Source of the DNA: Branchiostoma floridae
Taxonomy: Eukaryota > Chordata > Leptocardii > Amphioxiformes > Branchiostomatidae
Assembly (NCBI RefSeq): GCF_000003815.2
Contig: NC_049995.1
Location: 3,696,885 to 3,760,884, forward strand
Length of the DNA: 64,000 nt
Direction of reading: 5' to 3'
Shown: piece after piece, positions 1 through 64,000 of the stretch
Layout: each line of letters opens with the position of its first letter
How positions within the stretch are numbered: position 1 is the stretch's first letter
The notes under the pieces: model-generated
The model's input: only the letters and a program-made list of their open reading frames with translations
Databases searched by the model: none
What the model was told of the DNA's origin: nothing
Translations under genes and position numbers: made by a program

Positions 1-920
1 TTTGTTGTTTATACCTTGCCAACCCGGAACCAGGAACTTTGTGTAGTTCCATGCCATGTTTCTACAAGGAGGTTAAAAAGGATGGTTTCTAATAATTTGC
101 GTAATCATCACGTAATCATAATTGTTGTGATAGAAACTCATACCTTCATACTCATAACGAACTTAAGACCTAAGTCAGCGAATTGAAAATTATCGTGTTT
201 TTTCATGGCTTTGTCATTAGAATGAATTTTAATTCCTTTTATAGTTACTTTTATGTACAAATGCTGAATACTTTATGAGAACCAATTTGTGACCTATTGT
301 TCACCAACTTGTCTCTTCTAAATTAAATGCATTTAGGCCAAGAATTAGATAGTTGTCTTCAGAACTGTTCAACATGTATACTGCTGTAGAAATTGTCTTA
401 TTTTGATTCTTAATCCTTTCTTGCCAATTTAGAAATGTTTCTGTGGTTTTCTTTTCTCCACCGCAAAACTCATGACACCCTGTAACGTTTAATGCATTTC
501 CATGGTATTGCAACCAGGCATGATTTTTTGCTACCAGGAATACAAAACACAGCAAAAGAACATTTTCCCTTCTACCCCCAAAGTACATGACTAGACAGTG
601 TAAGAAGAACACATTTTAGCTGAGTCACGGTGCTTGAAAAATAAGAATAAAGATAACTTATCAGCAAGTTTATCAGACTGAAAATGATCACTGAACTGTT
701 TTAACTTGTTGATAGAGAACCTTGACTATAGAAAGAGTTTGCCTAAAGGCTATGAGCACACGAATAGAGGTCTCTGTAAACACTCATTCAAGCATGGCTC
801 CTAAATAATTCTATTTACGTCATGACCCATAAGATGGAAACAATAGGTGTGGTACAACCACATAGTTTTCCATCTCATTTCCTAGATGGTAAACTTATGC
901 TTACAGGGTGGTTGTGCGGT

Positions 921-1283
921 CATGTTTTTAGCTTTATCTTTACCTTATGGTTCCGTTGGACAGCAGTGTATTTTTGTAACTCAGGAAGAGGTGGGTGGAT
1001 TGTTATGATATTTGTTACTGGGTACTTCGTAAGGTCAAGAAATTATAAGCTTTTTGTACCCCTGGCTGCTATCGTTGATATTACATTGTAACTTTTTCGA
1101 GTATCATTTTAGAATGTAAAGCTGTGTTTTTAGCTTTGTGGTTGGACAGCACTATGTTTTTGTAACTCATGAAGAGGTGGATAGATTGTTATGATATTTG
1201 TTATTCCTTATAAAGTCTTGATCTATCTAAGAAATTATCAGGTTTTTGTACCCCTAACTAGCAGCTATCCTTGATATTGTAAT
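921..1283. repeat. Diverged tandem duplication, two units of about 170-195 bp
   Basis: Units at about 921-1092 and 1122-1283 share tttttagcttt, ttggacagca, ttttgtaactca, gaagaggtgg, attgttatgatatttgtta, aagaaattat and tttttgtacccct in the same order. The second unit has small insertions. No coding role. Confidence 0.75.
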
Positions 1284-1913
1284 GGAACTGGATTTTAGCA
1301 TTTAAAGGTCACTGTTTTTGTTCACTGAAGGCCAAATGAGTTTAGCATGTCCACATTTGGACATGAGGGTCACACAGTTCAAGGGAGACAAAAATAATTA
1401 TAAATTGTTCTAGGAATATGGGTGTATGGTTCCGTGTATTGTTTCAGATATATTGTATAGTAAATAAGGTTGTATACTTTAGGTCATGAAAATTTTGGGG
1501 TGGTGTTAATTTCACATCTCCACCTCAAATTTATGACATCTTAAATATGTCTCTTGTATGACTCCTATCAATGATACTAAGAAAACCTTCAGTTCTTGTC
1601 CTAGAAGTGAAACCTCTGCATTATTACAGTTGTAATTTGGATGTAGTTATTCAATGGATACAATACTACATGATACAAAGCTTTATAGAATGACCTGTAA
1701 GACTATTAGGCTTATTGCCAAGATAAGTACAAACTGTAACTTGTACATGTGTTGTGAAATTTGACACTCTCTTGAGATCCCTTATAATTCCGTGGTGGTA
1801 TTATGTTTTAGCCGTATAATAACACACTGAAGTGTGTTGATTGGTAAACATAACATTGATACAGCTGTGAGAACAGTTACATCATCTTACATGGCACTTA
1901 AAAATTTACAAAC

Positions 1914-2124
1914 TATGGTAAATTCATTTAAGTTCCCAGGGATTTAATTTCGCGTTAGTTGAAAAGTGGAGTGTTCGTGGTGGTTTTAGGTTTGCGGTAG
2001 TGCCATACACTGTAGTCACATACTGTAATGGCAAAAAGTGTTTGCGGTAGGTAAGTTCTTTGTAACACTGCCTTGTAAAAACAGCGAACATAAAACCACT
2101 GCAAACATTTCTGCATTTACAGTA
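1914..2124. mobile_element. MITE-like element, TACTGTAAATGCA family, copy 1
   Basis: Ends in ctgcatttacagta and starts with a degenerate complementary end (atggtaaattcattta). Inside are the family's marks: gggatttaatttcgcg, a gcggtag block and ccatacactgtagtcac. Other copies are at 11706-11924 and 49508-50110, and a very degraded one near 2793-2872. Confidence 0.6.
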
Positions 2125-2652
2125 TATACCTCTCAACTGTAGAGACAGGTAAAACACATGACAGACAGCTTATGTAGGAATGAAACAACACATCATGTTA
2201 AATCATTTAAAGACAATGTAGTCATTGCAAATACATGTATCACAGTCAGCTATGGTTAGTATAACGTATAGGGCAGCTAGATAATGTACAAGATTGCCAT
2301 TACAAATATAAAACTATATATGACTGTCTACTGAATCATAAAATTTTTCTTTGCCGTCAGTCCAACAAATTCTTGGGTAAGCTAGTTTCTTTTGTCCTTT
2401 TTACAGCCACACTTCTAACTGTCAGTCTCTATGGACGAAGTCTGAATGCACCTGACGTATCTAAACACATCAACTGTTTCCTTCGTTTGTACAGTCTTAG
2501 TCCACTGCACATAGCAAATGTGCCTACTGTAAAATATTTGTAAACGTGTGACTTGACACGTAACCAGAATAAAAGGTACTTGGGTGGTATCTGAATGCTG
2601 GTAGCAAAGCATGGGCTTCTAAAGAGCCTTTGGAATTTGATATACATGTGCA

Positions 2653-2700
2653 TTGAATTGCCAGTAATACTATATGCATATAGTATTACTGTCAATTCAA
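2653..2700. repeat. Near-perfect 48-bp palindrome without a loop
   Basis: Arms of 24 bases meet at tatatg, catata and pair with one mismatch (position 2661 against 2692). It could extrude as a cruciform; no terminator role is expected in a eukaryote. Confidence 0.85.
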
Positions 2701-5370
2701 TAACTTTTGAAGTGTTTTTTTTTTTGCAGTTGAAATGATTTTGTAGTATAGAAGTTGACAGTGCATTATAATTGTATAAATCCAATTTATTTCAGTATCG
2801 TAAATAATTGGTGGAAATGTCAGTAAAATTGCAACAATAAAACCACTGCAAAATTTTAAAGATTTACAGTATGAAGACAGAATTAAACATTTACCACAAC
2901 GACCAAAAAATGTTTTTCATTAATATTAATGAAATTGCATTCTATAACACTTACAGCTTAAAATATAGTATATATGTTTAATAGGGCTTTAATATACAAA
3001 TTGAAAATGTAGCGATTAAAGGAAATATATGTTTTTACTACTTCTACTTTTAGATTTAGAGAAATGTTTGTTCAAACTAAAAGGGACTTTGCCCTTCCCT
3101 ACCCCGTCATGTGAGAGTGATTCTAAGCGTTGTATTTGACATAACAGCGTTTCCTTATCGTGGGTCCGGTTGAAGTGGACAATGTTTTGCTGCGTCTGCA
3201 ACGGGTAGCCAATAGGAAAGCAGCTTGCTTGGCTACCTACGCACGTTGTTAATGAATAATTTTGAAGTATTAGGTCATGACAAAAATTTGTGCTTTGTTG
3301 CATTCATACTAGTGGTATTTTATTACCTTTTATGAAATACGGGCAACTTGGTACTGTCGTTGGAGTTTCGGAAGTTGAAGGTATGCTTATGAAGATTTTC
3401 AGAGAGAGGATATACCCCTATACCTTCCTATTATACTCATGCCTGTGCTGCTTGCCATTCATGCATGCTAGTAAGAGGGTCTGCATGCTCTTTTCCGTAA
3501 GGCGTAGGCAGGCCTTTTTAATTTCCCGTAATTCGTAGGGAAGCTATTTGATTTTACGTAATTCGTAGTGGGATGAAGCGTAAAGCATTGGTAGCCTTCG
3601 TGAATTGAACGTAAATAAACTAAAGGGTAGTCAGCCATCCCGTATTTAGCAGAACTTGTTGTCAGGACCCCCCATGCAGACCCTCTAGTAAGGTTTTTCC
3701 TAAACTGTGAAGAAATCCTGTTGAGAACCTGGCAGTGTTTCAGCAAGGAGGTTAAAAAAATTTAACTTCCTTGGTTTCAGAAACTTGGAGACAAAGTTTC
3801 CTTTTGTCATGATTTCCTCCATTTTATAATCAAATTTGCATATGAAGAATTATCCAATCAGGTCCATTTCTAAATTGACCAGTCTTATATACAGGGACCT
3901 TTGTTTTGTAACAAGATGCAATTAGCACCAATTTAAAACCTGTTGAACAAGGTAAATGGCTTAACAAGGAATCATGATTTTTGCTGAAGTAGAATGCATT
4001 GCCTCTGTCATTAAAATTTGTACTTTTGTTATACAGTGTATTTAGAATGAGGGAACTATTTGCTGTTTCAACTTCATTTTTTTTTACCCCCATGAAAATG
4101 GAGGTAATGTTTGTTCACCTTGGTAGATATATTATACAGGTCTTTCAAGTCAGGGTACAATGAATAATTTTGGCAGGATGTTAAGATGGAAAAAATGGTT
4201 TAACTTAATGAGACATGCAGCATTGAAAGCTTCAAGGCTTTAAGTTAATGGCCCAGTTTAAAAGTTGTTTCACCTGGGTCCAAAGTTCCATAGGATGAAT
4301 GAAGAAAATACATGCATGTACATGCATTGAGAATTAGCAAGAAAGTCACATCAACTCTGAATTTTTTTCACAGGAATGAAATCTTCAGTTCTTGTTCATA
4401 TTTATGCTCACATGTCCTATTCAAGTCAGTGCATCGTGCATGACAGCTTTTGAAGATAGACAAGTAATACAATGTTTTAGATAGTAACTAAGAAAGTAAG
4501 ATCAAAGCTATGATTATAGTAATGAACTTTGAAACATGAAACTTTAAGGCTGCAAAACCACAAACATATGACAGGGGGCAATGCTACCAGATGTTAGTAT
4601 AATTTCACCATGATGCCTTCGTGCACACCTGTAGAGTACTCACCTGTGCACACACCAAACCCTTAGGGCATCCATTCTTGATAATTGTCGTACCTTGCAC
4701 AGACGGTACCATCTTTGCTTACTGTAAACAACACTATTTATCATGTGGAAAAACACCTGTTTGATTTCTTTGCAACCGTTACGTAAAAAAAGCTGGAATG
4801 TGTTGAATACTAAAATAGGTTTATCTCCCAGGAAGAAGAAAGGTACTACTGATCTTCAACTCAAAATTTGAATTATCAAATGTATCATACAGCAGAAATG
4901 TTTTGAATTTGAGGAATTTAACAGTTCTCATAAAAAAGAAAAGTGCTTGAGTGACCTGCATATTCAGGTGTAATGTAATATCTTCATGCTGGTATCTATT
5001 CTAGCTTTCTGTCCAGTATTTTGTATGCAAAAGTGGTCCAAAGAGAAGTATGCATGGCTTGTACATTAATGACTTTGTTGTCAGTTACTGCTGAATACAA
5101 TTTACAGTAGAAAAGATAACTAAACAGTAACAACTTCAATTAGGGGCTTTTCAGCAAGTCAGAGGTCAAAAAACAGATTGATTGGCTGGCAGACAAGTAG
5201 AGTGAACTTTTTTGAGTGGTTTTATCGCCAAACAACAAAAACCTTTGGGCCAGTCAGTCACTGCAGCAACCATGTATTACACAACTGAAGAACATTTGCA
5301 AATCCCACTTCTTCAAGGTTGGTAGAATGTTTTGTTGGTAACCATTTATAGAAAGAAGATATACAACCAG

Positions 5371-5750
5371 TGTTCTCACTTATTTTTCTTTGCTCGGCCG
5401 CTGTGTATAAATATGCTTTTTCTGCATACCTGCACTGGTGCAGGTAACATTGAAAATTACCTGCACCAGACAAATTTTACCTGCACCACTCTGAATTTAG
5501 GAAGTATAGATCATACTAGAATTGTTCAGAAACCATTGCTATTTTTTTTCTTTTATACTTCATAGGTGGTAACAGTCAATGCAGCTGTCTGATAATAATC
5601 CATATACACCTACATGTACATCATAGGACATTTATGTTTAAAACCCAGTACATGGACCAGTGCAGGTTAGGTGCAGGTAGACATCAGAAATACTTGCACA
5701 GCTCCAATTTTACCTGCACTAACCTGCTTATGGTGGTATTTCGAGCCCTG
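5371..5750. mobile_element. CTGCACC-rich dispersed element
   Basis: Multiple copies of acctgcacc and its complement (5429-5490 and 5651-5730) enclose a unique middle; the element ends atttcgagccctg. The element at 9716-10062 has a related layout built on gtgcaccc and ends with the same tttcgagccctg. Left boundary is uncertain. Confidence 0.45.
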
Positions 5751-6094
5751 GACTTGTTAGGTTGCAAGACCACCTCCTGACAGTGTTTGTTGTGGTATTT
5801 TTGTTTGCTCTGCTGTGCAAAATGGGCTTTTCTGGTTGCAATAGAAAGTCTAGTGGCTGCCAAGGGGCTTGTTGAAAAGTTCTTAAGCACTTTCTTGACT
5901 TATTTTGACAACTTGTTGTGACAAGGCCTAATGCATTTGCCATACCAATGGATGTAAAGGTCTTTGATCCAATTTGGAGAGGCTTTTCAAGCTTGAACTG
6001 TTACAGTCAATGAAAATTTAAATGCCAGGGACAAATTTTGAGAAGGGAGCATTTAAATCTTTATGTTGTTATAGCTCTGAAATCTAAAAGCAGG

Positions 6095-6406
6095 GTTCTA
6101 GCCAGCATGTGTCCTTCTGTCCTTTGACGAAATTTTTAAACGCTGGGGACAGACAAAGATTTTGCCCATTCCGTCCTCTGTGACGGACAAAAATCGCCAT
6201 GTAAAGATATTGATTGAACTAAGTTGAATCTACTAGCAAAATTTGCCCCACAACATAATGGAAATAGCATTTCAGACTCAGAGGGTCTAGATTTCAAAAT
6301 TTTCATTGGGGGAGCAATCGGAGCATGCCCCTAGACCCCTTTGAACCACCGTGCCTTCCTTTAATTTCAAAATCTAGGGGATGGAAAAATTGAGCCTGGC
6401 TAGAAC
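6095..6406. mobile_element. MITE-like element with GTTCTAGCCAG inverted ends, copy 1
   Basis: Perfect 11-bp terminal inverted repeat (gttctagccag, ctggctagaac). Interior shares gtcc-ttt-gac, ttttgcccatt, tctgtgac and gacaaaaat with a second copy at 18276-18628 in SLCO intron 3. No coding capacity, so non-autonomous. Confidence 0.75.
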
Positions 6407-6570
6407 GAAAAAAGTGCTCATATTTACAATAACAGCTAATATCCAATCTAAGCTCTGATTGGCTGCTGACAAAAGAAGAGAAAGAAAAAAAAGAACATGG
6501 CAGCAAAAACATTATGTTTATCCCTCACCAGGGAAAACATAATTTACTACTGTATATATACACGTCAGGT
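6407..6570. repeat. Dispersed repeat shared with 10829-10945
   Basis: Both copies read aaaa-tgctc-tattt-caat, then cagctaatatcc, then a run with gaagaaa, aagaaca and cagcaaaaaca. The class is unknown. Confidence 0.55.
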
Positions 6571-8715
6571 ATATTTGCAAGCAGCCTGGAAACATATAAG
6601 GCCATTTTTTATCATTAACCTTTCATAAGCTTTGTTAAGTTCAAAAGTGATGAAGATTGAAGATATCAAATAATGCTATTGTATTTGTCTGCCAAGGTCG
6701 AAGTAATTTTCCTCACCCCTGGGACTAGTGGCACGCACCACCTGGCATTTAATGCAATGCTTAGGACCGTTCCACTTTTCCAAACTGGGGAAGTTAGAAA
6801 GGAATTTTTTCCTGAAAGAAGAAATGGGTGATCAAGGATATATGGTGTCTGTATCTTTATCTGTATCTACTAGTATATAGCTATAGCCGGTGTAACCGCC
6901 GTTCGGCGTAACACACCAGCTAAATCAATATTATCCATCCATTTCACTTCATTGTTTCAGGGTGTATGTAGTTAAGGCTTATGGTTACTTTATAAATCTC
7001 GATGTTGATAATTATTTGTTTTTCTATCCTTCGTCTTGGTTATTGACTCTGAGGTGAGGTGAGGTACTTATATACTAGTAGGACTGTCTTTGGTATGTCT
7101 GTATGTTTGTGTTCCTGTGTGTTTAGAATTATTTGTATCACAGTGGAGTGGCAGGAATTGAGAGGTCAGAGGTCAGACTTGCTGGAGTGACAGGAAGTGG
7201 AGTTCAGAGGTGATACAAGTAGTTGCTAATCAGACATAACTGTTTTTCTGTGGTCGAAGGAAATTTACATGGTCGTATTGTATTTTATGTATGTCTTTTG
7301 TATTAATGCAGCCACATGTTTATATTTTCCCTGTGCTTGCAATCACCATAGAGTTTAATGGACACCTATTTGTATTATGTCAATCAAAACCTTATTCGCA
7401 TAATTAATAACTATAATAAAATGAGAAATACAGGGAATTCTGAATATCCTATATGGAGGTGTTGAGTTTCGAACTCTAATGTCCTCATTTGACCCTTACC
7501 TTTCTCATGTAACGTATCATCTAATATTTAGTATCCGGAAAGAATCCACAATTTTTGAAAGACATATAAAAGTAATAAACTATGTGTAAGGTGTTACAAT
7601 ATTTATAAACTAAAACTTGCAATAGATTCAGTACCTAATTGTTAAGCCATTGCACACTCAAATTTGCCTTGACTTCTTGGAATCCGTTGATGATAATTGT
7701 AACGGTTATAATTCTTGCTAGATTATTTTCACCATTCTGTGATATAAAACCCTAATGTGAACTTTGGCAAAAAAGACAATGTTGCTATGCCGACAACTTC
7801 GCCCCCCCATGGGGGTCTCAAGGTATAGGTTAGCTTTGACGTAGAGGCATCGTCGTTACCATGGCAACGTAATGAGTTGATCCATGTTTTGCGGAAACGT
7901 TTTGTCCGACACAGTTCAGGGCCTTGTTAATATTTCATCACATGTCAACCTGCACTACAGGTCATCGTAGATAGATGGGATGAAACCACTTACTGCACAG
8001 GGGTGTTTTGCATCAATTTCACCATTCCCTGGGATAGAAAAATCATCAATGTGTATATATTGTCATCAAATGCTTTTTAAAAATCATGTATAACATTATC
8101 AAGGTTAAATGTTATTGTGTATGCATTGTTAGAGTTTTTAGAATTGATGCAAGGTATCCCCCAGTTTCGAAAGGTATCATCCAGGTTAAAAAACACAAGG
8201 ACATTGCTTCATACTTAAACTGTCAATGAATGCCAGTTACCGGTACCAACAATGTATCGATGTTAGAGGACTATTGTAAAGGTAGGCACAAATTCTTGTT
8301 AGATTTTTATAGCAGCTATTAGGTTCATGTTGCTGGCAAGGAATTTGTTGCACATTTTTTTTGTTTTTCCAAAACATGGTAGCTAAGGTGTGGTAATAAT
8401 GGTGGTATTAAGCTTCAGGGTCACTGAAGAAATACATGCACGTACGTTTCTTAGTAACCTTAACGCTTGTAGTGTGTATTCAGAGGATTAAGGTTCATTG
8501 TTGGCAGCTTGGCAAATTGTAGCTTGTCTTCACTTTCTTTCAGTAAATTCTAGATTGTACTTGTAGGTGGATGGCCAAGTCCTGATAATGATATTCCATT
8601 TATTACTTTGCCATTATTTATTCCAAAATTGTATTATAATATCTATACTACCCAGCTGAGTGTAACAGTATATTGACCAATCTTGTATCCTTGGATACAT
8701 ACACTATACTAGTAC

Positions 8716-8919
8716 GTAGTCTCTACCAGACTCCGGATCGCTGGAAAATCGTAGAAATGGAACAAATAGAGAGGAATATAACCGGCCAGGGAACAGCTCG
8801 CGATCCGTGGATCGCGTGCTGTTCCCTGGCCGGGTATATTCCTCTGGCCGGCTTACTCCTCTATTTGTTCCATTTCTACCCATTTTTCACACCCGATCCC
8901 GAGTTCTGCTAGAGACTAC
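8716..8919. mobile_element. Hairpin MITE of about 204 bp
   Basis: Almost the whole element is one inverted repeat: gtagtctctaccagactcc against gctagagactac, gaaatggaacaaatagag against ctctatttgttccatttc, and ggccagggaacagc against gctgttccctggcc, with a short centre around 8811. Both sides are flanked by cactatacta, a possible target duplication. The end motif recurs alone at 59797-59816. The open frame across it is only a consequence of the hairpin. Confidence 0.8.
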
Positions 8920-9359
8920 ACTATACTATTTTGTTCCAGAACATTGTAATTATTAAATGGTAACATGAGCCTTCTAGTTCTACAGACCTAGTCCGACCAG
9001 TCTTAAGATAACCCTCCTTATCATTGTTAACTACAGTTTTACTTGTGGTAGAGCACATAAGCTGCTTACACAACTGGAGCATATTCAAATGTGATGAGTA
9101 ATCACTTGAAAATCGTAACTAAGACTAGTAGTATAAGAGACATTTTTTTCTGATAGAAAGTACGACCAATTCTTAAAAAAGAGAGTCTGAGTTTTAGACA
9201 GAATTTCACTGGCCAAGCAGGGTAAAAGAAAACCTTTTAATTTAGATAACGTGCACATTGCATAAGATATCATATCATACTTTTTGTTGAATCCTTCAAC
9301 TTGTCTCCCATATTGACTCCCATGTAGCTTCAACTTGTGTGTCCTTTGCTTTTTTGCTT

Positions 9360-9441
9360 AGCCTGGTATCCAGCGGTATTATACATTCGTATTTGCGAAG
9401 AGGACAGACTCGGGAGCTGTAACACGGCTGGATACCAGGCT
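9360..9441. mobile_element. Small hairpin element, AGCCTGGTATCCAG ends
   Basis: An 82-bp unit with perfect 14-bp inverted ends. A solo copy of the end (agcctggtatccat) lies at 19036 in SLCO intron 4. Confidence 0.7.
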
Positions 9442-9715
9442 ATTTTTGTTTGCAGTATATTGCAATGACTTATAATAAGATCTATCACAAACGTACAGTT
9501 CATATAAGGCCACCTCGAATTTGCCACTTTCACCTCACCACAAAATTAAATCACCATAAACTGAAACTAACTTAAAGGCATTCGCAATTTGTATTTTCCC
9601 CTATTGACCTAAGCATTAGAATGACTGTCTAAATATTATAAGTGACATGTCTACTGTGATCATTTTCTTCAACTTGTTCAAGTCCCTTGCAAATGAATGG
9701 TCAGTTATATGTTTG

Positions 9716-10062
9716 ACGGTGTATACACAGGTGCACCCAACATTGGAGCTGTGCACCCAATTATTTTCTGTGGGTGCACAGGGTGCACCCAAATATTTTC
9801 TTGGGTTTATGTAGGTAAAGATATCAAAGTATACTAGCATACATCATATTCTTGACATCTAAGTGTTAGAAAGATAATAAAAATGTCTGTCATGGTACTT
9901 GTTTAAGAATTTGATAGCATGAAACTAAGTTTTTTTTATTAGGTTTTCTGACATTCTAAATAAATTCAAGTCCAAGTGGTGCACCCAAATTTTTTTTGGT
10001 GCACCCATTTTTTAAGCTGGGTGCACCAGTGCACCTAATCCCAAAAATGAATTTCGAGCCCT
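9716..10062. mobile_element. GTGCACCC-rich dispersed element
   Basis: At least seven gtgcaccca units in two clusters around a unique core, ending tttcgagccctg as in the element at 5371-5750. Boundaries are approximate and the class unknown. Confidence 0.45.
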
Positions 10063-11705
10063 GATCCATGTAGCATTCTTTTACAGGAATATCCAAAATA
10101 CAACAACATTTGCATAATATTTACTAGTAGATATACAAAAATTGATACACGACTTCTTTGCTAAAGTGTAGCCTTTGATGTCGTGCTATATTATGTGCAT
10201 TGTCAGTATGTTGAAGGGTAACATATGTTACATATTGATTTTGTCCATTGTAATTTTCAATGCTGACATGTTTAATATGAAGCTGATAGTTACAAGTAAA
10301 TATTCTAAAGGTTGAACAGTCATCCTCAACTAAGGTGAAACATGATACATTTTTCATTTAGCAAGTGAAAGTGCAATTTGGCTTGCGTTTTCAATTAAGC
10401 ACACTCAGGTCACAATATTCTTGTGGATAACGAAGTGTATTGGGTTCTTACATACAAAAATTTAACACCTAGTATAATTTCTGAAGTTCTCAAATAGATC
10501 ATTTATGTTTTACATTGATATACATGTACTACATTTGTAGTATGTAGCATGTAAGCTCATACTAGAAAGGCAGCATTTTTGCAGAAATACAGAATTTTTT
10601 TCCCCGTAACCTTTTGTCAAGCTACTCACACACAATGCTACACCATTAGGCATGCCCTATAGAATTGTTTGTGAGTAAAAAACAAAAACTATATCTTGGA
10701 TTTTTTACCAGTTCTTGGTTATATGATCTGTGATATCTGTGATATGTTTTCCAAATGTTGGAACATAACTATGTATCATGCTATACCATTACCATTATAG
10801 TCTCGGCTTACAATATTGTATGCGAGTAAAAAAATTGCTCGTATTTTCAATATACAGCTAATATCCTAACACAGTTCTCTAATTGACTCCCGGAAAAAGA
10901 AGAAATTAAAAGAACACACCAGCAGAAACAATAAGTAATTAAGATAATATTACATGACTAGGTGGTTAGCCTTCATCCTTTGTTAAGATTTATTTGTCTT
11001 TGTAGACAGTTGGAAGTTACTGGCTTTATTCAATGAATAATTAATTTTTGATTTAAAGCTTTTATTTGCCAAGGCAAATTTAAGCCCAAAGGCCACTGAC
11101 CTCAAATGACTATATATAGTGTACATCGATAACTGTCCTATCTAAGAGTAATATTTTATGACTTGACAAGTATGTTTTGTCATTTTTTAATTTCTATAAC
11201 AGGAGTTCCAAGATTTCATAAGATTTTGACATTTCGTAAAATATTTTTTCTTGCATGCCTTGTTTAATTCTAAATTTAGTTCATTAGATATGTAATTCAG
11301 GTTTTATTCATATTACATGTTATGTGAATGAATAGCATATTGAAAATATATATTGAACTCTATTTCCTACATCTGACTTTTGCCATCTTGTGCCGTCATC
11401 AATATATTGGACTTTTGTAATAACTGTTATGTAATTTGTCTTATGCCACAAGTGCTTTGTAAATTTGCCCAGTGCAAGCAGCATTTTCTGATTTCCGCTA
11501 AGGTCAGGTATTGGAACTATTTTAAGCCTTCTTTGTGTGTAGATTTAGGGCTGTGCCCAAGACGGAAATTTCCTTGTTGGGAAGGATAGAATATTTAAAT
11601 CTTGACGTGTCAGTATGAAAAAAAATTGAACTTCCTAAAATGAAATTGATATAAATGTAATCTTATAAGCTTGGAATGACAGATCTAACAATGAAAATTA
11701 ACAAT

Positions 11706-11924
11706 ATACTGTACCAGTAAATGCATTTAAGTTCGCGGGGATTTAATTTCATGGTAGCAGGAAAAAGGACTTTTCGTGGTGGTTTTAATTTCGCGGTAGC
11801 ACCATGCACTGTAATATCTTAATGTCCTAGAAAAATGTTCGCGGTGGTTTTAAATTCGCGGTGAAATGGCCAACGCGAAAACCGCGAACATTAATCCACC
11901 GCGAACATTTCTGCATTTACAGTA
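11706..11924. mobile_element. MITE-like element, TACTGTAAATGCA family, copy 2
   Basis: Starts tactgta(ccag)taaatgca and ends ctgcatttacagta. Interior is rich in cgcgg/ccgcg blocks (ttcgcggggatttaatttc, gcgaaaaccgcgaac) that make it a CpG-containing island in AT-rich DNA. Confidence 0.75.
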
Positions 11925-12779
11925 TTATGCTACCCAACAACTTTTTTTCAATTTCAAAGCTGGAGACAGACCAGGCATACCTACTACTGAAATCTTTGCC
12001 ACACCCTACTTAAGTCAACAATTACTCCATAAATAGTAGAGTTGGGCAACACCTGCATAGTGAGTATTCTAAGAAAATGGTGGTGGGAAATCCCTTGGAT
12101 CAATCCCAGAAGGTTTGTTTAATGTGTTTGATCTCTGGTGGCTCTTTGTTTGATTTCCTTAGAAACTGGTGGTTTGCAGTGCATAGGCCTTACCAATTAG
12201 ACTTGTTGGTTCACAGTAAGATTTTTGAAAGATGGATATGAACTGGAAGAAAATTGCATGAAAACTGAGTCTGAGACTCTGAGAGGGATTTCTTGTCCAT
12301 AGGAACTCAAATTAGTTTCAGAGAGTTGACATACAGTGAAATGTAGTAGATCCAAGTAACCAATGGGCCATTGTGGCCACTATTTGATGGTCCCTTTGAT
12401 TGTTTTTCTATTGACACAAGCAAATATTTAAGCATGCTGTCTATAGTGACCACCTGTCCACATAGACAAGATTTTTTCGGTCCCCTGTGTAATCTACTGG
12501 GTATTCACTTATACTAGAGTCAAGTTTTCTTCCAGCTAACTGTTTCTAAATGTTGAGAACCAAGCGCAAGGAAATATGTTGGTTTTGCCGTGTGCAGAAA
12601 ATGTAGGGGGAAAGAATGTTAAATCTAACAAACACAGTTGCTTTTAGCATGCCATTTGTAGATTACGCAGATAAAAGGCAGAAAATGTGTACTGACTTCC
12701 TTTTTTGTTTGCCTACCGAAAACAGGTGGTCAAAGTTGTTTCGTGACTGATTACATTGTTTAAAATGCTGTGACGGACA

Positions 12780-13117
12780 TTTTGTTCTCACGTGAGCCTA
12801 ACCCTGAACATTAGAAACTTGCAATCATTTCCATGCTTTTTAGTGTATAGGATGGTGCCACTGTTTCCATAGCCCTTGGGCAACACAGGTGTGCTAAGTA
12901 ATAGTCCACTAAAAATCACAGACGAGTTTTGACATTTTATTTTTATCTGTCCACTTCTAGGTGATGATACCAGTGCCTTTACTATGCATATCCCACACTC
13001 CAACCTCAGGAAACTGTTCCCATAGCGACCTGGTGCCTTAGCAACTGTCACCATAGCAACCATCGCCTCCATAACAACAGGTCATCATAGCTTTCAGTCC
13101 ACCTAGCAACCATCGCA
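12780..13117 (+). promoter_or_regulatory. Upstream/5' UTR region of the SLCO gene with CCATAGCAACC-like half-sites
   Basis: The 120 bases before the ATG carry at least four variants of CCATAGCAACC or CCTAGCAACC (about 13019-13113), the half-site of RFX X-boxes. No TATA box is evident. Whether this is promoter, 5' UTR or both cannot be decided without transcript data. Confidence 0.35.
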
Positions 13118-16100
13118 ATGAATCGTTTGAACAACCTCGATACATTGTCAGCTCCCGAAAAGGTTGACATATCGATGGTGAGTTACGATGAACAAGGTCC
13201 GCAGTTGCCGCCGCAAGGCTCACCTAGCAATAATACGACATTCGAGGAGGCTGCATCAACGCTACCGCTCGCGCCGTCATTACAGAAGAGCTCAAGATGG
13301 CGGCTGGGTCTGCCGCACGAACCGACAATCAAGTCCTTCATCCTCTTCCTCTGCTTGCTAATCCTCTCTCAGGGAATTCTGGTCTCTGGGTACATCAACA
13401 GCGTCGTGACCACCATAGAAAAGAGATTCGAACTCCAAAGCACGTCAGCAGGCCTGATCGTGAGCGGATACGAGATCGGAAGCCTTATAGCCGTGTCGTT
13501 TGTTAGCTATTTCGGAGGGAAGTCCCATCGACCAAAGATCATCGCGTGGGGCAGCATCGTGACTGCGATTGGTTCATTCATCTGCGCGCTGCCGCACTTC
13601 ATGTCTGCGCAATATCGCGTCACGCTCACGCATAACTATTCGGATGGAAACTTGTGCAATAACGGGAAGTGGACGGATAACCACACCTCGGCGGAACCAA
13701 TCGAAGACGAGGAGGTTTGTCGGGACAGGCTGGAGAACTCGCTCTACATCATACTGATCTTCGCAGAAATCCTGATCGGAATGGGCGCGACACCCGTGCT
13801 GACGCTTGGGACGAGTTACATCGACGACCACGTGTCAAGGGAAAACTCTTCTTTGTACATTGGTAAGATAATTGTGATCATTAGTCAGCCTGTTTACATC
13901 TACTAAAGTGCTTATCTGCAGAAAGATACATTGTGGGTATGTTATAACTAATGCGTCAAAGTTGGGGGATCAAATTTTATCATTCTAAAAAAAAAAGATG
14001 AAACTTTATCAGAACCATCTTCTACAGACAGAGTCAGACCTACAGTTATTTTGACTTAATACCTTTATTTGGTTGCAACTTGCATCAGGCATCTCATTTG
14101 CAGTTTTCTGTCATGAATATCATGTAAATTCCTAGAATGGAGGGCTGTAAATAAAAAAGAAATAAAGAAATACAGGTTTTGGAACTCTTTCTAAAAAGTG
14201 CTATCATTCCCTTCCACCTGCATTTTCTCCTGATATGACACAAAAATCACTTTTAACATTGATGCTATTTTGTTTCCATCCTGTCGTGCTACCGATATTG
14301 TGCTCTAATAGGAAAAGCATGTACTCTTGACAACTTTCCTCACTCCACCCAGATGTACAATGTAGAAATGGGTACTCGACTTTGGTTGGGGTCCGGGTAA
14401 AAGGAGGTATAGAGGGAAAGGGGTTGGTTAAGCCACTGCAACTGCAGCTAAGGGAATACCTTCAAAACTTCTCCTAACTTTTACAGGAATGCTATACGCC
14501 ACGGGCGCGCTCGCCCCAGCGCTGGGATTTCTCCTGGGCTCTGTCTTCCTGAACATCTACGTGGACAACACGACCGTGAACATGGACCTGCTCCAGATCT
14601 CCCCTAGCGACCCACGCTGGGTCGGCTGCTGGTGGGGCGGGTTCCTTCTCTGCGGAAGCTGCATCCTGGTGCTGGCGCTCCCCATTTTCGTTTTCCCGCG
14701 GTCGCTTGCAAAACCGGAAAGTCCGGAACAAGGAAACGAGGTGTTGGAGTCTACAGCGATCAGCGAGAGCAATCTGGAGTTGTCAAAAAGGGAAAGGATG
14801 GAACAACTCGAGGAACAGCTTCGCAGTAAGTATGAGAAAAAAGAAACTAATTGTGGTAACAGTTGTAAATACAAGGGCTAAGCTTTTTCCAAACTGCATT
14901 TTCCAAAGCAGTATTTTTGAAAGAGGAAAAAAGCGTAGTTTACTCTCGGCTATCATGGGCTATTTTCATCAATATTTTGAACAATGAAACTTAAAGAAGT
15001 GTGTCCATGAAGCAAAAAGGCCAAAATTTATGCATGAACTTAAAATAAAATGTTGAAAATGAAAAGCTAACGTACCATCTGGCAGTGTAAACTTGTGAAA
15101 AGTTTTTGTCCCTATTTTGTATAACAGGGTCTACAGCATGCTATACACCTTTCTCACGCGGCAGCCATGATAGATCTAAAACGAGTTCAATGAGGCAAAC
15201 AAAAGACTGTCCATCATAATTAGCAGTTCAACCAAAGATAGCCTGGCAATTAGGAAATAGACCAATAAGAAAATGGCTGCATGTCCATCAAATATTTGCA
15301 TTATTATGTTTTTATTTTGCATCTCTTGAGACTATGGGATCCGTCTACGCTACTCTAAATTGCTATATCTTTTATATCTATAATACTTATTATTTGATCT
15401 TATATTGTGAAAAGTTGTGTGGTTTGGGTGAAAACTAAATGGCAGCTGATTTTAGAAATAAGTTTTGTCTGTTTGCCTCACTGACCTCGTCTTCGATCTA
15501 TCATGGCCGCCGCGTGAGAAAAGTGTATTATGCATGAGCTTAACTGTTATGCAGCAGCAAAAAGCAAAAGTCAGACAATAATTTTATGATAGAAGTTTCT
15601 GACACATTTAAGTCAATGCTGTGAAAAGATTGTCTGTGGCAAGAGCTGCATTTCTTACATTGCAAAAATGCATAGACGCTGTGCATGGCTGTTTGCGATG
15701 TGTTCAAAGCTAATATTGGCTGCTTAAACTAAGATAAAGTTACCTTTAAAGTTTGTAGAGTATCACAAAAATTATTTCTAGAAAATGCCATTTTCCATGC
15801 CTGCCAAATCATGGTCAAAATTTACAAGTTTGAATAAAAGAAAATCAAGAAACTGACTCAAGTTGAGGATGCAGTTCTTTATGTTTAAATTGTAATGATT
15901 CTTGATTTTGACGGATATATTAGAAAAGAAATTTAGTTTCTCAATGTTATTCAATCATGTGACTCTAAGCTAAGTTTTAGCTAAAAATCAAATTCAGTCT
16001 TAAGTTTGGATTTTAGTGAGACTTAAAAGTAAATTTGAATCATGATGAAATAGATAAAATTTGAACAAACAAAATCTAATTTTGTACAGAAAGGTTTATA

Positions 16101-19100
16101 ACAAATGCTGAAAAGTCCTCCAGTTCCTTATCAGAATGAACTCTTAGACTAGCTATGTACTACTTGTCTCTGCCTTTTCTACTCTTGTTGATTTTTACCT
16201 CTTGTCTGTGACGAATAATTTTCTTCAATCTACAGACCTTCAGCTTTCTCTGTTCTTGGTGGTGCTCCTTTTAGCTGTCATCCTCCAAAGGTACAGTGTT
16301 CTGAGAGCACCCACTCTACTACTTATTTTCTCACTACTATGACTCCCTAGCTCTACAGGTGGTTTATGCAGTGATTACTTTCCTCTACCTTCAAAATAAA
16401 AACTTTCTCAGTAGTCATTGAATCATCAGCCATGTGTTGAAATCTGTCTTGAATTTAATGCATTTACGTTTGCAGTCGTTTTATAAATTCATTCCGGCGT
16501 AGAAAAGAAAGAGGTTCACATTGTTCCTAAATTCACAGTTAAACAAAATCTGAAATGCAAGAAGAGATGACAATAGATTCCAAAATAAAACAGCTGAGAA
16601 AGTTTTGAGGTTTACAGTTATTTATTATAATATGATGATTTTTTCATCAAAGGCTGGGATTTGAATTCAGTCACATTGTAGATAGTTTTAAGACAAAAAG
16701 GCTAAACATAACTTTCTACATACAAAGTCAGATGCCTTTTCGTGAATAGTTACCAGTACTACTAATACTGTATTCCATGGTCAATCAAATCCTTTCGGGA
16801 CAAAATTTCCATGAAACCTTGTAGTTTTACGCCCAACCACCTGAAATTTGCATTGAACAACAATATGGATTGTTTTCCATTATTCTTCCATGGAAACAAA
16901 ATAAACTTTTTAAGTTTCTTTCCATTGTTACTCAAAATGGTTTGTTTGCCTCTATTATGAGATTGTTGTTTTCTTAATGTGGGTTTGGAATGTGACATTT
17001 GAAATGCAAAGAACTTGCTTTGATGTGGTTGGCTGGCTGGTCTGTATACATGTGAGGCTTGAACAAAAAGTAGGAATGTTGTAGTATAGACTGTTGCTTG
17101 TGCCACTGTCATGCTTCTTCTTGCTTTTATGTAGGTTTAGCCACACCAGTCTTAAGCCCCTGTCACACATGGTTGGGAGTTGGCAGTGATTCAGGTCATC
17201 CATGGTTTGGAGTTAGTCTGTAAGGTTGCCTACCCGTCTTTCAAAGTCATCTGCAATTGTCCAGTCAACTGAAACTTTTGTAAAAGATCAAACTCAAGAA
17301 AGTTTTATTTTGATTGGATGCAATCAGAGCAGGGAACTGGAGCTAAAGTAGTAGGAGATTTTCCAAGCTACTACCAACGCAACACCAACCATAGTTAGGG
17401 AGTTTTCGGGAGCAAAGCGGTAGAAAGGTCTCGAATGTATGACAGGGGCTTTATATGTTACATATTATACACATAATTACATTATATGCTTTATAAGGTT
17501 TTAGAAAAATATCTAATAGGAGAACTGTATTGACTGTAGTTTTTACTGTTTTGTGAGCAATTTTTGCCATTTTTCAACAGTTTTCAACAATCAAAACATG
17601 TAGGATATGTACAATCTTGATACGGTATGTCATTTGGAAACCTAGTCAGCTACAGTATTAAACATGGCCTAGAGAAAAATTAGGAACCAGTTCCTTTCAC
17701 CTCATGCATGCTCCATCCAAAACTTGAACAGTTACTAGTTTAGTTTATTTTATGTCATACGTGGGCCGTGATAACACTCGAAACAGGTGTTCCGGACCGG
17801 GTGATTATTTTCCGGATCGCACACAGGCTTCCATCGATTAAATAGAACATATTCCAAGCACTCCACTGCAAGCAAACAGAGTTCTTTTGTTCAAAGTTTT
17901 CTCAAATCCAATTGATGTTATTAAAGAACAAAGTTGTTCCCGGAGGTTGAAACAACGTGTCAATTTTATCCTCCTTATGAGGTTATGTTTGGCAATTAAA
18001 TTAGTGGTTTCCGACCTGGGTACAACACGGTACATTTTATATGTACAGTATGTACGTTGCTCTAACATGTCCCTGCCCCCCTCCCCAGGTCTGCCCCGTG
18101 CCGTGTGGAGACTGGTCACCAACGTCACCTTCGTCACCATCTCTGTCGCCTGTGCCATGGAAGTGTCCATCGTCAGCGGGTTCCTCACCTTCCTCTCCAA
18201 GTTCATCGAGCTGCAGTATGAGAAAACGGCCTCGAGTGCCAACATTTTAACTGGTGAGCAATAAGACTAATCAGGGTTCTAGCCAGCATTTGTCTTTCCA
18301 TCCTTTGACCAAATTTTGCTGCTTAGGTCGGAAAAAAAATTTGCCCATTCGGTTCTCTGTGACAGACAAAAATAGGTGATGATGATGTATGAAACAAATG
18401 ACATTTTGCAAAGCTCTCTAGAAATGTAACACAGATGCCATTGAACCAAATGATTCTACTCTACCAGCAAAATTTGCCCCTCAAAATGCAGGAAAAAGCG
18501 TTCTCAGATTTCAAAATTTTCCCTGACCCCGTAGGACGGTTGAGTGGAACTTCACTGAAAGCCTCTGGTGCTTGACATGATTTTTGTTTAAAATCCAGGG
18601 GACAGAAAAAATTCAGGCTGGCTATAACACTGATACCAATATTATAATAGCAAATCGTTCAAATCGAATGGTGGAGCCCAGGGCAGTACCGTAAGATACA
18701 GACCCGGGTCGGAACACGGATATCAAACGTAAATACGGACTGGGTGTGATACATCTTTTACAAGGTGAATTATTCAGTCATTTATAATGTAAAATTGACT
18801 CTTTTTACATTTTCAGGCGTTGTCGCAGTGCCGGCGGCATTTATCGGAATCTTTGGAGGCGGGTTCCTCATGAAGAGGTTCAACATCCAGCCCAAACCGG
18901 CCGCGGCGCTCACGCTGCTCTGTAACTTCATCTCCCTGCTGCTCATTCTTACCCTGTTCCCGGTGGGCTGCGGCAATCCCAGCATTCCTGGCATCACTGT
19001 GCCTTTCTTTTCTGACAGGTAGGGCCCAGGTTTATAGCCTGGTATCCATCTTACTCTAGGAACGAGCGCATTGGATAAGAGTATTCACCTTGCATTCGCT

Positions 19101-22100
19101 TCAAACCTGACTAAGCCTTGAAATGGCACAGACTACTTTCTCTGCTTAGCACTTTTGAGAGAGAGTTTGGAAGGTTAACAAAAACAACTACCAGTGGACT
19201 AGCCCCTACAGTAGTGGCCTGTGTGGTGCAAAGGCTATAAAAACAGAACTGGTCATGCAGCCCTGTAGGCCAATAAACCAAAAGGTCTGAAAACAATTTT
19301 AACTTTAAGGATTTAACCTCCTAAAGGATAAGGATTTAAACACTTAGCTCTTGTTGACTTCTTAGATTGGTTCAATTTCCCTTGCCAAACAGTGTGGCAA
19401 CTGTATAGAGTGAGATAGAAATAGAAATGATGGCCTTGAACATTGCCAATAGTTCCGATTTAGGTCAGAGTTACTGCAGTAAACATTCAAGCATTAAACA
19501 TTCAAGCATTTTAAACTTTGTCTTCATTACCTATGGGAATGAGAGCTTCTACAAAGAAGCAATTAAAGTCATACATTGTAACATTAAAACTTAACTCACT
19601 TCATATTAGAGCTCTGTGTTAACATCTACATTAAATTTTGTTGTTTTCACAGCTCATTAGGGACTGTGAACCTGACCTCCACATGTAACGTGGACTGTGG
19701 TTGCCCATTCGAGGGATACGCTCCTGTCTGCTACCAACCAGAACAGCTGACATATTTCTCACCCTGTCAAGCCGGCTGCACGCAAAAAAGTCTAATTCCT
19801 GGGACCAAAGTCAATGTAAGTATCATCTTAGTATATATGCATGTACATGCATTCAATTCAGGAAACAATGCGAAACAGTGAATCTGATATACCAAAAAGT
19901 TTAATAGATGTTTCCTGCATAAGTAAGTAGTAAAAACATCCACCTTATAACTCATCAAAAGACTGCCAACATTTATGAAACATTACATAATTCCTATGGG
20001 AAGATAGGATTTTTCCCCACAAGTCTATGCCTGTCCTTGGTGCTGAACGGTAATTCCATTGGTGTTATTGCAACACTAATTGTCACACTTTTGGTTGTGT
20101 TGATGGCATGCAAGAGGTTTGAAGTGACTTTCTTAAGGACACAACAGTAGGGCACAGCCCTAACCATAAGATCACCTTGCCACCATATTGTGTGCTTTTT
20201 CAGAACTACTTTCAAAGAATGACATGTGTGGGGTTCAAGCACTACCAACTGACCAGACTAACTGATCTGGACCTTTTAACCTTTCCATTAGTGCATTTGG
20301 TTCAGGACTTGGTGACCTGGGTTCGAATTTTGGGATCCAGGAGACTCTACTACTTGTCCTTTGTGTTTCATTTGTATATAAATTGTGTATTTTTGCAGAA
20401 CTACACAGGGTGCAGCTGTTTGACAGGCAGTGCCGGTGGCTCACATGGACAGATCACGTCAGGAAAGTGCAGCTCAGACTGTAACATGCTGCCTGTGTTC
20501 ATGCTTCTACTCTTCATCATCGTTCTCATCTCTACAACATCACAGGTCCCCGCTCTCATGGTTACCATCAGGTTAGTAAACAATCACCATGGTTACGGTT
20601 AGTAAATAATAAACAATCTCTACAACATCACAGGTCCCTGCTCTCATGGTCACCATCAGGTCAGTAAACAATCTCTATGGTTACTCTTAGTAAATATTAG
20701 TAAATAATTACCATAGTTACTCTCATCTCTACAACATCACAGGTCCCCGCTCTCATGGTTACCATCAGGTCAGTAAACAATCACCATGGTTACTGTTAGT
20801 AAATACTCTATATACAACATCACAGGTCCCCGCTCTCATGGTCACCATCAGGTTAGTAATCAATCACCATGGTTACTGTTTGTAAATACTCTATATACAA
20901 CATCACAGGTCCCCGCTCTCATGGTCACCATCAGGTTAGTAATCAATCACCATGGTTACTGTTTGTAAATACTCTATATACAACATCACAGGTTCCCGCT
21001 CTCATGGTCACCATCAGGTTAGTAAATATTGTTGATAGATAGTAAATAACTGGTGCGTTTACTGTCAATTTTTGTCATAGTTACTGTCAGTGAACAGTTA
21101 AGAAATCATCGTTAAGATATTTCAACACGTAGTAAATGAATGAGCCCGTGATTACTGTTCTTACATGTAACATGCATTGGCATAATACCGGTCATAAGCC
21201 TTATACCGGTCGATTAAAAATAGTGGAACTTAAAGAGATCTACACATGCAACAATAGTTATTTCTGAGGTATGCACACTTCGGACATCTAGGTGTCCAAT
21301 ACATAATCTACAAAGCATCGATAACAATGCATTCGAAGACAACAAGGACAATCTTGAATTTCTTTTGGTGACCTACAACTCGTGTAAAAGTGTGAGGAAC
21401 CGTTGCATAATAGCCCGGATCTACGGCTGAATGGGTCAAATTGAACGTACGCCGCCATTTTCCCGCCATTTTTAATGCTACGGCCAGCAGTAAAGTTTTA
21501 CGTCATAGCGGTTGTTACGGACCAAAATTAAATGAAAATTCTTGTCAGTATACGCCCATTTTCTCATGACTTTTTGTTTGCTCATGCAGATTTTTGTTTT
21601 GTGCAACTGCTAACAGGAAAGAAAGGAACAACAGAGGATGAATAAAGGTACATAGCGGCAGTTAATTGTGCCGTGTTTCGTTCGACCGGTATAGTGCACC
21701 CCCTTCCAACCACGCGCCCGTTCTCCGTGCAATTCCGCGGTGTGTTCCAATTACGATATTATGTTTTTAGCAGGACCAGAGAGACAAAATAATTTACACA
21801 GAAGAAGAGGCAAAGGTAAGCTGTAACAGCAACATGTAGCTGGAGAAAATGATGCGTTGATCATTTGCCAAATTAGCATTGCTTGAGAAATTGCAGTAAA
21901 CCGACCGGTATTATGCCAATGGATGTTAGTCACCAAATTTAGATCAGTTGACAATCTCCATAGCTATTGTTGATAAATAGTAAGCAAACGTCATATAGTT
22001 CTGTCAATAAACAATAAACAAATATCATGAGCTTCCTTTCAAAATGAAAGTAGATACCATATTAGCCCTCGGTTACTCTTTTATAGCAATAAGCAAATGT

Positions 22101-25086
22101 CATTACGTACAGTTAACTTTGTCATCATATCTAGAAACATGCTTAGCCTAATAGAATAGTATGCACATGTAGTTCCTGTGAGGGGAAAATAACAAGTGCA
22201 GAAACCAACACAGAAGAGTAGGGGTGACCTGGTGTGACTGAAAACACAAACCACAAGTCATGACAAAACCACATTACACCATCAACCAATAGGAAAGACA
22301 TTGTACCTTGACAGTGACTTTTGTTAACCTATGTGTTAACATGCAGTTTTTCCAAGTTTATGCCTGTCCATGGTGCTGAACAGTAATTCCATTTGTGTTA
22401 TTGTGTAAGGTAAAATTTCTTCTTTTTTGATCCCAGGTCTGTTAGCGAGGAGGACAAACCGTTTGCATTGGGGCTCCAGATCGTGTTCCTGCGAGCGCTG
22501 GGCTACCTTCCCGCGCCGATCTACTACGGGCGCGTTATCGACTCCACGTGTCTCCTGTGGCAGACGGAGTGCGACAGCAGAGGGCTCTGCTACGTATACG
22601 ACAACATCAAGTACGAGACAACTTTCCAATTCTAAATAGAGTTAAAGGAGTCCTAAACTCCACAAGAGGGTGTTATTTGCCAATAGATATCGATTTTGGG
22701 AATAAAACATGCATGCTATTTAACATTATACGATAAAATACTCACTAATCTCAAGTATGAGACAACTTTGAATTTTAGATGTTAAATGTAATTTTCCAAT
22801 TTTCTTCGATTAATTTATTTTTGCTGGACTATGATGTCATGGTAGAAGGCTAAAGACGTTTTAGACCAGGGGCAGTCAAAGGACTGGGTTAGTAAGTAGG
22901 TATAGTTGAGCAGCTAGAGAAGGGGTCTTTGGCTAATAATGCAAACTAAAGCAAAGCCACATTGCAATATTAGCTACTTCAAAAAGTATCATGCTTTGTT
23001 TCAATTAAGAATGACATGAGAATTACTTTTGCAGGGATTTGATTTTGCTGTAGGTAAAAAATTAGTGATTTTAGGTCACAGTTGAAACAGTTTAGGTTCA
23101 CAGTGAAGAGGTTAACTCAAACGCCATGAAGGCTAATTTAAAACCACCCTGATGAAAAAAATTTAAGTCAAACCTTGGGCCACAATAATATTAGATAAGT
23201 TGGGTTATCACAAGAGATTCTACTGTTAACACACAGACTTCCATAGATCTAGAATAATTTGAATACACTTAGTAGAAAATTCAACTGACAGATTTGACAT
23301 CGGAATTGCTTTTACAACAATGCTGAATCCAACATTTCCTGTAAGTGATAACTTTTGATGTTTATTCCAGGTACAGGCACTACTACATCGGCCTGTGTGC
23401 AGGACTGAAGGGGATAGGTTTCCTGTTCTTCCTCACAGCTTGGTTCTTCTTTAGACCCAAACGGGAGGATTCCAGTGATGAGATCGCAGATCACGAACTT
23501 CCCGGCGACAACATCTCCACAATATCTGGGCATATGGACCATCGTAACGTAGCAGGTAGGAGAAACATTTCCCCCCTTTTGTGTAATGGTCGGGTCTATT
23601 TTAGGGTTTACCTAAGGGTTGTTCCATTTTAACATGTCTCTTTTCTAGCTGTAGAACAGGAGACGTTGTAATTTGTAAGGTTTCTAGGTGTCCATTTTTG
23701 AATGCTATGATACTTGTTCCCATGGCATTATTATGCCTGACAGTGTCCTTTGGCTTTGTAGTATAGTACAAAGCACCATGCCTGTCCTTGGTGCTGAACA
23801 ACCAATCTATTATTTTTATTGCAACACTATGCCTGCATCAATACAGTTATTCTTTCTTCACATGAATAATAATTTTTCATGATGCAAGCAGGAATGCAAA
23901 TTCATCAGATCATCTGTTTATTCTGTGTTTTAACAACTTTGTAGAACAGACAAAAGCAGTTATAGGGATAGGGTTGTGAAAATATGGAAAACGATACCAC
24001 TCAACATTGGTGATGCACTCACAATCCCTAGGAAAAAATACAACAATTGTTGTGGACAAAGTTTGGTCAAACATTTTCACATACCCATTGAAATGAATGC
24101 CTTTTCTATCTTTGTTTGTCTCTAGATTTATTGATTTCATCTCTTTTCCCCTCTTCTTCTCTCTCTCTCTCTTCTGTCTCTTTACAGTTTCATGATAGCT
24201 GGTCTGTCCTCTCTCACTTCTCAGACTCTGTTGGTACTTCTTTGCCTACCTTTTTGGGGTCCTCACTGGTAACTATGTATAAACTAATGTAAATATAAAC
24301 CAACTTGAAATAAGAAAGAAACATACAGTTCCGTTGTGAACAAGTAAGCACAGTGCCATACTGTCAGCACCTTGATTACTGCTATTGCTTGTTAGACATT
24401 CAAACGTAATTTTAGGGCCTGAAAGTGTTTTTAGGATATAACAAGTGCTATATGTAAAGTTAACATGCATACAAAAATCGTAAAAAACCTTTAATTTTTT
24501 TTAATTCTTGGTATCAAACACCAACCAAATGAACAAATGCCAAGGAAATACATATTGGGCAGAGCTAACTTAACCCTTGTCCTTCTGAGAATTTTTTGCT
24601 AATTTAACCCCCCTAAGCTGGTTAGTTAATTAGATCATTGAAACTTGACATATTCTGTGCTACTGCTGCAGATTTACTTCCCCAATCAATGCGGTATGCT
24701 GTGGTGTGCCACATTTAAGTGAGAAATGCCCCAAACCCCTGGCATTATATATATCCATCCCATATACAATGTATGTACGGGCTCAGCAGAACAAGGGTTT
24801 CATGATGATGATGATGATATTTGTTGTACCTGCAGGTTTGAGGTCCTACATGGCAGGCATAGTCCACTCCGTAGAGTCACTCGACTCGGACTACGTACAG
24901 CACCACGGGGGCGGGTCGCGCCGCAACAGCTGGCACCACGACAATCACTATAGCAACCACGACCATCCCTACGACATCCAGTTCGGCCAGCGCCCGCGAA
25001 GACTCACGTTGCCGCTGTCGATGGACTCCATGTTGCCCTCGGACCAAAGTATGCTGTCCTTCGTGAGTTTTGAGAGTAACGTATGA
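13118..25086 (+). CDS. SLCO4-like: Organic anion transporter, SLCO4/OATP4-like (9 exons)
   Basis: Spliced gene for a 12-helix sodium-independent organic anion transporter of the plasma membrane. Exons: 13118-13862, 14487-14825, 18089-18253, 18817-19018, 19653-19815, 20399-20571, 22437-22610, 23371-23555, 24836-25086. All introns are GT-AG, phases agree at every junction, and the total is 2,397 nt (798 codons plus TGA), within the usual 650-800 residues of the family. The OATP signature (family form D-x-R-W-V-G-A-W-W) is seen as DPRWVGCWWGGF at residues 290-301, with C instead of the usual A. N-terminal half: IEKRFEL and SYFGGKSHRPK near helices 1-2, then SSLYIG across the exon 1/2 junction. 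Exons 5-6 carry the cysteine-rich Kazal-like extracellular loop. Exon 7 has DSTCLLWQ and VYDNIK, closest in my memory to vertebrate SLCO4C1/4A1. The first 70 residues and the last 80 (His/Arg/Ser-rich) are cytosolic tails. Start chosen as the first in-frame ATG of exon 1. Subfamily assignment is inference; family membership is very secure. Confidence 0.95.
15142..15529. mobile_element. Non-autonomous DNA element in SLCO intron 2
   Basis: Inverted ends of about 35 bp: tatacacctttctcacgcgg and gatctatcatgg with their complements, and an inner pair gaggcaaacaaaagac against gtctgtttgcctc. No coding capacity. Confidence 0.75.
17153..17453. mobile_element. MITE-like element AAGCCCCTGTCA in SLCO intron 2
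   Basis: A 301-bp element bounded by taagcccctgtcacaca and tgtatgacaggggctta, and by acca(t)gg(t)t motifs in the interior. Family unknown. Confidence 0.65.
18276..18628. mobile_element. MITE-like element with GTTCTAGCCAG ends, copy 2
   Basis: Second copy of the family at 6095-6406, with one mismatch in the right end (ctggctataac). It begins only 22 bases after the donor of SLCO exon 3. Confidence 0.7.
19653..20571 (+). other. SLCO exons 5-6: Kazal-like cysteine-rich loop
   Basis: Exons 19653-19815 and 20399-20571 encode about residues 484-596. They contain the closely spaced cysteines of the large extracellular loop between helices 9 and 10 (STCNVDCGCPFEGYAPVC, then SPCQAGC, then YTGCSC, then GKCSSDC), which in OATPs form a Kazal-type serine-protease-inhibitor-like fold. 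Two N-x-T sites (NLT, NYT) lie in the loop. The end of exon 6 (FMLLLFIIVLISTTSQVPALMVTIR) is the following membrane helix. The last 38 nt of this exon and its donor have been amplified in the adjoining intron (see 20534-21018). Confidence 0.85.
20027..20070. repeat. Dispersed repeat 'tgcctgtcc-tggtgctgaac', three copies in SLCO introns
   Basis: Copies at about 20027-20070 (intron 5), 22359-22405 (intron 6, just before exon 7) and 23778-23831 (intron 8) share tatgcctgtcc(t/a)tggtgctgaac and, in the first two, ggtaattccatt and gtgttattg. Class unknown. Confidence 0.6.
20534..21018. repeat. Minisatellite derived from the end of SLCO exon 6
   Basis: Six copies of acaacatcacaggtcccCgctc plus atggt(c/t)accatcag start at 20534 (the real exon), 20622, 20731, 20814, 20897 and 20980; the last three intervals are 83 bp. 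Each copy keeps the 38-nt exon tail, the cacag before it and the gt(t/c)agta donor after it, so splice-site look-alikes are multiplied in intron 6. Confidence 0.9.
21172..21926. mobile_element. Non-autonomous DNA element in SLCO intron 6
   Basis: A 755-bp unit bounded by atgcattggcataataccgg and the complementary ccggtattatgccaatggat. Several further accggt motifs lie near the ends. No open frame of note. Confidence 0.75.
24572..24799. mobile_element. MITE-like element ending 36 bp before SLCO exon 9
   Basis: Inverted ends taacccttgtccttctgag and ctcagcagaacaagggtt. The inner part (cttgac, ttctgtgct, tgagaaatgccccaaaccc, acgggc-cagca) recurs at 62693-62868. It lies between the putative branch region and upstream intron. 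Confidence 0.7.
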
Positions 25087-28000
25087 TGGAGACTGCTCTG
25101 TGCATCAGTCAAAGGGAAACTTTGGGGGGGATGCGATCAACCTGAGGGGGTCTCTACTTAATGAGGTAGCCACAGATGTATTTAGAGATTATAAGTCTAG
25201 GTCTTTAAACCACTTTCATAGTTTTAAAGATTGTTTCAAAGGCCACACCAAATGAAAAATATCACAGGAAAATTGCAGGCATTTTAGCTTTTGGATTCAA
25301 GAAATGGATAACATTTATCTGCAGTTCTGAGATTAGCGTCTTAAGTTTCTAGGATCTGACAGAAATAGTTTCAGGAGCTTCATTGTCCTTAATATTCAGA
25401 AAGGTTTTGACAATCACAGTGACGCATTTATCTATCTCCCTGTACTTTTACGAACATCTATGTTGTGTACTTTTAGCTATATCTATGACATGGTCTTAGC
25501 GTTGGTGTTTCATGTAGCATTGATCTTAGACAAACTGTCAAATTTTCCAAAATATATGAAATATTTATTCAACTCCTACAAGTTCAAAAAATTGAGAATT
25601 TCTTGTCTCAAAACAAAGGCTCTTTAAAACCAGTACTACTAGTTAAATTTGTTTAGCATAGTTCAGAGTATCTTACTTGTTACTCTGATAAAGGGGACTT
25701 TCTTCTCAAACTAGTACTAAAAGTTCTTTATCAGACTTACCTATATGTGATATATGTACTTAGCATGGATACAGAGCTATATTGATTATTCTTAAACTAT
25801 GCAGTACCAAATTATTAATATTAATGCTGCTTGATTATTTGCTTATTACAACCTCAGGAATTCCCGACATCTTCCCAAAAATTTCAGACACCGTATATAT
25901 TAAACAATATTCAAGTCTTATCAATCAAGGGCTTTTTAAAATAGCAGTGACATACAATGTATATTCTAGACTTAGCTTGTTTAATTTTCTGAAATATTTT
26001 GCTAGAAAATCCCAGAGGTATCCCAGAATCCCACACTTATATTCCAGAATTCCAGTGTGCACGTATCCCAGAATTCACCTCCAAAATTGTTCAGATAATG
26101 TACTGTACCTTACCGTAAAGTCATAAGATTCATAAACATTGTCCGAGACAATGATTCTTTGTGTTGACTAGTATATTTTAGTTTACTGTCAGTGGTGCTA
26201 TGGTGCTAGGATTTTTCAGAACCACTAAGAAGATAATCAGGTTCTAACTTCTTCCCACCTTTTGTTCATAATCTTATAGTACTAAATTTCTCCCGGAAGA
26301 CAGAACTCAGCAAGAAGGGTTTAGATTACATAGAGGAGAATTTAAAATTAAAAAAAGTACTGTTTTGAATAATTATCAATTGATGCAATACTTAGTCTTC
26401 TAACTACCTAGCTAAGTACCACTATAATTAAATTTGTTTCTACTTGTACTGTCATTCAGTGTACACCGACTACGATGCATAAAATGCACAAAAACAAAAA
26501 ATAATTGTATCAGAGGGGAGCATGTCTAGCGAGCATTTAATAATAAGCACACATACCTACATGCATTAATGATATACCAAAAGGGCCAAAATTTACATTG
26601 TATGCTCATTTAACCATCCCATTGCTTATCATATCATTTCATCATCAGTTATCATATCTAGAGCACTACTAGATGCATGTAGCTAGGTCCATAGTTTTAG
26701 AAATGTGTGCACTACAAAAAGTCTGCAAGACACTTTTTAACCCTCATTCAGCTAAGGTGCAAGTCATTTGAAACCAAATGTGTCTTCAATTTGGTTATGG
26801 GTTTTAAAGGTTGCCAGGAAGAAGCTTAAATCGAAGGGCAACATATATCATAATTATTATTGTTGAATAATTATTTTGTTGTTGTACTTTTGAAGAAAAG
26901 GCAGGTAATACACTGCTTGTCTTCCAAGCCATTTAGAGCTTTCAGTCTTTTTTTAAGGAAGCAACTTGCTAGGGTTTCTTTCTGGAAAAAAATTAGACAG
27001 TTACTGAGTAAGAATCTATATTAGATTCAGATTTCTTTGCAATTTGCACTCATTTGGAGATTATACAGTATTATATTTAATTTCAACTCAATGTTTCTGA
27101 AATTATGTCTACTAGGGTATTTGTGATATTACGTAGTTGTAAGCGTGTCATGTTTTGGGGGAGGGGGGCATGTACAGGGTTGTTTACTGTTTTCAATATC
27201 TATCTGCAATTTCAGCATTTGTGTTACATCTACTGATATCTCTGTGAGCTACCTCTTCTGAAATCCCACATAAACATAATACACTTTGACAATCGCAGAA
27301 AATGATACGAGTAACGGTTTTCATAAAGTTTCCTAAATGCACAATGACAATCTTTACAGAACTATTACAGTTTTTAGAAAGTTCCTGAATAGAAGTTGCC
27401 CAAACACTTTCTCAAGGATGCTTCTTCTATCTGCTGCTAAAATTGTCTTAAAGACAACTTAAAGCTTGAAAATATCTAAGACTATTAAAGCTATGCGTCT
27501 ATGTGCCTTTGGAAAGTATTGTGATCTGTATATTTTTGAAAATTCATGTGGTATGTGTATGTAAATAATTCATCATATCAACAGTAAAACTATGTATTGT
27601 TTATCCAGAGCAATTACAATAAACCTTTTCATGTAACGTTACTTAAAAAAACTTTTAAAAACGTATTATGTATGCCATGTTTTAGTCTGTTGCACTATCT
27701 GACTTTAAGCTTTGCCAGTATATGTTATACATGTATAAGGATATTGATGACAAATTATTATGCCTATTTATGGTTGCATTATATATGGTAGAGTTTAGCG
27801 CCTGACTGTAGTGAAGTGACTTTGCAGATTATTTGATTTGAATGCCTGTCATTTAAGAAATATTATGTAGTTCTATATTACATATAGTTGTATATTACAT
27901 AATAGGAATTTGGTAAGGGTAGCAAAGGTTTTGAAATTTGAAAAATCTTAAACACAGTATTTTTGAACACTTTTCTCTTGTGTACTGACAAGGTTGGACC

Positions 28001-28370
28001 GACATGCAAAAGGTCTAAACTCAAATGGCTCCACCCCATTGGGGTTGCCAAAAACTACCCTAAACATGTTTTCTTCCTAACATTTGTGGGCAATTCATAA
28101 TAGTCTTATGTGGCTCGTGAATGGTAGAAATTTAGTCAGTTGTTTTTCCTTTAGGAATTCTGTTGTTGCATTATAATTACATTCAACAATCGTCTCTATC
28201 TATATATTAAAGCAAATGCTTATAGAAGCAAGTGTCTTTTACGTGCAGCCAAAGACAAGGACTATAGAGGATTTAAACATATCATGTCCAGGTATACATA
28301 TCTATAGAATGATGTGCCTTTGTCTCAACCAACAGAAATAAAGTACAACTATTGCTGACAGGTTTTTGTA

Positions 28371-28585
28371 GTTACCATGGCAACCCAAGCAGTCTGGAAG
28401 GTTACCTTGGCAACTCAAATGGTTGCTATGGTTATTATTAGTGGTTATCAAACCAAACTACACAATGGCAGAGTGGTTACCATGGTAACCCCAACATGGG
28501 TAGAGTGGTTATCATGGCAATCCACAGATGTAGAGTGGTTGCTATGGCAACCCATAGTTACCAGTTGTTACTATGGTAACCATGC
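28371..28585. repeat. Cluster of X-box-like palindromes downstream of SLCO
   Basis: About ten variants of GTT(A/G)C(C/T)ATGG(C/T)AAC, including exact 14-mers at 28371-28384 and 28476-28489, spaced roughly 18-60 bp. The consensus is the palindromic X-box bound by RFX proteins. A related block occurs in reverse at 55856-55925. Confidence 0.75.
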
Positions 28586-28893
28586 TTTCCTGATTGCTAC
28601 GTGCATATCACTTGCAGTTCGCAGTTCTATGTGGAAACTACATTATGATCTATGCTTGCAGAGCTCTGAAGTTTACTACTATTATTATCATACCAAAACA
28701 ATGTACATTCAATATCTATGATATAAAGTGCCTATAAGAAAATTGAAACTGTAAATAATTTGTCTATTCTGGTATCCAATAATCTAATATATTGAAGGGT
28801 GTGTATGTGTATATTTTGGTGGCGATATCCGTTAGAAAAGTTGTAGAATATCTGTTGTATATTAGATGAAAATGATACAACGCTCTTTGTGGA

Positions 28894-28899
28894 AATAAA
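28894..28899 (+). terminator. Candidate polyadenylation signal AATAAA
   Basis: AATAAA followed within 30 bases by GT-rich sequence (tgttctgtgtctgttttc). It is the strongest such site downstream of the SLCO stop codon. Function is not proven. Confidence 0.35.
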
Positions 28900-29746
28900 G
28901 GATGTTTATTCATGTTCTGTGTCTGTTTTCATATTTCATTTTCATGTCTTGTTCATACTAATTGAATTAGAAATACTCAGTCTACAAGATAGATATGGAA
29001 CACTACAGATATGAAGTACATGTATTCAAAGTTCCGAATTTCTGTGTCCGTATAAGTTATGATATGACTCTGAATAGCAAATCATAGACTGAAGATATAT
29101 AGTTACGTGTATGTATACATAAAGATGTATTTACAATGTAGTCACTTCACAAGTATATATAAGTATTATAATAGTAAGTAGCAAGTCTAAGTCACTACAG
29201 AATTGTGTCTCGCTGTACAAATAAACCAAAACATCTCTGTTTCTCATATGAAATGATACTTTTAAAAATACATAGTATACATAATGACAAACTTTCTGTT
29301 TAACAACAAGTTTACAGTAGAGAGTTAGATCACACACATCCCTAAATTTCTCACAAAACTACTTAGACAACTTAACCCTTTACAAATCCAAAAATTCAAT
29401 TTTTACAATCCAATTTTTCCAAAGATATCAATAGTAACTTTATCAAGAAGATTGAAGCAAATTTGTGTTCTTGCCGAATGAAAGAAAGAATGTTTGAAAT
29501 AATAAATTTATGAAAATTTCTTGTTGAATCCAGTGGCCCCCTGGAACAAAAAGAAATTGTAAGATTGGCCCCGTACTCCTCTCAGAACAATGTTGGCCCC
29601 ACATTGTCTTCAAGAAGTTTGGGGCAAAATTAGAATAAAAACAATACAGAATTGGGTGTTGTTCTGAAGAAGGGGTTCAGTTTGTCTAATCGTAATGTGT
29701 ATCATTGTAGGGATGGTTTAGATTATGAAACAAAAATGAATCATAA

Positions 29747-30695
29747 CATAAACATGTACAGAAATAAATGGATAAATCTATGGTATCGCAAATAAACCTA
29801 GTACATACATGTACATAAGGGTAAAATGTACTTACATTATACTTATCATACGTATGTGTACACATGAATATACAGTGAGATCTTCTTACTACTGTATATA
29901 ATTTTATATTAAGCAATATTTACTTACGTCCATGACACAAACATGTGCAGAAATATATGAAAAAATCTCTGGTATCACAAATAAACCTAGTACATATGAA
30001 TCAAATTAAAATGTACAATGTCATCCATTATACATATGTTATACATACACATGTATACAGTCAGATCTTCTAACTACTGTATAAACAATTACTTACATCC
30101 ATAATCTTCATACAGACATACATGTAACATTGTGTGCTGTCCACAAATTCAGCAAATGTCCATTTTGTTGTTGTTTTTTTTCAGATAAATCAATGCTTTG
30201 GGAGAAACATTGTTAGACTACTCGAGGAATATTGTTTATATTTGAATTTTTGTTACAAAAGTTTTCTCCAAGTATCCACATTTTGTTTTGTTTTTCTTTT
30301 CAGATAAGGCAATGCTTTTGGCGAAGTATGATTAGAATACTCAAGGATCTCTGATGACACAGTTATGTTACAAAAGTAACAAGAAAGTAATGTTACAACC
30401 ACGGTCATAATCTCTTGCTTTTACAAAAAGAGATAATACAAAGTACAATAATCTGCTGTAATGGAGTGAATGACTGATATGCTGCTTGAAGAATTGATTA
30501 ATGTTAGCAAAATTCTAACCCTTCACTGTAGAGTTCTGCAATTTTTGCATCAATGAATAAAAAAAGGTTTGAAAGACATTTATGAGAACACTACCATGTT
30601 AACAAAATTTTAAGCCTTCACTGTAGAATTCGTTGTAGAGTCACAAGACTGTGATTTTTGCATCCGTAAATTAAATGATAAAAAGATCTAAAAGA
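29747..30695. repeat. Serial local duplications downstream of the small minus-strand gene
   Basis: Three successive tandem pairs: about 29747-29935 with 29936-30115 (aataaacctagtacata, agatcttct-actactgtata), 30161-30230 with 30278-30345 (ttttcagata, caatgctttgg), and 30502-30580 with 30598-30695 (ttcactgtaga, tttttgcatc). Each pair is diverged. The region may be the 3' flank of the gene at 30802. Confidence 0.7.
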
Positions 30696-30801
30696 AATAG
30701 TGGCATGAGATACAGTTACTTTACACATGAACAAACCAATTTGATATAGGAACGAATGTGCATACATGAAGGACGACTAGTGTTGTTTGACAGTACTGGA
30801 G

Positions 30802-31901
30802 TTAGTTCTCTTCCACAAGTGTCGCTTTCCCGTTCTTCACTGCAAAGTACTTCTTGGGAAGTACGGCGGGTGCCTTTAATAGACATCAAAAAGGTTACGT
30901 CAGACCATGGTATTGTGTATCAACATTGCATCGGTCATTGTTTCCTAAATGTTCAAGTAACAGAGATATAATTACTGTACCCAGTTTCAGGTTCATTTAT
31001 CCTTAACCTACATGTCTTCACCTAAACACCACCCTTTAAAAATCATCCGAATATGGAAAGAATTTGACACAATTTGTGGAAAGATGCTCTACACCTTTAT
31101 TCTGATGTACGTATGGGCTTTCGTAGTTAAGTATCTTCAATATCCTGGTGTACTTATGGGCTTTCGTAGTAAAGTATCTTTACTTCACTATCCTGGTGTG
31201 CTAGTACTAAGCTGTGGGGGCGACTGACCTGTTGTTCAATCTCCCACGCAGACAGCTTGCTGCAGCCGAGGTCCAAGGCAGAGGTGTTCACGAGTGCCTC
31301 CAGAAAATAATAAACAAACAAAACAACAATGAATAAACAAAGTTTCATGTCATTTTGTTTAGATGACGACACAAGATGATTGACAGTAGAACTGACCACA
31401 TTAAATCTAAAAATCGCGAAAGGCAAATGTTAAGTTTGTTGTTCCTGACCTGCATCAGCATTGAGTCAATGCTGAACCCGATGTGTGGAGCCTTCTTCTG
31501 CATGGTCAGAGCAGGTCGCACGGCGGCGCTAGTGAATGGTGCACGCGCCTCGACATGATCGTTGTAGGCCTGATGAAACAATAAGGATTTATTAATCTAA
31601 CGTGTAGGAATCACCTGACAGTCACGTTCAATTTTACTACGTTTACTATAACAGTAATCATAACGTTCAATGGAACTGTGTGATCCTTTTCACCTTGAGT
31701 ATTCACCTATTCTTTTGACTTTTTCCATAAGAATACTGAGAAGCAGTAACTTCTTGAAGCACTGAAGTTTCTCACCTCAAGTAGGTGGAACATGGCAGCC
31801 CTTTCTTCCGTCAGCGCGTTGCTGAACTTCCGTCCGGGTGCGCCGCCCAGGTGCAGTGCCGATGAAAGCCACCTGGTGGCGCCCCGGACCAAGGTCGCCA
31901 T
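30802..31901 (-). CDS. Four-exon gene for a 121-residue protein of unknown family
   Basis: On the minus strand, exons 31901-31776, 31569-31450, 31297-31229 and 30852-30802 join in phase 0 throughout: 42 + 40 + 23 + 16 codons and a TAA stop. Three junctions have good sites (tttcatcag acceptor, gtgag and gtcag donors); the last acceptor (cttcccaag) is acceptable. The ATG has A at -3 and G at +4. The product starts MATLVRGATRWLSSALHLGG, basic with hydrophobics and no acids, so it could be a mitochondrial presequence. It contains HIGFSIDSML, which resembles a Groucho-binding EH1 motif but may be chance, and ends KYFAVKNGKATLVEEN. No transmembrane helix is clear. I do not recognise the family. The GC content of these short exons stands out from the surrounding AT-rich DNA. 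It lies 1.8 kb downstream of the chitin synthase stop on the same strand; a perfect CArG box sits about 180 bp upstream of its ATG. Confidence 0.55.
31114..31201. repeat. Short tandem duplication in last intron of small gene
   Basis: Two units of about 45 bp share gggctttcgtagt(t)aaagtatctt and atatcctggtgt. Confidence 0.7.
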
Positions 31902-32081
31902 GTCTGTGTTCTCTACTGTGAAACACGTCCGATCTGGTCGGTGCGCAGGTGCCAAATGATGCCTATCAACAAGTCCTTAGCAACAGGGCGTGGCATGGAA
32001 CGTTACCTTAGTGATCAGGGCGTGGCTCGGGACCGTAGCCATGGAAATGACGTTGTCATAAAGCGTTACCACGGACCATGC

Positions 32082-32091
32082 CCATATATGG
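32082..32091 (-). promoter_or_regulatory. CArG box (SRF-type site)
   Basis: CCATATATGG exactly fits CC(A/T)6GG and is a palindrome. It lies about 180 bp upstream of the ATG of the small minus-strand gene, in a short GC-richer stretch (31980-32110). A single motif match, so function is inference. Confidence 0.4.
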
Positions 32092-32217
32092 AGGCACCGT
32101 TCGGGGTACACTAACAATGGCCGTACGACAGACTAACATATTCTAGAACACCGATGGACGAAAAATTTCATCGAATCTTGAAAAAAAAAGTTTGAAAACT
32201 TAACTTTGGTCAAACAT

Positions 32218-32800
32218 ATCTCTATTGTCATATTCTCAATTGTATTGTACTATACACCATATGAAACCTTGTTTATTACCCTTTACAATGATACCCCATA
32301 AGTTACGATTATTTGTTTGTGAGACAAGTAACACGGCTGATTATGTTAGCGTGTCGTTAAAAAAAGTGTCAAAATTTCCCTACCAACAGTGTTTGCCGTT
32401 GGCAGGGACATTTCGGCTGTTTTTGTAGGGTAGCCAACCAGCGTTATCAGTCATGATACCCATCATTTTGCACGGCAATAAACAAGCTTTCCAATGGTAT
32501 AAGACACAATGCTTAACTTACAAATACAACGGTCATATGATCGAAGGGATTTGGGGTACTTTGTTCTTATAAACCACTCACAAACAATGTACTGTCTCCG
32601 TTGTCACCTCATCTATTGTATTGTATTATACACCATATGAAACCTTGTGTATTGCCCTTTACAATGATACCCCATATGGTATCATTATTTATTTGTGAGG
32701 CAAATAATAGGGCTGCGAGTCAAAAATATATCAAAATTTCCCTGCCAACAGAGTGTTTGACATTGGCAAAGGAATTTTGGCTCTTTGACAGGGTTGAGCT
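32218..32800. repeat. Diverged direct repeat upstream of the small gene
   Basis: Copies at about 32218-32430 and 32587-32800, offset by roughly 370 bp, share ttgtattgta, tacaccatatgaaaccttgt, ccctttacaatgatacccca, tcaaaatttccct and ccaacag. Neither frame is preserved. Confidence 0.8.
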
Positions 32801-33032
32801 TATTATGTCATGGAAAATTGAATGTGAAAACTGAGACAAACGTCAAACAAATTGAAATATTATTTATATCCACCAAGAGCGCGGTGATTCAAACAGGTAT
32901 TGACACCAGAATATTTGTATCTGTATAGCTATAGTATAGCCTGCGTTCAGTAAACAAAAAACAGACAAATTACACAGCTAAACACACTGATATATACAGA
33001 CACAGCGCGACAAGCAACACACGGTTATACAC

Positions 33033-33343
33033 ACATGTTCAAACACACACACTCACACAGAGACACATCTACACACAGATACACACACACACACACACAC
33101 ATGCACACACACACATACAAACACACATACACACACATGCACACACACAGAGATACGCACGCACACACACATGCACACCGTGACACATGCACAAACACAC
33201 ACAGATACACACACACACATGCACACACACACATGCACACACATACACACACACATACACACACACATGCACACACACACACAGATACACACACATAAAC
33301 ACATACACAACGTGACACAAGCACACACACATATATGCACAGC
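33033..33343. repeat. Imperfect (CA)n microsatellite
   Basis: About 310 bp of CA repeats interrupted by tg, ga and ta steps, 340 bp downstream of the chitin synthase stop. Open frames in it (Cys/Val or His/Thr runs) are artefacts. Confidence 0.95.
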
Positions 33344-33682
33344 TAAAAGTCGTTGCTAATTGATGATGTTGAACCCTCTCAATGTCCATTATACCCAGTG
33401 AATAGTTCATTAATGATTCTTGCCATACTTAAAGTGTACATGTAATTCTGATACTTTCAAGATTATTGAAATCCGAAGTTCTTCCCAAGTATAACTAGCG
33501 TGGTTGTGTGGTGACTAAACAAGGTCATTGTGTTGTGAATAAACAATAAAAATATCATTGTCATGTCTTTTTTTCGAGTACGGTGACGAGTAATAATTTC
33601 AGTCTTCATTTATAATGTGGACTCATTTCCCATATGGTGACTGACTATATAGTTACTATGAACTAGTAATACTAGTTCATTG

Positions 33683-34992
33683 CTATTCTGTTTCTCTGTT
33701 TTCTGCCTCGATGTCTGCCCTGGCCACCCAATGCAGGAAAGACATCGTCCTGTGGTACAGCATGGCCAGGAACTGGATGACTTGGATCACGCCAAACACG
33801 AACAGGGAGAGGATCCCCAGTGGGTTGTGTCCGGAGATGTGGAGCACCTGAAACAGGATGTGGGAGATCAGGCCACAGCAAGTAAATTTTATGGATGACT
33901 GCAGCGTAGGCATAAATTTTCGCCTGATTTCACAAGATTATTTTCTCCTTCGGAGATGGTCAACATGACGAGAAAGTACCAAAATGGGAAAATGTGTTAA
34001 TGATTATAAAAGCGTCATGATCTTAATACGTTTGTTCACTGTTCAGAGCTATGGGCTCAAGCAATTTTACGTACTAAAAAGAAGCTTAAATCTTTAGTAT
34101 GACCAATGGCTAGATGGTCACTAGCCTTTGTTGTATATTGCGCTGCAACCAAGTCATACCTCAGATCTGGCTAAGGCGACGATGACGACCAGCCACAGGA
34201 CGTTGACGGCAGCCAGAACCTTGATGGCGGAGTCCCGAAGTTCTCCCAGCTCTACTTTCAGCGTGTCGGCATTAATATTGTTGCTGTTGAAGTTGTCAGT
34301 GTCCTGGTCTGGTCTAAGGCAGCTTCAGAAAAAAAAACAAGGGCAAAGAAATAGAATAGTCTGTGTTTACACAATCTCTCGCTGGCTGGGGTTAATGACC
34401 CCCACCTCCAAGGGCGGTAACTCTCGGGCTGAGCGCAAGAAGCGCGGTTTAAGTCAGGCTAACAAATGGAACAGCGATGTAATATATAAGCGTTCCATGG
34501 GTCATATTCTAGACAGATATCCGAAGTCTAGACCTAGTCTCGAGCTCTTTTGGAAAGGTCGAAGGAGACTCAGTAGGTTTGTCTACCGGGTTGGACATAT
34601 TCGATTTAACGTTCAATGTGTCATTTATTTCATTCAACTGCTTAGTTCTTTAAGTGTTATTCAGAACGAAATGTTATTAGATCATCAACAGCAGTAAAAT
34701 CAGCCAATCAGATACATTTTCTATTATGATGAGTAAAAGAAAAATTAAAACAAAATAGCGTTGAATTGTAAGTATACATTAGCAAATTAACATTTACTAC
34801 CCTGAAGAAAAATCGGACTTATCATGTGAACACAAGACACTAGTTGAGACCTAGAGGGGATTTGTCCTGCTCACCCATTTGCCAGCCGTTCCCACATGCG
34901 GTGTTGTTTCTTCAAAAGTGGCTCAGCTTCCGACATGTCTTGTGCTGGTTTCTCCTTCATCAGTTTCTCTATCTTCTCCTGTAGTTTTTCCT
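33683..34992 (-). other. CHS exons 28-30: coiled coil and final two helices
   Basis: Exon 28 (34992-34875) gives a charged helix with heptad-like spacing ([14 protein letters not shown]). Exon 29 (34313-34160) gives [27 protein letters not shown] and exon 30 (33847-33683) gives [24 protein letters not shown] then SFLHWVA, matching the family's LRNK...NALWV helix and the closing IQFIAMLxHRxxTxxHxLA helix. The TAG at 33683-33685 ends the protein 20 residues after that helix. An in-frame open stretch continues upstream of the exon 30 acceptor (to 33913), so intron retention would be open for a short distance. Confidence 0.85.
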
Positions 34993-37507
34993 CTGTAAGG
35001 AATATCAGAAAGGTACTTTGTTTGTTTGACCTGTACATGGTTTTACGTATAAAACTACAATGCGTCGATCGACATTCACTCACTAGAGTAATATATATAT
35101 ATATATATATATGGATAGAAGATTCGGTTCATGAAAAGAAATGCATTTATTCAGAAGTGTCGCACCATAGAAAACATAAGTCATCTTACAGGTAGGGTAA
35201 CGGAGAAGCAGAACACAACTGCACCTAAAACGTAAAATGATATACCTACAAAATTGAAAAGCACAAAACAATCAGGCTCGCTCCCTGGGAGAGTCGCCAA
35301 AAAGTTATCAATTATTACGGGCACAATTCAATGCAACGTTACCGTCACTAGGTTCTCTCATGTAGGCGATGGATTCCTTCAGGCGCTTAATGTGACCTGC
35401 AAAAATTGGTGGAAACAAGATATAAGCCACAACAGATACACAGTTAATCCACCAAAACCATCCTCCTACGCAGGGACATCCAACAGCCAAACCGCCTGTC
35501 TGGATGTACCCCGCTTTTTCAACCGTCACTCTTAGTTTCTGTGGACGTCCCTCCCAAACCAACTGTCAGCCAATCAGAGAATAGGCCTTTCTGTTTTCAA
35601 AAGGAGTCTCGCATGTATAAGGGTAACTTCATTAATATTTATAAGCGGGGCGGTCAGGAACTAAGGGTGACGGTTGAAAGAGCAGGGTACATCCCGACAG
35701 GCGGTTTGGCTGTTGGATGTCCCTGCATAGGAGGATGACCAAAACACGAAAAAGGGAGACTAACGGTAAACGGTATACCCACCTTTCTTGCGTATTCCTA
35801 TGTTCTCGAAAAGCTGATCTAAGTTACAAGATTTAAGTCGAGCCAGATCTTCTTTTTCTTTATAGCCTGCATTCAGAAATGCTGTCAGGTAGTCGTCTTC
35901 ACAGTGAATAAGCCTTATCCTGGTGAGCCAGTCCTCTGTGTCGTCCTGTAAATAAGAACTTCATTAAGCCCCGTTTACAAATCAAAATTTAGCTCGGCCG
36001 AGGTGTCAGCGAGCTCTAAATTACGAGGAGGCGTGAACCTGATGCCTACGAACAAATGGCAGAGTTTCTTCGTCGGCATCAGGGTCATACCTCCTCGTAA
36101 TTTAGAGCTCGCTGACAACTCGGCCGAGCTAAAATCTTGATTTGTAAACGGGGCTTTATGACACAGCTTATGCTCTTGTAGAATGCACTTTTACGGTCAT
36201 GCTTTCCTTTTAGATATTTAAATGCGGGATCATCGTATGTAAAGATTCATCTTTCTCGAAGCGCCACCCTAGGCGTATTCTTAGGGAGAGTTGTGAGAGG
36301 AGCCGACGGCAATTTCCGTATTGAATACTAAAAATTTAGTTACTACAGAATATAAACGAACGACGTTTTTTGGGTGTATTAGTGTATATTGCTCACTTTC
36401 CATGATGTTTCTTCGCACAGTTTGTTAGGGATTAAATTAATACGATATTATCGTAAATTACCATCGTAATCAAAAGTACGCTTATGTACGCTTATTAGTC
36501 CACCTGAAAGTTACGAAACGCTCGGATATGGTACCGACCATTTTGAGACATGACGAGGACCGTTTACGAGATGGAAAGGATGAGGTAGCTATCGAGGTAT
36601 ATCAAAGCAAACAGAAACAAAGAACTTCAGGAATTATGTCCGATTAGAATATGAAATCTGCTCTTAGTCTTTAAACTAAGAAATCATTCAACGATCGTCT
36701 CACAGGTATGCGACTGCGGAAGGTGTTTGGTGGCAACCTCTTGATATGTTCCAGGATTTGGTCCCTGTGTAGATCATCTCCAATTTCTATGTCTCCCAGT
36801 TCCTGGATGAAGAGGAAGAAACAAGAAATGATACAGCAAATGTTGCTATAAGTCGAGCACGTAATACCAGGCTACTCGAGAAATTCTCTACCTTATTTAG
36901 CCGGGATTGGTTTGATCCACTCACACTGGGAGGGACCGACTATTTTGGATACGTATGGCGGGTTCTTTTACGTGCCTGGGGTATGGCTCTTCCCGAACAC
37001 GGGACCTCCTTTTAACGTCCTATCCAAGGGACGGCCCCAACCTGAAGATAGGTAGTCATTTTTTTCACCTGAGTGAAGTGAGGAAAGTCGGGTAAAGTGC
37101 GTTTCCCAAGGGCACAAGATTTGTGACATGGTAGGTTTTGAACCCAGGCCCATAGATTACAATCATTACTATCATTATCGAATTATCTACAGGAAGATAC
37201 AACTCCCACGGTTGGACCAAAAGCTCTCGTAGCTTACAAGTATATCAGGATTTGTAAAGGAAAATGTTTGGATTTTGTTGAATATAACATTGTCTTTCCT
37301 TTGAACTAAAGATGTATTCAAAAAGCGACACACCTTGAAAGTCATTCCAACAATGTAGCTGGTATCATCGTATCCATTCTTGATGAAATTCCATTGATAA
37401 CTCCCCTGAAATATTAACAGGTATTTATTTATTTCATTTAACGAATATGGTACTAATCCCTTTCTCATCTATCTCATCTATCCCCCCCCCTCTCTCTCTC
37501 TCTCTAA

Positions 37508-37552
<45 letters not shown>

Positions 37553-40500
37553 ACGCACACACACACACACACACACGCACACAAACACGCACACACACAG
37601 GCACACACACACACACACACACACACAGGCACACACACACACACAGGCACACACACACACACACACACACACAGGCACACACACACACACATACTCGCTC
37701 ACTCACTCGGTGGCTTTGTTCGAGAGTTATAGCAAAGGGAGCAAAGGACCTGGCATTATGATACCATATACACCCCGGGGCGGGTCATTAACCCTTAATT
37801 ATCCGACGGAAATATGGTAGCAGGACATTGCATATATTCTGCCATATTGTGCAACACAACAAAACTTTGATTGTTCTCTCATTTCATGTAATACATGTAA
37901 ACGATATAAAGTGCTATTTGCATATGTTGAACAAAGCTACTGTTAATTATGCTTTTTCAAATCACTCCACCTTCTTTATATTCCACAACAGCCTTACCGT
38001 CAGATGAGTGTTCCCGTGGAACACTTTGTTCAGCCAAAGCCGCACCTCTAGATTTTCCCCCGGGTCCACCATCAATGAAGGCCTCGCTCCGACTCGAGGA
38101 TTGCCTATACAATCATGAAAACATTAAGACTGTGCATAAAAGTATACGAAACAATACAGATTTTGGAGCAGTATTTATTTTCCAAAAAAGATTCACGTCA
38201 AATTCACTTTGCGTGCCATACTTCAAGTACAAAGATTCAGTGAGGTAGCTGCGTCCAAATATAAATGGCGCCCATTCTAAAAGTTTCGAATCTTTTTTCT
38301 TTTTTCTTTTTTTTTTCTAACTGCTTTCAGACAGACGAGGATAATGGGGCACTGGACTCAAGTTAGTAATTTATATTAAACGTTAACTTTCCATTAGAAG
38401 TGCCACATACAAATTTACAATACTGAAGTCAGGTACCCAGTTTTAAACCTGGGTCATGAGGAAAGTTGTGTAAAGTGCCTTTCCTAAGGGCACAGCGTCA
38501 GCGGCACGGCGGGGATCGAACTCGGGACCTATAGATTCCTAGCCACACACGACGCCACATCTTTTATTCAAAGATTTCGAATCTTTAACATACAAACATT
38601 AGCGAAACCTCTATGACTATACAATTCACCTGTATTACTAGGGTCACTCCCTCCCACTTGGCCATGGCGTCTGTTTTCACCACTGTCATTTGTTGCATCG
38701 GCACCACTTTGGTCAGCAGTCCTTTCCTGTATCGCAGGCATATTCTGTGGGAGAGCTGTGAGAGGAGTCGATTGGAATTTCCGTCTTGAATACTACACAA
38801 CAGTCGACGCCTTTTTACGTGTATTGGCATATTGCACACAGTCCACACCATGATGTTTTTTTTGCGCAGTTTGTTATGAATCATGATTGAGCCATTTGAT
38901 CTTATGTAATTTTGTTTCTTTGAACCTTTGTTTATTCATGAAAGCTTTCTTAAAGCTATATCTTGTTACCATTTAGCTATTACGACATAATCATAAATTT
39001 CTATTTAAAATGTTGCTTTTGTACGCTTTTGCCTCTTGTCAGCCCCCCTAAAACTTACGAAATGCTCGGATATTGTACTGACCAATTTAAGACATGACGA
39101 CGACCGTTTCAAATACCGACAACCGTTTACGAGATGGACAGCCGAGAAGTCCAGGATGGATCAAGATGGCTATCGAGGTATATCAAAGCAAAAACATTAG
39201 TGAAACCTCAAAGACTATACAATTTACCTTCATGATCACCTGCTGTATTACCAGAGTTGCTCCCTCCCGCTTTGCCATCGCGGCTGTTTTCACCATTTGT
39301 TGCCCCGGCACCACTTTGGTCAGCAGCGGCAGCCTGGGCAGTACTTCCCTCTGTCGGAGACACGGTTGCGCCCCTACATTGGCGGTAATTTCAGTGAAAT
39401 AGTATCAAATTTAAAGAATGGGGAAAAACGATATAATCTTTTCATGCTCCTCTCGTATGTAACGTTATGAGCAATACATAGTTATATTTCGAAAGAGCAA
39501 CAAACCCCCAAGGTGGAAAATTTCCCGACAGTTTCTTACCTGACAATATCTCTGATCGCTTCGCCAATTTTATAAAATATGCTCTTGTCTTTCGCCTTGC
39601 TTCCACCAGTAGTTGCTCCCTCTCGAGTCCCTTTGATATAAGTTGTATACAGAATGACACCGGCTACGTTAGTATTACTTCATGACAAACGACAATTTGA
39701 AGAGACTGAAATGAAATTAATTCATGAATATGTTGATTGAATTTTAGGGCTAGTGACCATATGTAAAACAATATCAGTGTCAAAACTGCTTTAATCTGCC
39801 ATTCCCACTTCGTGCTGTACAAGTCCACACACACACATGCGTTTGTAACATCGTTAAGGTCCGATACCATATAGTACCAGTCCACTATTTGACAATGTGA
39901 AATTGTCATCTTCTGAATATAAACATTCTCACCCCAATTATAGAAAAATTGTTGAACATTACTTCCAACACTGTAATAACTATAGGGACTTACCCCTCTA
40001 AATTTTCGGTCAATCTCCGTCGACCTTGTTCACAGAATGACACTTTCTATCTCCAGCAGTGACGTCAGGAAGACACCACTTTTGCAGGAGGGGGGTCATA
40101 AGTACCAGAAAGTCTATGTCGCCCCCCGTCTTAGAGGTGTTGGAAGTAAAGATTAGCAATTTTTCTATACACAGGTAATGTATTCTACCAACACAGATGA
40201 ACTTTCATGCTAAGCTTCTTACCCCAAGACTTGTCGGTGATGTTACACACGCCGTAGATGTTTAGAAAGATGAAAGTTGTGGGGAGGGCGATGAAGTAGA
40301 GAATTCCGTGAAGCAGACATGGAAGTTCACGAAAGTGGAGCAGTCCTGTCACCAGGAACATCCCGATCGTCGCAATGAAGTAAAATGTGTCCATCGCACT
40401 CAAAACTGCACGGAAAGACGTAATGGAAAACAATGCACCAAAACGGCAGCCCAAACAACTAAACCGTCGCAACAAACTACAGCTAGCAAAGCAATAATTT

Positions 40501-41431
40501 GGTTGAAAAAAATTAATAGAAGAGTTTTCATTCACAACAAATATATATATGCAATCAAACCCGACAATTTGGTCCATATATCACCTTCCTTAGGGCAATA
40601 CTGACTGGTTCTATTTCGCACTCCAGCTAGGGGTCACTGCTTACAATGCGGTAACAAACGTTAAGTATTGCAATATGTACAAGATGTGACAGTCAGCAAA
40701 ATGTTATCTGCATTTTGTTTGGTTATCCGCATCCAATATAACGTTATATAGAGCCACGTATGTATATGTGTATGTTTATTTTGGTTGTGAATGAACAAAC
40801 AAAATAAAGAAGATAGGAAGGTGACACTTGACTTAACATTAACCAAATCAGCTTGACATAAGAGGTGTACAGAGTGTTATATTTACTCTCATTCACGCCG
40901 ACCCCTCCAGAGGAGACAGCGCTGTTGCCAGCTGCAGTGAGAGTCCTTATGGTCACCACAATCTTCTCCACCAACGCTACAGCAGTCATGATCATGACGA
41001 TCCCAAACGCGGCGCCCAAGGCCATGGCCCACTGCATGTAAAATGTGGCATAAAAAAGAAGAACCAAATAGAAATTTAAACGTTAAATAAATAAACGTAC
41101 TTACCGTTAAGAAAATTTCTGCAATATTTTTGTCTCTGTGGGCTATCAGCGTAATTTTCATGAACTAGGGTGTGCATGGTATTGGTAGGAACGCCTTAAT
41201 CATCTTGCTTTGAATGACTATCTTCAGATTACTGTCAAAGCATCAGTTATGGTGACTTCTCTCCCGGTCTGTCTGTCTGTCTGTCTGTGTCTCTGTCTCT
41301 GTCTCTGTCTCTGTCTCTGTCTGTGTCTCTGTCTGTGTCTCTGTCTCTGTCTGTGTCTCTGCCTCTGCCTCTGTCTCTGTCTGTGTCTTTGTCTCTGTCT
41401 GTGTCTCTGTCTCTGTATCCGTCTCCGTCAC

Positions 41432-41462
<31 letters not shown>

Positions 41463-44400
41463 AAACCTACCTTCAGCTGAGTCTCCTGCTCGCACTTCAG
41501 ACAGACGTAACCAAACATGAAAGTGAAGATTGACATGATGGCTATGGTCGCCTCTAGAGGGAAACTACCGGACACGTAGAAGTCCAATCCTCCTGTAGAT
41601 GTTGATGAATGGGAGAAGAAGAAAGCAAAAGTTTCATGAGAAATTATCCAGTAAAGTGTAACTTGTGTTGCCTGAAATGTCTCAGATTCATGTGTTAGAG
41701 GAAAATTGACCTGGAAAACCTTGTTACCAAAGCAAAAACAATGCTACTGACACCTACCGGCTGCAATGAGAATTGCAGTAGCTGGTCCAATCACGAAAGA
41801 ACAGAAGAGAAGCGCCTGGTACAGTAAGAACAGGTGGGATACAGAAGGGTTGCTGGCAACCTTACACCACTTCCGAAGCAGCTCGAGCTGAGGATATTAA
41901 GCAACATTTCATGACTAAGAATGCTTCAAGGTGAACAGGCTGCTGAGTACAAAAAAACTCGTCAATATCTTCAAAGTTATGAATCAAAGTTATGAAAATC
42001 TATTATAGTATAGCTGCTGCAACGTTACATGAGGGGTCAATAAGCGTATGTGCTACTAGAAAAAACGAGATAGAATATTACACACAACTGGATCTATTTT
42101 ACACTCATATTTCGTCTGACATCACTTTTCAAGCTTAGCCTCTTACCTGGTTGGCCACGGTAGACGGCCCCCACCGCCTGCGCTGGTTGAAGAACTCTTT
42201 GAAAGATTCAGGCACGAAAGTGCTGTTCTCGGCAATGGAGGTATACACCAACCGGCAGCCGCGCTCAACCTGGAGGGAAGCAAACAGGTAATTTAGAAAT
42301 GCTTTCTTAATTCTTTTGCCTAGCGCTTGTCCATGGCAATAGTATTCATGTCTACATAAAGATCCACAAGTGTCCAATGGTGAAGGTGCCTCTATCGGAA
42401 GATTGACAGGATAGGCACGTTGGCGATTTGACATTTCCATATCTAAAATATGATTATATTTATTGGCTGATCAAAATATTTTTACATTTTAGCAGTTAAT
42501 ACTACACTTTGGCCAAGTGCGAGTGGTCTGAAAACGTGTGACCTTACCATGAGGGTGCAGAGCCAGCGATCTTCTCCCATGTCCTTCATAAGAAACTCCC
42601 TGGCCTTCCCTGCCTTGGTCGCGTAGGTAGAGACACACTTTCTGATGGCACTGCAGCGGTACACACTGAAGCAGCCCGGGCAGCACAGGACGGTTCCAAG
42701 TGTACTGTTGGCGGCCTAGAATACAACACACAAGGGTTTAGTGACAGCACAAACTGAGCTGATCAAATCATAGAAGCAAGTGAGCAAGCAATCAGCCAGC
42801 TAACCAACCAGCCAGCCAACCAACTCCCCAGCCACTCAGCAGCCAACCAGCCAGCCAGCCAACCAGCCAGCTAACCAACCAACCAGCCAGCCAGCCAACC
42901 AACTCCCCAGCCACTCAGCAGCCAACCAGCCAACCAACCAGCCAACCAACCAGCCAGCCAGCCAACCAACCAGCCAGCCAGCCAGCCAGCCAACCAGCCA
43001 GCCAACCAACTCCCCAGCCACTCAGCAGCCAGCCAGCCAGCCAGCCAACCAACTCCCCAGCCAGTCAGCGGCCAACCAGCCAACCAGCCCGCCAGCCAAC
43101 CAGCCAGCCAGTCAACCAACCAACCAACCAGCCAGCCAGCCAGCCAATCAACCAACCAACCAGCCAGCCAGCCAACCAGCCAGCCAACCAACTCCCCAGC
43201 CAACCAACCAACACACCAACCAACCAACCAACCAGCCAGCCAACGAGCCAGCCAACGAACCAACCAACCAACCAACCAACCAACCAACCAACCAACCAAC
43301 CAACCAACCAACCAACCAACCAACCAACTAACCAAACAGGCAAATATAAAGCAAAGAAACAAGCAAACCAACATCACAGCCTGTGCGTTCATTTGTTTTA
43401 CGATAATGAAGGTATACATACCTTTTGAAACCAGTGTCCTACTGCATAGTCGAACAGTTGTAACCAGTACATAGGCCCAGAGCCCAGGCAGTGTGTCCTT
43501 CCGCATACAGCTCCCACATCCGGGTTCCACTGGGCCAGGTCAAGCAGCTTATTGGCTGACTTTGGAGTGAACTTGACGTCCGCATCGGTTGCAAGGATGT
43601 ACGTGTCACGGTCAAGGTCATCACCTAATAAGCATTTAGCGGGACCCTTTACAAAGTACACACACGTCGATGAAGGTTAGACATCCAGACTCGAGTAACT
43701 GGATATGATTTCTGAAACGGTCAGACGTCTCAACTAGCATCCACTAGTTTTCGTCAGTGACACTGAAGCGACCTTGTTACCTCCATGAAAAATGGAAGGA
43801 TAGTTTTTGAGTCTGTGTGTGTGCCTGTGTGTGTGTCTCTGTGTGTGTCTGGGTGTTTGAACTTGAGAACCTCTTGACTACAATGATATTTGGTGTGTGG
43901 GTAGGTGTTAAGAAGACGAAGGTCAAGGTCAATTTTGGGCCCCCTGGTGTGTGACCTTGGTACTGCAGCATAGCTTCAATATTTATAATCTTTTTACTTG
44001 GACAAGCTATGGTCTTGATTTCTTGGTGGCAGATAGCTTTTGATGCAAGGAAGAAGTGGTGTATGTTTGGGCCCCCTAGCAGCTTGCTCTGGAACTGCAG
44101 GAGCGTTTTTGTCAAAATCTTCTTAGGAGCATAATGGAACATAGGAATGATGGATTTCCATGATATTTGGTATGCAGGTACCTGTGGCAGTGACGTACAT
44201 AAAGAAGTGCAAATTATGCAAATATGGACTTGAGGAAAATCTATATTTACAGTGTTTCCAATATAGGACTCAAATACATGTTACATAATGTGTAGTTTGT
44301 GGCAGGCGGAAGTTAAGCAGATACTAATTATGCAAGTAAGTCCCTAATTTGCATAATTGATTTGAAAGTGTCCTAATTCTTCTTAGTACGTGTATAAAAT

Positions 44401-47400
44401 GATTTGGCTATCAACACTGTGACGTGTAAGTTAGTGAAAGGTGTACATAAGCAAGCATACATTATGCAAACGTCAAAGTCATTTGCATAATCAGAATATT
44501 TCATAGAGGTATGAGGTCTCCGAACTCTTGTTTGAGAGAGTTTTTATATCCTATATGAATTGAAAAACTCTCTCAAACAAGGTCACTCCGGTGTCACTGA
44601 CAAAAACTAGTGAATGCTAGTTGAAACGTCTGACCGTTTCAAAAATCATATCCAGTTGCTTGAGTAATTGCTTTTTGGCGTACTTTACAAAGTACTATGG
44701 GCTGTAATTTACATAGATCAAACTAATCATTTTAATTTCATAGAGTGGTCTTTCCACGGTGCACAGGCGTTGGTGAAACAATCCATACTTCATTCGTCAG
44801 TTGATTAGACGTCTTAGGTAATCATTACTTGCAACCATATTGTGTCATTGAACGCAAAAGAAAATATAATATCAAAAGTACCTTGCCCAAGTATTTCCAT
44901 TCTCAAAGACGGTGCTTTTGGTGAGATATCGTACTTTCTTTCCCAATCAAGCAGTGTGATGGTCAGTCTGTCCGTTCGGATATGGGGTTCTAGGGTCAAC
45001 GTTGTTTTACTGTGCTGGTGGGGTTCGTCAGGCCACTGGACGACCCTCTCCTATATTTGATATATGTTAGAAAGAATCAGCAACTATCTGTTTAATACAA
45101 AATACAATTGATAGCTTGATAACAATAAGTCTTGTTAGACAACGTATCAACTAGTTTATAATAGATGCTTCACCTATGAGTAACCTACCTGATTAGCAAC
45201 CTTGATCTTGGTCACACGTCTCCCCATGTCCCCAGCTTGTAGTATGATGCCTGTCACTGATGACTTTTCCTTTAAGTCTATGGATATTTTCTGTGGACAT
45301 ATATGAAATGTAACATCATGGCAAAACATGTATGCTGCCAATTGCTAATAAAAGTTGGTATGTCCCGATGTAGATCTATGGCATCTTTGATTCCTTCATC
45401 ATAGTAGCCGTTTGGGATAGTGTTCTTCTCGCCGCAAAAGCGCCACCTACATCGGCTACATATAGCGGCGAGAAGCAGAACTCCAGTTAGAAGCTCTGAG
45501 GAAGATGTCTGACAGACATCGAAACGTCAGCAAGTAAGTCAAATTTTGGTTGTGAAAAAGAATTCTCATATATCCTTCATCATAGTAGTCTTGTGCAATG
45601 AAACCTGATTACGTCGATAAAGGTGAGACATCCAAGTAAAAATATACGCCCAAAAGCAGAAGGCCATCTACATAACGGTACGCCAACCATCACTACATGT
45701 TAAATATAATCATAGATGTACTTTCAGGCTAGACTTGTCTATATTGATCAAAATACTGATGTACCTGTTCAGCGGCAGTGTTGCCATTCCATGGTTTTTC
45801 TGCATCAAGTCGGAGGGAGTTCTCATGACTGCATTTCGGTGTTACCTTGATCTGCTTGTCTTTGATCGCACCACTTTTCATGCCGAGGGGTTTGTTGGAC
45901 GCTACGAATGCCATCAGGTACTGAGTTAGTAGCTTTGACAGCGCAATGCAAAAGTCAATTACATTACCATTTGGACCCGTTTTGAATGGAATGGTGCAAT
46001 TTGTTACTTTCTTCCTTCCTTTAAGTAATGACAAGTACCTTTGAAAAACAACTGGCTTTCCTTAACGGTGGCGCAGCTGTTATCAAAATTGTTGGTGACT
46101 AAATAATTGTATATATCAAAATAGACGCACATGCCCCTCAATTTAGAAATATTCTTAAACAGCATAGTTAAGGCCTTAAGGTTCAATGACCCGCCCTAAG
46201 GTGTATAAGTTGCCATAATTCATGGTAGATTCCTATACCTACCGAATGAACGACAGAGCACATATATATCAGGGCGGGTCATTAAGTCAACAAAATGAAG
46301 AACAAACGTGTATTACCGTCGGCGTGTCCAAGTATCTCCATCCTCAGACAAGGTGGCTGTCGTGGAGTATCGTTCTTCCCTGTCCAGTCCAGCAGTGTGA
46401 TGGTCAATTTGTCGGTCAGAACTTTTGTTTTCAAGAGGCAGGTGACTGTGATGTTGCCATAGACTGTGTCTGGGTGGTCTGCGTGTCCAATTGGTGTTTT
46501 AGGCCGCGTGTTGTTGGTGTCAGACCACGCCAGGGATGTATCAGAAGAGGCCTGGGTTGTCCAAAAAGTCTCGACGTCTATTAGCTAGGTGTGTTATAAA
46601 AAAATGATTCAATTACCTTTTCTGTAAATCGTGTGATATTCCGATATCACTTCGTAAACTGAACGTCATGTTATATTGACAGCATAAGAAACTAAGGGAT
46701 GAGGTCCCTACCTACCTCATTCCCAACCTTGATCTTCTTCACGCGTTCGCCCATGGCTCCAGCTTGCAATATGATGCCAGTCACCCGAGACTCTTTATTC
46801 AACGTTATGTTTAACGTCTGCAGCAGGGAATGACAGAATGAATAGCGAGTTATTTTCCTTGGTGTTTTTCTGCTTGTCTAGGGATGTTGTAGCAGTTTTA
46901 CATTGCGTGTCTACCTATTGGACAGAAGAATGGATGTTGACAGTAATCCACTGTACATCTTACCTGTTCAGTATCAGTGGTGCCCTCCCAAGGCTGTTTT
47001 GCATGCAGGCGGAGACAGTTGTTTTCGTGACACGTGGATTGCGATGAGTCTATAATCTTTCCATCCGCGATAGCACCACTTTCCATACCGAGTGGTTTGT
47101 AGTAGGCTAGAAATAGAAGTCAATAGAGAAGTGTATGTAACCTAGACTGGTAAATACAAGTACAGAAAAATACATTAACTTACACGTAAGCTATTTGCCA
47201 TGCTATAGCAAGCGGTCATAGATTTGTAAGCAGTAGGTAACGCTAGGATATTAGTGGAAATCTGCACAGCTAGCTGAGTAGCAGCTCAATTCACCACTAT
47301 AAACAGCAAGAGAATATACAAGCCCGTCAACTAAGACCTAGGTCTGGAATTCTTTAACATAACATAACATTAGCAAATGTCTTACCCATGTAATTCAGGA

Positions 47401-50400
47401 TGTAGGTCATGTACATGATCTGACTCCAACGTTTCTTGTTTTTCACCTATACAGAAATGCAGAATAATATTTAACATACAATGAGCTGTTTATGTGCATC
47501 CGATCCAATAGCATCTTTAAAGTTGATACACATGTTAAAGATCTGTATCATATTTCAATACGATATGCTGCCATTTTTATGATTATCTACCTGCCATTTC
47601 TGCATTGGTCATTTTCATATCGGTTGCCACTTCTGCCTTAGAGCGTAGGTCTACAAGCAGCTTACTTCTACAAGTAGTTGTCAAGGTGACTATAAAATAT
47701 ATGGGATTGCCAATACATTTATCTTTACACTTATATGTTGATTTCATGACACCTACCAGAAGGTTATCCTTGAGATGGATGTAGAACTTCATGCCCCTGT
47801 TGCTGTCTCCATCAGCTCTCCAGTCGAACTGCAGCTGCAGCCCGTACGGAGTCTGCCACTTGATGCAGTCATCAAGGAGACTGTGAGGGCGGCCATCGGC
47901 TCCTGTCACTGTGTATTTAAACAAGGAAACAGTGGTTTTCTAATTCTGCAGCTGTCAATAGCAAATATCAAAGTGGTATGTTTACAAGGCTGATCATGGC
48001 ATCATTGTCTTGCTCGGGAGAATGATCATACTCAATAGCAATGAACATATTTCTAGGTGAGTTCATCAACTTCGAACTTACACCAATAATTATAAACAAA
48101 ATTAATGTTCAGGGCTTTAAACTTTCCTAACCATAACTTGAGAACGACAATAACCTCACCTTCAGTCATCTCGTGAATGATTGACAGGAGCTGGATAGCG
48201 AAAGGTTGGAGTTCAAGTTGTCTGCAGCCGTCATCAAACAGGATGTGGGACTCGTACTTCCGGCGGTCCTCCTTGCAGGGGCTCGTCGCCATGTTCCGGA
48301 TTGATTTCATCAGCTGTGTCATTTCCTCTTTAGACTGAAAGTAAAAATTATCACTCCAACTTAAGTACTTGTAGGTACGGTACGGTATGTAGGTACGGCA
48401 TAGCAAGCGATGTTAAACTAATATAACCCAAGACAGGTACTGAGGGAAAGACTTGTGAAGAATCTGTAAGAATGATGCCTTTACCTCACGGTACATTGTG
48501 GTGCAAATATAGACGTGTGTATTCTTGACTGTCGTGTCTTTGTCCCTGTGATCTTCGGGGCTGTTAAACTCTGTCTTCTTGTTCAGCAACAGATGTTGGT
48601 TCAGGAACACGGCGTTGTAGCCAGGAACCCAAAACAGCTGCATAGAATTTTCATTTCAGGCACAAAGTCCCATATCATTGCATTATAGATTACGAATAAA
48701 CATACAAACATACAAAGCTGAAAAAGATTAACCCTATCCAGACGGGGGGGGGGGGGCTAAAAGTGCCCGCGCCAACTTTGACGTCGGATAACTGCCGAAC
48801 GACGTGTGCTAGGACTACGAAACTTGGTGACTTTTCCTAAAATATTCTTAGCAACAATTCTGCGAAAAAAATTTTAGTGTATGATATTTCGTGTTGCCAT
48901 GGCAACGGGTTTCTGACAGGCATATTTTACGAAGTTTACTAATTTCAGTTTGAATTATGGGATTTCATAGCTTTATTGCTAAACCAAACTTGTTCATCTA
49001 TATAATTAAGATCCTGTGTAATTTTAAGTTACATTTCTAATTAATTATTCATAATTTATGCTAATTTGATGACGTCATGGGTCAAAATCCAAGATGGCGG
49101 ACAATGCCATTTTTAACGATAAATACATGTTATTTTTACTCAAATTCCGTCAGAATCTTTTATTTTCTTACAAAACACAATCATTTGAACCTTTTTAGTC
49201 CACTTCCATTGGGTTTTGGGGTTATATGTGGAAAAAATCGTATTTTAGAAAATTCAAGCTTGTCGATCCAAGATGGCGGACAAATGACGTCATTTTCTGA
49301 CGTCATATTGGCGTCAGTGTCGTCGTCATTGGCAACAAAAGTTTTGGCAGACTTAGACGCCAATACGATAACCTTAATAGTCATCGTTTTCTTGAATTCC
49401 TTTAAGTATAGCGGAAATTTCATATGTAGACGATTTTACCCAAAAATATGACATTATGACGTCATAATTACGTCATATTACGTCATAACGATACCAAACT
49501 TACAGAATACTGTAAATGCATTTAATTTCGCGGGGATTTAATTTCGCGGTAGCGGCAAAATGGACATTTCGCGGTGGATTTAATTTCGCGGTAGCGCCAT
49601 CCCGCAAAATTCAATGCATTTTCAGCACTGCACTGTAGTCACGAACTGCCGTGTAAAACCCGGCGCCTCTACAAACCGCCAGTCGGAAAACACTTGCTGG
49701 TTACCCGGTAAGGGTCCTATACAGACGGATAGAACAGTTTCCATGCTTTTGACTTGTTCTTGCGTGAGCCACTGTTACTGATCTAATCGTATCTACCCTC
49801 TCAATACGTAATAGTATACAGTAGTACGACCTTTGTATCATGGTGAACATACTGTACAGTACTGTAATACAGTTGGTCGTATGAAAAAATTACATGTGTG
49901 TCTTCAGTCAAGACTTCACCATAGTAAGTATGTCAAACATTTCATTATACAGTGACAAAGACAGTAGTAGTATGTACATGGAGCGGAAAAGGGGCACCTT
50001 AGGCGGCGCCAGCAGACGAAATATTCGCGGTGGATTTAATTTCGCGGTGAAGCGGCCGCCGCGAAAACCGCGAATATTAATCCACCGCGAATGTTTTTGC
50101 ATTTACAGTATATAAAACTTAACTAGTACATCATCCCCTCCAAATTTGGGGATCGTAACTTAAGCCGTTTTGAAATTAGGAAGGGGGGGTCAAAAGGGCC
50201 CCCCCCCCCCCCCCCCGGTCCCAGGTATCCCCCAAAAGCCCGGTCTGGATAGGTTTTAAAGTACAACATAGTGAAATAAAATACAGTGGTGGTTAAATCT
50301 GTGAAGATTGCCTGAAAATAACTCTAACTCTAAAATCAAGTTATTGTCAAAGTTATTTCACTTGCTTTAGTGTCACTTATTAAGATTTCTAGGAATTTTG

Positions 50401-51435
50401 CTCAACGTTTGATCCATATACTAAAACAAATTTTACTACAGAGACCCAGTGTCTTACCTTTGCCTCTGGTTCCATGACTTCTACGGGACTCAAGCTGATG
50501 GTCACTACCATCACCAACTCTGTCAGCAGCATCGCTATCATAGCGACCCATGTCCCCACCTGGGCATCTCCGGCAGTCTCACACAGGTTTAAACCCGGAA
50601 TGGTCAGCGATAGGAACTCGCAGAAAGGAGGGACGTGCACCGCAAGTACAAAACAGAGAGACGAGACCACAATGGATAGTATAAAGGCGAGTTGTAGCTT
50701 GCTCTTGAGGGCGACCACTACGAGCAACAGCACGCCAGTCGCACAGCAGATGTTGGTCAGGAACGCGAGGAAATAGCTCCAGTTTCTGTCGATCCGCCAC
50801 AACGGTTGTGCTGCCCACTGCCACATAAGGCTAGGATCTTCAACTGTTCCGTCAAAATATACAATGGCGTAGATTATTGGGAATGTCAAGAGGAATTTCA
50901 CAAGGTTGGAGATTATTCCCATCTTCCATCGCGCGCTAGTCTTAAAGTCGTTATCGTCACACGCTATTTCTTCAAAAGGTTGCACTTCGTCCCTTCCAGC
51001 TTGAGATCTCTGTGATTTCTTTAAAGTCATCTTCTTGAAAAGCTTGATATCGGGAGTCCACGCCAATGTCAAGGGCAGTAGGGTGACGAGAAATGTGGCC
51101 GACGAATGAAGAGAATACCCTATCAGACCAACGGTACACGCGACCAACCCCACTGCAAAGGCTACTATTAACCATCCATTTCTTTTGTGAATTATTTCAT
51201 GTTTACTTGGGCAGCAGCGATTTGTGAGCTGTTGGCCGAACTGCACCAGTAGGGGGAACAGGTGCACGGCATTCATGGCCATGACGTTAGCGATCTGAGA
51301 CGATGTTGCCGATGGAAGAACGACCAAGATGAAGAAGCCGACACCGAACACTTCAAAGATACTCATTGCGATTCCCTGCAAATTCCAGATTGGCAAAAGA
51401 CATTACAGGATATTTGATTTTTTCTTATCAGTCAG

Positions 51436-51476
<41 letters not shown>

Positions 51477-54248
51477 TGGGAACAGGTTACATGTAATACA
51501 TTAGCGCAAAAGCGAATTGTAGTCTGACAGTACATGACATTGCTAGCTCTATACTCAATAGAAACCAGGTGAATTCAACAAAGACTTGACGTAGTTAACA
51601 TGGTTCCTATTCACAGAGGTCTTTTAAAACTCAAGCACAAAGAAATGTGTTTGTATTGAACAAACGGCAGACCATTCAAAACATTATTAGTATTTGAAAA
51701 GTAATCATTCAACACGGTACAAAGTACCCAAAGCTGGCAGAGTAGAATGAAAGGGTTAAAAAGAGTTCGAGCTTGACAAACTTTGGGAAGGTAGAGCAAT
51801 GATGTCATGTGCCATGGCAACATCTTTTCACAGTTTAAACGAGTGCCTTTATATTTACCTACGATGTTCAGTACACAGAAGTATTTGTTCCGTCCAAAGT
51901 CAATAACCATGTGATACTCATGCACATGCCAAAAATAAGCTAGCTAGGTCAAGATGATAATTTGGTCAAGGCAGTAAAAACACCACACGATAGCTGGACA
52001 GACAATGTACAATCGACTCTATTACACAATGAGTATATAAGATAAATACATATAGAATTCTCTCAAAACCCAAGCAGGTAAGCACACCTGTATGTGACCA
52101 CAATTGTAATTCTCAAATTGTTTGTGTTTGTTCATTAGTTGTCTTAATTCTGTGTCTTTGGGTTCATTTATTTTAGATAGCCTCAAAATATTTCAGGTAG
52201 ACATAGCAAACGTATGAATAGATGTCTGTATTGCAGAACATGGCGCAAAAGTTGGACGTTTTCTCTAGAAAAAATATGACTCCTTTTTTAAACACATTTC
52301 ATTAAAAGTGTTCATCTAAGGTCGAATACAAGGCCGCACAATTCTAGGCAAGCACTACTCCTCCTACTTAGAGGCCTGCCAACAACTCAACCTCCCGACA
52401 CTTGAGGCTAGACGGACCCTGTTATGTAGAAAGTTCGGACTCAGACTGTTAAACTCTCCCCTCTACCGTGACTGGCTTCCACCGTCCCGTGGCGAGATCA
52501 GCGGCCGTCTCACCAGAACTTGTAATAATCTGAACTCTGTTCTCACTAGAACTGCCCGGTACCATAACAGCAGCATTCCTTTCCTTGTCAGACTGCTAAA
52601 TTCATCCTAGTACTGATGCTAAAGCACATCTGAATTCCGAACAGACCTGTTTGCTGCTCTTCACCCACTGCATATATACTTTAGTGCTACATGATGGAAA
52701 ATCACGATTAATTGAATGTACAATTATTATATTAGTTTTTAATCGCGTAATTCATTTATAAATATTTCAATCCTTGCTTCTTATCTTAATGTGCTAGGAA
52801 TTTTATCGTATATAATGTATGGACTCATAACTGTGCTGAATGTAATGTCATTACCTCAATTCAGCCGCAAGGCTGCGATCCGTATGACATGCTTGCCAAA
52901 TAAACCATTATATATATACGTATATGTCTCTGGGCAAAAAGTACACGGAAAATAAATATTTCCAAAAGAACTGACTGAACACCGGCCGACTCATTCCAGT
53001 GCTACCGTGCACAGCCGAATGTTTCCCAAGTTTCAAAGCAATTTGGCTGGCGCAGCCGAACACCAGCTACCACTGCCAACCTAATACACCCGAACCATTC
53101 CCAACCCTGGTCGGGGAAAGGTCGGTAGGCCATGTTCAGCTTTGTGTAGGCTGTTTTAGCATGTCGCCAAATTTAGTAAAAAACGTTACCATTTTAGTAG
53201 GACGGTCGTAGTATTTACATTAGTCACACATATGCCATAAATTGGCCGTTTTTGTGGCGCTTTACAGTTGTTCCTGGATTTATAAGGAACAAGACTGGAT
53301 TGTTTGCTGCTATTTGTATCACACTTTGAGTAACAAAACGTTTCACCATAACGACTTAACATATGGTACTATTGTTCAATGCTTTATACGTTATCTCTTA
53401 ACCTTACATAAGAAAGGCCCTAGGAACATCCTCCGGTACCTAAACGATGTAGCCACAAGCTGCATATCATTTTCAATTAAAATTTACTATGTCTACTGTG
53501 GTAACACCTTTAAAATTTGTTATGTCTTCCTATATATATATACATGACCAATGTGTTGCAAAAAGCATAAGTTGCCATGTATCTTCACAACCTTCGCTGT
53601 CAGTAGTTATATTGTTAGGTACCAAACAAAATTATGAGAGTTTATCTTAACTATCAAAAAAAAGAAACATAATCATTTACTCACTGTTGCCGCCGCAGGT
53701 TTTGTCGGCCATGGAACCCGGCTGTTACAGGCCCCCTTCCAAAAACTCCACAGGAAAACACCGGCGTAAGGGATCATCATGACCATTGACAGTGTCGTTA
53801 TGGTCGCGATGCGGACACAGTCTGTGTCTTCTGGATCCACAGCGGTCCCGTTTTCTGTCATGCGGCAAAACGTATCGTCTGACGAGCATCTTACCAGGTT
53901 ACAAGTAGCGTAGCCGGTCGTGGTTTGGTTTGCGGTGGCGCGAAGGGGATAAACTAGGACCAGAAGAGACAACTTCGTGGAAAATATACCTAACGTTATT
54001 GCCAAGAACAGCACGAGTGCAAGTATTATCTTGGTGACCCTCGACGACCAAATTTTACAACAAGACTCGTCATTATCTTCCTCAGAGCTGTCTTCATCGC
54101 GCTCGTAGACTGCCAGTGGTGGTTCGTCTTCGGTTTGGTCGTTTTGTCCATCTTGGTTTCCCGCTGAATTTTCTTCGGTCGGTGGATTTGCCATTTCGTG
54201 ACCAGCGAGGTTCCACTGGTCCATTTCAATATTTTCATCATTTTCCAT
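33683..54248 (-). CDS. CHS: Chitin synthase with two discoidin-like modules and a SAM domain (30 exons)
   Basis: GT2-family membrane enzyme that polymerises UDP-GlcNAc into chitin and extrudes it across the plasma membrane. Minus-strand exons: 54248-53685, 51375-50458, 48637-48485, 48334-48160, 47908-47757, 47446-47386, 47106-46964, 46817-46716, 46551-46317, 45901-45765, 45290-45189, 45050-44882, 43624-43422, 42715-42548, 42269-42147, 41887-41758, 41592-41471, 41031-40887, 40405-40223, 39630-39540, 39373-39228, 38755-38630, 38104-37998, 37405-37334, 36802-36704, 35945-35783, 35396-35343, 34992-34875, 34313-34160, 33847-33683. All are GT-AG and in phase; 5,280 nt, 1,759 codons plus TAG. Order: acidic tail (1-62), N-terminal helices (to ~494), first part of the GT2 region (495-674), two F5/8C-like modules (675-834, 835-970), GT2 core with TDAD 983-986, GEDRW 1085-1089 and QRRRW 1123-1127, helices with SWGTRE, linker, unknown module, SAM (~1543-1614), coiled coil, two last helices. 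The exon 9 and exon 20 acceptors were chosen by phase and homology and are the least certain. ATG has A at -3 and G at +4. Confidence 0.93.
34314..34874. other. CHS intron 28, includes an open frame of no clear meaning
   Basis: A plus-strand open frame (34128-34697, 189 codons) overlaps exon 29 and this intron. The intronic part is GC-richer than its surroundings and basic in translation ([11 protein letters not shown]). No family is recognised and no splice support is seen; it could be a fragment of a mobile element. Confidence 0.25.
35343..35945 (-). other. CHS exons 26-27: SAM domain
   Basis: Exons 35945-35783 and 35396-35343 encode about residues 1543-1614: [58 protein letters not shown]. 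The pattern W-L-x3-L ... F-x3-G-Y-x3-E-D-L-x2-L ... L-x6-G-I-x3-G-H-x3-L-x2-I is the five-helix sterile alpha motif. SAM domains usually homo- or hetero-oligomerise; here the domain would face the cytosol and could cluster synthase complexes (inference). Confidence 0.85.
35452..35743. mobile_element. Inverted-repeat element in CHS intron 26
   Basis: Two arms of about 85 bp, roughly 35452-35540 and 35655-35743, pair through gcagggacatccaacagcc, aaaccgcctgtc, ggatgtacc and ttcaaccgtcac. The loop is about 110 bp. Confidence 0.8.
35965..36158. mobile_element. Long hairpin element in CHS intron 25
   Basis: Arms of about 80 bp pair along the whole length: taaagccccgtttacaaatc, tagctcggccgag, gtcagcgagctctaaattac and gaggaggt/c, with a loop of about 30 bases around 36055. 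The transcribed strand could fold as a near-perfect stem. Confidence 0.85.
36268..36612. pseudogene. Decayed copy of CHS exon 22 5' edge and upstream intron
   Basis: Matches 38733-39190 in order: gtattct-agggagag, tgtgagaggag, ggaatttccgt, ttgaatact, atgatgttt, cgcacagtttgtta, gctcggata, gacatgacga, accgtttacgagatgga and gctatcgaggtatatcaaagc. Only the first few codons of exon 22 remain; the rest of the exon is missing. Confidence 0.75.
37068..37160. repeat. Dispersed repeat shared with 38435-38545
   Basis: Both copies contain gaggaaagt-g-gtaaagtgc, tttcc-aagggcaca, ggt(t/a)-gaac-c-gg and ccatagatt or cctatagatt. The layout (tRNA-like box sequence near gttttgaacccagg) suggests a SINE-like family, unproven. 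Copies are in CHS introns 24 and 22. Confidence 0.55.
37500..37692. repeat. (CA)n microsatellite in CHS intron 23
   Basis: About 190 bp of CA repeat with periodic CAGG interruptions, next to a CT tract at 37483-37505. It starts about 95 bp upstream (on the transcribed strand) of exon 24. Confidence 0.95.
38630..39373 (-). other. CHS exons 21-22: duplicated low-complexity linker exons
   Basis: Exons 39373-39228 and 38755-38630 both encode a Gly/Ser/Asn/Asp/Ala-rich hydrophilic linker and share ADQSGA(G/D)ATN, GEN(S/R)R and GGS(N/D) blocks. Flanking intron sequence is also shared (gactatacaatt next to each donor), so the exon was duplicated together with intron DNA. Phases are 2 in, 1 out for exon 21 and 1 in, 1 out for exon 22. 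Confidence 0.75.
39540..41887 (-). other. CHS exons 16-20: C-terminal helices and SWGTRE motif
   Basis: Exons 41887-41758, 41592-41471, 41031-40887, 40405-40223 and 39630-39540. They encode a run of hydrophobic helices ([83 protein letters not shown]) and end with SW-GTRE split across the exon 19/20 junction. This motif at the end of the helix block is shared by metazoan chitin synthases and confirms the choice of the internal acceptor for exon 20. Confidence 0.85.
41267..41464. repeat. (CTGTCT)n purine/pyrimidine tract next to CHS exon 17
   Basis: About 200 bp of tctgtc/tctctg units. On the transcribed strand it is an AGACAG purine tract beginning within 7 bases of the exon 17 donor. Confidence 0.95.
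42147..43624 (-). other. CHS exons 13-15: catalytic core of GT2 domain
   Basis: Residues 971-1135. Exon 13 (43624-43422) holds [11 protein letters not shown] with the metal/UDP-binding aspartates, then [14 protein letters not shown] and [10 protein letters not shown]. Exon 14 (42715-42548) holds [10 protein letters not shown] and [10 protein letters not shown], with the presumed catalytic base aspartate. Exon 15 (42269-42147) holds [11 protein letters not shown], the acceptor/product-channel signature of processive GT2 enzymes. All key residues are present, so the enzyme looks active. Family usage often has P where GRTHCLG has C. Confidence 0.93.
42777..43340. repeat. CCAA/CCAG tetranucleotide minisatellite in CHS intron 13
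   Basis: About 560 bp of ccag and ccaa units with a higher-order repeat marked by aactccccagccactcagcag, seen at about 42821, 42901, 43008 and, diverged, 43049 and 43189. It gives an open frame of Trp-Leu-Val-Gly/Ala-Gly repeats on the minus strand that is not part of the spliced gene. Confidence 0.95.
43664..44697. mobile_element. 1.03-kb inverted-repeat element in CHS intron 12
   Basis: Ends of about 100 bp are inverted copies: ctggatatgatttctgaaac, ggtcagacgt, caactagcat, cactagttt and gtcagtgacac at 43700-43770, with complements at 44586-44680. The middle has microsatellite-like gtgtgt and the ctccatgaaaaatgg motif. Just inside the right end lies a perfect 19-bp hairpin (cttgtttgagagagttttt, 44528-44582). 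Confidence 0.75.
44882..45901 (-). other. CHS exons 10-12: second discoidin (F5/8C)-like module
   Basis: Exons 45901-45765, 45290-45189 and 45050-44882 (137, 102 and 169 nt) have the same three-exon layout and phases as the first module; the middle exons are both exactly 102 nt. Matching blocks: [53 protein letters not shown]. The two copies are clearly tandem duplicates that have diverged, more in the third exon, where this copy is 66 nt shorter. Terminal cysteines are missing here too (N before KPLGM, Q after ILG). Confidence 0.8.
45392..45588. mobile_element. 165-bp insertion with 16-bp target duplication, CHS intron 10
   Basis: The 16-mer tccttcatcatagtag flanks the insert exactly (45392-45407 and 45573-45588). 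The insert contains gaggaagatgtctgacagac and gaaacgtcag. A perfect duplication suggests a recent retroposition-like event. Confidence 0.8.
46186..46282. mobile_element. 97-bp MITE-like element, ATGACCCGCCCT ends, CHS intron 9
   Basis: Perfect 12-bp inverted ends; the end motif gggcgggtcatta recurs alone at 37780. The right end lies 34 bases from the exon 9 donor. Confidence 0.7.
46317..47106 (-). other. CHS exons 7-9: first discoidin (F5/8C)-like module
   Basis: Exons 47106-46964, 46817-46716 and 46551-46317 (143, 102 and 235 nt; outer phases 1 and 1, inner phases 0). The module opens with [15 protein letters not shown], the hallmark start of F5/8 type C domains (PLGMExGxIxDxxI), continues with [20 protein letters not shown] (family: VTGVxTQG...VxxYKV), and closes with [11 protein letters not shown] and LRMEILG. 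The cysteines that flank the canonical domain are absent: tyrosine precedes KPLGM and histidine follows ILG. The acceptor of exon 9 (cccag, GCC) was chosen because it keeps phase. Confidence 0.8.
47386..48637 (-). other. CHS exons 3-6: first part of the glycosyltransferase region
   Basis: Four exons (48637-48485, 48334-48160, 47908-47757, 47446-47386) encode residues 495-674: [13 protein letters not shown], then [10 protein letters not shown] (the family's ATMWHE block), [35 protein letters not shown] and KRWSQIMYM. These are the standard blocks leading into the UDP-sugar site in metazoan chitin synthases. Exon 6 ends in phase 1 at NYM, exactly where the inserted discoidin modules begin. Confidence 0.88.
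48731..50254. mobile_element. 1.5-kb element with CCCTATCCAGAC ends, CHS intron 2
   Basis: Ends accctatccagacgggg and cggtctggataggtt are inverted; poly-G (48741) and poly-C (50200) runs sit inside each end. Interior carries several tgacgtca palindromes and two aagatggcggacaa motifs. A second element (49508-50110) is nested in it. Confidence 0.75.
49508..50110. mobile_element. MITE-like element, TACTGTAAATGCA family, copy 3 (expanded)
   Basis: tactgtaaatgcatttaatt and tgcatttacagta ends with the family's cgcgg blocks just inside; the middle is about 400 bp longer than in the other copies. It is inserted in the 48731-50254 element, so it is younger. Confidence 0.75.
51431..51476. repeat. (ATCA)n microsatellite in CHS intron 1
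   Basis: Eleven or so tandem atca units about 55 bp upstream (on the transcribed strand) of the exon 2 acceptor. Confidence 0.9.
52347..52610 (+). pseudogene. LINE reverse-transcriptase ORF, C-terminal remnant
   Basis: A plus-strand frame without a start codon reads for 87 residues to [63 protein letters not shown]. This is the typical end of ORF2 of non-LTR retrotransposons in invertebrate chordates (leucine/arginine-rich, RxLLCRKF and IPxLVRLLN). Sequence to about 52925 ends in an AT-rich repeat as expected of a LINE 3' tail. It lies in CHS intron 1, opposite strand. Family level is not determined. Confidence 0.7.
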
Positions 54249-54914
54249 GATTTGGTTTTGGTAACTGCATCAATATTTCGACCTCCTTTTCTCAACCTAA
54301 GACACGCCTCGAATGAGTTCGAAGACTCAGCGCTTCGCAAGTCTAGAAACAAGCATCGGGATTATAGGAAGGGTGGTATAGGTTCTTGGAAAAAAATCTA
54401 GCCACGAGTCGGAAAACAACATGAAAATCATCGGAAATGTGGTACACTTCCTAGAAAAAATCTACCTGCCAAAAAAGATTGTCACATGCCCGGTTAAGTA
54501 CATCGGTATTGTCGGAACGGACGTACTGGTTCCCGGAACCGTATGGTGCCACCGGCACAGCAAACTAACTCAACAATGGGTCTCAGTGCGTTCATGTTAA
54601 TCATTAACTACCTTCAATTGGTGGTCAAGGACCATTGGAACTTAGTCAGCATTTACGTGAGAAGAGGCACGTATGTTTATACCTGTACTGGTGACCTCTT
54701 TTGAATATAGACCACGTTTTGGAAATTCTTTAGATTGACTATCCTCTCTACAGTGACCACCAGTGAACTGTCCATACTGAACACTTAAACCGAGTCTCTT
54801 TAGAGCACGTGTGGTGCTATACACATGTTCGACTGTTTTATTGTTATTGTTATTGGGTGGGCCGACTACTCAGCCAGGGGCTGAATTGCGAGGAGTTTAC
54901 AATAGGCGGGGCTA

Positions 54915-55032
54915 AGTCGCAAGGGTCTGGATAGAGCTGCCATTCGGCGCCACTCAGGTGACCTCAATACGACTGTCGCAAGTGTCTGGAGCGAGCTGCA
55001 ATTTGGCGCCACTCAGGTGACCTCGATACGAC
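54915..55032. repeat. Two-unit tandem duplication, about 64 bp
   Basis: Units share cgcaag-gtctgga, gagctgc, ttcggcgccactcaggtgac or tttggcgccactcaggtgac, and ctc-atacgac. Confidence 0.8.
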
Positions 55033-55404
55033 AGTAAAATAGTCTCAAACAATTGAAAATGTCAACATGCATGACGTACAATCTGTTATGTGTACGAGTA
55101 TGCATATGTATTGTATGTACGTTGCGAATGGCAAAGATTTCTTCAGTCTGCTTTCGGTATATGAAAACAAATAGACGTAACCGGGTTTCATAGCCTTTAA
55201 TCATTTCGTTATCATGTCTACTGTTTAGTTGTCTTTCTTTCCGACTTGTAATCTATTCAGTCAATCTAACTACATGCATACGAACTGCTTATGTCGTTAT
55301 TATCATCATCGTCATTTCAAAGATGAATAAAGTCTTACTTTTGGTGAATAATGTCTTCGCCCAGAATTCCTGTTGTTCGTTATCTAATTTTTGTTTATGT
55401 CATA

Positions 55405-55515
55405 CCTGTGACGCGAAAACGTTCGATACGGGTGTTCCGGACCGGCTGATAACTTTCCGTACGGCCCGGGCTTATCACACAGGCTCCATTCGAATAAATC
55501 GAACTGTTTCGAGTG
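55405..55515. repeat. Dispersed repeat shared with 17755-17850
   Basis: Both copies contain gtcatac, tgataac or gtgataac, cggtgttccggaccgg or ggtgttccggaccgg, acacaggct and ccat-cga-taaat-gaac. One lies in SLCO intron 2, one upstream of the chitin synthase. Confidence 0.7.
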
Positions 55516-55670
55516 GGCCGAGTACGGCGCCATCGGAAGTTCGAATACCTGATTCGGACGTTGGAACATTACTGTTGCAACGCTTTTTTTTCGAGGGCAA
55601 CAAATTTGTTCAACTTCTGACGCATTTCGCATCAAAACAGTGGTTTTCTCAGGTGGGTATGACATAAATA

Positions 55671-55811
55671 AAATACAACACGTTGTATTCCGCATCACCC
55701 TCGGTCCCAGCCCTCCCACGGGTCGGATCACCCTCCGGCCTTCGGCCGTCGGGCGATCCGACCCGCGGTCGGGCTGGTACCTCGGGATATGGAACACACC
55801 GTGTTGTATTC
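55671..55811. mobile_element. GC-rich hairpin element of about 140 bp
   Basis: aatacaacac and gtgttgtatt ends enclose paired blocks gggtcggatc/gatccgaccc and ccggccttcggccg at the centre. Its GC content is far above its surroundings. Confidence 0.75.
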
Positions 55812-55855
55812 TATATATATGCCCTCACATCCCTGTGACTCACAGATTGTTGTGA

Positions 55856-55925
55856 GTTACCATGGCAACATTCTGGTTTGGGTTGCCATAGTATTCTTCC
55901 AGACTGCTTGGGTTGCCATGGTAAC
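55856..55925. repeat. X-box-like repeat, inverted relative of 28371-28415
   Basis: gttaccatggcaac at 55856-55869, gttgccatag at 55892 and gttgccatggtaac at 55912-55925, with the spacer ccagactgcttgg. The complement of the spacer (ccaagcagtctgg) lies between X-boxes at 28384-28397, so the two loci are copies of one repeat. Confidence 0.75.
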
Positions 55926-56566
55926 CACAATAACCTCTCAGTGGTCGAGCATTTAATTTCTGTTGGTTAAACCTGTTTTCTCATTCAACTATAGACAAAT
56001 AGACACAGGCACATATTTAACTATTTTCATTTTCTATCTTTTGGCTGTTACTTTATTGACACAAAAATCATCAGGATACTTTTGGAAAAAGACGAGAGAT
56101 TTCAAACTTATGAGGAGGTTGGTTAAAAACCAATCATCGCCAGGACAGCACTCATGAAATTGACGTTGCACGGGCGATTTGGAAGTATTTGTGCTGAAGC
56201 GCCACCTAGCAATTCGCTGTAAAATCACAGAAACAGATCCGATGGTACAATCAGCACCAAGGTCAGTGCCAATAATGAAGCGCCACCTTGCAGATAGTCA
56301 TGGAATGACAGCCAAACACACTGATGACACAGTCAATACAAAGGCAAGAACCATCGCCCCGTATTTATTATGTATTCTTATCCTGTGACAAATACTGTTA
56401 AAATTGATTTTCAGAGTCTTTTGTGTTCAAGAAGTGCATAGAGTGACACCAGTGTGGTACAATGGTATCACTTACCAAGTTCACAACTACAGTCATGCTA
56501 CCACATTGGTGCCCTTTTTTTTGCGACGCAGCCGAAGCATTGTCCATTCACAAGTTTTCAAATACT

Positions 56567-56650
56567 GGATTAGGTCCAGGTTCAGGTCCGAAACTGGACC
56601 TGATCCTCTGGACCTGAACCGGACCTGGACCTGGATTTCTGTACCGGTAC
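56567..56650. repeat. GGTCCAGGTTC-type inverted short repeat
   Basis: ggtccaggttcaggtcc is followed by ggacctgaaccggacctgg, giving a folded unit of about 60 bp. A related element class could not be named. Confidence 0.6.
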
Positions 56651-57306
56651 CCACCCCTAATTTCCAGTCATTCACAAACTACGTACCCTCCCCCACATTT
56701 TATTTATTTTTTTTTTATTGAGATTCTCCATATACATATGGAGGGTATGGCGAAACAGGTGTCAAAGGCTGCGTTGCCAGCTTTTTTTAAAAGCATTTCT
56801 TGTTACCACAGGCATGGCTACATTTCCTCACATGTGTCACTCATACAATTACAATTTTCCCATTTTGTTGCTGTCTCATGTTCAACATCTACGGATCCGG
56901 AGGGGAAAGATCTTGTGTGTTTTTGTTTTTTACAAAATCAGTCAAAAATTAATGAGCGAGCTGATGTCATCCATAGAATTTACATGCTGTGGCCTAGTAA
57001 CGTATGGACTGCTGTTGTTTCTGACGGCGTTGCTATCCTCTCCTGGACAACTATAAAAAGGGACAATAATTATAATCTTCCCGCCAGACCAACGTTAACA
57101 CCTGGGTCCAGAAGCTTTTAGGCTTCTTCGTATGTCTGAAAATGTGCATGTCAGCCATCTTGGCCCTAATTCCGATATGATGAGGCCTCTTAACAGCGTC
57201 ATAACGTCGGGAAACGCTATGAATCGTATCTCCTATCTTATCTTCTACTTTGAGGTTTTTTGAGACGGTGGTTCGTCTGAACGCAGGATTCCGTTCCCGT
57301 CGCAAA

Positions 57307-57353
57307 ATGGGCTGTGGTGGCCACAGCAAGGTCATCACATCACAGTCAATTAG
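57307..57353 (+). CDS. Candidate first coding exon (myristoylation-type N-terminus)
   Basis: ATG with A at -3 and G at +4 opens MGCGGHSKVITSQSIR and is cut by a consensus donor (attag, gtaagt) in phase 2. Met-Gly-Cys followed by small and basic residues is typical of N-myristoylated, palmitoylated cytosolic proteins. No second exon could be tied to it, so this may be chance; it would be a gene divergent from the chitin synthase, 3 kb away. Confidence 0.3.
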
Positions 57354-57489
57354 GTAAGTTTTTCTGCAAAATACTAAGAAAATACAAATTCGTGCCCTTT
57401 TTTACCAATTTGGCGTAGGCAATGCGTCCGAAGCGTTTAATTAGCCAATCGCTATCCATCTATTCGATACGGTAGATGTAATTACGGAG

Positions 57490-57960
57490 AGGATATAGGT
57501 AGAACTCTGTAGATGTGGGTAGATGCCTGTTTATTATGAAGATATATGTCGGTAGTTGTAGGTAGAGGCCTGTAGAATAGATGTAGATAGAGGACTGTAG
57601 ACGCCTGTAGATGTAAGTAGGGGCCTGTAGATGTAGGTAGGGGCCTGTAGATGTAGACGCCTGTAGATGTAGGTAGACGCCTGTAGATGTAGGTAGACGT
57701 CTGTAGATGTAGACGCCTGTAGATGTAGGTAGGGGCCTGTAGATGTAGGCAGAGGCCTGTAGATGTAGGTAGAGATGTTTGTAGATTTGGGTAGAGGGCT
57801 GCAAATTTACATGCAGGAAGATGCCTGTAGATGTAGATATCAGTAAAGGTCTGGAGATGTGCGTAGAGGTCTGTAGATGTGCGTAGAAGCCTTTAAGTGT
57901 ACGTAGAGGCCTGTACATGAAAGCAGAGGCCGGCAGATGTAGGTAGAGGTGGTAAATATT
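57490..57960. repeat. Minisatellite, 'ctgtagatgtaggtag' units
   Basis: About 25 units of 14-24 bp with core gcctgtagatgtaggtag. It is open in one minus-strand frame (YIYRPLPTSTG repeats) but has no gene features. Confidence 0.9.
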
Positions 57961-58489
57961 GGTAGACCTGATTGATTTGCTACAGCTCAATTCTGTATCA
58001 TGGTGAGAAATATACCATGTAGACATAAATTAGGTCAAGGACGCATATAATGTATCTAACCAAGGACGTTATATAACGTCATTAATCAGATACGTCCCCA
58101 ATTTGATAAACTCGTTAATGTAAATATGACGTCTTTGGTTAGATACGTCCCCAAGTCATTTATGTAGGCTGATCCTGACTTATGACTAATCTATGGATTC
58201 TCTGTTCGAGCTCTTGCCAAGCCGCTATATCCGGGATGTTTGGGTTCCACGCATTATGACCTGCAGTTCGTTTTGTATGTTTTTTTTTTTTTTATTCTAT
58301 GCAAAAATACAACAAAGATCGTGAAGAGTACACTCAACTTGTATTCAACTTATATATGATCATGTGAAATTACTTAAGTTTTAATCATGATAAAATTGTG
58401 TGTTATATTGATGGCGTCAATTTTGATAGCCTCCTTCCGATAAGTATCAATAATTGTTTTGCGTCATCAAAAGGGGATTAATTACTCAC

Positions 58490-58612
58490 CGCATGTAATA
58501 CGGCCTCCATGTCACGTAGGGCAGTGTTAAGTCTCTGTCCCACATTCAGGACATCCCCACGACTTAGGCCCGACCAATCCTCAACCATGATCGTCGCTGG
58601 TTTCGGAGTAGC
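58490..58612 (-). CDS. Isolated candidate internal exon, unknown gene
   Basis: A 123-nt open stretch, phase 0 at both ends, bounded by gaatttcag on one side and gcg, gtgagt on the other. It encodes 41 residues including IMVEDWSGLSRGDVLNV and NTALRDMEAVLHA, a balanced composition with a likely helix at the end. The GC content is higher than its surroundings. Partner exons were not found with confidence; a weak candidate with LLQTMTVATNIICGREL lies at 62680-62615. I do not recognise the family. Confidence 0.4.
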
Positions 58613-58854
58613 CTGAAATTCATTTCCTACTCTAACTCCAGTTCACTTCTCTGATCGCATTCGATTATAATATTTCTTTTTGTTTGTTTGAACCTTTGTT
58701 TATTCATAAAAGCTCAAATTGACCTGCAGGCCGCTTTTCACTGAGGTCACGAGGGAAGAGGCAAGGGTCACACAAAGTATATACACAGTTAACATCATAT
58801 GACCTATATTCTTTCCTTCTTTAGCTTCGCCAAGAAGATTATGTTTTTGCCGAC

Positions 58855-59530
58855 TTGGGTCTGTATGTAGGTCAACAGGATATAACTCGAGAAATTGTGG
58901 ATGGAACTTTTTTATTTTTTGCAGGTGTGTAGCGGTTGTTGAAAGGCATGCCTAGTTCGAAAATGGGTTACCTGGCGTTTTCCTATGGTACATTAGCGAG
59001 CTTGGTATTTTTTTTGGGTGTTTTTTCGGGAAGCATAAGTCAAAATGTAGCTGGGCGATTTCCACGATATTTGGCAGGTCTGTAGCGGTTGTGGAAAGGA
59101 TTGTCATGTGCGAGAATGGTTTACCTACCTTTTACCTATGGTGCCGTAGCTGGCTTTGTATGTAAGTGCGTTTGTCTGTATGCAAGATAACTCGAGATGT
59201 TCTTGATGGATGCTAATGATATTTGGTTGATAGGTAGGGGACACAAAAAGGAAGGTCAAGTTCGATAATGGGCCTCCTGGCAAATTGTTTTGGTACTGTA
59301 AGTGAGCATCAAAGTTTGCGCCTAAATTTTACAGAAGTGCCAGGTTCATGATTTTTTACTGGTGGATAGCTGTTGGTACTAGGAGTCAATGGTCTAATTT
59401 TGGGCCCCCTAGCAGCTTGTTTGGAATTGCAGTGGGTGTTATATTTCGTAACTTTTTAGATGGATAACTCCTGAGGGGATTGATGGATATTTTTTTTGTT
59501 TTTGGTAGGTAGGTACTTTGGATGATTATC
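58855..59530. repeat. Dispersed repeat with degenerate internal copies
   Basis: Three or four internal blocks repeat the order ataactcgag, gat-g-tgatatttgg, aggt-tgta and ccat-gt; related to the element at 61432-62472 and to the centre of 43664-44697. No coding capacity. Confidence 0.5.
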
Positions 59531-60828
59531 AACATAATGAGATGCAAATAATATAAATCACTCTGTATTTAATATAATTACTTAGGGAAACTTCTATAAC
59601 GGTTGAAAAATACTTTTGACGGAGTCACCTGAAAGGACTTGAATCGACCCATAGATGTCTAAAAATAGAGAAGAAGTAGGTCAACAGAGCCAGTGGAAGC
59701 AGAGGCTCCCTGATAAACAGACGTTGTCTTGGAAGCATGAAATTCTGATTGACCAGGGATGTTACCAGGTCATCCGTGTACTATTCCGCCAGGCTGGAGT
59801 CTGGTAGAGACTACTGGCTGAAAAAATGCCTATAAATGGTCATGGTTCATGTTAGCAAAATACAAAGCCTGACCGTGTCCAACACGTATCCATAAAATTA
59901 AGCAATTAAACAGCTTGCTGAATTGATGTCAATACGACGGCACACAGCAAAGGATTCATAGCAGTTGAAATATAACATATCTATATACAAGTGTTGCTTA
60001 TATCTATATACAGATCAACAATAAAAGCAACACTATAATGGGAACGGTAAAAATGTAGTAGAGGGAACTTGACGAATATCACTTGATATAAAGATGTAGG
60101 GCTAATATCTACGAGACACTTCAGGTGTATTTTCTTATGATGGACTGCAAGGAAACTTGGTGTTCCATGTGCCAGTAACACTACAAGGGTCTAAACAAAC
60201 GAATAAGCACTACGTAAAGTTAGTAATATAACATAATTGAACACTGACGGCTTGTAACACATAGTAGCTACATCTGTGAACTAGGTTAAAACAACAAGTG
60301 ACCAAGTGCTGGGACAAGACAGCCTTGGATGTCTGAAACCCAACATGTTGCAGAACAGCACTTAGGTCAAAAGGGTCACCGTCAATTATCCACGCGTGCC
60401 TCAACTCTTAACAGAGATGTCATATTGTAAGGGAAAGGTCGGCTAGAAAGAACTGACATCATTGTGAGAAACACAAATCGCCAAAGGTGACAGGCGGCTG
60501 TCATCGGACAGTCACAGAAATCATAACCTTTGACTCTGTAAAATACCTCTGACTTAACTCGCGACTGCAAAACTTTACTTTCTATTTTCATGAGATGGAA
60601 ACTAACGTCCACCAAGGCGGGGGTCGTAGCAATCCTTACATATGGCCCTTAGATGACCCTTGGTGAGTTAAAAAGGTCCGTAAATTGGAAGGAACAACAG
60701 TAGCCGGGGTTTGGTGAGTGACGAATGCAATTATCGGCGTGTTCTTGTGGTTTCCAGGTTTCCAAGACCTACCCACATACCAAATATCACTACAATCCAT
60801 TCAGCCGGTCTTCAATTTGCTGGTTTCT

Positions 60829-60867
60829 ACATACATACATACATACATACATACATACATACATACA
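60829..60867. repeat. (CATA)n microsatellite
   Basis: Nine to ten tandem catacata-type units next to a fragment reading caaatatcactacaatccat, part of a common dispersed family. Confidence 0.9.
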
Positions 60868-61431
60868 AACGCTACCCAAAACATAACCAGCTCTCCGAAA
60901 GTAATTATGACAACACAAAATAGAACAGTAACGTCATACCTGTACAAATTGTTCTGATTATGCAAAGACATTCATTCACATCGCCAAAAAATTTGCTGCA
61001 TTATGTACACCAACAGAATAGACTAATCTACTCACAATGTTCATAATCCAACCAACCACTACATGTGACTAGATAACATATGGACTTATACACGTACACA
61101 TTAATCATTCAAGAAGAACGATCTTCCATAGAAATTGTTTATCTGGCGAAGATATGTGTTCGAGGAACTCTAGTTCTTTCTTTATTCGCACATAACATGG
61201 CTTAAAAACAAATGTAAACACAGAAATGAAGGACATGCGGGGGGTGGGCAGAAGCCTAATATGTGGCTTTTCTTGGGCCTCCCCCAGAACTAAGTCACAG
61301 AAATAATAATTATTCATAATCAAATTGAACGAAAAATGCACATAAGTTGAAATCATTATGTGAAGTATACTTATGGAATAGAAGTTATATTACAAATGAT
61401 CAAATGAAACTAGAGTTCGGCGACCTCATAC

Positions 61432-62472
61432 CTCCATGAAAATTTAGAGCTTTTGTAAATTTCATGCAAATGACTAAGACATTAACATAATTTATGCATG
61501 GTGTTGTTCATCATTGACAAACGTACACGTGTCACAATTATAAAATTTCCATTATCATAAAGCGGTTTTGCAATTTTTACATAAATTATGCAAATAAGTT
61601 CCTCATTACCATATTTAGTATCTGCTTATATTCCACCTATCATAATTAACATGTGTTACATTTATTGAAGTCCAGTTATTGAAAACAATGGAATTATACA
61701 ATTTCCTCATTGATTATGCAAATTAAGTCCTCATTTGCATAACATGTATATCATTATGAACATCTTTGCCTAAGGTACCCGCGTGCCTAATATGATGCCA
61801 ATCCGTCAATCCTTTCTGCAGTTATCCTCTTTGGAATGTCTTGACAAAAACGCCCCTGCAGTTCCTAAATTAGATGTTAGGGGGCTGAACTTGCTCCACT
61901 TTGTCATGACACTGAAAGCTATCTACCATTTAAATTTCAAGACCATATCACGTCCAAGACAAGAGATACATAGAAAAAACTGCTATGATTGAATGTTGTC
62001 ATTAATTATGCAAATTTGCTCCTATTTTGCATAATTAGTATTTCATCTTGTACAACATTGTCCAAGATACCTCGTACCAAAAATCATGAAAATCCGTTGT
62101 TCCCTTCTTGAGTTATCCTCGTCAGAAGTTTTTGACAAAAATGCCCCTGATATCCCAAAACTAGACGTTAGGGGGGCCAAACTTATGTCACTTCTTCCTG
62201 AGCACAAGAGCTATCAAATACTTAAAAATCGTGACCATAGCATGTTCAGAACACCAAGATAGCAAAACCGGAAGTTGCGCTGCAGTACCAAGGGGAGCCG
62301 CTAGGGGGCCCAAAATCTAATCATTTCCAGCTTTCATCACACCCTACCAACACACCAAGTATCAAACCAATCCACCCAGCCGTTCTTGAGTTATCTTGTT
62401 TACACACAGACAGACACACAGACAGACAAACGCGGGGTAAAATATAACCTCCATGACATTTCATGGAGGTAA
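61432..62472. mobile_element. 1.04-kb element with ACCTCCATGAAA ends
   Basis: Begins tacctccatgaaaattta and ends acatttcatggaggtaat. Inside, two diverged blocks repeat: atgcaaat, accaaa-atcatg-aaatccgt, cttgagttatcctc, gacaaaaa-gcccctg, gttaggggg. The right part ends with cttgagttatcttgtttaca and caga repeats. Such blocks are common in invertebrate genomes and are not protein-coding. Solo ends occur at 4086-4110 and 43780. Confidence 0.65.
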
Positions 62473-62687
62473 TAATAAATACAAAACAAAATTTGACAAA
62501 TCATATACAAGTAAGTTGGAATTTGACAAAAAAGGTAGGATCTCCTACATGGCTTTTGTTTTCCAAAATGAATAGTCGCTTGTTGCAGACGACTTTTAAA
62601 AGCTAGTAGACAACCTCGAGCACCGACCAACTCCCGGCCACAGATGATGTTGGTCGCGACTGTCATGGTCTGGAGAAGGTCTGAAAA

Positions 62688-62868
62688 TCAATCAAACTTG
62701 ACCTGTTCTGTGCTGCTGCTACAGATTTACCTCGCCATTCGATGCAGTTTGCTGCGGTATGCCGCATTTCAGTGAGAAATGCCCCAAACCCAAAGATACT
62801 GTACCCACATACAGGCATCATGTATATATATGTGCAACCCGTATGCATACGGGCCCAGCAGGACAATT
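62688..62868. mobile_element. Second copy of the 24572-24799 element (truncated left end)
   Basis: Shares aaacttgacctgttctgtgc, ctacagatttacc, tcagtgagaaatgcccc and cgggcccagcaggac with the copy at 24572-24799. The left inverted end is not evident. Confidence 0.6.
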
Positions 62869-62970
62869 AATTTGTTATCTACTAGTATCATTGGGTGACG
62901 TTTGGTCACTTTATTAGGGAAAGTGTCACACCTAGGTCAGTCAGGTCACGCAGACAACATCCTAGCTCAG

Positions 62971-62994
62971 ACTACTTTACCCAGCATGCCCCGC
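62971..62994 (+). promoter_or_regulatory. ZNF143/Staf-like promoter motif
   Basis: The stretch reads actac, tttac, ccagcatgcc, ccgc, close to the bipartite Staf/ZNF143 site (ACTAC, then CCCAG-ATGC, then GC). About 120 bp downstream a consensus donor (tacaag, gtaggc at 63113-63121) could end a noncoding first exon on the plus strand. It suggests a promoter reading to the right, out of the window; no coding sequence was found to confirm it. Confidence 0.3.
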
Positions 62995-64000
62995 TTCACA
63001 TGCACTGAAGTTGTGCAATAGCACTTGTTCGCGATCTGCCCAACAAAACCACCTGTTTTTAAACCCCGGCGTTTTGCAACGATAGAAAAGAACTTCAAGG
63101 AGTTTCTTTACAAGGTAGGCATATCTTATTAGGTTTGAAAATTTTGTTTCAGGTTTTAACATCAGAGCATATGCATGTGTGTCAAATTGTCTTGGCTTCA
63201 GGAGTACATATGGGCCAAGGCTTTCAAAGGTACTAGTAGTTAATTTATAAACAATGTATTATCATAGTCAATCATAACTTCTCACATCTTATTTTTCATA
63301 TCATACGACGGCGCCCATTTACACAATATGTCATTTCTAGTGCGTACAAGTGGTGAATGTTGCTAGTATATGATTTACATCAGAGTAGTTGTCCCTTATT
63401 TGGTGTAAGTAGGGCATACCGCCGTCCTTGTGTCTTTTTACAATTCTAAAATCACTGTGGGTCCTTTTCAACAATGTTGAGTTTCACTGCATGCAAAATT
63501 AACACATTTTATACAAAAGATACCGGGATTTTTTTGTAGAATATGTAAAATGGAAAAGGGTTGCTCGAGGGCATGTTATGTATTGCATGAGGACTGGTCA
63601 ACATTTCTGTGGTTTTGGTTGTAAAAAGGGTGTTAACATATTATCTTATATACTACATGTGACTTTTTAAGGAATATTAAGATGCAATATTCTTATATTA
63701 GTTGTCGTAAATTATAACTCTTTGGTTATCTTTAAATAACACGAATATTCCATGTAGCGTACTGTACATTATAACATCAAATGTTTGCAAAGAGGGGGCC
63801 ATGAAAAGATAGTCAAAAAGCTTCTTGTGGTCAAAGGCATGAAATATGTATAGTACAAAGCCTTCTCGGCAGAAAATATACCTGGTGTGTTCTAAAAAAA
63901 GCCTCAGTGATTCACGATTTGTAGACCATTATTTCTTGCCAAACGTTACTCGTTCGTTAGACAACTCTCAGACAAATGCCGTGTTGGCAACCTGCTCTCA
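62995..64000. other. Right edge, no gene seen
   Basis: AT-rich DNA after the ZNF143-like motif. Apart from a candidate splice donor at 63113-63121, no exon, repeat or motif could be supported. Confidence 0.5.

What the first reader, a model, noticed from the sequence alone, without database searches (positions are those of the whole stretch)
44882..47106. Two discoidin-like modules inserted inside the catalytic region of a chitin synthase
Seen: two tandem three-exon cassettes, both phase 1-1, lie between the WSQIMYM block (exon 6) and the TDAD motif (exon 13). Known: in metazoan chitin synthases these blocks are separated by only a short stretch, and the whole region is cytosolic. Inference: a module normally found outside the cell was shuffled into a cytosolic enzyme core and then duplicated, adding about 295 residues near the UDP-sugar site. 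It might bind membrane lipid, nascent glycan or a partner and gate synthesis. Mosaic amphioxus chitin synthases are known to me in general; this internal position I have not seen described.
Basis: partly seen in the sequence, partly recalled or inferred. Interest (0 to 1): 0.88.

Follow-up and report, generated by a model that had tools for sequence, protein, structure and literature searches.

The report
Discoidin modules inside amphioxus chitin synthase
In amphioxus, the chitin-making enzyme carries one or two copies of a module normally found outside cells, spliced into a surface loop of its internal catalytic core, where it probably serves as a docking or assembly handle rather than taking part in the chemistry.

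The parts
53685..54248 (-). E1, N-terminal region with first membrane helices (residues 1-188)
   Evidence: gene model; letter for letter in P0002 (C3Y4T2)
50458..51375 (-). E2, N-terminal membrane region
48485..48637 (-). E3, start of the GT2 core, CTTMYRE motif
48160..48334 (-). E4, GT2 core, FDDG
47757..47908 (-). E5, GT2 core
47386..47446 (-). E6, [20 protein letters not shown] helix, ends in phase 1
46964..47106 (-). E7, module 1 exon a ([13 protein letters not shown]...)
46716..46817 (-). E8, module 1 exon b (...[20 protein letters not shown]...)
46317..46584 (-). E9, module 1 exon c, ends [10 protein letters not shown]; about 30 residues longer than the counterparts compared; absent from the deposited model P0002
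45765..45901 (-). E10, module 2 exon a ([13 protein letters not shown]...)
45189..45290 (-). E11, module 2 exon b
44882..45050 (-). E12, module 2 exon c, ends LRMEILGQG; absent from the deposited model P0002
43422..43624 (-). E13, [18 protein letters not shown] strand with the DxD motif
42548..42715 (-). E14, GEDRWLCT catalytic motif
42147..42269 (-). E15, FNQRRRW motif
40223..41887 (-). E16-E19, C-terminal membrane helices, start of SWGTRE
39228..39630 (-). E20-E21, rest of SWGTRE and cytosolic tail
33698..37438 (-). downstream exons by similarity to P0003: SAM region and conserved C-terminus (exon borders not refined)

Best explanation
A phase 1-1 F5/8C module entered a length-tolerant loop of the GT-A core of a type I chitin synthase in the amphioxus lineage and was kept through much of the family's expansion. 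In this gene and its B. belcheri counterpart it was duplicated in place. The module folds on its own. Its two ends lie next to each other, so the host loop can close around it and the disulfide that ties the ends in secreted discoidin domains (recalled) could be lost. Shown by sequence and model: insertion, fold (one-module relative; module 1 of the two-module counterpart), loss of the cysteine pair, constraint between the two copies, presence of the catalytic motifs. Inferred: it juts into the cytosol from the face of the catalytic domain away from the membrane and leaves catalysis intact. Inferred with less certainty: it works as a protein-docking or self-assembly handle that gathers or positions synthases, as the plant-conserved region is thought to do for cellulose synthase.
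Against: No assay, no RNA evidence. Module 1 of the window scores below Pfam's cut-off by itself. Both deposited two-module models drop E12 or its counterpart (P0002, P0005), so a transcript with a truncated second module is possible. The second module in the P0005 model has low confidence (pLDDT 36-55). Modules change faster than the core in all 7 pairs compared (for example 78% against 95% identity, P0007-P0008), which fits a tolerated passenger as well as a binding domain under change. One amphioxus subfamily (6 sequences in the tree) has no insert, so it is not needed for activity in general. 7 of 28 CHS modules keep a Cys within five residues of the C-terminal end, without a partner at the other end.
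Confidence: 0.5

Rival explanations
1. Tolerated passenger: a self-contained domain sits in a permissive loop and is kept folded only so as not to harm the enzyme; it has no ligand.
For: The same loop varies from 18 to 41 residues and also holds unrelated inserts: acidic low-complexity (148 and 168 aa, amphioxus P0115, P0118), lysine-rich (92, mussel P0019), repeats (299, snail P0082). Modules evolve faster than the core in all 7 pairs compared. A no-insert subfamily exists.
Against: A folded domain of about 150 residues is kept in several paralogues and in three named species plus hybrids; dN/dS 0.34 between the two copies; the duplicate in the window kept all three exons.
Confidence: 0.22
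2. Lipid sensor: the modules bind phosphatidylserine of the inner leaflet and gate or orient the synthase.
For: Closest solved relatives are C domains of factors V and VIII and lactadherin; a factor VIII C2 domain is solved with phosphatidylserine (title); the inner leaflet is rich in that lipid (recalled).
Against: In the alignment of the P0007 module the hydrophobic spike loops are not kept: the loop that reads WW or MF in the C2 domains reads YGNDPSHGG, and the LL loop is two residues shorter (the role of these residues is recalled). Topology puts the module on the face remote from the membrane. The window's own modules were not aligned for this.
Confidence: 0.12
3. Sugar or nascent-chitin binding: the module works like a carbohydrate-binding module and couples synthesis to product.
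For: Some galactose-binding-like jelly rolls bind sugars (recalled); weak Pfam matches to carbohydrate-binding families (CBM_AftD E 0.001, Agarase_CBM E 0.1).
Against: Those matches are below cut-off; the nearest sequence relatives found outside the family are animal F5/8C proteins and one unnamed F5/8C protein. The nascent chain leaves through a membrane channel (PMC9556331 passages), away from this loop by topology.
Confidence: 0.06
4. Optional exons: the main transcript skips E7-E12, or one cassette, and the encoded insert is rarely made.
For: Each cassette is phase 1-1, so skipping keeps the frame. Deposited models drop E9 and E12 (P0002) or E12's counterpart (P0005).
Against: All six exons have GT/AG borders and are conserved as coding sequence; most deposited models of the one-module relatives include a whole module.
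Confidence: 0.1

Closest known systems
Amphioxus mosaic chitin synthases (Guerriero 2012, PMC4937987; title seen in reference lists; content recalled, paper not held)
   Same: Same species and gene family; from recall of its abstract, a discoidin and a SAM domain were reported in nine of twelve B. floridae synthases.
   Different: Whether the position inside the GT2 core, the double module, the loss of the cysteine pair and the spread over species were noted there could not be checked.
F5/8C (discoidin) domains of factors V and VIII, lactadherin, neuropilin, retinoschisin, DDR2
   Different: Placed in a cytosolic enzyme core (inferred); the terminal cysteine pair is missing; spike loops of the membrane-binding members are not kept in P0007.
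Plant-conserved region (PCR) of plant cellulose synthases
   Same: Insertion in a GT2 synthase between the first two catalytic aspartates, pointing to the cytosol (PMC8306620 passages).
   Different: No sequence relation claimed or tested; a discoidin jelly roll here; an assembly role is only proposed here.
Muskelin
   Same: Discoidin domain of an intracellular protein that mediates dimerization (PMC9932110 passages; intracellular location from the abstract of PMC1876237 in the listing).
   Different: N-terminal domain of a kelch protein, not an insertion in an enzyme fold.
Metazoan type I chitin synthases of cnidarians, molluscs and brachiopods
   Same: Same core motifs; SAM domains in many of the longer entries of the list.
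   Different: Short loop, 18-41 residues, at the insertion site, apart from the mussel and snail sequences named above.

Membership tests
F5/8C (discoidin, PF00754) | Profile match above the curated cut-off | tested here: met
   Whole protein 38.7 bits against 28.2 with two stretches; module 2 alone 28.3; module 1 alone 20.4, below. Five relatives 33.7-94.3 bits; P0005 32.9, P0010 24.9, below.
F5/8C (discoidin, PF00754) | Discoidin jelly-roll fold | tested here: met
F5/8C (discoidin, PF00754) | Cysteine pair joining the N- and C-terminal ends (usual in secreted members, not required; recalled) | tested here: not met
   Both ends: 0 of 28 CHS modules against 28 of 33 full-length non-CHS modules; by exact position first Cys 0 of 28 and last 1 of 28 against 17 and 19 of 20.
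F5/8C (discoidin, PF00754) | Extracellular location | not testable with these tools
   Location inferred from flanking catalytic motifs; the GT domain of chitin synthases is cytosolic (PMC9556331 and PMC10409773 passages).
Membrane-binding C2-type discoidin (factor V, VIII, lactadherin) | Hydrophobic spike loops | tested here: inconclusive
   Not kept in the P0007 module alignment; window modules not aligned for this.
Metazoan type I chitin synthase | GT2 motifs in order (TMYxE, DDG, RWSQ, DAD, EDRW, QRRRW, SWGT) | tested here: met
   TTMYRE 540, KNKKRWSQ 656, TDAD 994, EDRW 1097, QRRRW 1134, SWG 1338; FDDG read by eye in E4, my pattern for it did not fit.
Metazoan type I chitin synthase | C-terminal SAM domain | tested here: met
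   SAM_2 37.2 bits against 20.5, SAM_1 34.3 against 23, on joined downstream exon pieces.
Plant CesA PCR-type insertion | Insert between first Asp (DDG) and DxD of a GT2 synthase | tested here: met
   Insert lies between FDDG in E4 and TDAD in E13.
Plant CesA PCR-type insertion | Mediates oligomer formation | not testable with these tools
   Needs protein; proposed as next step.

The most novel reading that the evidence does not exclude
Amphioxus turned a secreted matrix-type module into a regulatory insert inside the catalytic fold of a membrane synthase. Both of its ends run straight into substrate-binding elements (the RWSQ helix and the DxD strand), so ligand binding or self-association of one or two jelly rolls could assemble synthases or tune UDP-GlcNAc binding: an animal counterpart, reached independently, of the plant-conserved region of cellulose synthase.
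Probability: 0.3. Interest if true: 0.78.

Novelty: new variant of a known kind. Interest (0 to 1): 0.56.

Why it matters
It is a clear case of a whole folded domain with exon-shuffling phase inside an essential catalytic domain, with related genes that carry none, one or two copies, so the cost and gain of the insertion can be tested directly. It also points to a loop of chitin synthase that tolerates large cargo, and to a possible animal parallel to the assembly inserts of plant cellulose synthase. The missing cysteine pair, most often Tyr and Tyr, offers a readable mark of a secreted-type domain placed in the cytosol.

Tried and rejected
Considered and rejected: (1) reading artefact or chance open frames: rejected by splice sites, profile, conservation and dN/dS. 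(2) Unique event in this gene: rejected, 29 of 119 relatives share the site. (3) Separate origin of the window's two modules from unrelated donors: in the module tree both lie in one starred clade of 8 CHS rows, with the window's module 2 beside P0005's module 2. (4) Several independent insertions in the family: not settled. The core tree needs 2 changes of the F5/8C label; the module tree has CHS modules in 2 changes with weak support, and one clade is not rejected (p-AU 0.43). (5) Relative outside amphioxus with the insert: none among the 120 listed of 981 hits or the 29 rows; 861 hits were not listed. Fold searches list by rank, so an unlisted family is not excluded.

Led nowhere: the genome search on the window's own assembly did not complete, so introns of the no-insert paralogues and other copies could not be read. 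Guerriero 2012 is not held. Literature searches: 'chitin synthase'+'discoidin' (5 papers, listing only, none on this by title), 'chitin synthase'+'F5 8 type C' (0), and (9, 2, 2 and 15 of 17 papers listed). Of these I read passages of PMC3942024, PMC10216261, PMC5122149 and PMC6109156 by term search; none of those passages describes the internal position. A five-term search for the CesA PCR gave 0.

Controls and dropped rows: one search found no pattern match in 4 of 11 control proteins (P0121, P0122, P0125, P0131), and 11 of its 20 control modules come from one protein, P0123. I therefore recounted with profile-defined modules: 33 of 40 non-CHS modules matched the profile end to end, from 10 of 11 proteins, 13 of them from P0123; 28 have Cys at both ends, 2 at the last only, 3 at neither. 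They are still not independent. On the CHS side 28 proteins were named; the window gave two modules, P0052 none, the others one each; P0002, P0017 and P0021 were not put in. An earlier count gave 0 of 30 and 1 of 30. The core tree used 52 of 121 proteins; the module tree used 19 CHS and 40 other modules.

Full report
What is there. The region is part of one gene on the minus strand. I assembled 21 exons (54248 down to 39228), all with GT/AG borders, giving 1418 open codons. Similarity to a relative extends the gene to about 33698, with a SAM region and a conserved C-terminus. E1-E8, E10, E11 and E13 are found letter for letter in the deposited B. floridae protein C3Y4T2 (P0002), so the window is B. 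floridae; E9, E12 and E14-E21 are not in that model.

The insert. E6 ends [20 protein letters not shown] in phase 1. E7-E9 and E10-E12 follow as two cassettes, each starting and ending in phase 1. E13 then gives [18 protein letters not shown]. The insert is 307 residues. The gap between the end of WSQIMYM and TDAD is 326 residues here. In 86 of the 120 proteins scored it is only 18-41. Beyond TDAD the core is rigid in length: TDAD to EDRW is 103 residues in 112 of 121 measurements, and EDRW to QRRRW is 37 in 120 of 121. The insertion loop is thus a tolerant place in an otherwise fixed core.

Are both copies real coding sequence? Four DNA blocks of 46-111 nt are shared by the two cassettes at 73-80% identity, and they run at most 8 nt past an exon border. 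dN/dS between the copies is 0.34 over 136 codon pairs, with synonymous sites near saturation. E12, the exon dropped by the deposited models, aligns to the third exon of a one-module relative at 47% identity, score 119, against at most 21.5 in 500 shuffles. The window's module 2 is closer to P0005's module 2 (76% over 80 residues) than to its own module 1 (52%), so the duplication is probably older than the split of these two species (module tree).

How widespread is it? Of 981 hits the best 120 were listed. Of the 119 with both motifs, 29 carry F5/8C-type sequence at this spot, all from Branchiostoma (B. floridae, B. belcheri, B. lanceolatum and hybrids of B. floridae with B. japonicum or B. 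belcheri). 28 of the 29 bear PF00754 in the precomputed list; P0004 does not. Several are orthologues, or incomplete or flawed models, of one gene. Six listed amphioxus sequences have no insert, and two carry an acidic stretch instead. In a tree of the core (52 rows), amphioxus F5/8C and no-insert genes form one starred group; the F5/8C label needs two changes, and the window pairs with P0005 (support 86). One origin of all CHS modules is neither shown nor rejected (p-AU 0.43). Unrelated inserts occupy the same loop in a mussel and a snail sequence as well; the snail one may be a retained intron.

A mark of the move to the cytosol. In discoidin modules of non-CHS relatives the domain usually starts with Cys three residues before PLGM and ends with Cys after ExxG. 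Of 33 full-length modules of such relatives, 28 have Cys at both ends; of 28 CHS modules, none has; 7 of the 28 keep a Cys near the last position alone. By exact position the first is Cys in 0 of 28 and the last in 1 of 28, and Tyr-Tyr is the commonest pair, 17 of 28; the controls there have both in 17 of 20. 13 of the 33 and 11 of the 20 controls come from one coral protein, and that the control proteins are secreted is inferred from their domain lists. In P0007 the two positions are Tyr191 and Tyr344, and residue 191 is the first aligned to residue 2174 of factor VIII C2. A host loop that holds both ends makes a disulfide unnecessary, and it would be hard to form in the cytosol (inference). 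That the GT domain is cytosolic is stated in PMC9556331 and PMC10409773 (passages read).

Where does it sit in the machine? In PsChs1 the substrate tub is made by TMYNE, DGR and DVGT with a KASKL motif as a wall (passages). In yeast Chs1 the catalytic site lies in the pocket between the GT and transmembrane domains (passages). I equate KNKKRWSQ with the KASKL region and TDAD with DVGT by order (inference). The insert then joins the far end of the helix to the far end of the DxD strand. So it should leave the fold on the side opposite the nucleotide and point into the cytosol, not 'near the UDP-sugar site'. This is topology; no distance was measured.

How it probably works. The nearest precedent in a GT2 synthase is the plant-conserved region of CesA, which lies between the first two catalytic aspartates; modelling cited in that review finds it needed for the catalytic trimer, and other work cited there gives it a role between dimers (PMC8306620 passages; domain labels in a legend of PMC10592267). 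A discoidin domain doing such work inside cells is known from muskelin, whose discoidin domain mediates head-to-tail dimerization (PMC9932110 passages). I therefore favour docking or assembly. The passenger reading is the main rival: the modules evolve faster than the core in all 7 pairs compared, and one subfamily lacks them. Lipid binding is weakened because the spike loops are not kept in P0007. Sugar binding has only weak profile hits.

What is new. From memory, Guerriero 2012 reported discoidin and SAM domains in nine B. floridae chitin synthases; I saw only its title in reference lists, and the paper is not held. My searches found no paper describing the internal position (mostly listings). 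New here, as far as I can tell: the site inside the GT-A core, its spread over amphioxus paralogues, the missing cysteine pair, and the double module. I file it as a new variant of a known kind.

Noticed in passing
P0001, P0003, P0010 (relatives): Some amphioxus chitin synthases also carry an OTU-like cysteine protease domain behind the catalytic part (P0003: 61.7 bits; P0010: 56.1 bits; P0001 by the precomputed Pfam list), an odd partner for a synthase.
   Followed up: no
P0115, P0118, P0019, P0082 (relatives): Unrelated inserts in the same loop: acidic low-complexity in two amphioxus proteins (148 and 168 aa), lysine-rich in a mussel (92), repeats in a snail (299, possibly a retained intron).
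   Followed up: partly
window 42785-43335: Intron between E13 and E14 is largely a minisatellite of AACC / CAACCAACCAGCCAGC units, likely to disturb assembly and gene prediction here.
   Followed up: no
window 41268-41461: TCTGTC array in the intron between E17 and E18.
   Followed up: no
window 47106-44882; P0002, P0005: The deposited models of this gene and its B. belcheri counterpart are incomplete: P0002 skips E9 and E12 and stops after E13, P0005 skips the counterpart of E12.
   Followed up: yes
P0018, P0038 (fish hits): Two fish proteins of over 2100 residues hold repeated chitin synthase motifs, which suggests tandem copies fused by gene prediction (motif positions).
   Followed up: no
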